Assembly (NCBI RefSeq): GCF_905475395.1
Contig: NC_058341.1
Coordinates: 73,777,597-73,841,596 of the forward strand
Source: Chrysoperla carnea
Lineage: Eukaryota > Arthropoda > Insecta > Neuroptera > Chrysopidae
Length of the DNA: 64,000 bases
Reading direction: 5' to 3'
Under the pieces are notes generated by a model. It ran no database searches. It had not been told where the DNA came from and saw only the letters and a list, made by a program, of their open reading frames with translations. A program made the translations under genes and the position numbers. Position 1 is the first letter of the stretch. Every line of letters starts with the position of its first letter. This document shows positions 1 through 64,000 of this stretch, one piece after another.

Positions 1-160
1 ACAATCGTTTGACATACGTTCAGATTGTTAGATAATTTGTTTCATTAAAAAATTTATTTTTAATTGTTGTTACTTAACGTTTTGTACAAGTGTAAATTGA
101 ATTGTAAATTTTATAAAATGAATAAATTTTTATTTAAATATCTGGTCTACAAGATATTAA
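1..160 (+). mobile_element. 3' part of a Gypsy-type LTR, then tRNA-Ser-type primer-binding site
   Basis: The sequence TGGCGCAGCCGGTAAGAT at about 161-178 closely resembles the tRNA-Ser primer-binding site that follows the left LTR in many insect Gypsy elements. The AT-rich stretch before it is therefore read as the end of an LTR whose start lies outside the window. No reverse transcriptase or protease of this element follows, so only a remnant remains. The exact LTR end (about 159-160) is inferred from the primer site and not from a second LTR. Confidence 0.45.
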
Positions 161-494
161 TGGCGCAGCCGGTAAGATAATTTGAGAAAAATATTTTCGA
201 AAAATATTATCGCGTCCATCGTAAATTTGTGTAAATTCTACGAGTGGCTCTTAAGTCTTTGGGACGTATCTACACTCCAAATAAATTTTTAATATCAACC
301 AGAGTACAAAATAAAATTTACTCTGATTGGAAGCAACATTGGAATTGGTTAAATCCATTTCGACTGCATATCGAAGATTTATGGTATTCTTTTTTGGAAT
401 TATCTGGAATTTAAACGTAACAATGTGGTTGGTGTTCATATTTCAAATGTAAGTAAATTTTTTCTTTGTTGAATATTCGAATACCTACACGTTA

Positions 495-785
495 ATGCTC
501 AAACATTCTACTAAATCAAAAGTAAAGAATAAACTGAACTTAAGATTATTCAAAAATTCTAGCTCCGACTCAGATACGGACGAAGATTTATCAACAATTA
601 AAAAAAACAATTCTAAACTACAACAAATAGAAAATTTATTCAATAAAATATTACATAATACTTTATCAAATAATTCAAATTATTCAAAATTAGAAAATAA
701 TAACGCTAATATGGCTACTACTACAGAAATACAATATGAAAAAGATGGGACGGGTAAGTCATTGATGCGTGAACGACGAAAGTAA
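495..785 (+). pseudogene. Possible gag N-terminal fragment after the LTR
   Basis: An ATG-started frame of about 96 codons follows the primer-binding site at the distance expected for gag. It is rich in Lys, Asn and Ser and has a short acidic SSDSDTDED stretch near residue 25. It has no zinc knuckle and stops just where the sequence changes character (about 750-780). I do not recognise the protein; position is the only argument for gag. A chance frame in AT-rich DNA is a real alternative. Confidence 0.22.
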
Positions 786-854
786 GATAAGAAACAAAGG
801 CAATGATTGAACGACGTTTGGAAAAAAAGATAAGCCAAATGGAGGCGGGCTTAT

Positions 855-1181
855 GTGTTAAAAAGATGCAGGGCGGACAAACATTCTGAATCAGGTGGTA
901 GCTCTTATGAAGATGATGTTGATGGTGATGATTTGTTGAAAAAAAGTAGAAGAAAACGTAGTATAGATGCTGACAATTATCATATTAGGAGAATAGTGGA
1001 ACTGAATTCTAAAATTTTAAGTATTTTGGAAAAAGAAATTTTTCAAATGTCAGGTATTAGCTATATTCAAAATAGTATTTACTTTGACATCGATAACAAT
1101 GATGGCTCGATATACGTAACTACAGATCGCATATTTGTAGGGAAATTATCTTTAAAAATTTTGAAATATGTAAGAGATTAA
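855..1181 (+). pseudogene. Unrecognised small frame, likely element fragment
   Basis: A frame of about 108 codons opens with GTG or TTG rather than ATG, so it is probably the inside of an older coding region. The first third is polar and acidic (SYEDDVDGDD) followed by a basic KKSRRKRS patch that could be a nuclear signal. The rest has no motif I recognise. It lies between a gag-like fragment and a palindromic MITE-like repeat. Function unknown. Confidence 0.2.
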
Positions 1182-1194
1182 AAAACTTAATTAA

Positions 1195-1325
1195 TTCCCA
1201 AGCAGAGTTCGCCGGACTAAGACACGTGGCCAAGCATTGGCCCATTAATGGTTAATGGTACTTGGCAATTTTTATTGGGCCATTGCTAGAACCAAGAAAA
1301 GGCCGATGTACGGTTCATAGAGATA
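1195..1325. repeat. Palindromic MITE-like repeat, copy 1
   Basis: This stretch alternates words such as GGCCCATTAATG, TTGGCAATTTTTATTGGGCC and GGCCATTGC, giving imperfect self-complementarity. It resembles the longer copy at 15376-15600, which shares GGGCCATT/CATTGGCCC words and a GCAGAGTT / AACTCTGC edge motif. It is non-coding. The two copies point to one small non-autonomous family. Confidence 0.4.
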
Positions 1326-2068
1326 GCCAGTATATATTTTTTTTATATAGCCAATGTATGGCATATCAACGGCAATTTTATGGCATATCATCATCTACTA
1401 TTACTTATGCAACTTAGGCAATCTTTTAAGCTTAGTATGTATAAAAGGTTGCTTGCCAAACATAATGTTAATGAAATAAAAATTAGTGATTATAAAAGGA
1501 TTAAGATTTAAAAAAGTTTCATAATTCTTGATACAATAAAAGGTAATAATTGAAAGGAATGTTAGGAAATTTAGGTAGTCAATAAATTTAAAATGGATAA
1601 TACATTTGAAATTTTAATGCATTAACCATGGCTATTCAATAACAATCCGTGTCTCTGTTTGAGTGTTGACGAATAAATATCAGTTATTTATATAATTTTT
1701 TTTAATGATAACTATCGATGAAAAAACGATTCTAGTTAACGAAGTTTTGACAGTCGAAGGCTTCTCTTGAAATAAATTTCATCTTTTATTTTTGAAAAAT
1801 AACCATAACAGATGACGTAACAGAATTAAAATATTTGTTTACATGTAAGAGCGACGTGTGGCTCGTATGTATATAATACACTCACTATTAGATAACTATT
1901 TTGTTATTGTTTGGCAGTGACTTACATGTGCAGTCGTGAAAGAGTTCCCTGTGCTATTAGAACGATTGGTCTCTCGACAATACGTAAAATAATTAATAAC
2001 AGCCGTTTATTGAATAGTATTTATTGTCTAGTGTTTTTTTATTATTTTTGATTTAAAATTTTACTAAA
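1326..2068. other. AT-rich spacer and probable 5' region of the tnp2-like element
   Basis: No coding frame of note. About 1380-1850 is plain AT-rich DNA. From about 1850 the sequence probably belongs to the 5' region of the transposon that follows, because it runs directly into its first ATG. I could not identify a terminal inverted repeat or a target duplication here. Confidence 0.3.
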
Positions 2069-2876
2069 ATGTCTAAAAATTATTATAGAGTTAAAAAACA
2101 TCGTACGATGAAAAAAAAAGAAATTAGTGATAGTAATTGTAGTGAAGATCAGTGTCAAGACGATTGTGAAATAATTAATAGTGTAACTGATAATATCTTG
2201 CAAAGTACAAGTGCTAATAGGTACTAGTTTTTCATCAAATAATTTTTCAACAGAAATAGAGCCGTGTGAACATGGCGAACTGGATTCCATAGTTATAGAT
2301 GATTCTACCACAGATTTATCATCAGAAATTTTGTTAAGCCATCAAGAAGCAATAGTAAATAAACCTGGAATTCGAGAAAAAATTCATAAGTGGACGTTGG
2401 ATAATTTAAACGTATTATCTTTAAATACGGTGACTGAACTATTATGTATTCTTCGTGAAGAAGGTCATACAACACTGCCAAAAACTGCACAAACATTATT
2501 GGGTACAACCCATCGTCTTACTTTATATCCAATGTTAAGCTTCAAAAATACTACAGGAGAATATATATATTTAGGAATAGAAGAAGGGTTGAAAAATATT
2601 GTTTGTCCTGAATACAATGGAACTGATTTACAAGTATTTGTACATATTGATGGGATGCAAGTATATAATAATTCCTCGATTACAGTGTGGCCACTATTAA
2701 TTAGATTATATGATGAAAATTACATTACAAGACCATTCATTACTGGAATTTATTGTGGTGACTCCAAAACTGCTGAAGTATCCTTATTTTTGAAAGACTT
2801 TATTGACGAAGTGAATAACCTAACAGATAACGGTAATATTATTGATAAAAGAAAATATAATTTTAATTTTTTGGCA

Positions 2877-2890
2877 TTAATTGCTGATTC
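2877..2890. repeat. Target-site duplication, left copy
   Basis: TTAATTGCTGATTC, identical to 3684-3697. It marks the insertion of the RTE fragment into the tnp2-like transposase gene, at codons reading ALIADS. Confidence 0.88.
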
Positions 2891-3452
2891 CTTGGAGGGT
2901 TACAGATATCTTTCAGAAAAGAAAGAAACAAGGAGGAAATAGAGCGAAGAATATCAATAGCTTGGAAAAGGTACTGGGCGCATAAAGAAATATTCAAATC
3001 ACAACTAAAACCGTCAATTAAGAAAATAGTTATGGACTCAGTGATTTTACCATGTCTCACGTACGGATCTCAAACTTGGACTTTCGACATAAAAACCAGC
3101 AATAAAATACAAACCACACAAAGAAGGATAGAAAGAAGATTATTAGGCGTAAAATTAAGGGATAGAATTAAAAATAAGGACATTCGTAACAAAACCAAGA
3201 TAACCGACGCCTTAACTTTCTCGATGCAAATGAAATGGATGTGGGCGGGACATCTAGCACGCTACGATGACGACAGGTGGACCATTAGAGTGGTGGCAGG
3301 GTCCTAAGGACCGTAGGGCTAGAGGGCGCCCATATGCTAGATGGACAGATGATCTGGTAAGGGCAGCAGGGAAAAATTGGACAACCCTGGCCAGAAATAA
3401 AGAAAGATGGAAGGCCTTGAAGGAGGCTTTTACCCGCAGGGGGTCCATGTAA
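2891..3452 (+). pseudogene. RTE reverse transcriptase C-terminal fragment
   Basis: The translation carries the end of the RT thumb and the tail typical of the RTE/BovB group. Seen are ILPCLTYGSQTW (about 3044-3080), QRRIERRLLGVKLRDRIKN, then WMWAGHLAR, RARGRPYARW and a final AGKNWTTLARNKERWKALKEAF-type region ending at 3452. The frame changes once near 3290, between WAGHLARYDDDRWT and EWWQGPKDRRARGRP. There is an in-frame stop at 2940. The product is non-functional and incomplete. Confidence 0.75.
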
Positions 3453-3683
3453 GCCATGACAGGGCAATGATTTGAAGTCATTGAGTTAATATATTGTTTT
3501 TTGAATAATATGTAATTATAATGAATTAATATGCAACTGAGTTATTTATATAAATTGTACTGAAAAAAATTTTTTTTTTCATCAAGAATTAATTTAAATT
3601 TAAATTGTATAAATTTATATTTTATTTTAAAAATGAATTGTTTTGGCTGCATGGAATTAATAAAGCTTTATTATTATTATTAT
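2891..3683 (+). mobile_element. 5'-truncated RTE-type non-LTR retrotransposon insertion
   Basis: A 793-bp insert bounded by a perfect 14-bp direct repeat, TTAATTGCTGATTC, at 2877-2890 and 3684-3697. It codes for the C-terminal end of a reverse transcriptase, then has a short 3' UTR and a (ATT)n tail at about 3670-3683. A variable-length target duplication and a microsatellite tail fit target-primed reverse transcription by RTE elements. Only the last fifth of the element was copied, as is usual for 5' truncation. Confidence 0.85.
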
Positions 3684-3697
3684 TTAATTGCTGATTC
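3684..3697. repeat. Target-site duplication, right copy
   Basis: TTAATTGCTGATTC, identical to 2877-2890. The transposase frame resumes directly after it, reading QARAFIKC. Confidence 0.88.
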
Positions 3698-4966
3698 ACA
3701 GGCTAGAGCTTTTATAAAATGCATAAAAGCTCCGGGAGGCTATTACGCTTGTGAACGCTGTGAAACTAAAGGTTCAAGTATTGGAGAAAAGCATAAACAA
3801 GTAAGGGTTTATCCAGAAATGAATGCAAAAAAAAGAAATAAAAAATCGTTTAAAAAGAAAAAACAAGAAGACCATCATAAAAAAGATTCTCCTCTACTGC
3901 GATTAAAAAACTTTGACCCTGTAAAATCGGTAGTGATTGACTCAATGCATTTATTATTTCTGGGAGTGATGAAATCCTTATTGGAAAAATGGGTGTTGAT
4001 GTCGAGCATGATAAGATTAAAACGAACTCAAGTGCGACGTCTACGAGATCAAATGTTTTCGTTAAAAAAGAACATAACTTGTGATTTTCAACGGAAACAT
4101 TACGATATAAGTCAAGTGTGTCGATGGAAGGCGACACAATTTCGTTTTTTTCTATTGTATTGCGGGCCAGTTGTTGTTTTAAAGAGTATTTTAGATAAAA
4201 AGTATTATGAACACTTTTTGCTTCTTTGTGTTGCGTGTCGTATTCTTCATAACGACGAACTCGTCAAAACAAACAGCAGTGATGCACGGGTATATTTGAG
4301 AACATTTTTTAGCTTACTACCATCTCTTTATGGAAATAAAGTCCAGCTGCTAAATATGCACTATTTACTTCATATAGTAGATGATGCTGAAAATTTTCAA
4401 ACATCTCTGAGCATATTATCAGCATTTTGGGGCGAGAGTTTTATTGGTAGCTTAAAAAAACTCGTCAAGTCACCTTATAAGCCTCTAGCTCAAATGGTTA
4501 ACCGTTTGAGTGAATTGAAATATGGACAACCATCTAAAATGATTAAGAAACAGAATATTAGTCAAAAAATAATGAAGAATCCACTCGATAATTATTACTA
4601 TAGAGAAAAAAATTATTCAACAATTCGCTCGATCTTGATCAAACAATTCAAAATAACGTCTACATCTCCAGATAATATTATACAGCTGCGGGGAGGAGAA
4701 AAAATGCAAATAAAAAAAATATTATTACTGAAAGAAAAAAATAATGTTAATGCCAGAACTGAGAAAACTAAATTGTTCTTTATTGGCTGTAAATTAATTA
4801 CTGAAATTTATTATTTGACTATCCTACACCTTCTACTGATGTTGGTGTATATGTTGGAACTCAATTTTCAAACAGTGAAACAATGATGTCTGTAAAACTC
4901 ATCGAACACAAGTGTTTATTATTTAACCATAACCAAAAAATCTGTGCTGTTACATTACTTCATTAG

Positions 4967-5301
4967 AAAGAGAGGCAGTGATAGAAAACAGTTGACTATA
5001 TATGTGTATAACGCAATGTTATTTTTATTAGTGTTTTAGTTACATTGGTCCTTGTGTTCACAGTATACATGTGAAGGAAATATAAACAAATGAGGCGAAC
5101 TCAATAAGCTTCTCTTCAACAAGTTTATTGCAGTGTGCGTTAATACTGTGATATATTTATTTTCTATTGTATTAATAGTTTGTGCAAGTTAGTTTTGTCT
5201 TAATCATACGAAGAGAAACACGTCAAATTACTTTATATTTGTGCAATTTGTATCTTAAAGTTAAATTATTGAATTTATTATTTACGTGATATTATTTGTA
5301 A
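4967..5301. other. Non-coding spacer with probable promoter of the next gene
   Basis: AT-rich and without a coding frame. It links the tnp2-like pseudogene to the gene starting at 5302. No clear TATA box stands out and no terminal repeat could be recognised. Confidence 0.3.
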
Positions 5302-7890
5302 ATGGCTGCTGTAACAGAAAATTGCGTAAAATGTTACGCTATTGTGGACTTTATTCAAAAAAGCAGGAAAAAAAAGCGTTCTATCGATTTGGTACCTTCT
5401 TCCTGGGTTTATGACTATGAAGGACAAAGTTTCTGTTATTTCCCTGAACCCGAAGACTACTGTCATCTACCGAAATGGTTAATTGAGTTAAAACCCTATG
5501 AGCAAACTTGGAATGACTATATAGTCACTATTATTTCATACACAGGTGAATGTCAAGTTAATAAAACTTATATTCTACAATTTTTGTATTAAATAATTAA
5601 CTTTCGTTAAAAATTCATTTTTTTATTAGATGATTTAGACCAAGGGTATCGTCGACTACGCAGAGCATTCAAACAATTAGACGTAGAAAGTACCGATACG
5701 GAGATAAATCCTACAAATGTTGAAAATAACGTTTCTATTTTTGATGAAGAAGAAATCAACACTCATCTACAAGATGTACCAAAAATGTCAAAAGGTAAGA
5801 ACATATTTATGTTAGTATTTTATGTTATGTTTATAATAATATGTTCAATACTTTTACAATACATTTTATTAGTAATGAATTGAACATTATTTTGAAGTCT
5901 GCGAAACTTCACCCCCGTGAAGTTGGCCACCGCATTTTTTGTTCCAGAATATAAACCATATGGTTAAGATTATTTATAAAATAGCTTAGTTTTCCATTTT
6001 CACTATTTTTTAACAAAGAACGTAGCCACAGGGAGGTTATATATATGCGAGGGGCAAACTTCACGCACGCTGTGCTGCTTCCTGTGAGGTTAGGACTGAA
6101 ATACTGTAAACGTCAGTTGATAGATATACATTAAAAGACGATTGTTCCAGAATATCAAATTGATCCAACCTCAAATGGGAAAAATGGTTGAGGCTGAGGA
6201 AAAATGAACTCCCGATACTTGAGTAAACACATAGCGCATTCGTTTGTACCAGGCTATTAATAATATTTTTTAAAAGATTACTTATAAACTAGCTGCGTTT
6301 TTTATTTTGGCTCTTTTTTAACCAAAAACGTAGTCACAGGGAGCATTATTTGGATCGGTACTATAAAAGTTATTCTGCGTCGTATTAAAAAAACGCATGT
6401 CAAGGGGGTAGTTTTGGTAGTGTTTGAACTAATTTTGAAGGGTTGTGATGAAAACCTTTACATTTTCCAATAATTCTGTCATTTTGAACTTGTTGCGTGA
6501 AGTTGGCCCCCGCATATATATAACCGCCCTGTGGCTACGTTCTTTGTTTAAAAATAGTGAAAATGGAAAACTAAGCTCTTTCATAAGTAATATTTAAAAA
6601 AATTCTATTAATAGCTTGGTACAAACGAATGCGCTATGTATTTACTCTAGTATCGGGGGTACATTTTTCCTCCCCCACGCCCCGTTTGAGGTTGGATCAA
6701 TTTGATATTCTGGAACAATCGTCTATTAATGTATATCTATCAACTGCAGTTTACAGTATTACAGTACAAACGTCACAAAAAGTAACATTTACATAATTGT
6801 TCATTAGCATATAATTGTCCCCCCATAAGTATCCTCCCCATGGCTGCGGTTTTTAGTAAAAATTACTCAAAATGAAATGCAATACCACTCTAGTAAGAAA
6901 TCGATGATTACAGCTTAATTCAATTGAATTTGCCGGTAACCTTGACGGATCCACAATTAATTGAACTAAAAAGTGAGTGAGTATTCTTTTTTCAGTATGT
7001 TTAAATTATTTACAAAGATTTTCACTTATGGTTATACATTTTTGACATTTTCAGATCAAATAGATACAATGTTGGAGACAAAGTTTTATAACCTCACACT
7101 GATAATGGAAAAAAAAATAGAATCAACGAAAAGAAGCATATTGTATGATATTCAGCACAAAACTGATGAACTTAAAAATACTACAGTTACAACAAATGGA
7201 TCTGCGACATCGATAAATTTAACAGAAGCTAAAAAGAGAGGGATAAATGGATCGTTGCCATTGAAGACATTGGAGGAGTTCGAAGATTTCGATAATAAAC
7301 TCAGAGCGAATGATGAACACAAAGAATCTTTAGTAAGTTATCAATCTGTTAATTTTTATTGTTTTTAATTTTAATGTTTTCAGAAGTCTTTCATAAAACA
7401 TTTCACATGTTTTAATGTTAAATAATTGAATAAATTAAAGAATTAGTAAGTTACAGAAGTTTTTAAATTAATTTATCAAATTTGTATTGCAGATGATTTT
7501 ATATAAGATTATAACAAGGGGCGAATTAAAAATAATGTCTGCTATAAAAAAGACTATGGAAGTGACCATGGAAAAAACGGTGGAGTTAGAATACTCGGGA
7601 ACAGGTCGTACTGTCAATGGCTTGGGGAAAAAAATTTTAGCAATACGGCTACCTACAAATGTTTAGATGGTAAGCTAAGTATGTACACTATAGTGTACGT
7701 ACAAGGTTATACAACAATGAATTTTTAATTGAAGATGAATATTTATATATAAAATTGATGTTTTTCCAGGAGTGCTTTCTGACCAATTTGCGGACTCAGG
7801 AGAGTTGAAAAATTTATCAGGAAAAGTGGGTCGCTGGTTATCTGGTGCAGAGGATCGCCGAGGTGGTCGTAAGGAGCGAACCAAAAAAAA
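5302..7890 (+). pseudogene. Five-exon transposon-associated gene, DUF4806-like, one frameshift
   Basis: Five exons join with consistent phases: 5302-5545, 5630-5794, 7055-7332, 7493-7669 and 7770 to about 7890. The N-terminal part (VVP-like SIDLVPSSWV, then CYFPEPED) and the later LPLKTLEEFEDFDNKL block match a family of insect proteins carrying DUF4806. The end, VLSDQFADSGELKNLSGKVGRWLSGAEDRRGGRKER, is also characteristic. Such genes are common near tnp2-like transposases; a molecular role is not established. Exon 4 needs one more nucleotide to meet exon 5 in frame. The break lies in the A-run at 7627-7633, so the copy is a pseudogene unless the assembly is wrong there. An A-run of 11 near 7885 may also hide the real stop. 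A foldback repeat sits in intron 2. Confidence 0.65.
5925..6780. repeat. Foldback element inside an intron
   Basis: The arm at about 6095-6345 is the inverted copy of about 6505-6770. Shared words include GATAGATATACATTAA, TTGTTCCAGAATATCAAATT and CATAGCGCATTCGTTTGTACCA. A third, partial copy of the inner arm (AACAAAGAACGTAGCCACAGGG) lies at about 5985-6085 in the same orientation as the left arm. The whole block lies between exons 2 and 3 of the DUF4806-like gene and would form a long hairpin if transcribed. Confidence 0.75.
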
Positions 7891-8047
7891 AAATAAACTA
7901 ATAAAATTTATTGTATTTTTAATTCAATATTTTTATAGTCCGAGAGCCGGCTGTGGACAAAACCTATGGATCGAATACATGAACGAGATTGTGTGTGTGA
8001 GTAGTACTCTACAGATGTACTACAGATGTAAACGGAGCCACCGTTAT

Positions 8048-8455
8048 TTGAGGCTGGTTTTGCCCGCATCACGAAAATTTTACGTCACTTCCGGTTACAA
8101 TTTTTTGTGTTTTCTTAAGTGATCGAATACATAATGCAGACTTACATAAAATTGTAGGTTTTCATGTGTACAATAAGATTACCATAGGGTGCCAGACTAA
8201 ATCCACCCGCAACCCTATGGCACCCCTCATCAAAGATATTTTTTTTGTGTCAACCTATGTTATCGAATACATGGATGACTTTATGCTCAAATTAAAGCTT
8301 ATATTTTATACTTTAAGAAAAAAATAGGCTGCCATGATTATTTTGCCCGCATATGCCTGGCTACCTTCTTTAAAATTATTAACATGCATTTAAATACTGT
8401 ATGAAGTCATACATTCTTTAATTTATTTTCTAATATTTTTTCTAACATTTTACTT
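8048..8455 (+). repeat. Left terminal inverted repeat of the Academ-like element
   Basis: Starts TTGAGGCTGGTTTTGCCCGC and includes a near-palindromic core (ACCATAGGGTGCC...GGCACCCC, about 8172-8230). It ends in TAAATACTGTATGAAGTCAT and nearby bases. It pairs with 14812-15372 over its full length with only scattered differences, mainly in A/T runs. Confidence 0.85.
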
Positions 8456-8851
8456 TTTCAAGATTTAGTTAATTGTAAATGTAACAAATAATTTCATTTT
8501 CTTTAAAGGTATGATTTCAGTAGAGTGAGAAAGATAAAAAAACTTATACCAAGCTGCGTTGGAACTTCCAAGTCTCCCTCTATTCACTTCTTTCAGGTAC
8601 ATCTGCGTCGAGGCGACGAGAATTTTGTCCATTTGCTTTATGGTCAAAGTTATATTTATTATAATATAATTGGGGAAATATGACAGGGTAGGGATTCTAT
8701 TACGTGTTCATTTCTAAACGCTTGGGTAACGCTTCTCTACTCTATGCCAGCATTTGATCTCATCGTGTTCTGTCGAGTTTCTTTGCTGTGGTGTGATATT
8801 CTTATTAAATATATATTTTTCTATTGAATATATATTTTCGAAGTTCTACAA

Positions 8852-11800
8852 ATGAATTGTTTTTTGTGTGGAAACTCTGCCAATGTTTTAAAATTAACTG
8901 ATGAGAAATTAAAACAATGTCATCAGATATTGGAGTACAGAGTGGTTAAACAATTCAAATATAGTGACATTATTGTGCCTCAAGATGCTGACAACAATGT
9001 TGGTTATCATTCAGCGTGTTTGAAAAAATTTACAATTCTAAAAGCGCAATATCGTCAAGAATTGAATGAAATGTTTGGAAATGTTGATGTAAGTATTATT
9101 ACTTTTTTGACATTTTTTAATGGCTTCGATACATTAATTATTTTTATATATTCAATAGTACTTGATAAAACTTTCCTACATTAAACTCAAACTGAAAGCT
9201 CTAAATTAAATTATTTATTTTTTGCAGAATTCTCAATGTAGTTCGTCAAGTGTAGGGTTGCTCCAAGAACATTCTGGAAGCGTTTCGCAAGGATCTGACG
9301 TGTTTCCCGAGAGTGATACAACAATGTCAATGGATGTCAGTTTAACCTTGAACACGGTAAGTTTAGAAAACATATTTATTGCTTTCGATTGCTGTACTGC
9401 CTGCCCAGCCCTGATTTAAACGAAGGAAATAATACACTCTGTAGCATTAAGTGTCCATGGTCTTTACCTTACTGCAACTGTTGCTAATTGTTCACTTACA
9501 AAATAGTTTTCAATTGCTTCTCTCAAAGTCTTACACTTTAACTACAGCAACAAGCCCAAAATTTTATTACACTTTTTCCTTTGTCTACTTTGCAAGTGGG
9601 AATGAGACAGGTAGACTCCACTTTCTTACCTGCCCTGTTGGGAACACAAATATATAGAAATGGTCTTCTACCTGTATTTCTTAAACTGATATAAGCCAGA
9701 GCTGGGCAAAGTTTGACTGCAAAGGAACAATTGTAATAGGGTATACCCTATTTCTCTCTCACTCGCACTCCCGAAAGTATACCCGCTCTTCAATCTACCT
9801 GAGGAGCACATGGGAGCGCAAAAAGCACACTTTGTTCAGCTGTGATATAATCAATGCCAGTCCCTTCTCCAATACTATAAATACTTTCATGTCCAAATTA
9901 CATTGTTGAGTCTATAAACTTTAATTTGCTCTTTGAAAATTAATCATTTACTGGGTGTATTTCTGCTAATTCAATTTGTATTCCAGACGACAATGAGTTC
10001 TCTAAGCGTTGTCAGCATGGAGCGAAATGAGCCATCAGCATGTAGCCAAGACATGGATAGTTCACTTGGCGAAGATTTGTCCCAATCAAATACATCAGCA
10101 ATGGAAATTTGTGAAGAAACTCCAGCCACTCCAATTCCATCAACCAGCATGACCAGTGCACAATCATCTGAAGACATAACTGTATGTAATAAACCTATAA
10201 GTTCGCGTAAAAAATGTATCTTTTGTGATAAAGTAGAGCAAATTGTAGGAAAACGGCGACAGTATGTGATAATTAGCTCTTCATATGAAGTTTTCCAGAA
10301 CTTTATGCACTTAGCGGAAATTTTAGACGATAAACAAATGATAGAGGAATTCAATTTGCAAAAAAAGATTCCTTACCATGCCATTTGCCGTACAGTGTAC
10401 CAAAATAAAGCTGAAAAAAAATCGTCAAAACCGAAACATAAAGGTGAATGGCACTTATTAAGATATATACATAAAGAGAGTTTTTCTAGTTTAACAGAGT
10501 TTATAAATCGAGAAGTAGTACGAAATGAAAAAATTTACTTCTTGAGTACTATTTATATGCGTTACAAAGCGATTTTCGATGAAATATGTTTAATTAAAGG
10601 AATTGACAATTGTTTTGGTGATTATACACCACAAAATCTTCAGGAAAAAATTCTTAATGAATACAATGAAGTAGTAGCTATTACCTCATCTAGTGCTCCG
10701 CATAATAAAAAAATAGTTAAAAAAAAAAATTTACAAATGAATAAAGTTTTAACAGATTTTGTTGAAAGCGAAGATAACAAAGTACAAAATGTCGCTTATA
10801 TTGTCCGTAATTCGATAAATGCGATTAAACCCAATTAATTACCAGCTAAAATTACAGTCGACGACATAATTAGAGGTGAATGTCAAGTTCCTGAGGAACT
10901 TTTTAATTTCATGTGTGATCTTATTCAAGGTCCCGATTATAGGCGACGAAATTCAGATGATGATTTAGTAAAAATAAAGTCAATCTGTCAAGATATTATT
11001 TATTGTACTACGAAAGGTAGAATTAAACATCGAAACAATTGATGCTCGGTTTAGCGGTAAAGTCCATGACAAACAGTCGGAAATTATCGACTATGCTAAA
11101 TAATTATAGATCCACGGTCAGTTATAATATTGCTGAGGAATTAGAAACGGAAATGACTACAGTCGCATGTGAAAATGAAAATATCTTACCATCAAGTATT
11201 ACAGCTGATAATACTCTATGCATTAATGTAGCATTTGATAATTATGATAGGTTTGTTGATACAATCAATGGTAAGGATACTTTACATGATACTGTAGGTA
11301 TAGTTTATCAGTTTCCAGCATCTAATAACTTAGAGATTGCAAGACCCAGTACCTCTGTTGAAAATGAAGAGCATTCAACAAATCGCAGAAGACGGAAATT
11401 TGATTTTTTTGGTCGCGATATTCCACCATACCCCAAAAAGCCTGTTGCTGAAAATACCCTTCTACCTCTTAGTGATATTTCTGGAATGATAAGCGGCTGT
11501 AGAGTCTCCAAAGACAGCGCAGTTATAAAAGATATAGTATGGAGTTTATGTTTTTCTTTATTGCCATCAACACCAATGTGGTTAGGTTTTCATAGTAAAC
11601 TTTCCATCGATAACAGTGAAAAACAGATAGTTGATTATTTTCCACCTCTAAACCATTCACCTACAAACTATAGCGTCGTTTATGAAACAATGGTCATTTC
11701 ACAAAAAATTGCCACACAATGTAATCAGCCTAGAATAATTGTGACTTATGATCTTGCCATTGCTAAAATGGCGATGCAAATACAATTAACTGAATGTCCT

Positions 11801-14508
11801 AAATTGATAATTTATTCATCAATCTAGGTGCTTTTCACATTCAAATGGCTTTTTTCAAAGCAATTGGATCTTACATAGATTCTTGTGGCATTACTGATTT
11901 TTTAGTCGATGCGCAAGTTTTAGCAGCCGGATCAGTGAATGGTTTCATTTCCAGCAAGCATTTTAACCGATGCAAACGCATTCATCCCCTACTTTCGGTT
12001 GCTCTGCAAAGTTTATTACTTGAATCATTTATATCGACTAACGAACTCAAACCGTCTTTGATAGTAGATAATTTAACAGAAATTCTAAATAATAAAGTCG
12101 AATGTACATCCCCCCTCAATCTATCAACGACACTGCAGGATATTGTTAGAAAGTACCAAGATTATCTCGAAAAAATATCGACTGGTGAATACGGAAAAAC
12201 TGCGCAATTTTATTTACAATATATCGAGCTAGTAAATTTATACTTTAGATTTTCTAGGAGCATTCGTACCAATGATTTTGATTTGTATATTGATTCATTA
12301 TATAGTATGGCAAACTGGTTTTTTGTTTTCAATCAACAAAACTACTGTCGTTGGATCATTATGTATTGCTGTAATCTTATGAAATAAAAAATGACTGATT
12401 CTCCATTACATCATGAATTTTTAAAGGACGCATTTAGTGTTAAACGAACATCAAATACACTTTCAAGATCACCAGTCGATTTAACATTAGAACAGACAAT
12501 TAATGCGGATGCTGCAAGTTCGTTAACAGGTGTAACACATTTTAGTACATCAATTGGAGCTCGACAACGATGGGCTCTGAGCCATAGCATGCGAACAAAA
12601 ATTATTTCTAAAATCTTACATGAAATGAATTTGACTGCAAATGATGATTCTGTTCGAGAATTAGAGCAAAGTAGATGGAAAAAAGATAGGGAAGCTGCTG
12701 AGAGCATAATGTCGAAGATCAAACAATACATCAATCCATTTGACAGCAGTATAAATAAAAATAATTTATTCAACATTGTTACTGGTAGATCGGTTTCAGA
12801 TAATGTTTCTAAATTGTTATTAGAAGCTGATGATATTGGTCGAAATAGAAAAGTAGCATTTATTGCAGAATGTAACATTAATTGTAAGAGATTCGAATCC
12901 CCTATTCCGAGATTAAAAGTTTCAAATTTTAGTTCAGAATGCATAAAAAAATCTATTAGGAGCCGTGATGGTAATAAAGAAACAATAATTAGAATGGAAC
13001 GTGATGTTTTTGGTAGACTGTTAGCACTTGCGTTAAATCATAAAATTAGTATTGAAACGTGTTTGTCATATCCTCTTGCACCAGCACCACCCGCACTCTT
13101 CCAATGTACAGGCGAGATGCATAAAACCGATAAGTCTGTTCTAGCTAAGAAAATAAAAAAATTCAGTGATCCAGAATTTCCTTTACATATAGATATTGAA
13201 ATAATTGATGGATTCTATTTTCTGCATAAACTAGGACCAGCAATTCCACAAACATTCGGCAAAGTAGCTGAATTCATTTTAAGAAAAATCTGTAATAGCC
13301 CAGCATCTGAAATACATATTATTTTTGATCGGTACGTTATTCCGAGTATAAAAGATGCGGAGAGAACTAATAGAAATGAAATAGACGTTCCGTACAGTAT
13401 AAATGGACCATCACAAAGCCGTCCAAATGATTTATTGAAAAGTTTAAAAAATAAAAAATTCAAGGAAGCGCTAATTAAGTTTCTCGAAAAACATTGGGAG
13501 AATTCTGATATGTCTTTTGTTATTGGTAATAAAAAAATTTATTTAACTGTAGGTTCTAACTGTTATTCTTATATTGCAATCGAAAATAAAGTAATTAAGA
13601 CAGAGGAAATTGAATTACAATGTACTCACGAAGAGGCTGATACTAGGATAATATTTCATCTGAGCAAATGTCCTGACAACTCAAAAATCCTCGTAAAATC
13701 GTCTGATACTGATGTTTTAGTAATTTTATTGGGACACATTTTCGAATTACGACAATTTGAAATTTGGTTATTGTCTTCAACAAATCGAAAAGTTGATGAA
13801 AATTGCGTAAATTGCACTAAATTAGGTAATATTTTAGGTGAAAATATGTGTAAAGCCTTGCCTGGTTTTCATGCTTACACAGGATGTGATTTCACGGCAA
13901 GTTTTTATAAGAAAGGAAAATCGAGACCATTTGAAATACTCAAAAGTAATGAAAAATATCAAATAATGTTTGCTGAACTGAATAATCCTGATGATATCGA
14001 AAATGAAAAAAAAATAGCAACACTCCAACAATTTACGTGTCAAATGTACGGCATACAAGATTGTGTAGATGTTAATTTAGCCCGAGTACTTTTATTTGAA
14101 AAACAGTTTTCTTCATTTTCGATTTAAGAAAAATTTTTCAATGGCGTTCGCCAGTACGATTCCGGCTCAATGCCATCCTGCTGGCAGGCATTGAAACAAA
14201 AAATATTAAGAACCATTTATGTCAATGCCTTGTGGCAAAACGCAAGAAACAAACATTGCATAACGTTGGCATTTAAAGAATGCGGTTGGATTTATGATGA
14301 GGACGATAATTTAATAACACCAAATATGTTCGACGGAAGTCCAACTCCGATTCAAGTTAACGATATTTTGATTAATGAAACTGAAAATGAATACTCAGAA
14401 AATTGTAATGAGGATGATAATGATAATGATACTGTTTTAATAAACGATGATATCGACATTGACTCTTTAAATGTTTCATTAGATTGTAATGATAAAGATG
14501 AACAATAA
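8852..14508 (+). pseudogene. Academ-like transposon protein with XPG/FEN1-type nuclease domain
   Basis: Exons 8852-9088, 9228-9356 and 9987 onward join in phase 0. The N-terminus has a Cys/His module (CFLCG...YHSACLKKF), and a second similar module follows at about 10216-10400 (CIFCDK...YHAICRTVY). The C-terminal half has an XPG/FEN1-like nuclease core. HEEADTRIIFHLSK and SSDTDVLVILL (about 13625-13735) supply the acidic metal ligands, and LPGFHAYTGCDFTASFYKKGK (about 13858-13920) resembles the FEN1 GCDY helix. Damage: an in-frame TAA at 10836, a frameshift near 11035, a one-base loss near 11798, TAA at 12385 and TAA at 14125. A helicase domain was not seen. The copy is dead, yet the TIRs could still be mobilised in trans. 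Confidence 0.65.
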
Positions 14509-14811
14509 TAATAAGTATATTGTATTGTTAGCTGTAATATAATTTAAAATACAAAAAATTAATTGTGTTTATAATGATAAGTGTATTGTATTGTTAAATG
14601 TAATGTGATTAGTTATGCAATAAATTAATTGACTTGTAATAAACATGAATACCTAAAAAGATTCCTTGCCTTCTTCCTACCACATAATATTAATAACTTA
14701 CGAATCGAATATTTTTAATTAATGAAAATTGATGTAAGTAGTAAATTAAAAAAATAACAATTCGCTGATTTGTTAATTTCGTCCTTTAAATCATGGAAAA
14801 GATTGTAAAAT

Positions 14812-15372
14812 GTTAGAAAAAATATTAGAAAATAAATTAAAGAATGTATGACTTCATACAGTATTTAAATTCATGTTAATAATTTTAAAGAAGGTAGCCA
14901 GGTATATGCGGGAAAAATAATCATGGCAGCCTATTTTTTTCTTAAAATATAAAATATAAGCTTTAATTTGAGCATAAAGTCATCCATGTATTCGATAACA
15001 TAGGTTGACAAAAAAATCTCAATCTTTAATGCATGTTAATAACTTTAAAGAAGGTAGCCAGGTATATGCGGGCAAAATAATCATGGCAGCCTATTTTTTT
15101 CTTAAAGTATAAAATATAAGCTTTAATTTGAGCATAAAGTCATCCATGTATTCGATAACATAGGTTGACACAAAAAAAAAATATCTTTGATGAGGGGTGC
15201 CACAGGGTTGCGGGTGGATTTAGTCTGGCACCCTATGGTTATCTTATTGTACACATGAAAACCTACATTTTTATGTAAGTCTGCATTATGTATTCGATCA
15301 CTTAAGAAAACACTAAAAATTGTAACCGGAAGTGACGTAAAATTTTCGTGATGCGGGCAAAACCAGCCTCAA
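14812..15372 (-). repeat. Right terminal inverted repeat with an internal tandem duplication
   Basis: Inverted copy of 8048-8455. A unit of about 150 bp beginning CATGTTAATAA and ending near TAGGTTGACA occurs twice in tandem, at about 14872-15015 and 15027-15170, while the left repeat has it once. The two units differ at few positions, for example GGGAAAA against GGGCAAA. Confidence 0.82.
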
Positions 15373-15375
15373 CTA

Positions 15376-15600
15376 ATTTATTCCCATTACTGGGATATTA
15401 TTGGCTTCAATCTTTGGCCAATTAACTGAACCCATCAATGGGCCCAAGTTATCATCCGATGAAATTATTTTAATGGCCCAGTCATGGTATATAGTACTCA
15501 GCCATTGCTGCAAAACTGGCCACCAGCAATGGACCATGACTGGGCCAATTGTAAAACCTTGTATGGGATATTTCTTCAACCCCACGAGATTCAACTCTGC
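15376..15600. repeat. Palindromic MITE-like repeat, copy 2
   Basis: Non-coding block with repeated GGCCCA/TGGGCC and CCATTGCTG/CAGCAATGG words, strongly self-complementary, so open frames on both strands here are by-products. It abuts the truncated end of the Academ-like TIR at 15372, as if it had inserted at or replaced that end. Related to 1195-1325. Confidence 0.5.
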
Positions 15601-16300
15601 TAAACCTTATCAACAATCAACAAAACCTCATGAATAATTTTAAAAAAATCTCTCAATTTGGATTTTAATAATGAATAAACTTATAAATTAATATTATAAT
15701 AATTTCTATTCTTCAGTTCAAGGACAGGTATGTTTACTAATATTTTTCTCTTCATAAGCGCATAATTGCAAAATTTTTTCAAATTGATAAATATTTTTAC
15801 AAATATTTTATTTTACTATTAACTCATACTTCATACAAATAGTAAAACTAAATTTTTGCATAGGTGCAAAATTAATTAATTCATTTTGTATATCACGTTT
15901 CAAATCATTATGTACTTTTGTAAAGTGAAATTGTTTATAATATTTAAAACTTAAAATTTTTTTCTTAAACCAAATTCATTTAATTTATGAACAATTTCAT
16001 TAATTATCAAAATGTAAATTCGTATACTATTTTTATTATTCTTTATGATTGATTTAACGAAGTTATCCTTATAATTTTCAAATTTTTCTTTAAGGGATAA
16101 CTTTACTTTTGAGTTAGATGAAAAATAATTTGCAAAACTTTGCCCTCTAAAAAAAAGTCGGAAGGTGTGATAGGTCCTGGACGGAGTATACCTTCAAAAC
16201 ATGGCTCTAACACACTAAATCAATTAAATTATTATTATTGAGTAATAATATTTTAATAATGTAATAACCTAATTTGTAATAGTAGCATGGTTTGATTACT
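15601..16300. other. AT-rich spacer
   Basis: Homopolymer-rich sequence with no coding frame, no clear repeat and no recognised end of the next element. Its right part may be the outer left end of the ISL2EU-type element, but I found no inverted partner for the right-hand side at about 19.8 kb. Confidence 0.3.
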
Positions 16301-16425
16301 AAGCTAATAAGAAAAATTTATATTGGTAATTATTAAGGTAATCATAATTACACAAACTGAAATCAGAATTATTTCCATATTTATTTTCAATATGAGAATT
16401 AAAATATATATATATATATATATAT

Positions 16426-18020
16426 GTGGAAATAATTCTGAAAACCGGATTTCCATCAATAGCACATAATATTGAATTTCAACCCCAAACACTTTTAAAA
16501 GGAAAAAAGTTTGTCGATGCAGAGCATGTAAGGGATGTACACCGTAAAAGTGAAGAAAGTTATTCAATAAAAGCAAGGGTAATTAGGCAAGCATCTGTGC
16601 ATACAACACCTTACATTACATCACTAAAGGTATTTCATATTTAATATCAAAAATTTATATAACAATGACTAGGAATAATTCAGTTGTCGTGGTAAGAACC
16701 GTAAATTCATAATATTTTTTTTTTTTCTTTCACATAAACGCGTCGCGATGTGTCATCGATGTTCAATGTACTTGCGTTTACAACCAAAGTAAGAAATGTA
16801 AGCATGTTGCTGCGCTAATTTATTATATAAATAATGAGGAAAGTATTTCGAAAACTAGTGTTGAACAACAATGGGGCAAACCGAGTGCACGACAGTTTGC
16901 AAAAAATAAGTATTCCAAAGGAGAATACTTTGAAAACATGGTACCTCATAAATATGTACAGCTGCAAGAACCTCAAGAAGTTAGGATTTCAGAGCTTGTG
17001 TCGGATTTACCACTTAAACAAATTTTAATGGCACAATCCAATAAAAGTAATCATCACACGGTTAGAAATGTGATGAATTATTTATTAACGCAAGTAGAAC
17101 TTGGTATTGAAAAAGAAGATTGCGCAGAATGCATACGCAATTTTTTAATATTTAGTGATGAACATTTAATTTATAGTTATGCTTACAATCTAGATGTTAA
17201 ATTAAAAGACTTCTATGTTGAAAATATAGTTCTCTCAGAGAAAAATATCGTTGCTTTGGCCTCCAATACGTTGGAGCAATCTTCGAGCAATGATTGGTAC
17301 AAAGCTAGACGTTTGAGGATTTCAGCAAGTACAAATGCTTACAGTATTAAAACACTTTCTAGGAAACCTGTGAATAGTCTAGTATCAAATATCTTATATC
17401 CTAGTAAAATTGATTGTGCTTCAACTAGATATGCTTTGAAATATGAATCTTATGCCAAAGAAAAATATGAGCACCTTCATAATTGCACAGTTAAACGCGT
17501 TGGTGTTGTTGTTTCCAAATCACAACCTTGGCTTTGTGCAAGTCTTGATGGTGTTGTCGTAGAAGACGGTTGTATATCTAAAATTATCGAATTTAAATGT
17601 CCCAGTTCTTGTGAGAAGAAAGGTGTAATTAATTTTGCTGATAAGTCGTGTAACGTTAAGTATTTAGAATTTATTGACGATAAGATACAATTAAAGAAGT
17701 CTGATTGTTATTACACCCAAAGTCAAGTACAAATGTATGTTACTGGTATGACTGTCTGTGATCTATTTACTTACTCGCCAATGCCAAATGGTTGTTGCTT
17801 AATTGAAGTACACCGTGACGAAGAATTTTTAAAGATAGCCATACTGAAAAGCGAAGAATTTTTCTTTTTAAATTATTTACCGGCTTTATATGAGGCTGTG
17901 ATAACGGATAAATTCAACAGCAGCATTGATAACACTAACGACTTGAATGACAATAAAAATCAAGTTTTACAAACCCGAAGTTTTACTGGAATTGACATTA
18001 GTAACGTGTTGAACAAATGA
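16426..18020 (+). pseudogene. YqaJ-type nuclease with SWIM zinc finger, 5'-truncated
   Basis: The lambda-exonuclease/YqaJ fold is a PDDEXK nuclease. Seen from about 17295 on are WYKARRLRISAST, YESYAKEKY, CASLDG, IIEFKCP (the E-x-K pair) and YYTQSQVQMYVTG, in the family order. A SWIM finger (CTCVYNQSKKCKH, about 16769-16807) precedes it. An upstream exon ends with a GT donor at about 16627, but no acceptor is obvious before 16758, and a (TA)n tract at 16401-16424 occupies the place of the N-terminus. The ATG at 16938 starts a 360-codon frame that would lack the SWIM finger. Probable role: recombination or repair step during transposition (inference). The uninterrupted YqaJ part suggests recent decay only at the 5' end. 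Confidence 0.68.
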
Positions 18021-18056
18021 ATATACTTTATTGTTCGTTACTCAAATTTAATAAAG

Positions 18057-18160
<104 letters not shown>

Positions 18161-18300
18161 TTTAAAGAAAAGCTTTATCGCTCGTTTAAAAATTTTATTA
18201 AGCTAAGTTTATTTCAAGTTTACATACATTTTATACAATGTTTACAACGTTCATGTTTACAATTTATTGTCATAATTTCTTAAAGATAAAAAAAAAAATT

Positions 18301-19721
18301 TTACAATTGTTGAAAATAAAAATATATCATAATAAAATGATAAACCGTATACCGTATTTTACTCTCTATTACAGCTATCTTCTTATTTGAAATTATTGGA
18401 GGCTGTAAATTTACTAAAATACAGCAGATATGCATGATGTCATCTACGCAATGAAATAAGTTCTCCGGAATTTTATTTAACATCTGATAAGTGCGTAATC
18501 GCTGCATGATTCTTTCCATATGAATCCTTACTCTAGCTACACTGTAAGTTTGCTGAGTTTCTTCCCTTGAAAATTCTTTTTTTTTCTCTAAAAATGATGG
18601 CATTACCATTTGTACTTTGTTAGCACTTGCGTCGATGACCGTTTTTATTTCTGGGAAACCTTTATCAGCTAAAATAATATCACCATCTTCTAATAAATTT
18701 AGTAATCCTGACTCTATTGTTAATTGAGAGCCCTACTTCCGTCCTCCAGCAACTTTTGATTTCAAGCAAATAAAACCGCCAGGAGTAATACCAATTAAAA
18801 CTTTTGCAGTAAAATTGGGAGTATGTAAAAACACGATTATCAACAGTCGTCGGAATTTCAATTCTGAATTCTGTGCAATCAATAATAACCCTGGTTTTAC
18901 TCTATTCAGGATGAAAACAGTCAGGCATTGTTTCCTGCATAGCGTCTATATCTGGCCAAAATATTAAATTTCTAGTCGCAGCAGATAACTTTTGTAATAT
19001 TTCGAAGAAAATTCTTGAAATCGTCGTCCTGTGGACAATGAATAATATACCTAGTGCTGAGAATATTAAATCTGTTTTCATTTTCATCAAGAATATTAAC
19101 AGTCTACCCTTGCTTGACACTATGCATTTTCCAGGTGTACACGACCTTTTTAATAAAAATTTTCAAAAGTTTTCAAAAGTTACACCAGCAAGAGCTATTA
19201 GTTTCTTATATTTTGTTATTGCTGCAAATCCAGTAAAATTGTTTTTTTCGGCTTGAGTTTCTTGATGAATATATGTCTTTTGAGGAGTACCGCATTCTTT
19301 GTCGACATATTTCTTATTATTTTTAAGATTTCTCATTGCTGTAGTATTTTCAATTATCTCCATCTGAGTTTCCGCATGGCAAAAATCATCTTTTACATAT
19401 CGATTACAAATGAAAGTTTGAGAATTAATATCAGAATTAGAGTAAAAGTCGACTTGACATTCTTGATCAATTTTTTGCTGTATATCTGATGGATTTCCTG
19501 TCATTACTTCAACAACTTCCATAGCACCCGGCTTAGAAATTACTGGTGATGATTTCTTTATTAAGGTTATGGTACTATACTTACTTTCGCCTTCTTACTG
19601 CAACTATCCACTTGTTTCTTTGATTTATTTTCCATTTAGCCGTTGGGAACTTATAAAAATCACACGTATTTTTTCTGCTTGTATTTTTACAATTTACAAC
19701 ACAGCAACTATGGTGCCCCAT
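18301..19721 (-). pseudogene. THAP-DDE (HARBI1-like) transposase, decayed
   Basis: Read on the minus strand. Exon 1 (19721-19585) starts MGHHSCCVVNC and has C-x4-C, a FYKFP block and a K/R-W pair, which is a THAP DNA-binding domain, closed by a GTAAGT donor. Downstream come HRTTISRIFFEIL (about 19040-19000), VIIDCTEFRIE (first catalytic D, about 18890), DIILADKGFP (second D, about 18685-18655) and the EETQQTYSVARVRIHMERIMQRLR block with the last E (about 18560-18495). A TAG interrupts the region after VAGGRK (about 18734) and the frame breaks again near 18815 and 18905. The family is DDE_Tnp_4. It converges on the YqaJ gene. The protein is not functional as read. Confidence 0.68.
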
Positions 19722-19860
19722 TTTACTTATCATTTAAATAAAAAAAAAATTAAATTTTCCACGTGTATTTGGTTACTGCAACTTTAAAAAGTGCCCCCTT
19801 TAACTCTTCAATGACACTGCGACACTGCGAACGCCAGTATCGATTTAGCCCTACCATGAC

Positions 19861-20358
19861 TTCGCACTGAGCGAATACGTAATTATGCAAACTAAAACAA
19901 GAACTAATACAGTAATTATTACAACTTAGAGATTCAAGTGCAACTTAATTCAATCAAACAATACAAGTGATAATTCATAAAATATATTTAAACGCATCGA
20001 ATATAATATTAATTATACATAATATCAAAATTATATCAGTGTTTATTTATTTGGACTTGGTTTCCATCATCAAGGATTTTCAAAATATTATCGTTATAAA
20101 ACATTAAGATTTTGTGGTGGCAGTAAAGACCTTTTGGGCACACGACAATATACCGCAAAGAGTTTGGACAAGTATAGAGAGGTTATAGCATATTAAGTTC
20201 GTACTATGCCAAGTAAACAAGCTTCAACAGAACAGTTTCAACCATAGATAAAATATAGTAGTCTCTTTCAACTGTACGTTCGTTAGCAAACATTGTGTAT
20301 TGGCAATCTTTAATTTATTTTAACTTTGGACAAACTTAAAAATTATAAATAAAATAAA
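19861..20358. other. Spacer with possible promoter region
   Basis: AT-rich and non-coding. The segment at 20250-20358 leads directly into the ATG at 20359 and contains CAACTGTACGTTCGTTAGC-like words. No TATA box is clear enough to call. Confidence 0.25.
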
Positions 20359-21360
20359 ATGTGGGAATCATTGAAAAAATATTCTAAAGTTAAATTTTCT
20401 GATGAGCTACAAGGTGCTCCTTCTTGTTGGCTAAATAACAGTAAATCAATGTCTATTTGGCCCGATAACGTTAAATCACAAAATACTTTCAATGAATTAT
20501 TAGAAAGTGCACAATATCCTTTAAAAGTGAATACTCGGAAGAGCTATAATGTTGAAAAATGGTATGCTGGTGCAAGGAATTAGTCAGTGAATAAATTTTA
20601 ATAAAATTTTACTCGATAAAATAACAAATCTTTAAAAATATATATGTTATTCAACGTAAAATTTTTTGAGTAAAACTAAATTATTTGAACAATTAAAAAC
20701 TCATTGCATATACTCATTAAAAAAATATCTAACAGGAGAGTCTATCAAAATAAGCATCTGTTCGCTAATGTAATTACTACAATACTAAGTATAAACATTT
20801 TGTAATCGCAAATTTCTATAAATGTATTAATAATAATAGTAATTATATCAGTAAGAATAATCATATTTCTGTACAATTTTTCTTATATTTTTAGATGAAT
20901 GGACACTAGCTCAAGAAAAATAAGGCGATTCGATGAAAAATTCTGAAGTCTTGGATTCTGATCAATATTTAGATGAAGAAATCCGGAGACGATTAAAAGC
21001 CATGAGAAGAGAATATTCACGGCGGATTTATAGTAGGTAGTGATGAAGTCTCAAGCGTGTTATCATTACATGCTGGATACAATTCCAAAAGTAAGGAAAG
21101 AAAATCTTATGAAAGTATGGTAAACAGCACAATACCGCCATTATCGAAATTACCGATAATCTCTTCACTCAGCAGTAAAGGTATATTTTTTTAAATAATA
21201 ATTTGAACTTTCTATTTTTTATATTTGTCATAGGTACATCTGATAATACTATTCAAAATAACAATGCTAGAAGTTCATAAAAGTTATTCATCAATACTGA
21301 TGACCTTGAGAAACCTTGCTATTCTGGAGCATCGCGACAATCTCCATCTGAGATCTTACT
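20359..21360 (+). pseudogene. Decayed DUF4806-type transposon-associated gene fragment
   Basis: Exon-like frame 20359-20583 (MWESLKKYSKVKF...SIWP...YNVEKWYAGA) is followed, after a gap with an acceptor-like TTTTTAG at about 20893, by DEWTLAQEK and then SDQYLDEEIRRRLKAMRREYS (about 20950-21040). The order, an N-terminal Trp-rich block then a charged SDxxL..E.R block, resembles the gene at 5302. The DUF4806 part itself is not seen. Stops at about 20580 and 20922 break it. Assignment rests on overall layout and is tentative. Confidence 0.4.
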
Positions 21361-21665
21361 GAACTAAAATGCCATATTGCCGCCATTACCCATACACCCG
21401 GTACATTTGCCGCCATTACCGTAATTACCAAAAATCTCTTCACTCAGCAGTAAAGGTATATTTTTTTAAATAATAAGTTGAACTTCCAACTCGAATATCA
21501 ATTTTTTTTTAATTGTTATGGATTACAGCTGACAATGGTAACTCTTTAATTCTTTTCAGAATTTAATAATATTCAAAATAACATTGCCAGAAGTTTATCA
21601 AAGTTATTCATCAATACTGATGATCTTGAGAAACCTTGTTACTCGGAAGCATCGTAACACAATCT
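21110..21665 (+). repeat. Diverged tandem duplication, about 290-bp units
   Basis: Unit 1 (about 21140-21365) and unit 2 (about 21408-21680) share ATCTCTTCACTCAGCAGTAAA, TTGAAACTT-like intron sequence and TTCATCAATACTGATGA...CTTGAGAAACCTTG. Each unit looks like an exon end, a short intron and the next exon start, so one exon pair was duplicated before both copies decayed. Confidence 0.65.
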
Positions 21666-21779
21666 CTATCTGAGATCTTACTGAACCAAAATGGTACTGA
21701 CGGAAACTAAAGTTTTCATGAAGATAATTTCGCGCATAACAAGAAGTCAAATTTAGGGAGTCTGTGGTTAATAGCTGGA

Positions 21780-23327
21780 TGCAATCTTCCATCAATATTA
21801 ATATGGCAGGTTTAGTTTTAAGCCAAGAGATTTCTAAAAGAGGTAAATCGTATAAAGACGGCGAATACATAAAAAATTTTATTTTTATTATTTATAAATG
21901 CATCGGAAGAGCTATTTCGGAATTTTAAGAATAAAACAGATATTCTGAAAATAATTAAAGAGTTACCATTGTCTGCCAAAACCATTAAAGATAGAACAGT
22001 TAAAATGTGTTCGATTATAACCAACAAGATCTGAAATTGGTTTCGGTGTTATTAATAACAGTTGACGAGTCTTGTGACAAATGATAAGCGCAAGTTTCAC
22101 TTTTTTTTAATTTATGCCTCATTCAGAAGAGCTTTTAGGATTATAGCCACTCAAAGGTCAGACGCGGAGAAGATGTTGTAAATGCTGTAATTGAGTGTAT
22201 GGGTAACCATCATATTCTCCTCGATAAAATTGTGTTGATTTCAACAAATGGGGTCAAAAGTATGACTGGCGTAAGAAAGGGATTTATTGACATATTGAAA
22301 ATTTACCATTTTATCACAAGATATTTGTGTACCATTGTATCATTCACCAAGCAGCGCTTTGTGTGCAAATATTTCTGGATTAAATTTGTATGCTGAGTTG
22401 TGGAATAAGTGATTAACATTATAAATTTTAGGTAAAGCTCTTAATCATCCTCAATTCAAAGAATTTTCATTTGCAGTGGAGAGTGAGTAATCTGATCTTC
22501 TGCTTTAATAAACTACAAGGTACGTTGGTTATCAAGAGGGAGAGTTTTATCCAGAGCTAACAGACGATCAGTGGATCCAAAACTTTTATTTCATGGTAGA
22601 TGTTACGTTTCATCTAAATCAGCTTAATCGCAAACTAAAAGGGAAAGGAAAATTACTTTTTTCGATGTAAGAAGAAATAATAACATTCGAAAACAAATTA
22701 TCCATTTTTGCTCAGGATTTTGAAAGTGAAACATTGTTTCATTTTCCGAGCCTGCTGAAGCATCGCCAAGAAAATAATTCGCCAATTGGAAAACACCATT
22801 TTAAAACAATAATTTTAAATAAGAGGGAAGCATTTGTCAGGAGGTTTCAGGAATTTAAAAACAGCAGAGCAACTTTAGGATTTGAAATTGTTTCCTTTTT
22901 ATATTAACATTGGTAGCTTTGAAATACAATTGCTAGGCTTAAAAACCAAGGAGATGTGGCGCTCTATGTTCGAACGTCTTTGCGTTGAATTGGAATAATT
23001 GGAGAAGAATAAATGTAATCTTAGTTCACAACACAAGAGACATGATAGTTCACAACACAAGTGGTGTGATGATCTGCAGAAGGAAGACAATCATTTCCCA
23101 CGCTTGAAATAGTATTCCTGACTCTTACGGTCAGCTAAAAAGCTCGCGTTTGCTGTTCTTTCCTTTTTCGATTCTACGTATATATGCGAATAATCTTTTT
23201 CAAGCATGAACATTATCAAGAGTAAATTGAGAAGTCATCTTATTGATGAGAACTTGGAATGATACCTAAAATTAAAAACAACAACATACAAACCTGACTT
23301 AATCAAACTTTCCAAGCGTACGAATCT
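21780..23327 (+). pseudogene. hAT-superfamily transposase pseudogene (GTF2IRD2/ZBED-like)
   Basis: Conserved blocks appear in order but in shifting frames: QEISKRGKSYKDGE (about 21825-21865), ELPLSAKTIKDR (about 21960), TVDESCDK (about 22055, catalytic D), RGEDVVNAVIECMG (about 22160-22203), VLISTNGVKSMTG (second D position substituted to N as read, about 22230-22268) and the C-terminal dimerisation segment KSKLRSHLIDENLE...YKPDLIKLSK (about 23220-23315). At least five stops or frameshifts are present, e.g. the TAA after TYICE at about 23189. The group is common in animals and sometimes domesticated; this copy is clearly dead. Confidence 0.7.
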
Positions 23328-24797
23328 AATAGTGAAACAGTGCATACAAATAATTGTTGTGAACAAACTCAATTTAAACTTAAAAAAAAATATATTATAT
23401 AAACATCAGTTGATGCTAATATAAATGTGATACAAACAACTAGTAACTACTAGCTATCAACAACAATACTTATCTATCTACTCACCTTGTGTGAGTAGAA
23501 ATAAACAACTTAAAACTATCTATGTGTATAAATATAAAAAACTTTTATACCAAATACCAAAAAAAAATAACATACATCATAACCAACACCTCAAAATCAA
23601 ACAAAACTATCCTCAAAGTGCAACCAACAAGCTCAACAACCACCCCAACACAAACTAATCAAACTCTATACCAAAAACATCGACATATTCCAATATTCTA
23701 AAAACCGAAAATTATCCATCAAATCATCATGCAATAGTTATACAAAAAATGGAAAATATCTAATTCACAAACCACATACTAGCATTAAAAAATATAATAG
23801 ATAGCAATCAAGTAACCGACGCCTATCCTATGAGCTTTTGCCGTATATGTAAATATCTGAAAACGAAAGAATTGGCGGACGAAATAACAGACACACATAA
23901 ACACATAACAATCAAAGGGCAACAAGCACCCATTAGAAAACTAATCGCACCAACAAAACGTATGATCATTATCGTACCACCAAACATACCCAACGAACTT
24001 ATTCTTCAACAACTGACAATACATAAAATTAAACTCACGTCACCAATAACCCGAATCAAATTGACAAATCCAGAGTTATTACACATAAACAGTGGCAGAA
24101 GACAAGTATATTACTTGCCACAAACTGAAAACCCTATCCCGGACTCATTTACAATATAACATGAAGAAGAAATACATAAATAAATATAAACACTGAAAAA
24201 TGCGAAAATTGTAATCGACATGGGCATACAAAAGACCGATGTAGAAACATACAAAGAAATCCAGTATAACCAAAAAATAATCAAACACCAACACCCGAAA
24301 CAACAAACTCAACAGAACCAACAGAAACCTTAACCACTCCAAACACAAATATAAACACACAAGACGAATCGAATACAACCTCAAACACAACACAAAATGA
24401 AAACCCAAAATCAGATACAACAAATTTTGAAAAAATATAGCCGACACCCCAACAAATACAATCATCCAAAACGCAACACCATGTACATCCAATAATAATG
24501 ATAACGACAAAACAAGACACAAACCCAAAAAAAAAAAGACAACGAAATAAAAATAGCAGCTCCCAAGAATCTGAAATCGATAACTCAGCTAAAAAACCCA
24601 ACACCACAATTGTTCAAACTCATCAACAGGGTGAAAATATAATCCCCATTACATCCAGTGATCTCAAACAAAAACACGATAAAAAAAACATAAAAGAAAA
24701 ACAAACCCTGATCCAATTAATCGATAATGTCAAAGAAAGCATCATAGCCGAACGCTGCAAATACATATTTAACTTCGAACAAATTAAAAATTTCTTA

Positions 24798-24824
24798 GGG
24801 GGCGTCCATAAATTACGTGAGATG
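24798..24824 (+). repeat. Left TIR of the 3,980-bp transposon
   Basis: 27 bases beginning GGGGGCGTCC and ending CGTGAGATG; exact inverted copy at 28751-28777. Both TIRs are flanked by TTA. Confidence 0.95.
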
Positions 24825-25517
24825 ATTAAGGGGGGGAGGGGGTCGAGTCAAATATCATCTAATCTCACGTTGGGGAGAGGGGGGGGGGTCTCGACAAATA
24901 TCACGCAATTTTTTTTTCTGATTGAAACAAAAAAATATTATACTATTTTGTTGAATTTAATCCAAATTGTATGTACATGTTTAAAATTTAATCTTAAGCG
25001 TTAACGTAATATGATTACGATTATTCACTAATTCGTTCGGAAAAAAATTATTCCATTCATACTTCGACGTTATATATCTACTGAATGTCGAACCACCATA
25101 TTTATTTTATACTAAATAGCTCAATTTAGTCTGAATTCACGGTACAGTGTAGCCTGTCCTTTGTTTTTGCGCCACTATCAGCCGAACTTGCGACTCGATG
25201 AACGAGAGCGTACGAGCTGAGTGGCAGCGACACACGGACAGGTTCTAACCTTCTTTGTTTATTCTTGTAATTGTTTTACTCGACTCGGTGCATGCCATAG
25301 ATAAAATAATAGTAGAGATGGACTATACAGTATTAAAATGTTAAGAAACCAATGAAGCCGTCTTATGCGGTATGGTGCGTTAGAAAACGAAGTAAGAATG
25401 TATGGTAGGGAAAGCATGACGTATTATTTTGTACAGCGAAGTACTCACGAGTAATTTTAGATTAAATTATTACAATACTATTACAATATCTTTGGTGCAT
25501 GCTCTTACTATTTTAAA

Positions 25518-28467
25518 ATGAGTTATCAAGATTTTTATAACGCATACGTCAAAAGATATGTCTATAAGACAAAGAAGTCCTGCCAAGACGATGTGATAAA
25601 ATTATGGAATACCGCGAAGCAAAAATTCCCGAAGAAAGAAGAATTAACACATCACATTCAACATGAGATTGAACGGCTTCTCAGAGAAGCCACTGAAAGA
25701 AAAGTTCGGTCTATTTTAGCATTCCTTCCAAAGGTAGGTTTTATATATATTTTTTTTAAGATAATAATTTTTTTATATAAACGTTATTGTTACGATTGAT
25801 ATCATAGAAAAAACTCAAACAGTGAAATTCTTGAGAAAATATTCTAAAATCATAAGTACCAAATATTAGCGCGGTTATTCCTTTTACTGTTTTCACATAA
25901 TTCAATATTTTTTAATTTTGTGTTTATCTATCTTTTTGATTTATTAGATTTATTTCTTTATTCTGATGCTTTGATTTCAGACTAACACTAAGATTTCTAA
26001 CAATTCTACGATTAAGGCTGGGACAAGTACTGAGAGTGTTCCAAACGTGGAATGTGCAGGTCAGGTTCAGATCAACGATCATAATATTCAGAACGCGGAA
26101 TCTGCAGTTCAGGATGAGATTAATAATCAGCAGTCAGGAGATCAAGATTTGGACGTTGACCCTCAACCGGCAGGTTAGTATCCGTTTTTCTTTCTATCGG
26201 TGACGTTTTCTTCATTTTGTCCTATTCTAAATAGAAGTTTTCTGCATTTCGCAGGCGCTTCGAAACGGAAAAATCAACCTCTTGTGATCAGCGATGATGA
26301 GGATGAAGCTATATCGAACACTACACCATCCAACGTACGTCCCACTCCAGCACAAGATGCTACGAAGAAAAAGATTGCTAAGCTGCGTATGGAGCTTGAC
26401 TTAACGGAAAGGCGCAAAGGGTCTCTTGTAGCTGACGGCACTGAATTTAATAAAGCATGTAGTCTGCGGCAAGAAATTGACAATTGTGAGAAGGAGCTCA
26501 AGCTCAAAGAAAAACAGAGAATGTACTCTATGACGCATAGAAAAAATAAAAAACAAAAACTAATTGAATTATGTTCAAAGAATCCCGATGCAGCTAAGTC
26601 GTTGGCGCCTCGTGCTGGCAGTGGACGCCCACGTTTAGAAGAAGAACAGTCTGAATTGCTAAAAACAATAAGTGATTTAGCCCTGTTTGGTGCTTCTGCT
26701 GAAGAGCGACGTCGTTGTGAGATAGTTCGCACAGTCCATACGCTTTCAGAACTTACAAATAAACTAAGCGAGCTGGGATTTAATATTTCAAGAAGTGCTA
26801 CTTATATTAGACTGTTGCTTAGACGGGCCAATACACGAGAAGCTAAACGCCATGTTGTGACTGTACCGGTGAAGCTGAGTCGTCCTGAAGCTGACCGTCA
26901 TAAGGCACACCAAGACCAATACTTTTCTGTGGCCTCCATAAGGTCGCTGGAAACGATAGCCTCAGTTCTTGGTCCTGACTCCGTAATGTTTTTATCTCAG
27001 GATGACAAAGCCCGTGTTCCTATCGGTCTGACAGCGGCAAACAAGCAGGCGCCATTATTAATGCATGTTGAGTATAAAGTGTCGTTACCAGATCACGACT
27101 TTGTGATTGCTTCGGGGCACAAATTAATTCCAAGCGTGTATGCTTTGTGTGAAGTAAAGCCCAATGACATGGGACGACCAGAAGCTGTGTCATATAGTGG
27201 ACCAACTTACATAGCAATACGAAGTGGCAAGCACTCTTCGTCAACTGCAACTAGTCACGCTCAAGACTTGGACACACTTTTAACAATTGAGGCTTTTTCT
27301 ACATTTATAAAAAAATATAGACAGCAAAGTTAAACCTGTTCTTATAATTTCAAGTGACGGTGGGTCTGATGAGAATCCGCGATATCGTAAAGTGATCGCA
27401 CACGCCATAGAGCATTTCAAAAAATATGATTTAGACGCAGTATTTATTGTGACTAATGCCCCTGGTAGGAGTGCATTCAACAGAGTAGAGAGACGCATGG
27501 CTCCACTCAGTCGAGAACTGACAGGCGTTGTTCTTCCCCACGATTCTTTTGGGACACACCTTGACTCCAGCGGTAGAACATTGGACGAAAGTCTTGAAAA
27601 AGATAATTTCAAAAAGGCAGGAGATATTTTGGCTGAAATATGGTCTGGAGTGTGCATTGACGGACACGAAGTAGTCGCTGAATATATAGACCCGAATACT
27701 GACACTTTCGGCGTTCCAGACCTGCCAGCCGAAGAATGGTACACTGAGCACGTTAGAGAGAGCCAATATTTACTCCAGGTACATTGCAGTTCATTCATAT
27801 CAAATTTTTATGCGTGCCTATTTTTTTTTTAAATTTATTAACGAGCGCGATCGTCAACAAATTTTTGTTTAGAGCTACAAAGGGAAATTGTTCTTAATTT
27901 TTTTTTCAGGTTGTGAAATGCGATGACCAAAAGTGCTGCAGCCCACGCCGGAGTGATCTGCATATGATTCTTCACGACCGTTTTCTGCCACCTCCATACC
28001 CTATCACTCAGGTTGATGGACATTTGACGATTCCGGACTTTAAAGAGCATGACGGAAAGTCATTTGCTCCATTTCTAATACGAAACTGCCTACCAATTCA
28101 ACCGCTGAATGATTTCATCAGCACGCCTTATGATCTCTATTGCCCAAGTGTACATGATGATTTAGAGAAAAGGTGCTGTAGTACATGCGGTATTTACTTT
28201 GCATCTGTCACAAGAGCTGCAGAGCACAGGCGAGCCGCCCACATTGCACCAGCTAAACAAGCACGTATGCTCCGCAAAATGCGACCATCACGGATTGTCA
28301 CAAGACGAGCTAATGAGTTACTGTGCGCAAGCGTCAACGGCTTGGAGTGGCTAAATCAGAACGAAGTTGAAGGAGCGGATGATTTTACTGAAAATCATAT
28401 GGACATGTTGGTTCCAATAGTCTCTCTTGAGACCGCGCATAATTCTCCATGGACTGAATTAGAGTAA
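25518..28467 (+). CDS. Putative transposase of the 3,980-bp element, four exons
   Basis: Exons 25518-25733, 25981-26173, 26255-27778 and 27910-28467 have standard GT/AG borders. Their total is 2,491 nt, one more than a multiple of three; the extra base lies in the A-run 27309-27315, just before VKPVLIISSDGG. Residues 1-72 form a small helical N-terminal part. A charged coiled-coil-like stretch follows (KLRMELDLTERR...EKELKLKEKQR). The core has SQDDKARVPIGLTA (about 26995-27036), VLIISSDGGSDENPRYR (about 27338-27390) and NAPGRSAFNRVERRMAPLS. These supply well-spaced acidic residues, with SSDGG like the second D of an RNase H-fold (DDE) transposase. The C-terminus has a CCSTCG...HRRAAH C2H2-like motif (about 28171-28235). 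Known homologues occur in animal genomes, but I cannot name the superfamily. Confidence 0.75.
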
Positions 28468-28750
28468 TTCTTTTTTTTTAATCACAGTAGACATAATTTA
28501 AGTATTCTATTCTTAACTTTTTATTACATTTATAACTCTCAGCAATATTGATTGTTAGTCTTAACTAGTCGTAAATAAAAGCACAAACCAAATTGTTTTT
28601 TTCTTTTTACAATAAACAATCTAACGCGTTTACGTAATAAACCCACATTCTGAAAAATCTCACGTGAGATTGGGGGACGGGGGAGGGGGTTGACTAAAAC
28701 CTCACGACATCTCACCAAAGGGAGAGGTAGGGACAGAAAATTTAAAAAAA

Positions 28751-28777
28751 CATCTCACGTAATTTATGGACGCCCCC
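28751..28777 (-). repeat. Right TIR of the 3,980-bp transposon
   Basis: Starts CATCTCACGTAATTTATG and ends CGCCCCC; exact inverted copy of 24798-24824. Confidence 0.95.
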
Positions 28778-29049
28778 TTAACAGAAACCTACGGGAAAAA
28801 AATATTACGTCAATAATAAATAAATACACGGAATCAACAGAGGATCTAATACATATGTTCAACAATATATATCACCTTTTTGATGACAGCTTATCAAAAC
28901 AATTAACCTAGAAGCTCTTAACAAAAAAAAGAAAAGAACTCCAACCTTGAAACCTCAGACGCAGACACCAACTAAACGTACATACAACAATAACTGCAAC
29001 TAGACATCAATGACAAAAAATATGAATAATAGCATAATAATGGATTTAG

Positions 29050-31868
29050 ACGACTGAGCGAAATAAAACAACTATTAAGTAAATTTCAAAATAAAATCAT
29101 ATGTTTGCTAGAAACTCACTTATTGGAAAAACACAAACCATCTCTGAATAGTTACAATTGCAACAGACGTGACTGTTTAGATGGCGATATCGCATGTGGA
29201 GGAGTAGCCACATTTATCCATAAATCAATGCACTCCAAAATATTAAATATTCACACAAACCTACAATCTATAACAACAGAGGTTTTCATAACCCAAAATA
29301 GAAAATTTTATATATGCAACATATATATCCCCCCACATACAAACTTCCAAACAGCAGATATTCAAAATATTATCAATCAACTACCCAGACCATTTATACT
29401 ATTGGGTGATTTGAATACCCACATGATATCTATAGGAAGCAATTGGGCTAACGCTAGAGGCGCTAATATAGAAAAACTATTTTTCGATAATGACGATATT
29501 GCAATATTAAATATCGGCAAACTCACTCACTTTTCCCTATCTACGGGAACCTTCTCGGCAATTGGCCTCTCAATAGCGTCGATGAACTTAACAAGTGAAT
29601 TGCCTTGGGATGTACATGACGATCTATGCAGCAGCGATCATTTCCCAATAATAATCAATTATTTAAATTCAGACACCTGTATACAAATTGAACGCTACAT
29701 ATTCGACAAAGCTGACTGGGCCCAATATTACGACTTAACCAAAATTGACTATGACGTAAATACCACAAATGTAAAATTAAGTAATTTAAAAAGACTAATA
29801 TTCGAAGCTGCAGACAAAACAATCCCGAAAACAACACAATATTCAAAAAATCGTCAAGTTCCATGGTGGTACCATCATATTTCCGAGCTAATCAAACACA
29901 GAAAACGAGCCTTACGCAAATACAAAAAACTATTAACCGATTTTATCGATTTTAAAAAGGCAAGAGCATTAAAGGCAAGGCAAGGTGGAGAAATCCAAGA
30001 ACAAAAACAGATCAAATGGAAGGAATTCATTCAATCAATAAATAGTGACTCTTCTGATAAGGATATATGGAGCGGCATCAGAAGACGATAAATATCGATG
30101 GGATCACTATCACAGATCCTAAACTTATACCAAATTTATTTGCTGAATATTTCGCAAATATATCAAAAACACCAAATAATGATATATTAGATCACAACCA
30201 ACTATTATTCAACACAGCGTTTCCCACAGAAGGTGATGAAAACTTCAACATAAATGAATTTGAAACAGCATTAAATGAAATAAAACCAACTACCCCTGGT
30301 GCTGATAACATATATGTGCAATTGATTCAAAACTTACATCCATCTGCCAAACAATATCTATTTGAAATATACAATAAAATATGGAATGAACACAAGATAC
30401 CTGACGAATGGAAACAAGCCATTATTATACCAATTATAAAACCTAATAAAAATAGCAAAATCATGTCTAATTACAGGCTCATTTCTCTAACCAACCATAT
30501 GTGCAAAATAATGGAACAAATGGTATCGCAAAGATTAACATGGATACTAGAAAAACTTCATTTCACCAAATCAATTTGGTTTCAGGAAAAACAGATCCAC
30601 TCTAGATTGTCTAACTTTATTGGATATTCAAATCAAAAATTCACTTGCATGTATGCAAAACCTAGATGCTATTTTTATCGATATAGAAAAGCTTTTGATA
30701 AAACAAACAGACTTAAAATTTTAGCTAAACTACATTCTTGGGGGCTTCGCGGTAAATTAGCCTTATTTTCTAACAAACAGAATCTTCACAGTCAAATTCC
30801 AAAATCATTTTTCAAATATACAAACATATACAAATTAGAAAATGGAATCCCAAGGATCTGTTTTATCGGCTACCCTATTTAATATTGCCATAAACGACAT
30901 AATATATATTATTCCCAAACCAGTTCAAACAATCATTTACGCTGATGACATTGTTATTTACCTCAACACATCCAATGAGGCATACGCTCAAAGATGTTTA
31001 CAGAAAGCTTTAAATAGCATCAATTATTGGACAACAATCAATGGGTTAAAGATATCTACCACGAAAACCAATTATGTATCCTTCCACAAATATAAAAAAA
31101 ACAATTTAAGTCTAAAAAAAGAAAATCTAATCATACAAAGCTCAGATCATCAACGCTTCTTGGGATTAATTTTTGATAAAAAACTAACTTGGAAACAGCA
31201 TTTAACTGTACTAAAATCCTCATGTACTCATGTATATCGATGTATATCCTAAAAGGACTGTCAATGAAAAACAAAGGATCGGATCGTAAAACATTGAGAA
31301 AAGCCTATAAATCTATCCTTCTATCCAAAATTGACTATGGAAGCATAGTTTACAATACCGCAAAGCCAACAAAGGAAATCTTGGATACTGTCCATAATGA
31401 ATGCTTGGGTCATATTAAACCACATCAGTCAATAGTCTTTTATGTGAAATTGGAGAATCAAACCTAAATATAAGGAAAAAACAATTAACTATAAAATACC
31501 TCGTCAAACTTAAGGAAAAAAATCTTCCTAAATTCAACAATATCCTGACTACAAATCCGTACACTCATCTATTCCAACAAAATAAACTATCTCTCCCCAT
31601 TTGCCTTAACGCCAAAAATATATTAGACGAATACGAAATCTCCACAAATTTATTATCCAATATCCTTAATAAACCCAAATTGATTTGGTGAACCCCCTTG
31701 GAACCGAAATAATATAAAAATTAACCTAACATTAAACAGTTTTAATAAAAATATAATTAGTTCTACTGAATTTAAACAACATTTCAATGAACTGATTCAC
31801 ACTAATGCTGCCGCATTCACAATTAATAATACTATACATAAAATTAAACTAAATACAATATGTAATAA
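29050..31868 (+). pseudogene. I-like LINE ORF2: endonuclease and reverse transcriptase
   Basis: The AP-type endonuclease starts at about 29060: LLETHLLEKH (catalytic E), CGGVATFIHK, ICNIYIPP, LLGDLNTH (D-x-N) and SSDHFPI (SDH) between 29105 and 29660. The RT follows with PTTPGADNI (30290), WKQAIIIPIIKP (30412), YRYRKAFDK (motif A, altered, about 30680), SQGSVLSATLFNI (30846-30885) and YADDIVIY (motif C, 30940-30962). The frame changes near 30090, 30860 and 31200. The region after 31470 still reads as the connection part (TPPWNRNN at about 31694) up to the LTR insertion. Dead copy, but all RT motifs can be traced. Confidence 0.75.
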
Positions 31869-33870
31869 TTATGAAACACAATGAAATATCACTTTTAGCT
31901 AAGACTCCAATCATTAGTTGAATAATTACTTTACCGATGCACAGATGTCAGATAAATATATATATATAAGTTAAATTAATTTTCTTAAAAAATCCTTATA
32001 ATGATATGTTATGAAAAATATTAATATTTTCTATTTTCATTTTTAATTTCTGAAATATTAAAAATACTTACAGTATTTTTATATGTATGAATTTTTCATA
32101 AAAAGGAAAAAAACAAGTAATTGTTGGACAAGGAAAGATGTATACATAGCTAACATATAAATTATAGAAACAGCTATTTAAATTCATATATAAAAGCTAG
32201 ACACTGTATACAGTCAGTCAGTGTGGTACGCAGAACATCAACAACATGGAATAAAGGAAACTATATATACATCTTTCTTCGAGCAACAAGGATATGTATA
32301 AACGTCATTTAATTTAATTTTCAAATTCAAAATGTTCTGGTGAGAAATAAATAAAAACATGCATTAAATATTTTAATTTCATTTTGAACTTTATCTTATT
32401 TCTTTAATAAATTTGATACTTGTTCTTTTAATTCAATCTAAGTGCTAAATGACAATCAAATAAGATTATTTTATTGAATTGTAAGCAACTTTAGATAGAT
32501 GATATAAAAATATTATTTTATATAGTATTGGAATGATTTATGTAACTTTTTTGGGAAGTTCATGTGTTCTTGGTGTGTGATGAATTTAACACTCCAGAAT
32601 ATAGTTTAACATGAACCTTTTTTGTTGTTATATTGTTTTTTCTAAATGAGAAATTTGTAACCACGGTCATATATACAGGTCTGTTAACTTCATATACCAT
32701 CACATAGAGTGAAGCGTGATCGATATAGTTGAACCGTAAAGTAGTTCCCGCGTGGAACACTGGTGGTGCATGAGTAGTCGTTTGCATGTGGTATACTTTA
32801 TTTCGTATTGATAACGCAAACTTCGACAAGCACGCCATCTGCAGTCTAGATCAAGAAGCTCCAGTAGCGATACGCGTATCGGTCACAGGTTTGGGCAACG
32901 AGTTGTTAGACCTGTATATACGACCGTGTTTGTAACTAATTATTTTTTTTTGTTGTTGCATAAATCATCCTTGCTAATTTTTTTTTGAAACATTTTGTTT
33001 CTTTTAGATATGACTAACTCATTATTTTAGACTATGTCATTTATATATTTATTCTTTTTTTTAAAGTTTATTAAGTAAACTTTTTTGGATTCTTCTAATC
33101 CATTTAATATATGGTTAACTCTCTTTATAGAGACGATATCATGTTATATTATTTTACGATGTCATTAATATGTATTTATTTCTTTCTAAAGTTTATTAAA
33201 TAAACTTTTGGATTTTTTTTAATCCATTTAATATATGGTTAACTCTCTTTATAGGGACGATATCATTTTGTATTTTTGACTATGTCATTAATATTTAATA
33301 TTTTATAGAGTTTATTAAGTAAACTTAGGATTATTTTAAATCCTTTTAAAATATGATTAACTCTCTTCTATAGGGACTATATCATTTTGTATAAACTAAA
33401 ACGGTCGCTTGGTTTGACAAATTGTGGTATGCATTCATTGTAATATGTTTTTGTTTTTTTTACTTCACTATTTTTGAACTCGTTGAATGTGGTACGCAAT
33501 TTGTCGAATCAAGTCACTTGTATATATAATTCTCTTATTTGCTTTTGTATGGACTATTTTTTTTTTAATTATTGTGAAAGAATATTGGTTACGAAATTGA
33601 ATTTAATCTTTTTTATTAGTAAAGAATAAAACTCGAATTTATTAAAAATTTAAATACTGATTTCATTATTTTCTCTTAATTCAGATTTATATTTCAGATT
33701 AATTAATTTTCACGCTTCCACGTAAACATTTATGAATGAATTGAACTTGTTACATATATGAGATTGAGTACGGTTAACTCGTGGCTAGAATAATCTAGTT
33801 CGAGAGAATATCTCGGTTAACAACCATTCTTATTAGTACTTGTTCATTTCACCCTAATACAACGTTACAA
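31869..33870 (+). mobile_element. Solo Gypsy-type LTR, about 2.0 kb
   Basis: This region matches 52223-54050 over most of its length, and the second copy is followed by a primer-binding site and gag. Shared blocks include ATTACTTTACCGAT...CACAGATGTCAGA, TTGTTGGACAAGGAAAGAT, ACTCTCTTTATAG...ACGATATCAT (present three times here, about 33118-33375) and CGAGAGAATATCTCGGTTAAC. A TATAAAAG at 32189 with TCAGTCAGT at 32210-32218 is a probable LTR promoter. No interior or second LTR is attached, so it is a solo LTR left by recombination. It interrupts the RNase H part of the I-like LINE. About 380 bp (32570-32940) are absent from the other copy. Borders are within about 15 bp only. Confidence 0.75.
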
Positions 33871-33919
33871 TATCAATTAACTATAAATTTCGTTACAATT
33901 TTTATATTAAACTTTTTTT

Positions 33920-34148
33920 TCTTTGTATCAATTACACTGCTGAAGCCATTGCCATTCTAAAAGCACTAAAACACATTAGAAATAATGAACAAAAATTTAA
34001 TACTAATTAATAACTAATAATATGTGATTCGCAAAGTGTCCTAAACGCCATCAAAAACTCTAACAACAAAAACATATCACCAATAATCATAAAAATCAAA
34101 AATCAAATCTTTTCATCACGTAGCATTTATGATTCTTCAATAAACTTC
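33920..34148 (+). pseudogene. I-like LINE RNase H, first part
   Basis: Reads YTAEAIAILKALKHIRNNEQ (catalytic E, about 33940-33990), then DSQSVLNAIKN (catalytic D, about 34028-34062) and a tail ending SSINF at 34148. The helix with TAEAIAIL is the classic RNase H E-helix. The frame is disturbed near 34008-34022. The rest of the domain continues at 38505 after the Jockey insertion. Confidence 0.72.
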
Positions 34149-34450
34149 CCATCATTCCATCGTCGCCTGTCTTAGTAAGCAGACGCCTTTTGTCAATTTT
34201 CCAATTTTTAAAAATAAATAATATTTAATTATTTTAATTACTTAAAAATTCCATCGTAAGCAAAAAAAACTGACACAGTTTTAATAACAATGTGCAATAC
34301 TTAAATAAATAATTAAAAAAAAAATTTGCAATAGTTAAATAAAAAATTTAAAAAAAAATTTGCGTAAAAATAGTGTTAAAATACATTTTTGATATATTTG
34401 TGCTGAGTTCATCAATTTGTTATGAGGTCAGTGCATAAACCCATTAAAGG

Positions 34451-35565
34451 ATGCCAAATGATTCTAGAAATTTAATTTTTACACCACCTTTAATATGTTC
34501 TCGCAAGACATCAAAATCACTCCTTGATGATCTTCTAGAAGTTAGTACAAACCATCAAAAGACGCCAGAATTCTTAAAAATTAGGGCGAACGTCAATGCT
34601 TACAATAGTAATGCAGACAACTATATTAAAGAATATGCTAACATATCCAGAAGGTTAAGCATGTCATCTCAAGACTCTAAGACAATGGATAATATCAATA
34701 TTATTACGCCCATAAATACACTGCCAATTTCAAGGCCTTTCAACAGGATTTTTTTGTCTTCGGATTTGACAAAAAATACAACGTAAAAGTGCTTAATAAT
34801 CAAATCAAAATCATTCCCAATGACATCAGTATCTACAAGGATATGGTAAAATCTTTTCGATCGAAAAATGTAAGCTATTACACTCATCGGTTGAAGCAAG
34901 AACGTCCTTTCCGTGTAGTCTTAAGAAATGTTCACTGCACCACAGCACCTGAAGACATTATTGAAGATTTGTCCGAACTGGGGTACGTTGGTGAAAACGT
35001 CTCCAACATAAAACATAGTCAAACGAAGGCACCACTGCCAATGTTCTTTATCGACTTAAAAAATGATCCTAATAATAAGTCAATCTACTCGATCAACAAA
35101 CTTGGCAACAAAATAGTCAAATTTGAGCCACCAAACCGAAAACGGGAAGTACCCCAATGTAGGCGGTGTCAAAGATTCGGCCACACAAAAAACAGCTGTG
35201 GAAGGACATTCAGATGCGTGAAGTGCACTGGTAATCATCCCACTAGTGAATGGCCCAAGAAAGCTCGAGATGAACCGGCTACTTGTATTGATTGTGGTGA
35301 TCATCTCACGGCTAACTACAAAGGTTTTCAGGTCTACAAAAAAATATTAGAAAAGAAATATCCTGCATTAAGAAAACGACAAATTGACACACCCATTACA
35401 ATTTCCCGGGCAACTACACCCAATTTAACCCGGGAAAATTTTTCGTTTGCCCAAGCAGTCCAAAATGGCAATCAAAATAACCAAAGGCCAGCAGCCCAAA
35501 ATGCCAATCAAAATAACCAAAGGCCAGCAGTTGAAGAACCCCACCCCATTCGCAAGGAAGAATAA
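34451..35565 (+). pseudogene. Jockey ORF1 with PRE_C2HC region and zinc knuckles
   Basis: Gag-like RNA-binding protein. The frame from ATG 34451 runs to about 34780 and the remainder is in another frame (to 35565), so a single indel near 34730-34785 separates them. RPFRVVLRNVH and the YVGENVSNIKHSQT region (about 34900-35020) are the part that precedes zinc knuckles in Jockey ORF1. Three knuckle-like blocks follow: CRRCQRFGHTKNSC (35160-35201), CVKCTGNHPTSEW (last Cys lost) and CIDCGDHLTANYKG. The C-terminus has a short tandem repeat, NQNNQRPA, twice (35470-35530). Confidence 0.75.
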
Positions 35566-35686
35566 AATCTAGTTACTTTCATGAAAGAATCATTTCTAGA
35601 ACTCAAAGAAATGTTTCGTGACTTAATGAAACAGAATAATGTTACGATTAATCTCTTAACAGCTCTCATTGGCAAAATGAAATGAA

Positions 35687-38354
35687 ATGGTTAAAAATAT
35701 CAACCTTGTACTTTGGAACGTTAACGGATTAACAAACCGTCGCCAGGAACTCGAAGCGTTTCTCATAGATCGTGATATTGACATAGCACTAATTTCTGAG
35801 ACACGTTTCACTGCCAAAAGGTTTTTAAGCATTAAAAATTATTGCGTTTCTGACACAAAACATCCAAGTGGAAAAGCTGAAGGGGGAACAGCAATTATTA
35901 TAAAAAAAAGTCTAAAACATCATGAAATGGAAAAACATGTTTCTGAGCAAATCCAAGCTACAAGCGTTACTGTTGAGGATTGGGTTGGTCCAATAACAGT
36001 GTCAGCCGTTTATTGTCCACCTAGGCATTCAACTAGCCAAGAAACTTTTGAAACTTTCTTCAGTAATCTTGGTAATAGATTTATCGCCGGTGGTGATTAT
36101 AACGCCAAACATACGTTCTGGGCGTCGGAGATTGATAAATCAGAAAGGACGAAACTTACTAAAAACTATTCAAGCCAACAAATTGATCAGCTTTCTACTG
36201 GTGAACCAACTTACTGGCCATCCGATTTAAATAAGTTACCCGATCTGTTAGACTTATTTGTGGTGAAAAATATGTCTAAAGCGTACATACAAATTAAATC
36301 ATGCGACGAACTCTCCAGCGACCACTCTCCGGTTTTATTATCAATATACAATGAATTTATTCAAAGAGGAGGTGCTGCGTCTTTAACTAACCGTCACACA
36401 AACTGGGACTATTTTCGATGGCATTTCGATAATAACCTAAATCCAAAAATGCTGCTAAAATCAGAAGAGGATATTGACCTAGCTGTACAAAAACTCACAA
36501 TAACTATCCAAAAAGCAGCCAGAGAACCCACCCCTGGTATTAAAAGCCTTAAGTCTAAAAGTTTACTCCCACAAAACGTTAGGCAGCTTATCTCAGAAAA
36601 GCGTAGATTAAGAAGATTCTGGCAGCAAACAAGGTTTCCAAATGACAAAAACAGCTTCAACAGAGCGTCACAAAATTTAAAACGCTTGCTTGAAAAATTA
36701 AAAGAAAATTGTATTCAAGACTATCTAGAAAACCTATCTCCAACATAAGTGACGGACTCACTTTGGAAAGCTACAAAACGTTGCAATCAACCGCAACAAA
36801 CTCTTCCACCCTTAAGAAATCAAGATCGTTCATGGGCAAGGAGCAACAAAGAAAAAGCTGATCTTTTTGCTCAAGAATTGAAAGAAATATTTTCCAATTC
36901 ACTAGATGCACCCGACGAAAAAATTGAACAGTTCCTGAGTGCTTCTCAACAATTATCACCACCAATAAAGGCTTTTTCTCTAAACGAAATAAGCGCGGTA
37001 ATTAAAACACTAAACCCAAAAAAATCACCAGGTTTTGATCTTATAACAACTAGAATTTTAAATGAGTTACCAAAAAATGGGATAATCATGATTCGTAATA
37101 TTTTCAATGCGATTTTGAGACTGGGCTATTTTCCATGTCCTTGGAAAATATCACAAATAATTCTAATTCCAAAACCAGGGAAGCCAATCAACGAAGTCAA
37201 ATCATATCGACCTATCAGTTTATTACCAACACTATCTAAACTCTTTGAAAAATTAAAGATTATACTGAATGAATCGTAGATCATACCAGACCACCAATTT
37301 GGGTTCCGTGAGAAACATTCAACTAATGAACAAGTGCATCGAATAGTTAACACAATAAACAAAAGCTTTCAAGAAAAAAAATATTGTACAGCTTCATTTC
37401 TTGACGTCAGCAAGGCGTTCGATAAAGTATGGCACTCTGGCTTACTGTACACATTAAAACAACATCTTCCAAGTACATATTATTGTATTTTGAAATCATA
37501 TCTAGAAGATCGTCATTTCCAGGTCAAAGTTCAAGAAGAGTTATCTGACTTGTTTCCTATTCAATCTGGCGTACCACAGGGCAGCGTTCTGGGCCTCTTT
37601 ACTTGATATATACCGCGGACTTACCAGCCGACGGAAAAAATACCATAGCTACTTTTGCAGATGATACTGCAAAATCCATTTTATTTTATCCACAGACGTG
37701 GACCCATTTGTAGCTTCTCAAAGACTACAAAATATTATAAACAAAATACAAAACTGGTTACAAAAGTGGCCTGTTCAAGTAAAGGAACAAAAATCAGTTC
37801 AAGTTACATTCTCTTTAAGAAGAGAAACTTGTCCAGCTGTAAAAATGAACAATGTCAGTTTTCCACAGGCAAACGAAGTGAAATACCTAGGAATTCACTT
37901 AAACAGAAGGATAACTTGGCGCAAACACATCTGGTCCAAGAGAAAACAATTAAATTTAAAACTTTCGAAACTTTACTGGCTGTTAGGCCATAAATCTAAG
38001 TTATCATTAGACAATAAAGTGCTAGTGTATAAAACAATTTTAAAACCTGTGTGGGCTTATGGGATTCAAGTATGGGGAACTGCTAGCAATTGTAACATCG
38101 AAATCATTCCACGGTTTCAATCAAAAGTGTTACGAACAATTAGTGAATCTCCCTGGTACGTGCGTAATGACGACATTCACCGTAGTCTTGAAGTGCCCAC
38201 AGTGCGCGAAGAAATTACGCGGTTCAGTGAAAGTTACTTGACTCGCCTTGAAAGGCACCCAAATGTTGAAGTAATCAATCTCTTAGACAATAGTGAAAGA
38301 GTAAATAGACTAAATAGACAAAGTGTTCTAGATTTAAGATTTAGATTTACATAA
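35687..38354 (+). pseudogene. Jockey ORF2: endonuclease and reverse transcriptase
   Basis: ATG 35687 starts an AP-type endonuclease with LVLWNVNGL, ISETRF (catalytic E), VYCPPRH, IAGGDYNAKH (D-x-N) and SSDHSP (SDH), all intact to 36350. A TAA at 36746 breaks the linker. The RT has SPGFDLIT, SYRPISLLP, HQFGFREKHST, FLDVSKAFDKVWH (motif A, 37400-37438), SGVPQGSVLG (motif B, about 37565-37597) and FADDTAKS (motif C, about 37656-37680). A TAG sits at 37277, and the frame changes near 37600 and 37690. The end (KYLGIHLNRRITW..., VWAYGIQVWGTA) closes at 38354. Only a few lesions, so it is a fairly young copy. Confidence 0.82.
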
Positions 38355-38498
38355 ATAATTTTAATTATAGTTTACATACTATAAATTCGATTAGGTGACT
38401 ATTACTGGGTAGTTGCCGTTCATGTTATCTATTCATCAGACCTATTTATAGTTCCTATAGGAACTGATAATAGAATATTAGGATCCAAAAAAAAAAAA

Positions 38499-39017
38499 GA
38501 CTTCTTTTGGGCACCTAGTCATGTTGGTATTTTGGGAAATGAAGTCGCTGATGCAGCAGCAAAAGAAGCTCACCTCAATGGAAACCAATATAAACATATC
38601 CCATCAAATGACTTTATTTTCTTTCTCAAGTCATCAATAAATGAAAAAGAAGATGAGATATGGCAAAATACTCCTAATAATAAATTAAGAGAAATTAAAA
38701 ATACAACAATGCATTGGTACAGCTCTTACCAACCCAATAGAAAACTAGAAGTGGCTCTTACGCGACTAAGAAATGGACATACTAAATTAACTCATTCCTT
38801 CTTATTAAATCGAACTCAACCACCAAACTGTAATATATGCCAAATTGCTTTAACTGTAAAACATATTCTAATGCATTCCAAATACAATGCTGCACGACAA
38901 TCATCAAATATTCTTCTTACAATCCAAGAGATTCTATCTGACGATGAAAGAAAAAGTCAAAAGACTAAAAGACTATTCACTTATCTAACTAAAACGAACT
39001 TAATCAACGAAATATAA
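38499..39017 (+). pseudogene. I-like LINE RNase H end and C-terminal domain
   Basis: After the Jockey poly(A) the frame reads FFWAPSHVGILGNEVADAAAKEA (about 38502-38570), which holds the last RNase H motif (H...GNE.AD). The C-terminal part has LTRLRNGHTKLTHSFLL and a CNICQIALTVKHILMHSKY zinc-like block (C-x2-C...H...H), as usual in I and R1 elements. The stop is at 39015-39017, followed by an AT-rich 3' region. Confidence 0.8.
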
Positions 39018-39060
39018 CTCCAATATGAACACTAAATAATAAATATATTTATATTTTATA

Positions 39061-39335
39061 CTCTGTAATAATTATTTGTAATTATTTGTTCTTTACATTC
39101 TCTATGCTCTGTGATTAATTACTCACAATCATTGGACAACTTCCAAGAGATTTGAATGACGATTAACATGAAGCTAGTTGTTCATCCAAATTAGCTAGAT
39201 CTTCAAAATTTTTATACGGTGTGTTCAATTCAAATAAAAAATCTCTATGATAAAAATTAAAAAAATATTTTACTTTCACGGAAACACATTTATTCTATGT
39301 AATTAACAGAGATCTGTAAGGTATAAACATTTTCA
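39061..39335. other. AT-rich spacer
   Basis: I-like LINE 3' tail and unassigned sequence. No frame, no clear repeat. Confidence 0.3.
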
Positions 39336-40650
39336 AAGCTCGGAATCCAAGAATAGCCAATGAATCTTTATAAAAACTGTTCGAATACGTTTAAAGCTTA
39401 TTTAAGAAGTTAAAAATAAAAATTTGTGCGCTCTTGCCCAAGGGCTGGGGGAGACCCATTCTTGGAGGTGGGAAATTTTATGTTAAAAAGGACAATCGAT
39501 AGAAGGATGAATTCTAAGCAAAAAAGTCTTTTAAGTATATTTCGAAAAGTCAATACTTTCCGAGTTGTTGGCGATTGAAATTTGGAATATTTAACGTCAA
39601 ATAACTGACAAATTTGAAGTTTTTTGGAAAAAGTATATCACACACTCTTTAAAATACTATAATAAACCATTAAAATGGAAAAAATTTCATTTGCATGAAA
39701 ATTGGCGGAGTTATAATGTAAACAAAGTTTCTAAGGCTCTTTCTGTTTATGTTTTTTTTAGTTAAAAAACTGATGAACTTACCACTAGAACTAAAACTAA
39801 TGCTTGTCGCATTCCAATTAACTTTATTTAGGTACTGGCAACATGCTCAAAAAGTTCCAGCAGTAACGGATGTATATTTTTTGAAATATTGCAATTTAAA
39901 TACAAAAAATTTTTTCTAAATTTCAAAAAAAATGTCTTTTTCGTTAGATAATAATTCGATAAATAATAAAATTACAGAAAAAAGTTTTGGGGGAAAAATT
40001 TAGCTTTTTTTCAGCAAAATATTAAACCTCCTAAACTTTTTTCTGTAACTTATTTTTTTTTTTCGAGTTATATAACAATAAAAACAATTTTTTGGATTTT
40101 TCGAAAAAAATTGTTGAGCATGTTGCCACTACCTAAATTAAGTAAATTGAAAAGCGGCAAGCATTAATTTTAGTTCCCGTGGTAAATTCATCAATTTTGT
40201 GTTGAATATAACATAAAAAGACAGGTACGAAAAATTTTATTTTCATGATAACTTTGTCAATTTTCATTCAAATGACTTGGAACTATTCCCATTTTAATGG
40301 CTTTTCATAGTACTTTAAAAAGTGTCTACTTTCCAAGTCATCTACTTTCTTCAAATTTGTCAGTTATTTGACGTTAAATACTCCGAATTTTAATCGCCAA
40401 CAACTCGAAAAGTATCGACTTTTAGAAATATACTTAAATGGCTTTTTTTACTTAGAATTTATCCTTCTATCGATTTCCGTTATCTTTTTTAACATAAACT
40501 TTTCTACCCCCAAGAAGGGATCTCCCCCACCCCCTGGCCAAGATCGCACAAATTTTTCTTTTAAACTTTTTTAAGTAAGCTTTAAACAATGCAGTCGAAT
40601 AGTTTTTATAAAGATTCATTGACTATCCTTGGATTCCGAGGTAAAAATCT
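39336..40650. repeat. Long foldback (inverted repeat) element, about 1.3 kb
   Basis: The ends are inverted copies: GCTCGGAATCCAAGAATAG at about 39339 pairs with CTATCCTTGGATTCCGAG at about 40623-40641. Inside, GAAGGATGAATTCTAAG pairs with CTTAGAATTTATCCTTC, TTTAACGTCAAATAACTGACAAATTTGAAG with its complement near 40352-40385, and AGGTACTGGCAACATGCTCAA with TTGAGCATGTTGCCACTACCT near the centre (about 39980). Arms are about 600 bp and 10-20 percent diverged by eye. No coding capacity. Could be a foldback transposon or an inverted duplication. Confidence 0.8.
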
Positions 40651-41690
40651 AACAGCTCTCCAGTAAATATGTATTCTATTATATAAAATGTAAATATGAA
40701 TATGGTAATGAAAATGATTATCTAATTACATGCATCTTAATTTAGGATACAGTTATTTTGTTTTAAAATATGTTGAATGAAGTTGTAAAATATTATTCAC
40801 AATAATTAGAATCTATTAAAAATAATAAAAATGAATTAAATTTATAAATCGTATGTCAAAATGAAAATTTACAATGGGAAGCAAATTGCGTTTCTGCAAG
40901 TTATGAAAAATCTAAAGTTGGCTTTTTCACAAATCACTCAAAGTTAAACATTTCCCATTGTTCTTGAACGAAGATCAAATAAGGACTACACATATCTCGA
41001 CATTGTATTCTCGTCACCTAGAAAGTTTTGTCTAGAATTTAAACAAAAATCCACAAACAGATACTATAATCAGCAAAATCTTTCGAATGGGAAACAAAAG
41101 GTTCTTTAAAGGTGTGGACATTTAACTATTTTGAGCATATAGAAAAAATACCGGTAAAATTCTGGAAATCCATTTGTCAATGGCCACTTAACGCCAGATC
41201 GAACGGCTAGAAATAAGATGACATCATATAGTTGTATATGTTTTACACAACTATTGCTGTAAATTATTAAAGGTGCCAAGCAGTCGTATTCCAAAACTAT
41301 GTTTTCTGCGATTAGCGTCTATAGATAGTACGAAACTGGGCCACGTTTTTAAGATTAAAATTTTAAACTCTACAGGAACTTAATAAAGTCATTCACGTCA
41401 TCGTTGGTACCAGAGATACATGTAAATGTTAAAATATACGATTTGGTATATTTTAAACTAATCAAAAATTAAAATTCTTGACGATTACGATCAAACATAT
41501 TATAAATCAAATATTTATACTAATTGTTTTATGAAAATTAAAACTAAGTACAAATATAAGACAAGTATACTTTAATTTTTATCATTTTAAATTTTTTTAA
41601 AAGTATTGTACTTTAATTTTATTATTTATTTTTTAAATTTGTTTATTTTTTATTCTCATTAAATTATTATTATTCTTTAATTATAAAAAT
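40651..41690. other. AT-rich intergenic stretch
   Basis: About 1 kb without a supported gene. No recognisable element end was found. The last 150 bp may be the 5' UTR of the following LINE. Confidence 0.35.
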
Positions 41691-41706
41691 TCTCATTAAG
41701 CACACA

Positions 41707-43047
41707 ATGTTTGAGAATAAGCTTAACTTTCCAATGTTGCGAAAAACTAGAAGTAGCAAAAACACGTTGGAATCACAGACGACACCTGAATTAAGTAAGC
41801 TTAATGTCAGTTATTGTACGATTGTATTTGATGATGAGGATAAAGATGGTAAAATATCACCCACAATTGATGAAAATTTGATGGACCTACGGAATAAACT
41901 AGCTAAATGTGAAGAATATAATTGTAAATATAAAACAAAAATATTTGATTTTGAAAATGAAATTAAAGGAAAAGACATTGAAATAAACGTTCTCAAAAAT
42001 ATTTTAATGACTCGAGTGAAAAGGTAGTGACCTGTTCTAACGAAACTCAAACAGAGTTGATAACCACAGCTACCTTTGATGTGCAAACAGTTTGCACAAA
42101 TAATACTCAAACAGAGTGTATGGAAACTATCTACTCCGATTCACAGACAGATTTTACTGAGCTACCTACCCAAAAACATATTTTTCCAAACGAAGTTATT
42201 AATCCGGTCATCAATGAAAGTACTGGTACTGACAGTAGTCTTAGTAGTACTTGCAATAAGTCAAAAAAGAAGAAGATTATTAAAGTATTAAAGAAAAAAA
42301 TCGTTAATATCCACGTTCTCAAAAAAAGTTCAAATAATTCTGACGGAATGCACCAAAGATCCAGTAAACAAACAGCTCACACTCCTTCCTTTTTTAAACG
42401 AAATGTTGTACACAAAGTACATATTTGCTGTGATCAATTGGGTAGAAACTTTTCACCATTTCTGAAAGAGCTATTGCCAGAGTATTCCATAATCTCTGAC
42501 ATATATTCGAACAGCTCAATAGAACATATTTGAAATAATGCAAGCAAAATGGCTCATAGTCTTCATAAATTGGACACTGTTCTATTATTGTAAAGCCATA
42601 ACAATCAATAATAGATTTAAATGGTAAAGTGTCAAACCGTTTAAAAAAAATATTTCACCAAACTCTTCAAAATTGCAAAGACACTAACCTTATCGTGTCC
42701 ACAATCCCATATCGATATGATACTCTGATTTCAATAAATATATATATGATATCAATGACTACATTGAAAGTCAAGTGTTTAAGTATCCAAATACAAATGT
42801 ATTATATTGTAACAAAGTTTTGAGTCAAAAATGCTACTGTAAGGATGGAAATACGATAAATCTAGGTGGTAAGCATTTACTTTGCGAAACCATTCGAAGA
42901 TATTTAATCGGTGAGTTGAAGGATAACCGAGTTATTGAAGCAAAAGAGCCAGACTATTTAGCTTTTAGCCAAGTTAACACAAACTACCTGCCCTCTACTA
43001 GTGGTAGGTCCGATTTTAACAATTGTACTAAAAAGTCTAATAGGTAA
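41707..43047 (+). pseudogene. LINE ORF1 with SGNH/GDSL-like esterase domain
   Basis: The N-terminal part (ATG 41707) ends in a coiled-coil-like LRNKLAKCEEYNCKYKTKIFDFENEIKG region. After a frameshift near 42010 comes a Thr/Gln-rich stretch with repeated TQTE/SQTD words (42040-42160), then a basic KSKKKKIIKVLKKK patch. The SGNH-like domain starts with VHICCDQLGRNFSPFL (about 42416-42460, equivalent of the GDS block, with Ser replaced by Asp-Gln context as read) and includes a VSTIPYRYD block (about 42697). Its tail at about 42850-42905 reads NLGGKHLLCETIRRYL, where a His follows as in the DxxH block. Frames change near 42535, 42620 and 42770. The enzymatic role in LINEs is unresolved. Confidence 0.55.
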
Positions 43048-43103
43048 AAAAACTTAGTACGTCAAATGAAGCAAGTTTTAAAGCTGGCTCGAAAAATCAG
43101 AGT

Positions 43104-45264
43104 TTGAACTTTCTTTTCTTAAATATTTGTAGCCTAAAAAATAAAACCCAATTGTTGGAACAGCTTGCTGATGCCAAAAGGCAATCGAGTGAGTTTTTAG
43201 ATTTTATGTGCATAACAGAGCATTGGATGAAGGAGCACGAGATGGAGACACTAAATGTTCAAAATTATCAGGTTCTGGCTAAAAATTGTAGGGATCCATT
43301 AAAAGGTGGAGGAACATTGATACTGTCTTCCAATAATAGATTGTGCAAAACACGGAATAATTTCGCAGAATTTAATATTGCCAAGCATTTTGAGTTCTGC
43401 ATTTGAAATTCTGATAAATAACTAAAAAGTTGTAGTTTTATGTTTATATAGATCTCCATCAGAGACACTTCAGATTTTTTTAGAAAAATTAGAAGAAAAA
43501 TTTAGATTTAATTTAAAATTTTAAATTTAGAATTTTTTTTAGAAAAAAGAAAATTTTATTATTTGTGGCAATTTTAATATGGATTTAATGCAAAAATCGG
43601 TCGAAAGTATAAGTCTCAATAATCTTTTTGAATCATTTAGAGGCAAATCTATTATCAATGGTCCAACAAGAATCACAAATAATTCAAAAACATAATTGAT
43701 AATGTATTCACAAATATTGATAATTGTTCTTCATGGTTCATGGGTCGAAGCTTGTCCCTTTCAGATCATTAAGCGATCTACTTTAGTGTAGTTGATAGTG
43801 CTGGTGCAGCTTTTGGAAAACAATTCACGAAAAAAAAAAAAAAAAAACTTTATCAAGTGATAACTTGAATAAGTTCAGGCATTTGCTTAGCGAAGCGGAT
43901 TTGGCGGACAGTTGTTTATGAAAAAGTAGGTGTTGATTGTAAATTTAAACAATTTTTGGAAACCTTTTTAATTCTTAACTTAGATTACTAAAAGTCCCAT
44001 GCTGACACTAAAAAATTTAGGTGCTACAGCAATATACAAGAAAGTACTTAAACTCTCCAAAAATCTACACTAAAATTAGAGAAAAAGAGAAAATAATTGT
44101 GATAGTAAAATGTTGTGGAAAATTATAAATGAGGAAAAGGGCCCTGCAAATAATTCACAGATAAATTACGTAGAGAAATTAAGGATCCACGAGAAATAGC
44201 ATAGACTCTGAATAATTTCAAAAGGCAGTTGGTGCTATTTTTTTGGACTTAACTAAAGCCTTCGATTGTGTTAACCACGATCTTCTATTACACAAATTGA
44301 AATAAAGAAAAAAAATTTGAAGGAATATGGTCTCAGGGGTAAAGTTAGTTACTACAGTCCTATTTAGATTATAGAAAACAAATGGTACAAATTCATAATA
44401 ATAATGGTTTTGGCACTTCTAAGTGGAAGCCAATTAAAAGAGGAGTATCTCAAGGAAGCAATTTAGGCCCCTTACTTTTTAAAATTTTTATTAATGGCCT
44501 ACCAACCGTTATTAATAACGAGAATTGTTATATTATTCGCTGATGATACTTCTATAATAATTATAAGTGCAAATACCCCTATTGAACTGCGTGTCATGAT
44601 AGATGAAGTTCTTAAAACGATGAGAGAGTTTTATAAATGGTCTGAAATTAAACGAGGCAAAAACCCAAATGTTAGATTTCAAAACAAACGTTAAAATTAA
44701 GGAGTAATAATTGATAGCAAACTGTGTTGGAAACAACATATTGATTTCCTATGCAGTAAACTAAACAAAGTTTGCTTTCAATTGCGTAAAATGGGATTGT
44801 TGATAGGAAAACACTACTACTAATTTATTATTCAAACTTTTATTCCATTATGACATACGGCTTAATTATCTGGGGCTCAGTAAAATTTACAAAGAAAATT
44901 TTTATACTATAAAAAAAAAAGGTCTCAGATTTATTTTTGGTATTAAAAAAACGGAAAGTTGCAAATCTATATTTAGAAGCAATAAAATTTTAACTCTCCC
45001 ATCATTTATATTTTAGAAATGGTAAAATTTCTTAAAAAGAATACAATTTTATTTGAGGAAAACAAGATAAATTACGATTCACATGTAACAAGAAGTTTTA
45101 AAGTGCCCTATAAGAACATACAATGTAATTACTTATGTGTAAGTGACAGCACTAGGAACTTAGCGATCAAATTATATGTGAAATTGATCAATAATATAAA
45201 TTTGACAAACACACCATCAAATAGAAATAGAAGTACCATCAGCATTATAACAGATGCATTATAA
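43104..45264 (+). pseudogene. CR1/L2-like LINE ORF2, heavily broken
   Basis: Endonuclease start FLFLNICSLKNKTQLLEQL, then CITEHWM (catalytic E) at about 43209-43230, up to 43406. Most of the endonuclease after this is decayed. The RT shows FLDLTKAFDCVNHDLLLHKL (about 44242-44300), RGVSQGSNLGPLLFKIFINGLP (44438-44505) and ADDTSIII (44540-44563). The C-terminal region continues to 45264 (KVPYKNIQCNYLCV...). More than ten stops and frameshifts; old copy. Confidence 0.65.
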
Positions 45265-45875
45265 TTTGTATGGTTGTAATGTTTTCCGCGGTTTTAATAT
45301 TTTATTATTTTGATTATTATATTAATTAATTAATTAATTATGTTTATATACTGAGTGATTTATTGAAGAAGTTTTTTTAAACATTGACAAATCCAAGATC
45401 TCTTCGAGGCAACTTGGAGGCAAATTTTAATTTAATTTAATTTAATTTATTTAATTTTATTGTTTTTTAAACTCTTGACACACCTGGAATAAATTTTCAA
45501 TTTTTTCCTGGCATGATTATTGTTAATTATTTCTTTTATTATTATATATCTTATTTTTCTATATTTTTCTATTCTTTCATTTTTCCAGGGACGAATATTG
45601 TTATATTTTGTTAATTCTTATGTTTTATTTTTTGTCTTCTATAATAACTATCTTATTTATGGTTTCCCATGATTGCTTAGGTAAATGCTAAGATAGATAG
45701 ACAGACATACTCATTTAAAGGCGGCCATAACCGTACTAAATGATAAATGATAATTAAAGAAACTGACGTATTCTGTACAATATATGTATTGTTGAAAATA
45801 ATAAAAATAATTTATTTATTTATTAAAAACTTGTTATGCTGTGGAATCGACCAAACTAATCAAAATTCCCGGGCT

Positions 45876-45905
45876 CCATTCATTCAAGTTTGTATGAATG
45901 AATGG
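45876..45905. repeat. Short perfect hairpin
   Basis: CCATTCATTCA, 8-base loop, TGAATGAATGG. It lies between the LINE 3' end and the ISL2EU-type element. Function unknown. Confidence 0.7.
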
Positions 45906-46185
45906 TGCCGTACTCCGAATAACTTCTTTCTAAAAAACAACATGAATAACATCTATAATTTACTTATACGTGTGCAATTTGTATATTTGCTACATTCTTT
46001 GACTATAGAGGCGCTTTACGCGCATACCTCCTCGATGCATGGCGACCAAGCATCCTCTTAATGGTACCGAGGAGATTTCGATAATTGGCTGTTTGCGGAA
46101 CTAACGTATGACATACTTTCACCTAGCTGTGTAATTAAAAGAGCCGGTTTATTGTTGTTTTAAATTATTTATACAAAATTTGGCT

Positions 46186-47753
46186 ATGATTTCACTGTTA
46201 GACATCTACGAAGTGGTAAAAAATACCAAAAGACCACTCCGTGAGGGTGAACCGTATTTTAAAAGTGGAATGTTAATTTGTGTTGGTGTCAAAGAACGAA
46301 AATCTGAAAAAGTTAAGTGTCTGGGCTTAGCTGCACAAACTTCTGGTGTACTTGATTATCCACATGAAGTGGAATGTAATTTGGACACATCAAAACCGGA
46401 AGGTCAACGTATAATCGATGTAAAATGTAAATGTCCAGCTGGAAACTCTGGTCAATGCAAACATAGTGTTGCATTGCTGCTGTTTTTAAACAGGTTAGTA
46501 TCAGCCTTTGATTTGTAACAGTATTATTTTATTTTGTTGAATATCTAAGCAAAAATAAGATTAATATGTGCATAATTTCTTGTACAGAGTTGATGAAGAA
46601 GAACTTGATGATTTAAGTTGTACAGATTTGGAACAACAATGGGGATCAATAAAAGCAACTCATTATAAAACTTATGAAGCAAAACGTCTTTGTGATTTGT
46701 GTCATGTGAAGTGTCAATCAAGGCCAACTGTACAAGTGACAGAAGTCATGAAAACTCGATGGAGAGAAATACTTCTACAATGTAAGTTCAGATCTGACGA
46801 AAATCAACTATAATGTATGTAGATATAGAACAGTAGATGTAGATTGAATGTTATACACGTCAATAAATAATTATAATCTTAGTTTACATAATTTATTTGT
46901 TATTTACAGCTGTACCTCTAAGTGAATACTCACTTTTTTATAGTGGTGTGCGAATGTCTTATACTACCTGCAGTGACGAAGATGCCAATAATATACAAGC
47001 AGAGGTTTCATCGAAAATTTTTAAATTACTGACATTCAGGTCTTGGTCTTTGATTGGATATCTTATACAGCTGACTACTAATTTATGTGAAGCAAGCGAT
47101 GAAGCTTGCCAGTTATTTTACAAAAAAAATGTTCAGATTTCAACAGATTCATGTGTCAAAATTGGTGCTCAATTAAATCAAGGCAGTGGTGAATGGTTGA
47201 ACAATAGAAGTTTGAGGATAACTGGTTCAAAATGCTATTCATTTTATACCTATTTCTCTAATGCAAATCCTAATTGGGACAAAAAGTTTTCTTCAGAGTA
47301 CACAAATTCTTTCACAGGAAATGCTGATACTCTTCATGGGCTCCGTTGTGAGCCATTAGCTCGTGAAAAGTACGTAGAAAAAACTAATTCACAAGTAATA
47401 GAAACAGGACTCTTAATTAGGCCTGAATTGCTATGGGCAGGATTTAGTCCTGATGGGATAATCATAGATCAGATTGGTGATCCAACAAAGATTTTAGAAA
47501 TAAAATGCCCTAAAGAAGGAAAGAGATTAACATGTAATGAACTTATTGAAACGAATGCAATTAAAGCAATAGATGCTGATAATAGTATTAAAAAAAAAAA
47601 AAACACGCGTACTATGGACAACTTCAGTTAGGAATGATGTTACTTGGTCTTGAAGAAGCTGATTTGATATTTTATTCATCTGAAGAAAATAATTATGTAT
47701 GTGTTAATGTTAATTTTGATGCAGACTTTGCTTTGAATATGGCTTCAACATAA
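46186..47753 (+). CDS. SWIM-YqaJ nuclease gene, three exons, one apparent frameshift
   Basis: Exons 46186-46493, 46588-46781 and 46910-47753 join in phase with standard GT/AG borders; the ATG at 46186 (MISLLDIYEV) is the first in frame. The SWIM finger is CKCPAGNSGQCKH at the end of exon 1. The YqaJ domain in exon 3 has GEWLNNRSLRITGSKC, LRCEPLAREKYVE, AGFSPDGIIID and ILEIKCPKEG (the E-x-K catalytic pair). The Y-x-Q-x-Q motif (YYGQLQLGMM) follows just after the 14-A run at 47590-47603. Exon lengths sum to one nucleotide short of a multiple of three, so one A is missing there or in the assembly. Otherwise about 448 residues long. Likely acts on transposon DNA ends (inference). Confidence 0.78.
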
Positions 47754-47949
47754 TGCATGGTTTACTTTAAAGAACTACTTCTTAGAATGACATGATTCAA
47801 TTGAAGAATAAATACGATTTTTTGTCATCAGAAACAATTTAAACTAAAATGATTATAATGATTAATAAAACTTTATTTATCAATAATTTTATATTTGCGT
47901 TCTTTATTGAGTTACATAAATTTATCAACATTTAATACAGGACTACTTT

Positions 47950-49545
47950 AATTAGTCATACCACAGGCAACAATAAGACAATCTTCAAAATAAGGTAAAA
48001 GCGACCATGCAACTTTTGCTCCAATAACTTCCTCACTCTTTGAATGACTCGTTCCATATGCACCCTGGCTCTTGCGATTTCTGCACTATTCAAAGCTTCT
48101 TCTCTGGATAATTGTTTCTTGTTCGATAAAAAAGGAGGTTGATGAAGTATCAAATGACGCTGTAAGTTAACAAATAATGATTTTTTTAAACCAACAATAG
48201 ACTAAATAAAGATTAATAACTACCTCTAAACATTCTTTTTCAATAAAAAAGCCTTTGTCGGCCATTACTGCATCTTGTAAATCCATTTTATCTAAAATAT
48301 GTGATTCTAATGTAATGAGTTTATCAGATGCTCGTCCTCCATAGCACCTACTCACTGATGTAATTAATCCTGAAGGTGCAATTCCTAATTTAAATTTTGC
48401 AGTGAGGCCTTTCTTATAATGCGAATATGTTAATATACGACATTTTAGACAGTTTGACTGTTCAACAAGAGTTTCAGCACAGTCTATAACAACTCGAGTA
48501 TTGCGATAATTTTTAAATGCAACTGGTAAATTTGCCCTAATTTCTTCTTGACTAGGCCAAGGTATTACACTTCGAAAAACTTCAGCTAGTAAGACAATCA
48601 TCTTTTTAAAATAAAAGCACAGGTATGCCTAGATACTCCAAATAATGGCTCTACCGTACAAAAAGTCAAATTTAATTTAAGTTTGACAAATGTCAAGACA
48701 ACTCTGTCTTTTAAGTCTAAAATCTTTTTATTTGTCATAGATTCTGGTTCTAGATCTGACACACATTTAACAATTCCGTCCAGCAATTTAAAAGTGTGAA
48801 TTCCAGTATAAGTGTATAAATTAGCCTTTGAAGTAATTATAAGATGAATAGGACTAAGATAAGTCTGAGTTACAGCATCTGTTTTGACAGCATTTTCAGA
48901 TAATGCTATTTTAGAACAAATCAGTAGAAGTAATAGGTTCAGAAAAATTAAATTCCTCCTCTTGAATAGGATTTTTAACTTCAAATTCATTTTTTTGGAT
49001 ATCATTGCTGAAATCATAAATTTCTCTATCAGTATAAAAGTATAAAGTGCGAGTGTTCTATGGATTGGAGTGTAAATGTAACTTACTTTACTGAAACTGA
49101 AAATTATACTTTCTTTGTGCACGTTCAGAACGCTGATCAATACATAACTGTTTTTCAACAGTCAGCTGTTTGTCGTGCTGCCTTACAGGCAATTTTTTAC
49201 TTGGAATAACATCCCTTTTTAATGTTCGTCTATTTTTCGCAGAAACAAAACATTGAAACATATGATCATAATAGTGTTGATAACTTCTGATGTGAATAAC
49301 AGTAAGGTTAATGATTATTAGATCGTACCTGAAATCTAATTCGGTAAAATATTCTGAGCAAACTCGCATATAATTTGATGAAGGTTTTCCTAATCTAAGA
49401 ACACTTTCCCAACGTTTTCTCAACTTGTCATCAGTAGGAAAAATATGAAAACTTAAACCCTCTTTATTATAATTATTACATTGAGGAACACAAGAGTAAG
49501 TATTTCCTTTTTTTATTATTCTTTGTATTCATCTTAACACTTAAA
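47950..49545 (-). pseudogene. THAP-DDE (HARBI1-like) transposase, several exons
   Basis: Minus strand. The THAP domain starts near 49525: YSCVPQCNNYNKEG (C-x4-C type), FHIFPTDDKLRKRW, then MRVCSEYF, with an intron (donor at about 49330, acceptor at about 49230) before RTLKRDVIP. The T-run at 49508-49514 puts the nearest ATG (about 49534) out of frame by one. Further on come TYTGIHTFKLLDGIV, FGVSRHTCAFILKRM (about 48640-48598), RVVIDCAE (first D, about 48490), SHYKKGLTAKFKLGIAPSG, AVMADKGF (second D, about 48260) and, after an intron, LSREEALNSAEIARARVHMERVIQR with the last E (about 48110-48035). The frame shifts near 48900 and again near 48030. Convergent with the YqaJ gene, tails 200 bp apart. 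Confidence 0.7.
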
Positions 49546-49700
49546 TTATCGTAATCGATCGCACAATTTTTTTGAAATTCTTAAAAAATTATGAAACGAT
49601 TATGAACAAAACGGTATATTCTACGTATATTCGTATTTCTATCTGTCATACATTAGTTCTGCGACTTGCCACTAGGGATTCTGCTCATCGCCAATACTTC

Positions 49701-50604
49701 GTTGATAAAAGTGTAAAAACCTCAAAATGTAATTCATTCACGTCGACTATTTTAAACTTGTAAATAAATCGTAAATAGTTTCTATTTTGTATATCACATT
49801 TGAAAAAATGTATTAATTTCAATTAATCTGTGAGAATAAATAAGTAAGAGTTCAGTAGTAACCAATTTATAAACATGTGTTTTAATTGCCATCTAAAGAA
49901 AACCTGATTTATTCATAATGCGAATTTCGGCAAAGTTTAGTCTACTTCAGGAAACCATAACGCATCCAGATGAGTTTAATATTCAAAGCTACTTGCGTAT
50001 TCCGGTTATGTATTCGTACTACGTTGGAAATCCTGGTATACCGGGATATGCGTGATGGAAATTTCATACATATCACACACTGGTCGACATCAAAATAAGA
50101 GCCAAAAATATATATGTGGACGTAATACATATGGATAAGTAAAATCCAAATATTTAGTTAGAATTCACCTAACAAATCTAATTTCGACGCAATAGCATCA
50201 TTTTTTGTTTGCACTAGCATTGTTTTCTTATAGTTGCAGTTAGCAGTATTTGTGAACAAGCTCACTGACATTAGCCCCACTTGATTTTTTTTTGTTTGGA
50301 TTTTGATAATTTTTTTTAAAATTATTAATTCTTTCTTTGTTCTTTAATGTTCGACATTTTAAATTGTTTGTTCGCCTTTTGTGTATTTATAATTAATTGA
50401 ACAAATTGTCATCCTTAAGTTGGCCCCCCCTCGCCATATATTTCTACATTTATCACTACAATTATTAGTTTCTTATTAATTATTATTTGTTCGATCGTTA
50501 TTGACGTTTGTTCGATCATAAATTTATGATAATTATTAATTATTCGATATTTTTAATTAAAAAATTCATTACTCCTTGAAGCCGTGGTGCGCACGTGCTC
50601 TCGG
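49701..50604. other. AT-rich spacer
   Basis: No coding frame. Contains a TTGGCCCCCCCTC-like tract at 50420 in an otherwise AT-rich stretch and repeated TTAATTATT words at 50465-50560. Nothing further recognised. Confidence 0.3.
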
Positions 50605-50891
50605 CTGCAAGTTAAATTTCATTCAACATACAATAGTTTAAAAGAATAATACCCACACGATGTATGTCTATCATTTTAAAAACTAATTACTTATAGACTT
50701 ATTTTATATTAATCCATATTTATTTAAATTAGGGAATAAAGTCCGCAATATTAAATAAATGTCAATTAATATTCATTTATGACATGTATTAATATAAGTC
50801 TACGAATAATTAATTTTTATGATGATAGACATCCTTAGTGTTGATATTATTCTTTTAAACTATTATATGTTGAATGAAATTTAAGTTGCAG
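50605..50891. repeat. Hairpin MITE, 287 bp
   Basis: Begins CTGCAAGTTAAATTTCATTC and ends with the near-perfect complement. Arms of about 95 bp also share ATAATAGTTTAAAAGAATAATA and GATGTCTATCAT. Loop about 90 bp, no coding capacity. A typical miniature inverted-repeat element whose autonomous partner is not visible here. Confidence 0.88.
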
Positions 50892-51600
50892 TAACTTCAC
50901 TTGACTATACAGTACAGCTAATGGTTGAATCCAAATTTCTGATCATAAAATTGTCTTCTGAAATGTAAATTGAAAGGTATACATTTGTATTTAAATTATT
51001 TTTTATTGTAATCTTGTGTTATATATTCTTTCAGGTGCATTTCAATATATCTATCTCATCAGTATGTAAACCAGAAATGATTATACAGCCGTACCTAACT
51101 AAAGAGAAGGAATGATATGAAATCCATTTATTTTATCTATGATGAAATCTGTAAATAAAAATAAATTTGTAAATAAAATATAAAAATAAAATATAAAACA
51201 GAACACTGCAAAACTAAATAAGACATTTGGCAGAGAAATATTTCCACCAGGGTAAATTTATGTAATGTTTTGGATATTCTTTCTTCAAATATATTTCCAC
51301 CAGGGTATTGATATAGCAAAAAATTACCGTGCAATTTGCTAGATCCATCAAATGTAAAGTGAATCTATTTTTGAGTACATATATTTCTTCGATTATTTAG
51401 ATTATGATTCATCACTGTTTAGTTTTTGTATATAGTGCTGATTATTAAACAAATGACTGAAACGACCGTTATATTATTATTTAAATGTATTGTTTTACTC
51501 TTGTTGTAGTGTTAGTACTTACAAACGAAACTCTGTGTTAAAGGTTAACTACAATTACTATTAATTATTTTCTATCTTATAATTATACTTATTACACATT
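50892..51600. other. Spacer with a short direct repeat
   Basis: AT-rich without genes. TATTTCCACCAGGGTA occurs twice, at about 51238 and 51292, 54 bp apart. Confidence 0.35.
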
Positions 51601-51619
51601 CTATTTCTTTTTTCACAGA

Positions 51620-52222
51620 AGCATCAAGAAACTATGCCGCCAGTACCGGCTGTGCCAGTTGAGTTAGCTGTTAAGGTCTTAAAAAAATATATTTCTTATT
51701 TTGTTGATGGACTACCACCGTGGAATTCAAATGTTTGGAAGCTAATTCAGAAAGTTTCTGAACTTAAAGGAAAATGGACACTTGGCAGTATCTAGAAGCT
51801 AGAAAATAATCTGGTATTGTAGACCCAAACTTTACTGAAAAATCCAATAGATTGGATAAAAATGATAAAATCTCCGACACTTTATATAATACCAGTGAAG
51901 ATGAAGATAGTACTGCTGATGCAGCCAGTGGTAGGTCAGGTTCAGATTCTGAAGAGGTGACGTTTATGAGCAGAAACCTTTTACTGTCGAGCTTTCTAGA
52001 GAACTTTGGAATGAAATAAAAAATCTTGAACCTTTGGTTATAAAGGCCGCAAGTATATTGGATTTAAACCAGAGGTATGGACGAATAAAGTCCCATTTGC
52101 TTTTTTTAAGCAACACCATCTAAAGTGTGCTTTTGTGTTTAAAAGAGGAAGAATTACTGAAAAAGGTAGAAACTATGCAACAATGATTGGACATTACAAG
52201 GCTAAAAGTTGTAAGAATCTTG
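51620..52222 (+). pseudogene. Fragment of an insect transposon gene, cut by a Gypsy LTR
   Basis: After an acceptor-like TTTTTTCACAG at 51609-51619 come coding traces in changing frames: PPVPAVPVELAVKVLKKYIS, PPWNSNVWK, then FTVELSRELWNEIKNLEP (about 51975-52040) and KVPFAFFKQHHLKCAFVFKRGRI...YATMIGHYKAKSC (about 52090-52215). The last two blocks resemble the N-terminal part of a family of uncharacterised arthropod transposon proteins. The trace ends exactly where LTR similarity begins. I cannot assign the family further. Confidence 0.4.
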
Positions 52223-54050
52223 TTGTGACATCACAATATATGGTATCTCATATTTAGCTAAGAAACTAACCATTATTTAGTAATTACTTTACCGATACAC
52301 AGATGTCAGACATACATATAAGTTAAATTCTTTTTTCTTAAAAAAATCCTTATAATTATATGTTATGAAAAATATTAACATTTTCTATTTTCATTTTCAA
52401 TTTCCGAAATATTAAAAATACTTACAGTAATTTTGAATGTATAAATTTTGCATAAAAAGGAAAAAAATAATTAATTGTTGGACAAGGAAAGATATATACA
52501 TGGTTAACATATAAAATAATAGAAATAGATATTTAAATTCAGATATAAAAGCTTGTCACTGAATGTCATACAAGCAGAGGAAAAAAAACATCAGTCTAAT
52601 TCAAAGCAGCAGATACCTCTCTAGTACAACACAGATGTAACCAAAACAACACCCATGGAATAGAACGAGGTATATATAAGTTATACATCCAGGTATACAC
52701 CTATCAATATAAAAGTATTAAGCAAGCATCCGGTCATCCAAACAACAACGTGACAACAGATGATGTTCGTCACTACAAATTTTACCAAAATAAGCAGAAT
52801 TGCACTTTTTTACTATATAAACGCGTATTGTTTCAAATGTAAATTACTTAATATTTTAATAATTTATAATACTGTTACTCTGTTCAATTATTTGTCGATA
52901 TTCAATTGTAATTCATTTTGTTTTGTTGTAATTAAATAATTGTTTGTGTTTCAATAAATAAAATCTTTTTTTTTCGAACTATTTTCCTTCGGAATTATAA
53001 TTTATATATCTTTCTGCGACCTATCTTCCAGTGGATATGTATAAACTTTATTAACTTTATATTCTATTTCAAATGTCCGGAGATGAGAAATTCTATGTAT
53101 TAAATATTTTAATTTAATTTTTGAACTTTATCTTATTTCATTTAATAAATTAGATAATAGTTCTTTTAATTCAATCTAAGTGCTAAATGACTATCAAAAA
53201 TGATTATTTTTATTGATTAGTAAGCTACTTTAGATAGATGATTTAAATTTATCATTTTATAGTATGGGAATGATTTATGTAACTTTCTGGGTAATTCATG
53301 TATTCTTTGGTGTGTGGTGATTTTAACACTCCAGGATTTAATTTAGCATGAGCCATTTTTTTTTTGATATATTGTTTTGTCAGATGAGAACAATATCACT
53401 AATTTTTGATGTTGCATAAACCATACCTACTAATTTTTTGAAACTATATTGTTTCTTTTAGATATGACTAACTCTTTTTTGACTATGTCATTTATATATT
53501 GTATTTTTTTTAAAAGTTTATTAAGTAAACTTAGGATTTTCTTTAATTCTTTTAATATATGATTAACTCTCTTTATAGAGACGATATCATGAAGTATAAA
53601 TTAAAACGGTCGCTTGGTTTGACAAATTGTGTAGGTTAGGTATGCACTTATTGTAATATTTTTTCCTTAATATAACTACTTTCGTATTTTTTAAATACGG
53701 TACACAATTTGTTAAATCAAGTCACTAAGTCATATATATTTACTATTCTGTTCTTTGCTTTTGTACGGATTATCTTTATGAATAATTGTGAACGAATACT
53801 TGTTACGAAATTGAATTAGAAATTATTAAAAATTTAAATACTGGTTTTTATTATTATCTGTTAATTCAGGTCTATATAGATTAATTAATTTTCACGCTTC
53901 CACTTAAATATTTGTATATGAATTGAACTTGTTACATATATGAGATTGAATACAGTTAACTCGTGGCTTGAGTAATCTAGTTCGAGAGAATATCTCGGTT
54001 AACTATCATTCTCATTAGTACTTGTTCATTTCACTCCATACAATCGTTTC
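52223..54050 (+). mobile_element. 5' LTR of a Gypsy-type retrotransposon
   Basis: Homologous to the solo LTR at 31869-33870. TATAAAAG at about 52545 is a probable promoter. The LTR is followed by primer-site-like repeats and gag, which fixes its 5' position and direction. The start (near TGTGACATCACAATATATGG) is estimated from the region where similarity to the other copy fades. Confidence 0.75.
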
Positions 54051-54142
54051 AAAATTGGTAACATAGCATGTAACCTCCGTTACAAAATTGGTACCGGATC
54101 GTAACAAAATTGGTACCATACGTTACAAAATTGGTAGCAGAC
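54046..54142 (+). repeat. Four-fold repeat at the LTR/primer-binding-site junction
   Basis: CGTTTCAAAATTGGTAAC, CGTTACAAAATTGGTACC, CGTAACAAAATTGGTACC and CGTTACAAAATTGGTAGC start at 54046, 54078, 54100 and 54121. Each copy looks like the last bases of an LTR (TTACAAAAT) joined to a TGGTA primer-binding-site start. The fourth, TGGTAGCAGAC, is the best match to known insect Gypsy primer sites. Confidence 0.8.
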
Positions 54143-54237
54143 AAAAAAAAAGATTTGCACCTCTGAAATTCGCAACAATTTCTTTCTTAATTTTTCTTAA
54201 ACCTAGACATCGTATTTAGACTATTGTTCACAGATTT

Positions 54238-55302
54238 ATGAACTCAGATTCGGATAATAGTGTTGAGGAATTTTATGGATTTTCTCCTGAAGAACAAAGG
54301 GACATCCAATATAGATTCAAACAACTATTCAAAATCACAATGGGCAAAGAAACTTTAGATGAATTATGGACAAATTTAGGAGTACAATTGGAGGGAACCT
54401 CAAATTTGATCCAGGAAACCAATGTGGTATTGAATCAGATTTCCGAAGCAACACTTCATAACACCAATCAAATTTCAGAGCTAAGTACCAAAATTACATT
54501 AAAAAATTCCATAGACAATAAATTTCAAAAAATTGACCTAAATATAATTACAAAAGACATCCCAATCTTAAACTTATTCTTCCCTGACAGTATAGTTAGC
54601 TTCACTCTTAAAACTGACAATCTAGCAAAATTAAATCTCGTTTCAGAACATTTTCTTTTAAAATTTTTATTTACTAAAATACATAAAAATGCAAAAGATT
54701 TTTGGGCAAATTATTTAGAACAAGCAAGAACTTGGACTTTTATAAAAAAAGATTTAATTGAAAACTTTTTACCAACTTCTCAATTAACAATTGCAAAAGA
54801 TCGTTTTGTTAACAGGCGACAAAGAGATGATGAAACCTTTTCATCATTTATTACCGATATTACAAAATATGCAAAACTTTTACAACCTGAATCTGATGAT
54901 TCTAATATAATTAATATAATTTTTGCACATGTAAACGCCCAAACTTTTGAATTAATAAAATTAATGGATCCACCCGATTCAATCGTAAAATTAAATGAAT
55001 TGGGAAGAAAAATTTCTGAAATCACAGCTAGATCAAAGTTTTATAAACATCAAAAATCAAATTTACATAATTCTATTACAAATCCACAAAACACACAAAA
55101 AACAAACACCAGTAATGGTGATAAGCTAAAGTATAAAAGTCAGTATAACTGCACTCACTGTAAAAAATCAGGGCATACAATTAAATATTGTTCTTTACTA
55201 AAAAACCAAAAAGTAAAAACTGAAAATACTAACCCTTTTGTAAATAATATCACTACCGTAGCTGATATTGACAAAACCGAAATTGACAATTCAAAAAACT
55301 AG
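54238..55302 (+). CDS. gag: Gypsy gag
   Basis: An intact 354-codon frame from ATG 54238. Residues 1-90 are polar with Gln/Ser-rich helices; the capsid-like part follows (FWANYLEQARTWTFIKKDLIENF, then RRQRDDETFSSFITDI, the usual major-homology-like region of Gypsy gag at about residues 160-215). A CCHC zinc knuckle, CTHCKKSGHTIKYC, is at about residues 305-318. No stop or frameshift, unlike the pol region downstream. Gag packages element RNA in particles. The start is 92 bp after the last primer-site repeat. Confidence 0.85.
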   Translation: MNSDSDNSVEEFYGFSPEEQRDIQYRFKQLFKITMGKETLDELWTNLGVQLEGTSNLIQETNVVLNQISEATLHNTNQISELSTKITLKNSIDNKFQKIDLNIITKDIPILNLFFPDSIVSFTLKTDNLAKLNLVSEHFLLKFLFTKIHKNAKDFWANYLEQARTWTFIKKDLIENFLPTSQLTIAKDRFVNRRQRDDETFSSFITDITKYAKLLQPESDDSNIINIIFAHVNAQTFELIKLMDPPDSIVKLNELGRKISEITARSKFYKHQKSNLHNSITNPQNTQKTNTSNGDKLKYKSQYNCTHCKKSGHTIKYCSLLKNQKVKTENTNPFVNNITTVADIDKTEIDNSKN

Positions 55303-55319
55303 TAAATCTCACCAAACAT

Positions 55320-55825
55320 TTGCCTGTTATAAACATTAACATCGGTAACTTTAAATTTCATGCATTCGTAGACTCAGGTAGTTCAATAAATGCTATTACA
55401 AAAAAGGCCTACAATAAAATTAAAAAAATTTTCGCAATTAAAATTATAAATTCACCCTTAACAGCATCTCTACCAGGAGCTAATAGTTTAAAAAAACATA
55501 ATAAAATTAATTTATCTTTTAAAATTGATAACCTAAACAAAATTTTTACATCATTGATTCATTACCATATGATATTCTTCTGGGTATACCAACACTACAT
55601 AAGTGTGGAATTTTATTGAATTTCAATAGTAATTCATTATCATTTCATCACTTTAATTATCTTAATATTCCATTTATTTATACTGAACCTAAGACTACCT
55701 TTAATACAATATGTGAAATTCAAATAAATTTAGATAAATTAAATCAAGATAAATTAAATGCATTATTAAATAAATATAAAATAGTTTTAACAAAAAAACC
55801 TGGACGTGCGCGTAATTTTTAATAC
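55320..55825 (+). pseudogene. Gypsy aspartic protease region
   Basis: The frame after gag has FHAFVDSGSSINAI (about 55348-55390), the D-S/T-G active site of a retroviral-type aspartic protease. It then decays: frames change near 55560 and 55615, and a TAA at 55820-55822 separates it from RT. It processes the gag-pol polyprotein in intact relatives. Confidence 0.72.
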
Positions 55826-56440
55826 ACTAAATTTATTAAAGATAATGAACCAATTCATAAGACTCCGTATTATCTACCACCAGATAAAGAAATACTACTG
55901 AAAAATCATATTAATGAACTGGTAAATCTAGACATTCTTAAACCGGCTCAATCTCCTTGGGCAAGTCCGGTATTTTTTGTCAAAAAAAAAAAAAACTAAT
56001 AATTAATTTAGAATGGTATCGGATTATCGTTTATTGAACAAAAAGATTGTTTTTGACCCAATAAGTAATCAATTAATCATATATTTTCAAACTAAGGAAA
56101 CGCCACAGTTTATAGTCTTATAGATATGAGTAATGCTTTTAATCAAGTGCCATTAGATGATAGCAGCAAACCTTATACGGCTATCATAACACAATTTGGT
56201 CAATTTATCTTTAACGTTATTCCGTATGGTCTCTGTATTTCAAGTCAAGCCGTTTGTAGGCTCTTACTAAGAGAATTTGCGGACTTAATAAATAAAATTA
56301 TGGTAATCTTATGATGATATTATTATTTTTTCGGAAAATATACAAGAACATCACAAACATTTACAAATAGTACTAACGCGTTTTAAAAAACTTAACCTAA
56401 CTATTAATCCTAATAAAGCAAAATTTTTTATGCAACGTTT
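55826..56440 (+). pseudogene. Gypsy reverse transcriptase, truncated
   Basis: Start of the RT: TPYYLPPDKEILLKNHINELVNLDILKPAQSPWASPVFFVKK in several frames, then VSDYRLLNKK (about 56014), YSLIDMSNAFNQVPLDD (motif A, about 56115-56165), FNVIPYGLC (motif B) and YDDIIIFSENIQEH (motif C, about 56312-56355). The trace ends at about 56440, where a Copia-like LTR begins. RNase H, integrase and the 3' LTR are absent. Stops and frameshifts near 55998, 56060, 56110 and 56315. Confidence 0.78.
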
Positions 56441-56441
56441 A

Positions 56442-56645
56442 TGATGGAACTAACGCCTAGCCGTCTTACTCCATGAGTGGTGGGAGGTCATGTGATGTCA
56501 TGGTTCCTGCTCTAGTTAATATTAGAGTACTGTACCACCACTCACTTCTGATTGAGTTTTAGTAACGTGCGGATGCACATATTAATAAATACTCTTAACT
56601 TTTAATTAGTATTGTTTATTTAAAAGGCCCTACCTAATTCTAACA
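56442..56645 (+). mobile_element. Copia-like LTR, about 204 bp, with primer-binding site
   Basis: Starts TGATGGAACTAACGCC and ends CTAATTCTAACA, directly followed by GGTTATGAGCC (56646-56656). That matches the half-tRNA initiator-Met primer site known for Copia-type elements. The length fits Copia LTRs. The right LTR and pol are not seen; the interior breaks off within about 1 kb. It interrupts the Gypsy RT. Confidence 0.65.
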
Positions 56646-56859
56646 GGTTATGAGCCTTACACGTGTCCACTGCGTAAAATTAATAAATTAAAATTTCCAA
56701 AATTTAAAAAAAAAAAAATTATTTATTAAATTATAAAAAGAAACTTTGAAGTTCTCAAGAACATAAGTGACTAGTGTGAAGTGTGTTGATTAAGTGAACT
56801 GAAGTGAATAATTAAATTTTGAAGATCTGAACAATTCAAGTTTTGAAAAAATTACAAAA

Positions 56860-57633
56860 ATGTCAGAAGAAGCGTCTTCTACTGGAAAGCTTGACCATAT
56901 TAACGGTCAACGTAAGTAATATAAAAGAAAATTTTCTATATTTGAGATGTGTCGAAATATTTAAGAGATGAGTATGAATTTTTGAGAAGCGAAAAATACG
57001 TACGTAATTTAAAATTAATAAATTTGACAGAATTTTTATTTGTTAACTAGGAAAGAATATTTAGTAATATTTCTTGCCTGTTAAAAATGTTCATGTTACA
57101 TGTTGTATATAGAAGTGTTGAAACAAAGTTTTATTACTTTTGAGAATCATGTAACCTGAAACGTTACACATGGGGCCAAGCGCACATGGTAACAGAATAG
57201 AGCAATCGTTGGGTTGTTGGATATTTTGAAAAGACTGAGATGTGACTTAGTTGTTTACTGTTTACTTTGAGAAAAAATATTGAGAGTGACTTCATACGTT
57301 TATAAGTTCATGAAAATTTAAACTGGTTCAAATAAAAATTTAAGCCAACTTTAAATATTTAATTTACATCTATATAGACACGGTTTATTTAGCAGATTAA
57401 ATTCTGAAAAGTTAATTTAATTTAACGAAATTTTATACTCATGTATAAATAAAAAAAAAAAAAAAATTAAAATTGTAGAGAGTTACAATTTTTAATAGTG
57501 TACACTTAAATAAATAAAAATATTAATAGCTATATATTTATCTGCAGAAATTGGAGACCAGGAATTATTTAAAAAATTCTTGGAAAGATACGAGAATAAG
57601 ACCACAAACACTGTAGGCTCATTGATTCTTTAA
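56860..57633 (+). pseudogene. Start of the Copia-like interior, possibly spliced small frame
   Basis: ATG 56860 opens MSEEASSTGKLDHINGQ, similar in style to Copia gag N-termini. After 17 codons comes a GTAAGT (56912), and a CTGCAG acceptor at about 57541-57546 leads in phase into IGDQELFKKFLERYENK, ending TAA at about 57633. So a two-exon frame of about 46 codons can be read. Whether this is real splicing, or a 630-bp insertion into gag, cannot be decided here. The rest of the sequence between 56920 and 57540 is AT-rich with no gene. Confidence 0.3.
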
Positions 57634-58060
57634 ACTAAGTCGACAGTCAGATCCGGGCAAATGAAAAGTGTCGACCAATTTTTTTTAGTCATTTGAGATA
57701 TTCTAGTTTCAGAAAATCTTAAACAAATCTATGTATTCGATGACGTAAGATAAATTTAAAAAAAATATTTTTAATGGTGGTCGACTCAGGGTAGCGAATA
57801 AATAGAGCTTGTCGACCCTTGACATTTCTATTCTACTCATCAAAAACTTTCGTTTGACATAATTTTTCTTGATGTATTTCATAAATTACAATTACACCTA
57901 AAATAAAGACCGAAAGTGACGTGATAATTTTGCATGCGGGCAAAATCAAGCAACTTCAGGGGTGTCGACCTCTAGACCTATGGCTGTATTGTTCATACCC
58001 CAAAAATGATTCATGTATCTGATCCATAGGACTTTTATACAGCCGGCTCTCCGACTATAA
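57634..58060. repeat. MITE-like relative of the Academ-like element's ends
   Basis: The right part, read on the minus strand from about 58050, starts TTATAGTCGGAGAGCCGGCT, then CCTATGGATC and further in TTTTGCCCGCATGC and ACGTCACTTTCGG. The same words in the same order open the Academ-like element at 7936-8105. The left part has repeated GTCGAC words and a GGGCAAATG motif that may be the other, diverged end. No coding capacity. Confidence 0.55.
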
Positions 58061-58319
58061 GTATTAGTGGTGAGAGAGTGTTATTCCATGTTGAGACGCG
58101 TGAGGTACCTTATCAAGCAGGTTGGTTGTAAATCAAATTTTATGTACATAAAATATTGAGAATTAATCCAGCTATTTGGATTTTCTCACTTAAGTTCATT
58201 TAATTAAAAATTAATGTTAACAATAATGAACGGTCATTAACTTGTATATTTGAAATAAAAATACAAGGTTTATTTTGTGATTCATGCTTAGTGATGGATG
58301 CTGTGCATTCATTTAAGTA

Positions 58320-58928
58320 GAAGAGTCAGGTCACTCCTGGCGCAGATGGATGGTACACTTTTCAAAAAAGGGCAAACCTAGGTGAATGTTGGAAACCTCG
58401 GTTGAATGCGAAGTTGGAGGGGATAGATGACGTCATTGACCAATAGTAAATCAAGATGGCGTTGGGAGGTGTGGTGGGGCGTGGCTGACAGAGCGTTAGT
58501 GTGTTTCTTGGCGGAAGTGGGGCTTAAAGTGGTGGGCGTGGTTTTGGAAGTGGGGGTTAAAGGGGGGCGGGAATTGGACGTTAGATGAGATAATCGAGCC
58601 CACTTTCAACCCCAAAGTATGGTACACTTTTCCAAAAAGGGCAAACCTAGGTGAATGTTGGAAACCTCGGCATTGACCAATAGTAAATCAAGATGGCGTC
58701 GGGAGGTGTGGTGTTGGGGAATAATGGCTGCCTAAGCATTGATGACGTCATTGGCTTTGACCAATAGTAGCACTGTAAAAATCAAGATGGCGTCGGGAGG
58801 TATGGTTGAATTGGTGGGGAGGAATGGCTGCCTAAGCATAAACGGGAAATTACCAGGTGACGTCATTGGCTTTGACCAATAGTGGTGCTTGACGGAGAGT
58901 GAACGGGGGGCGGGACGTTGACATTAGT
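58320..58928. promoter_or_regulatory. Tandem CRE / CCAAT / YY1-like modules, GC-rich
   Basis: TGACGTCATTG is followed by GACCAATAGT in modules at about 58430, 58742 and 58858; a module at 58674 has only the CATTGACCAATAGT part. AATCAAGATGGCGT follows in three of them (58450, 58690, 58780). These are perfect CRE (TGACGTCA), CCAAT and YY1/Pho-like (AAGATGGCG) words. A separate 50-bp unit (GGTACACTTTTC...GGAAACCTCGG) occurs at 58352 and 58620, and GGAATAATGGCTGCC-like words at 58720 and 58823. The local GC content is far above the surroundings. Enhancer function is inferred. Confidence 0.65.
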
Positions 58929-59790
58929 CAGCAATTTTCAAGAATATGTTAATTTGACCTTGAAAAATATTGTAATTTGACACTTTAAATATACATGATA
59001 AAATTCAAGATACGTGACCGGATGTTAATATTTTTTTTTTATTGAGTCAGCGATGTAATATGACACTTGAAATTTACATAATAAAAATACATGTTCAAAC
59101 TTGTTTGAATGGACTTTGATCTTAAAATAATTTTACACGTGTCAGCAATTTTCAAGAATATGTTGAAATAGATTTGACCTTGAAAAATATGATATCATCA
59201 TCTTGTAACAAGTTCAAACTTGTTTGAAATAATTTTACATGTGTCAAAACACGTGACCGGATGCTAATATTTTTTTATGATTAAGCAATGTAATATGACA
59301 CTTGAACGTGTTAGATAATAATTTGCAAATCTGAATTCCAAGAAAAGAATATTATGAGTCTGCAATTTTCAAGAATATGTTGAAATAGATATCATCTAAC
59401 CTTGAAAAATATTGTAATTTGACACTTTAAGTAGACATGATAAAATTCAAGATACGTGACCGGATGTTAATATTTTTTTTATTGAATCAGCAATATAATA
59501 TGACACTTGAAATTTACATAATAAAAATACATGTTTAAACTTGTTTGAACTTGTTTAAACTTGTCTGAATTCCAAGAAAAAATAATTAGTTTGAATTACG
59601 ATTATAAAAATATCAAATTACAAGATTTGACCTTGAAAAATATGATATCATCATCCTGTTACAAGTTCAAACTTGTTTGAATAAAAATACATGTTCAAAC
59701 TTGTTTGAACATGTTTAAACTTGTTTGAATCGCATTAGATCTTCAAATAATTTTACACGTGTTATGAGATTAGATAATAATTTCTGCTGG
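58929..59790. repeat. Tandem repeats of about 210-270 bp with palindromic cores
   Basis: Units starting CAGCAATTTTCAAGAATATGTT at about 58932, 59142 and 59353, and a partial one from 59624. Shared blocks: GACCTTGAAAAATAT, ACGTGACCGGATG, AATATGACACTTGAA and the palindrome TTCAAAC-TT-GTTTGAA, present in full or near form at about 59094, 59212, 59535, 59665 and 59695 with further half-sites. Lies directly upstream of the TATA promoter of the 59885 ORF. No coding frame. Confidence 0.8.
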
Positions 59791-59818
59791 TGGGGGATTT
59801 TTGGAGTGGTGGTAATCA

Positions 59819-59856
59819 TATAAAAAAGGCGCTCGACATTACGGTAATATCAGTTT
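59819..59856 (+). promoter_or_regulatory. TATA box plus CAGT initiator
   Basis: TATAAAAAA at 59819 and TCAGTTTTC with its A at 59852, 33 bp apart, followed 33 bp later by the ATG at 59885. This is the standard arthropod TATA-Inr arrangement and the cleanest core promoter in the window. Confidence 0.75.
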
Positions 59857-59884
59857 TCATTAAATATTCATAATATTAATCAAA

Positions 59885-60256
59885 ATGAATAGAGCAGAAT
59901 TAAAATTATTAGATAGTTGTTTAGTGCGACCATGCATAAAAATGGACGACTTGCCACTGAAAAAAAAATTAAAAATACTAAAAATGGAGCGGATTCTAAC
60001 GATACATGGGCCATCAATAAAAGTTTTAGTGGATATAAGCCTAGATGGTACAGAAAACGAGGGAGTTTTTCTACCATCTAGGTTTGCAGTGTTGACGGAC
60101 AACATGATTAAATTATTTAACACAAAACCGGGGTATTTGAGGGTGGAGGAGAAAATTGGAAGAAGTCACCAACTGAGACTGCGCCTATTCGAAGACGATG
60201 GTGATAGTGATGATGATGATGATAATGACTATGTTCAAGAACATCAAAATTTTTAA
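59885..60256 (+). CDS. Intact 123-aa protein with acidic tail, virus-like context
   Basis: ATG at 59885, 33 bp after a strong initiator. The first 40 residues are mixed and basic (CIKMDDLPLKKKLKI). A middle block reads VLVDISLDGTENEGVFLPSRFAVLTDNMIKLF (about residues 53-84). The end is very acidic (DDGDSDDDDDNDY, about residues 103-115). No signal peptide or membrane segment. The compact layout (promoter, short leader, intact frame) stands out among dead transposons. I do not recognise the family with certainty; the central FLPSRF...LTD region recalls small proteins of insect DNA viruses or their endogenous relatives. Function unknown. Confidence 0.6.
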   Translation: MNRAELKLLDSCLVRPCIKMDDLPLKKKLKILKMERILTIHGPSIKVLVDISLDGTENEGVFLPSRFAVLTDNMIKLFNTKPGYLRVEEKIGRSHQLRLRLFEDDGDSDDDDDNDYVQEHQNF

Positions 60257-60377
60257 CAAATCATTCTTATATTGAATTTTATTACTGCAAGATATATATA
60301 TTTTATTGTTATTGTTATAAAAAAATTGTAAAGTTTATGTTTTTGATATTTAAAAAAAAAATAATACTAAATAAATT

Positions 60378-61050
60378 ATGGATATTTTTGTAAAAAATGG
60401 TGTTTATTTTAATTCATTACAATTATGGGGTACAATGTCGCTACAAAATCATATTGATCTGTTTCAAAATTCGGAGATGATTTACCCAGAATATTTTAAT
60501 GTGAGTATTGTTTGATAAGATCTGTTTAGAAAATTGTAGCCAAATATTTTTATAGATGGAATTTTATCAACTTATGGAGGCATGTCGTTGGAGTATACCT
60601 ACAAAGTTAATCGACACATTACGGTATTCTTATTTAGAAGTTGATGATTGCTTTCATATTGCTGCATTTATAGTAAGAAATTGTTTGGATGCAATCTTAT
60701 TTGTAAATTATGCGAAAAAGTTCAACTACTTTAAAAGAGATTTCAATCAGTTTGAAATATTACTAAATGAATGTTGTGATGATCTTATCCATGGAAGTAA
60801 CTTGAGAAAAAATTGGGGTACATACGATATCCGTCGAAAACAATGGATTGGTGATAGTGCTAGACATGATGAGAGAATGTTTTTATGGTATCAACAAATA
60901 GATCCTGAAATTCTCTGTAGAATGCTATACCAACAAATGGATGGTGGAAATATACCGAAATGGTTCGAGCCATGGATATGTGTTACAAATTGTAATGAAA
61001 TAGACAGATGTGATTGTGGAAGAAATAGTGATCATCATGATTGTATATAG
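60378..61050 (+). CDS. Intact two-exon 205-aa protein with C-terminal Cys cluster (possibly densovirus NS3-like)
   Basis: Exon 1 60378-60500 ends at a GTGAGT donor, exon 2 60556-61050 begins after TATAG; both are phase 0 and the joint frame is 205 codons without lesions. Helical middle (DDCFHIAAFIVRNCLDAILF, about residues 72-91). A GTYDIRRKQWIGDSARHDER region follows, then PKWFEPW. The end has a C-x3-C-x5-C-x-C-x8-C cluster (about residues 181-202), a probable zinc site. The size, PKWFEPW block and Cys cluster remind me of the small non-structural protein NS3 of ambisense densoviruses, but this is memory-based and unverified. No NS1 helicase or capsid gene is present between here and 62.6 kb. 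It follows the 59885 ORF by 121 bp on the same strand. Confidence 0.6.
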
Positions 61051-61157
61051 AAATAAAAACATGAATATAATTGTCTATGATAAGTTTTTTTTAAAATGTG
61101 TTTGTATTTACAATAAAAAACACCTATAATTTAATTAATCATCGTTTTGTTTTATCT

Positions 61158-62190
61158 ATGAAATGACCTCACCACCTTATTTTCAGGTTATAAATACACC
61201 TTGTTTGTGATAATTATATTCGCACCATCAAGTAATTTTGAGTAATAAACATGAATCAAAAAACATTTGTATAACAACAATATTTTTATATTGTTTTGTG
61301 TTAGTTAAAAATTGCTTCAATATAATTTCATGAACCTAGTCTAATATATATTCATATTAAAAAATACATCTCCTTTTTTAAAACACAAATATGTTCACAA
61401 AAGCGGTCCACTATGACAAAATTTTTTTGTTACAAGTATGTTCGCAAAAACTTTCCACTATAAAAGGAGACTTTTTTTATCAATATATGAATCATGTAAA
61501 GAGTCGAACCCTAACCACCTGACTTTAACGTTAGATCCATGTTTAGCTAAGACCTTTTCCACTAAATAAATGTTTGTTTTGTGTTAAATAGATCAGAAAT
61601 TTCAGAATAAAAAATCATTTTATAAAATCTATGTATTTTTATTTTTAAATATTTATAATACAACACTGTTTTTTAAATAAGATACTTACAATAAAAAAAA
61701 AAATTTTTACAATGTGATATTTTTTATTTTTTTATAAAACACAAATATGTTCACAAAAGCGGTCCACTATGACAAATTTTTGTTTGTTACAGGTATGTTC
61801 GCAAAAACGTTCCACTATAAAAGAAGACTTTTTTTATCAATATATGAATCATGTAAAGAGTCGAACCCTAACCACCGGACTTTAAATTTGGAGCTAAGAC
61901 CTTTTCCACTAAATAAATGTTTGGATTGTAAACTTTTTGTAATTCTTCAGCATAGAAACCACCCTTTATATCATCGTTGTGACCTCACCACCTTATTTTC
62001 AGGTTATAAATACACCTTATTTGTGACAATTATATTCACACCATCAAGTAATTTGTTTTGTGTTAGTTAAAAATTGCTTCAATAAAATTTCATGATCATA
62101 TTAACCTAGTCTAATATATATTCATATTAAAAAATACATCTCCTTTTTTTAAAACACAAATATGTTCACAAAAGCGGTCCACTTTGGATT
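61158..62190. repeat. Direct repeats with embedded TATA boxes downstream of the virus-like genes
   Basis: A unit (GACCTCACCACCTTATTTTCAGG...ATAAATACACC...CACCATCAAGTAATT) occurs at about 61164 and 61980. A second unit (ATATGTTCACAAAAGCGGTCCACT) occurs at about 61389, 61746 and 62159. It is followed in two of them by TGTTCGCAAAAAC..TCCACTATAAAAG and then GAATCATGTAAAGAGTCGAACCCTAACC. CTATAAAAG and TTATAAATAC are TATA-like. No gene follows that would need these promoters; short frames here are chance. Confidence 0.75.
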
Positions 62191-62640
62191 GTGAACTCTT
62201 TGTAATTCTTAGCAACCGCATAGAAACCGCCCTTTATATCATCATTGTTGTAGTCATTCAGTAAACATGTTCTTGGGTTTGTAATTGGGATGTTTCACCT
62301 CGCGATTGGTGAATATTTCCGGTGTCCATGATGAATGAAAACCATGACGCTGTTCTAAATTTACATATCCTAGATACAGACCTGTTTAACCCAATGTTGA
62401 ACAAATAGAGTCTGATCAACCAAGCGAATTAATCTCATGGGATAATTCTAATACAACAGACGGTAACTTCTTGTAATTATGTATGCAACAGATACAGAAT
62501 ATGGATTCTTTTTCTTGTGAATATTTGCAAAATGCAGAAATATTGTAAATAATAACCCAATATTTTAAATGTAATGTAATGTAAGAAGGTTTTATTTTAA
62601 TAAAATTATTTAAAATTTTTTTCATGTATTTAATACATCA
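62191..62640. other. Unassigned spacer
   Basis: No gene. 62210-62345 is slightly less AT-rich, then plain AT-rich DNA leads to the AAT microsatellite. Confidence 0.3.
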
Positions 62641-62641
62641 A

Positions 62642-62680
<39 letters not shown>
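62641..62680. repeat. (AAT)n microsatellite
   Basis: About 13 AAT/ATA units directly before the RT coding block. It is in frame with the RT and would encode an Asn run if translated. Such tracts are often 3' tails of LINEs, so it may be the tail of a neighbouring element. Confidence 0.9.
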
Positions 62681-64000
62681 GATGCAATAAATCCAACAAA
62701 ATACAGACCCATCACATGTCTATCTACACTATACAAGTTAATCACTTCATGCATCACACAAAAAATTTACACACACATTACAGACAACAACATTCTCGCA
62801 GAGGAGCAAAAGGGCTGTCGGAAACTATCAAGAGGTTGTAAGGAGCAACTCATTATAGACTCGGTGGTGACCGAACAGGCCAAACACAACAACAGAAGCA
62901 TGTACACAGCTTACATAGATTACAAAAAAGCATTTGATTCCGTGCCGCATTCCTGGCTTCAGAGAGTATTGAATTTATACAAAATTGACGAACACATTAT
63001 ACAATTTTTAACACACGCCATGTCGTTATGGACAACCACTCTAAATTTAACACACAATAGCACGACCATTACCACAGATACCATACACATTAGACGAGGT
63101 ATCTTCCAGGGAGACTCATTGAGCCCCCTTTGGTTCTGTCTCGCTCTTAATCCACTATCACATATACTCACAGATTCGGGATGCGGTTTCAAGGTAAAGT
63201 TCGACAAAGAATTCCATAAAATATCTCACCTTTTTTACATGGATGACTTGAAACTGTATGCCTCCACACAAACACAATTAACACATCTAATGCGACTGAC
63301 TGAAATATTCTCTGCTGACATCCGGATGGAATTCGGTACTGACAAATGCAAAACACAACACATACATGCTGACCCAGGAACGCCTGTTTTATTTGACCTG
63401 CAAAATGGTGGTGTCATTAGCCCCATGGAAGAGGGACAATTTTACAGCTATCTTGGTGTGCTGCAATCACAAGGCATCCCACACACAGATATAAAACAAA
63501 CACTTACACAACACTACATACAAAGAATTCAAAACATACTCAAAAGTGGCCTTGATGGTAGAAATACCGTTAGAGCCATCAACACATACGCTACACCATT
63601 TCTCACATATTCCTTCGGAATCATAAAGTGGACAAACACAGACATTAAAAACATACAAATTAAAACACGAACAATCATGACAAAACACAGAATACACCAC
63701 ATACACTCATCATCAGCCAGGTTGGTTTTACCACGGTCTTTAGGAGGACGTGGTCTCACAGATATCCAACTATTACACGATCGCCAGCTCCATAGCCTAC
63801 GCGAGTACTTCCAATCTAAAACACACACATCACACTTACACAATGCCATAACATCCGCAGACAAGTCATACACGCCACTTAACATGCACACAACACAACA
63901 CTCTCTTCCACCAACCAAAACACAACACACATCCACAAACATGCAGACATGGAAAACGAAGGTTTTACATGGAAGGTATTTTCATGAGCTTAGTCACGAC
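62681..64000 (+). CDS. Non-LTR retrotransposon reverse transcriptase, open at the window end
   Basis: Uninterrupted plus-strand frame from about 62681 to the last base (about 440 codons), 5'-truncated at a microsatellite. Motifs: TKYRPITCLSTLYKLI, ILAEEQKGCRK, YTAYIDYKKAFDSVPHSWL (motif A, about 62905-62960), RRGIFQGDSLSPLWFCLALNPLS (motif B, about 63092-63162) and HLFYMDDLKLYAS (motif C, about 63228-63268). The C-terminal half has RAINTYATPFLTYSFGIIKW and SARLVLPRSLGGRGLTD, the layout of a large animal RT group usually annotated as R2-like. No endonuclease is visible inside the window. Rich in ACA/CAC codons. No lesions, so a young copy. An ATG at 62624 is in frame through the AAT tract but is probably accidental. 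Confidence 0.8.

Follow-up and report, generated by a model that had tools for sequence, protein, structure and literature searches.

Two intact genes in the Chrysoperla carnea genome very probably lie in the left arm of a symmetric 24-kb Polinton/Maverick-family element

A 64,000-nucleotide stretch of the Chrysoperla carnea genome (the window) contains two intact genes on the same strand, ORFs A and B, with repeats on both sides, which raises the question of what kind of unit they belong to. The first-pass annotation proposed a compact, self-contained virus-like unit of 3.9 kb that ended at position 62190 and had no recognized terminal repeat. The region from 58316 to ~62673 is instead very probably the first 4.36 kb of the left arm of a Polinton/Maverick-family element that measures 24,065 bp (C5:73835912-73859976) and extends beyond the end of the window (Table 1). 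The arm runs past 62190, is interrupted by a LINE, and continues outside the window, and a very long inverted terminal repeat does exist, its partner also lying outside. The stand-alone virus-like unit was dropped once the right terminus and the duplicated target site had been located.

The left end of the element has the sequence AGTAGAAGAGTC, and the 6-bp target duplication is present on both flanks. The right end is an inverted arm with second copies of ORFs A and B. The two arms are 99.47% identical over 4359 nt; past the LINE, which entered the left arm in an (AAT)n tract (62642-62679), they match again (97.9% over 1806 nt), for a total arm length of ~6.1 kb. Besides ORFs A and B, the matches within the element were limited to broken pieces of the putative ATPase and protease and to fragments of the integrase tail; such tails were also found behind ORF B in other copies. 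PolB, penton, and capsid gave no match within the element. Taking an own PolB, integrase, or capsid gene as the criterion of autonomy, no match was found in the window, L030, or L031. The window copy is a symmetric A/B-A/B element without PolB, capsid, and integrase.

Table 1. Features of the element in the window (positions of the 64,000-nucleotide stretch)
Feature	Position	Strand	Remarks
Target site duplication CATTTA, 6 bp	58310..58315	.	Partner directly after right end C5:73859976, beyond the window
Left terminus: AGTAGAAGAGTCA, then 16-nt variable "code" GGTCACTCCTGGCGCA	58316..58344	+	Code identical at the element's right end
GC-rich arm end, duplicated modules	58316..58930	+	TGACGTCA at 58428, 58743, and 58858; GACCAATAG four times; AAGATGGCG three times
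AT-rich degenerate repeat array of the arm	58923..59774	+	Sequence repeats
TATA box from 59819, TCAGTT initiator from 59850	59819..59855	+	First T to A of CAGT, 33 nt
ORF A, 123 aa, acidic tail	59885..60256	+	Reading frame
ORF B exon 1, 41 aa	60378..60500	+	Reading frame
ORF B intron, 55 nt, GT..AG	60501..60555	+	Splice sites kept among copies
ORF B exon 2, 164 aa	60556..61050	+	C-terminal C-x5-C-x-C-x8-C
AATAAA	61052..61057	+	Immediately follows the stop codon of ORF B
AT-rich direct repeats downstream of ORF B	61164..62190	.	Sequence repeats
Decayed integrase C-terminal tail fragments (Polinton), three	61476..61963	-	Query: 46-residue tail from L018
LINE-type reverse transcriptase frame, foreign to the element	62624..64000	+	Leaves the window; insert ~2.9 kb

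Several features described by the first-pass annotation were confirmed within the arm. The TATA-CAGT promoter at fixed spacing (TATAAAAAA at 59819 with TCAGTT at 59850) was present in the window and in all fetched ORF A copies (21/21, among which L015 and L031 denote one locus). The repeat arrays on both sides of the gene pair were likewise found; a second copy of the AT-rich array, absent from the window copy, lies downstream of ORF B in 16/20 fetched loci. The GC-rich upstream modules, which may be CRE, NF-Y, and YY1-like sites, are present at 58428-58882, an interval that holds 3/4 of the window's copies of TGACGTCA, 4/4 of GACCAATAG, and 3/3 of AAGATGGCG. They vary between copies, as the count of TGACGTCA in the 1.7 kb upstream of ORF A ranges from 0 to 3 elsewhere.

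Both reading frames and the single small intron were also borne out. The GT..AG borders of the ORF B intron were retained in 23/23 copies (the window plus 20 loci, two of which have two copies), with a length of 55 nt in 22 and 73 nt in one. An NCBI protein from C. carnea (LOC123296232, 186 aa) has the same junction (PEYFN followed by MEFYQ) and starts 19 residues later than ORF B. As judged from the sequences, the predicted intron is credible. A search for further copies in the same genome, which the first-pass annotation had suggested, retrieved 109 matches of ORF A, 47 of which cover all 123 residues with stops in none, and 76 matches of ORF B exon 2, 58 of which cover all 164 residues (53/58 stop-free); intact frames are thus more frequent than chance would leave them. 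The dN/dS of ORF A was 0.32-0.44 between lineages and 0.54-1.38 (near neutral) within a diverged lineage, and both ORFs are under moderate constraint.

Among 5.8 billion proteins, ORF A had no match, and ORF B retrieved C. carnea itself (P0003), a single homologue at 61% identity (P0004), and nothing else. The latter, 61-62% identical to ORF B and located on a 1248-bp contig, retains the C-x5-C-x-C-x8-C pattern. Outside its own family, ORF B had no sequence match in Pfam, PHROGs, PDB sequences, or IMG/VR, and across the same libraries a kinship with densoviruses or NS3 returned zero matches. A BFVD fold search with a model of ORF B exon 2 gave 38 matches up to an E value of 10 and none at ≤0.001; because both AlphaFold models of this exon are poor (pLDDT of 37.6 and 48.7), the empty search says little. 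The first-pass annotation had named a match of both proteins to a known transposon family as grounds against a viral unit. Such a match was found by genomic association and not by protein similarity.

This association is provided by Polinton genes in related copies. The double jelly-roll capsid (PF21738) had at least 128 genome matches, and in one locus (L026, 9.3e-71) the capsid gene and a PLA2 gene (PF08398, 6.6e-15) adjoin ORFs A and B; neither the capsid nor the PLA2 protein had a close relative in IMG/VR. The family's 575-aa PolB frame had at least 76 genome matches. By itself, this frame falls below the PF03175 threshold in hmmscan; its 577-aa alignment with L035 shows 44% identity, and L035 itself matches PF03175 (1.2e-31). 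As the integrase reference, we used a 308-aa protein of another Polinton family of the same genome (rve, 36.6 bits; cut-off, 32.6). Near-full integrase matches, 47-48% identical to this protein, were found in 10/10 elements with capsid and PolB and in 0/15 elements with ORF B and PolB. The candidate FtsK/A32-type packaging ATPase has a P-loop, scores under the Pfam cut-offs for Pox_A32 and ATPase_2, and lies in two reading frames in those copies that were examined. L026 also has ORFs at the expected place for an adenovirus-type protease and a penton protein, which we presume them to be from position and motifs; neither had a Pfam match, and the protease had no PDB match. The proposal of a viral kind of unit thus holds insofar as the element is virus-derived. 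Its 6-bp duplication, AGT...ACT termini, and capsid, PolB, and integrase relatives make it a Polinton/Maverick rather than a densovirus-like unit.

The termini of the window element recur 164 times in the genome (88+76), while a reversed control pattern was not found there. The family has AG/AGT ... CT/ACT ends and inverted repeats, and perfect 6-bp duplications, each of a different sequence, flanked 12/12 elements checked. Pairing of ends within 30 kb yielded 44 elements of 11.3-27.6 kb (median, 14.8 kb), 12 of them confirmed by target duplications; because it covered 100/164 termini, these pairs leave out the greater part of C6 and every small contig. The two pairs longer than 26 kb contain either a nested element or additional PolB copies. 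Element ends are of a few kinds, each carrying a polymerase, a capsid, or an A/B half, and these halves occur as polymerase plus capsid, as polymerase plus A/B, and in symmetric polymerase-polymerase, capsid-capsid, and A/B-A/B pairings. Five of the 44 pairs are symmetric, with offsets of 4460/4460, 4112/4110, 3775/3775, and 2158/2158, and 2240/2235 for the window element.

Both ORFs A and B occur in 20 of the 44 elements and the capsid gene in 14. Ten elements contain capsid, PolB, and integrase without ORF B, and 15 contain ORF B and PolB but neither capsid nor near-full integrase, although one of the latter (C1:139091966-139118080) encloses another element, to which the genes counted may belong. 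Five elements were classed as having ORF B only, one of which (C1:138313920) has just a decayed 60-residue piece. ORF B and capsid occur together in 1/44 elements, compared with 6.7 expected from the counts (Fisher p of 0.00026, which overstates independence because the elements are related by descent). Classes were assigned from match coordinates with the best candidates scored (PolB, 76/358; capsid, 126/145; integrase, 150/309), and the absence of a gene from a class could therefore be a miss. The class tables used 42/109 match rows for ORF A, 37/76 for ORF B, 20/128 for capsid, 47/76 for PolB, and 36/150 for integrase; a repeat on the pair contigs (capsid, 87 rows; integrase, 60; first PolB search, 25) left the counts unchanged. 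At three older places, ORFs A and B form a series with capsid, integrase, and PolB, and in C5:66419678 they form one with capsid; thus, their occurrence is not confined to copies without capsid. The avoidance between ORF B and capsid had prompted the idea of a bipartite genome with shared ends, which was weakened both by the presence of PolB in the two classes and by the older places with all genes in series.

A densovirus genome is ~4-6 kb and lacks a target duplication, whereas this element has 24,065 bp and a 6-bp duplication. Its capsid, PolB, and integrase relatives are of Polinton type, ORF B has no sequence match outside its own family, and the fold search with the poor model was empty. 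An endogenous densovirus or bidnavirus-like unit, with ORF B as a relative of NS3, is extremely unlikely, although the TATA-CAGT promoter, the intron, and the Cys-rich C terminus of ORF B speak for it, as does the PLA2 of family Phospholip_A2_4 in relatives, a type linked to parvovirus capsids. According to PMC4061559, NS3 proteins are widespread in arthropod viruses and have four Cys in common. That ORFs A and B are captured lacewing genes now serving the host is highly unlikely as well. One copy is listed by NCBI as a lacewing protein, and the frames are intact in most full-length copies, but there are 58 dispersed full-length copies of ORF B, both ORFs lie inside 20/44 mapped elements, and the dN/dS within the diverged ORF A lineage is near neutral against the lower values between lineages.

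The gene classes could also reflect satellites, A/B elements that parasitize complete Polintons by means of A/B as parasitism genes. This explanation is possible but doubtful. The 15 elements with ORF B and PolB but without capsid and near-full integrase, set against the 10 with capsid, PolB, and integrase but without ORF B, argue for it, as does the single element with both ORF B and capsid. The three older places argue against it, as ORFs A and B in series with capsid, integrase, and PolB seem to predate the loss of capsid.

Polintons/Mavericks are a known kind of element; the half-genome structure is unusual. We tentatively propose that the C. carnea family consists of exchangeable half-genomes (polymerase, capsid, and A/B), with their own ends and in several pairings that include near-perfect symmetric ones. 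The A/B-plus-polymerase elements without capsid and integrase may then be self-replicating partners of complete elements, packaged and integrated in trans, and the combinatorial terminal code, copied end to end, may record which ends were replicated together. The elements would be copied as linear DNA via protein-primed PolB. Defective adenovirus genomes become symmetric through strand switching or snap-back, and symmetric genomes could arise here in the same way during replication, while annealing of the ends would make the two termini alike. Integrase from complete elements would insert the DNA, giving the 6-bp duplication, and A/B elements without capsid and integrase would then be mobilized in trans. 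Under the TATA-initiator promoter of the arm, ORFs A and B would serve as accessory genes whose early target is most likely either the host cell or replication; ORF B most likely works through its four-Cys module, which is probably metal-binding.

Symmetric defective genomes and terminal duplications, with one end copied onto the other, occur in adenoviruses and poxviruses; the lacewing copies resemble them but are seen as genomic insertions with target duplications. Adintoviruses, which Starrett et al. reportedly described in 2021, are said to be Polinton-type animal viruses with accessory genes, whereas the lacewing family is seen here as genomic copies and its ORFs A and B match no described protein in the libraries used. 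The segments of Bidnaviridae have terminal repeats in common, and the lacewing elements differ from these viruses in being integrated double-stranded DNA with double jelly-roll capsid genes. According to PMC4061559, bidnaviruses have a PolB of Polinton origin and an NS3 accessory protein with four Cys, of which ORF B would be a hypothetical relative. Vertebrate Mavericks (PMC8097293) and the lacewing family share a 6-bp target duplication, AGT...ACT type ends, inverted repeats, lengths of 12.7-24.6 kb, two inward-facing gene blocks, terminal accessory regions, double jelly-roll capsid, PolB, and integrase. The arms measure 46-1447 bp in those Mavericks (PMC8097293), whereas the window copy has arms of ~6.1 kb. 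The lacewing family is further set apart by ORFs A and B, symmetric half-genome copies, a class without capsid and integrase, and a combinatorial terminal code. Among the best literature matches, judged by title and start of abstract, we found neither Chrysoperla Polintons nor palindromic or half-genome Polintons.

Animal Polintons may be viruses, transposons, or both, and the coexistence of complete, capsid- and integrase-less, and symmetric copies in one genome makes the mobilizer testable. Matching terminal codes offer a readable trace of end copying in linear genomes. For the conserved proteins of ORFs A and B, the searched libraries gave no known relative. Should ORF B turn out to be NS3-like, it would provide an origin in Polintons for the bidnavirus NS3 gene.

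The window covers C5:73777597-73841596, and the feature in it is a Polinton/Maverick element. The compact virus-like unit of the first-pass annotation is real and well observed, but it is of a known kind. In 18 of 20 loci fetched from the Chrysoperla carnea genome (L009 to L028), the match to the window starts between positions 58307 and 58349. One of these, L015, lies inverted ~19 kb to the right and is 99.47% identical to window positions 58316 to 62673. At the outer end of L015, ...GACTCTTCTACT is followed by CATTTA; at the left end in the window, CATTTA is followed by AGTAGAAGAGTC. The mirrored ends, with CATTTA on each side, thus mark a single insertion of 24,065 bp (C5:73835912-73859976) with a 6-bp target duplication. 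Past a LINE insertion of ~2.9 kb, the match between the arms resumes (element positions 7266 to 9040 versus 19744 to 17940, 97.9%), giving an arm length of ~6.1 kb. The LINE-type reverse transcriptase lies within the Polinton arm at an (AAT)n tract (window 62624-64000 and L030:1-1386); it resembles Dong/R4-type elements, which target TAA repeats. The arms differ by 16 substitutions over 4,329 aligned sites. With 2.9e-9 substitutions per site per generation, a rate taken from other insects, the insertion would be ~0.6 million generations old, provided that the arms were identical at insertion, that this rate holds, and that no gene conversion has kept them alike. This copy carries ORFs A and B intact, twice; no gene was found in it for its own replication, packaging, or integration.

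Both ORFs read open as first described (ORF A, 59885-60256; ORF B, 60378-60500 joined to 60556-61050). The proposed ORF B intron is supported by the NCBI protein of another copy (LOC123296232), where the junction is the same, and by splice sites that are kept in 23/23 copies examined. The 21 ORF A copies compared all have the TATA box and CAGT initiator, and the repeats reported on both sides of the gene pair were found. Pfam and PDB searches with both proteins gave no match, and PHROGs gave nothing better than an E value of 0.083. ORF B exon 2 has 76 matches in the 559-Mb genome, 58 of them full length and 53 of those without a stop. The pN/pS ratio is 0.45 for this exon (11 distinct sequences out of 23) and 0.47 for ORF A codons 1 to 101 (6 sequences). 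ORF A in the window, compared with five copies from a diverged lineage, gives a dN/dS of 0.32 to 0.44 (5 comparisons, not independent); inside that lineage, dN/dS is 0.54 to 1.38 (10 comparisons, few changes each). The pattern is one of constraint during element multiplication, then near-neutral decay. The sole other ORF B homologue found, P0004 from a large protein collection, is 61 to 62% identical and keeps the C-x5-C-x-C-x8-C arrangement.

The terminus pattern occurs 88+76 times in the genome, the variants seen being limited by the pattern itself; a reversed control pattern occurs 0 times. Among 100 listed termini, 44 pairs lie within 30 kb (median, 14.8 kb), and target duplications were perfect, each different, in 12/12 elements checked. 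Copies crowd on C1:137.7-140.0 Mb, C5:61-74 Mb, and C6:0.9-19 Mb, with one element nested inside another at C1:139091966-139118080. Beside ORFs A and B, locus L026 has genes for a double jelly-roll capsid protein (PF21738, 9.3e-71) and a phospholipase-A2 protein (PF08398, 6.6e-15), as well as ORFs in positions like those of penton and protease genes. It also encodes a P-loop ATPase, split over two frames. Capsid, polymerase, and like genes define Polintons/Mavericks (PMC4028283, PMC8097293). In the examined copies, the putative packaging ATPase (L026:3074-3821 and other loci) spans two overlapping frames, possibly reflecting an intron, a programmed frameshift, or a shared lesion. The family polymerase has 76 matches (the best 76 of 358 candidates scored). 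Over 577 aa it shares 44% identity with a PF03175 polymerase from another Polinton family in this genome. At L032:834-4205, PolB occupies open frames of 575, 109, and 419 aa; the 575-aa frame lacks a stop in 72/76 scored places, which suggests introns or separate proteins more than decay. A 145-aa protein that adjoins the polymerase in L032 (L032:165-599; also L016:5640-6071) was found in 10 fetched loci. Polintons of other families lie at C1:136653486, C3:14286048, C2:82101604, and elsewhere, and have capsid genes as well as long polymerase frames; genome totals are 49 PF03175 and 128 PF21738 matches.

Placing match coordinates onto the 44 end pairs separated the elements by gene content.

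Gene content of the 44 elements with paired termini
Class	Elements	Integrase	Remarks
ORF B + PolB, without capsid	15/44	near-full, 0/15	1 of 15 encloses another element
Capsid + PolB	10/44	near-full, 10/10	ORF B 0/10; 15.7-16.4 kb
PolB, without ORF B or capsid	8/44	1/8	
ORF B only	5/44		one by decayed piece
Capsid only	3/44		
ORF B + capsid	1/44		
No ORF B, capsid, or PolB	2/44		

ORFs A and B, capsid, and PolB each read inward from their own end, and the ATPase and integrase tail read opposite. In A/B loci, the protease and PLA2 genes are broken or missing, and none except L026 retains a penton or capsid match. The centre of A/B elements holds a minisatellite encoding VLNRSKPVLNRYRP-like repeats (L031:460-1569, L013:8751-9539, L018:909-1638, and others), and minisatellite frames were found in 23 loci. 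Five of the 44 elements are symmetric, with offsets agreeing to within 5 bp. The A/B-A/B type is represented by the window copy and C1:138451995, the PolB-PolB type by two elements, and the capsid-capsid type by one; symmetry is shown by sequence for the window copy and by coordinates and strand for the other four. A sixth case, L016, has A/B arms 99.4% identical over 2,752 nt and a left end outside the terminus pattern.

Each terminus carries a constant AGTAGAAGAGTCA and then 16 nt (58329-58344 in the window copy), with 30 variants among 100 termini, all combinations of a few short blocks. The same variant stands at both ends of 28/44 elements, against 2.1 expected and at most 9 in 10,000 shuffles; by class, the like-ended make up 8/10 capsid + PolB, 8/15 ORF B + PolB, 5/5 symmetric, and 7/14 other elements. 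Target duplications still match around the unlike-ended elements at C5:61400113, C5:68455897, and C2:75471851; thus, unlike ends were already present before integration. We infer that, when the elements replicate, one terminus is copied onto the other, and that termini are occasionally swapped between elements. The papers examined gave no account of half-genome symmetric copies, of an A/B class lacking capsid and integrase, or of such a terminal code.

These elements most likely replicate as linear, protein-primed DNA, with symmetric copies arising from snap-back or strand switching. Copies without integrase would be served in trans, and ORFs A and B would encode early accessory proteins. At three older places with unmapped ends (C6:7.95 Mb, C6:2.17 Mb, and C1:138.22 Mb), ORF A, ORF B, capsid, integrase, and PolB occur in series; ORFs A and B thus seem to derive from a complete ancestral element and not to have arisen within the capsid-less class.
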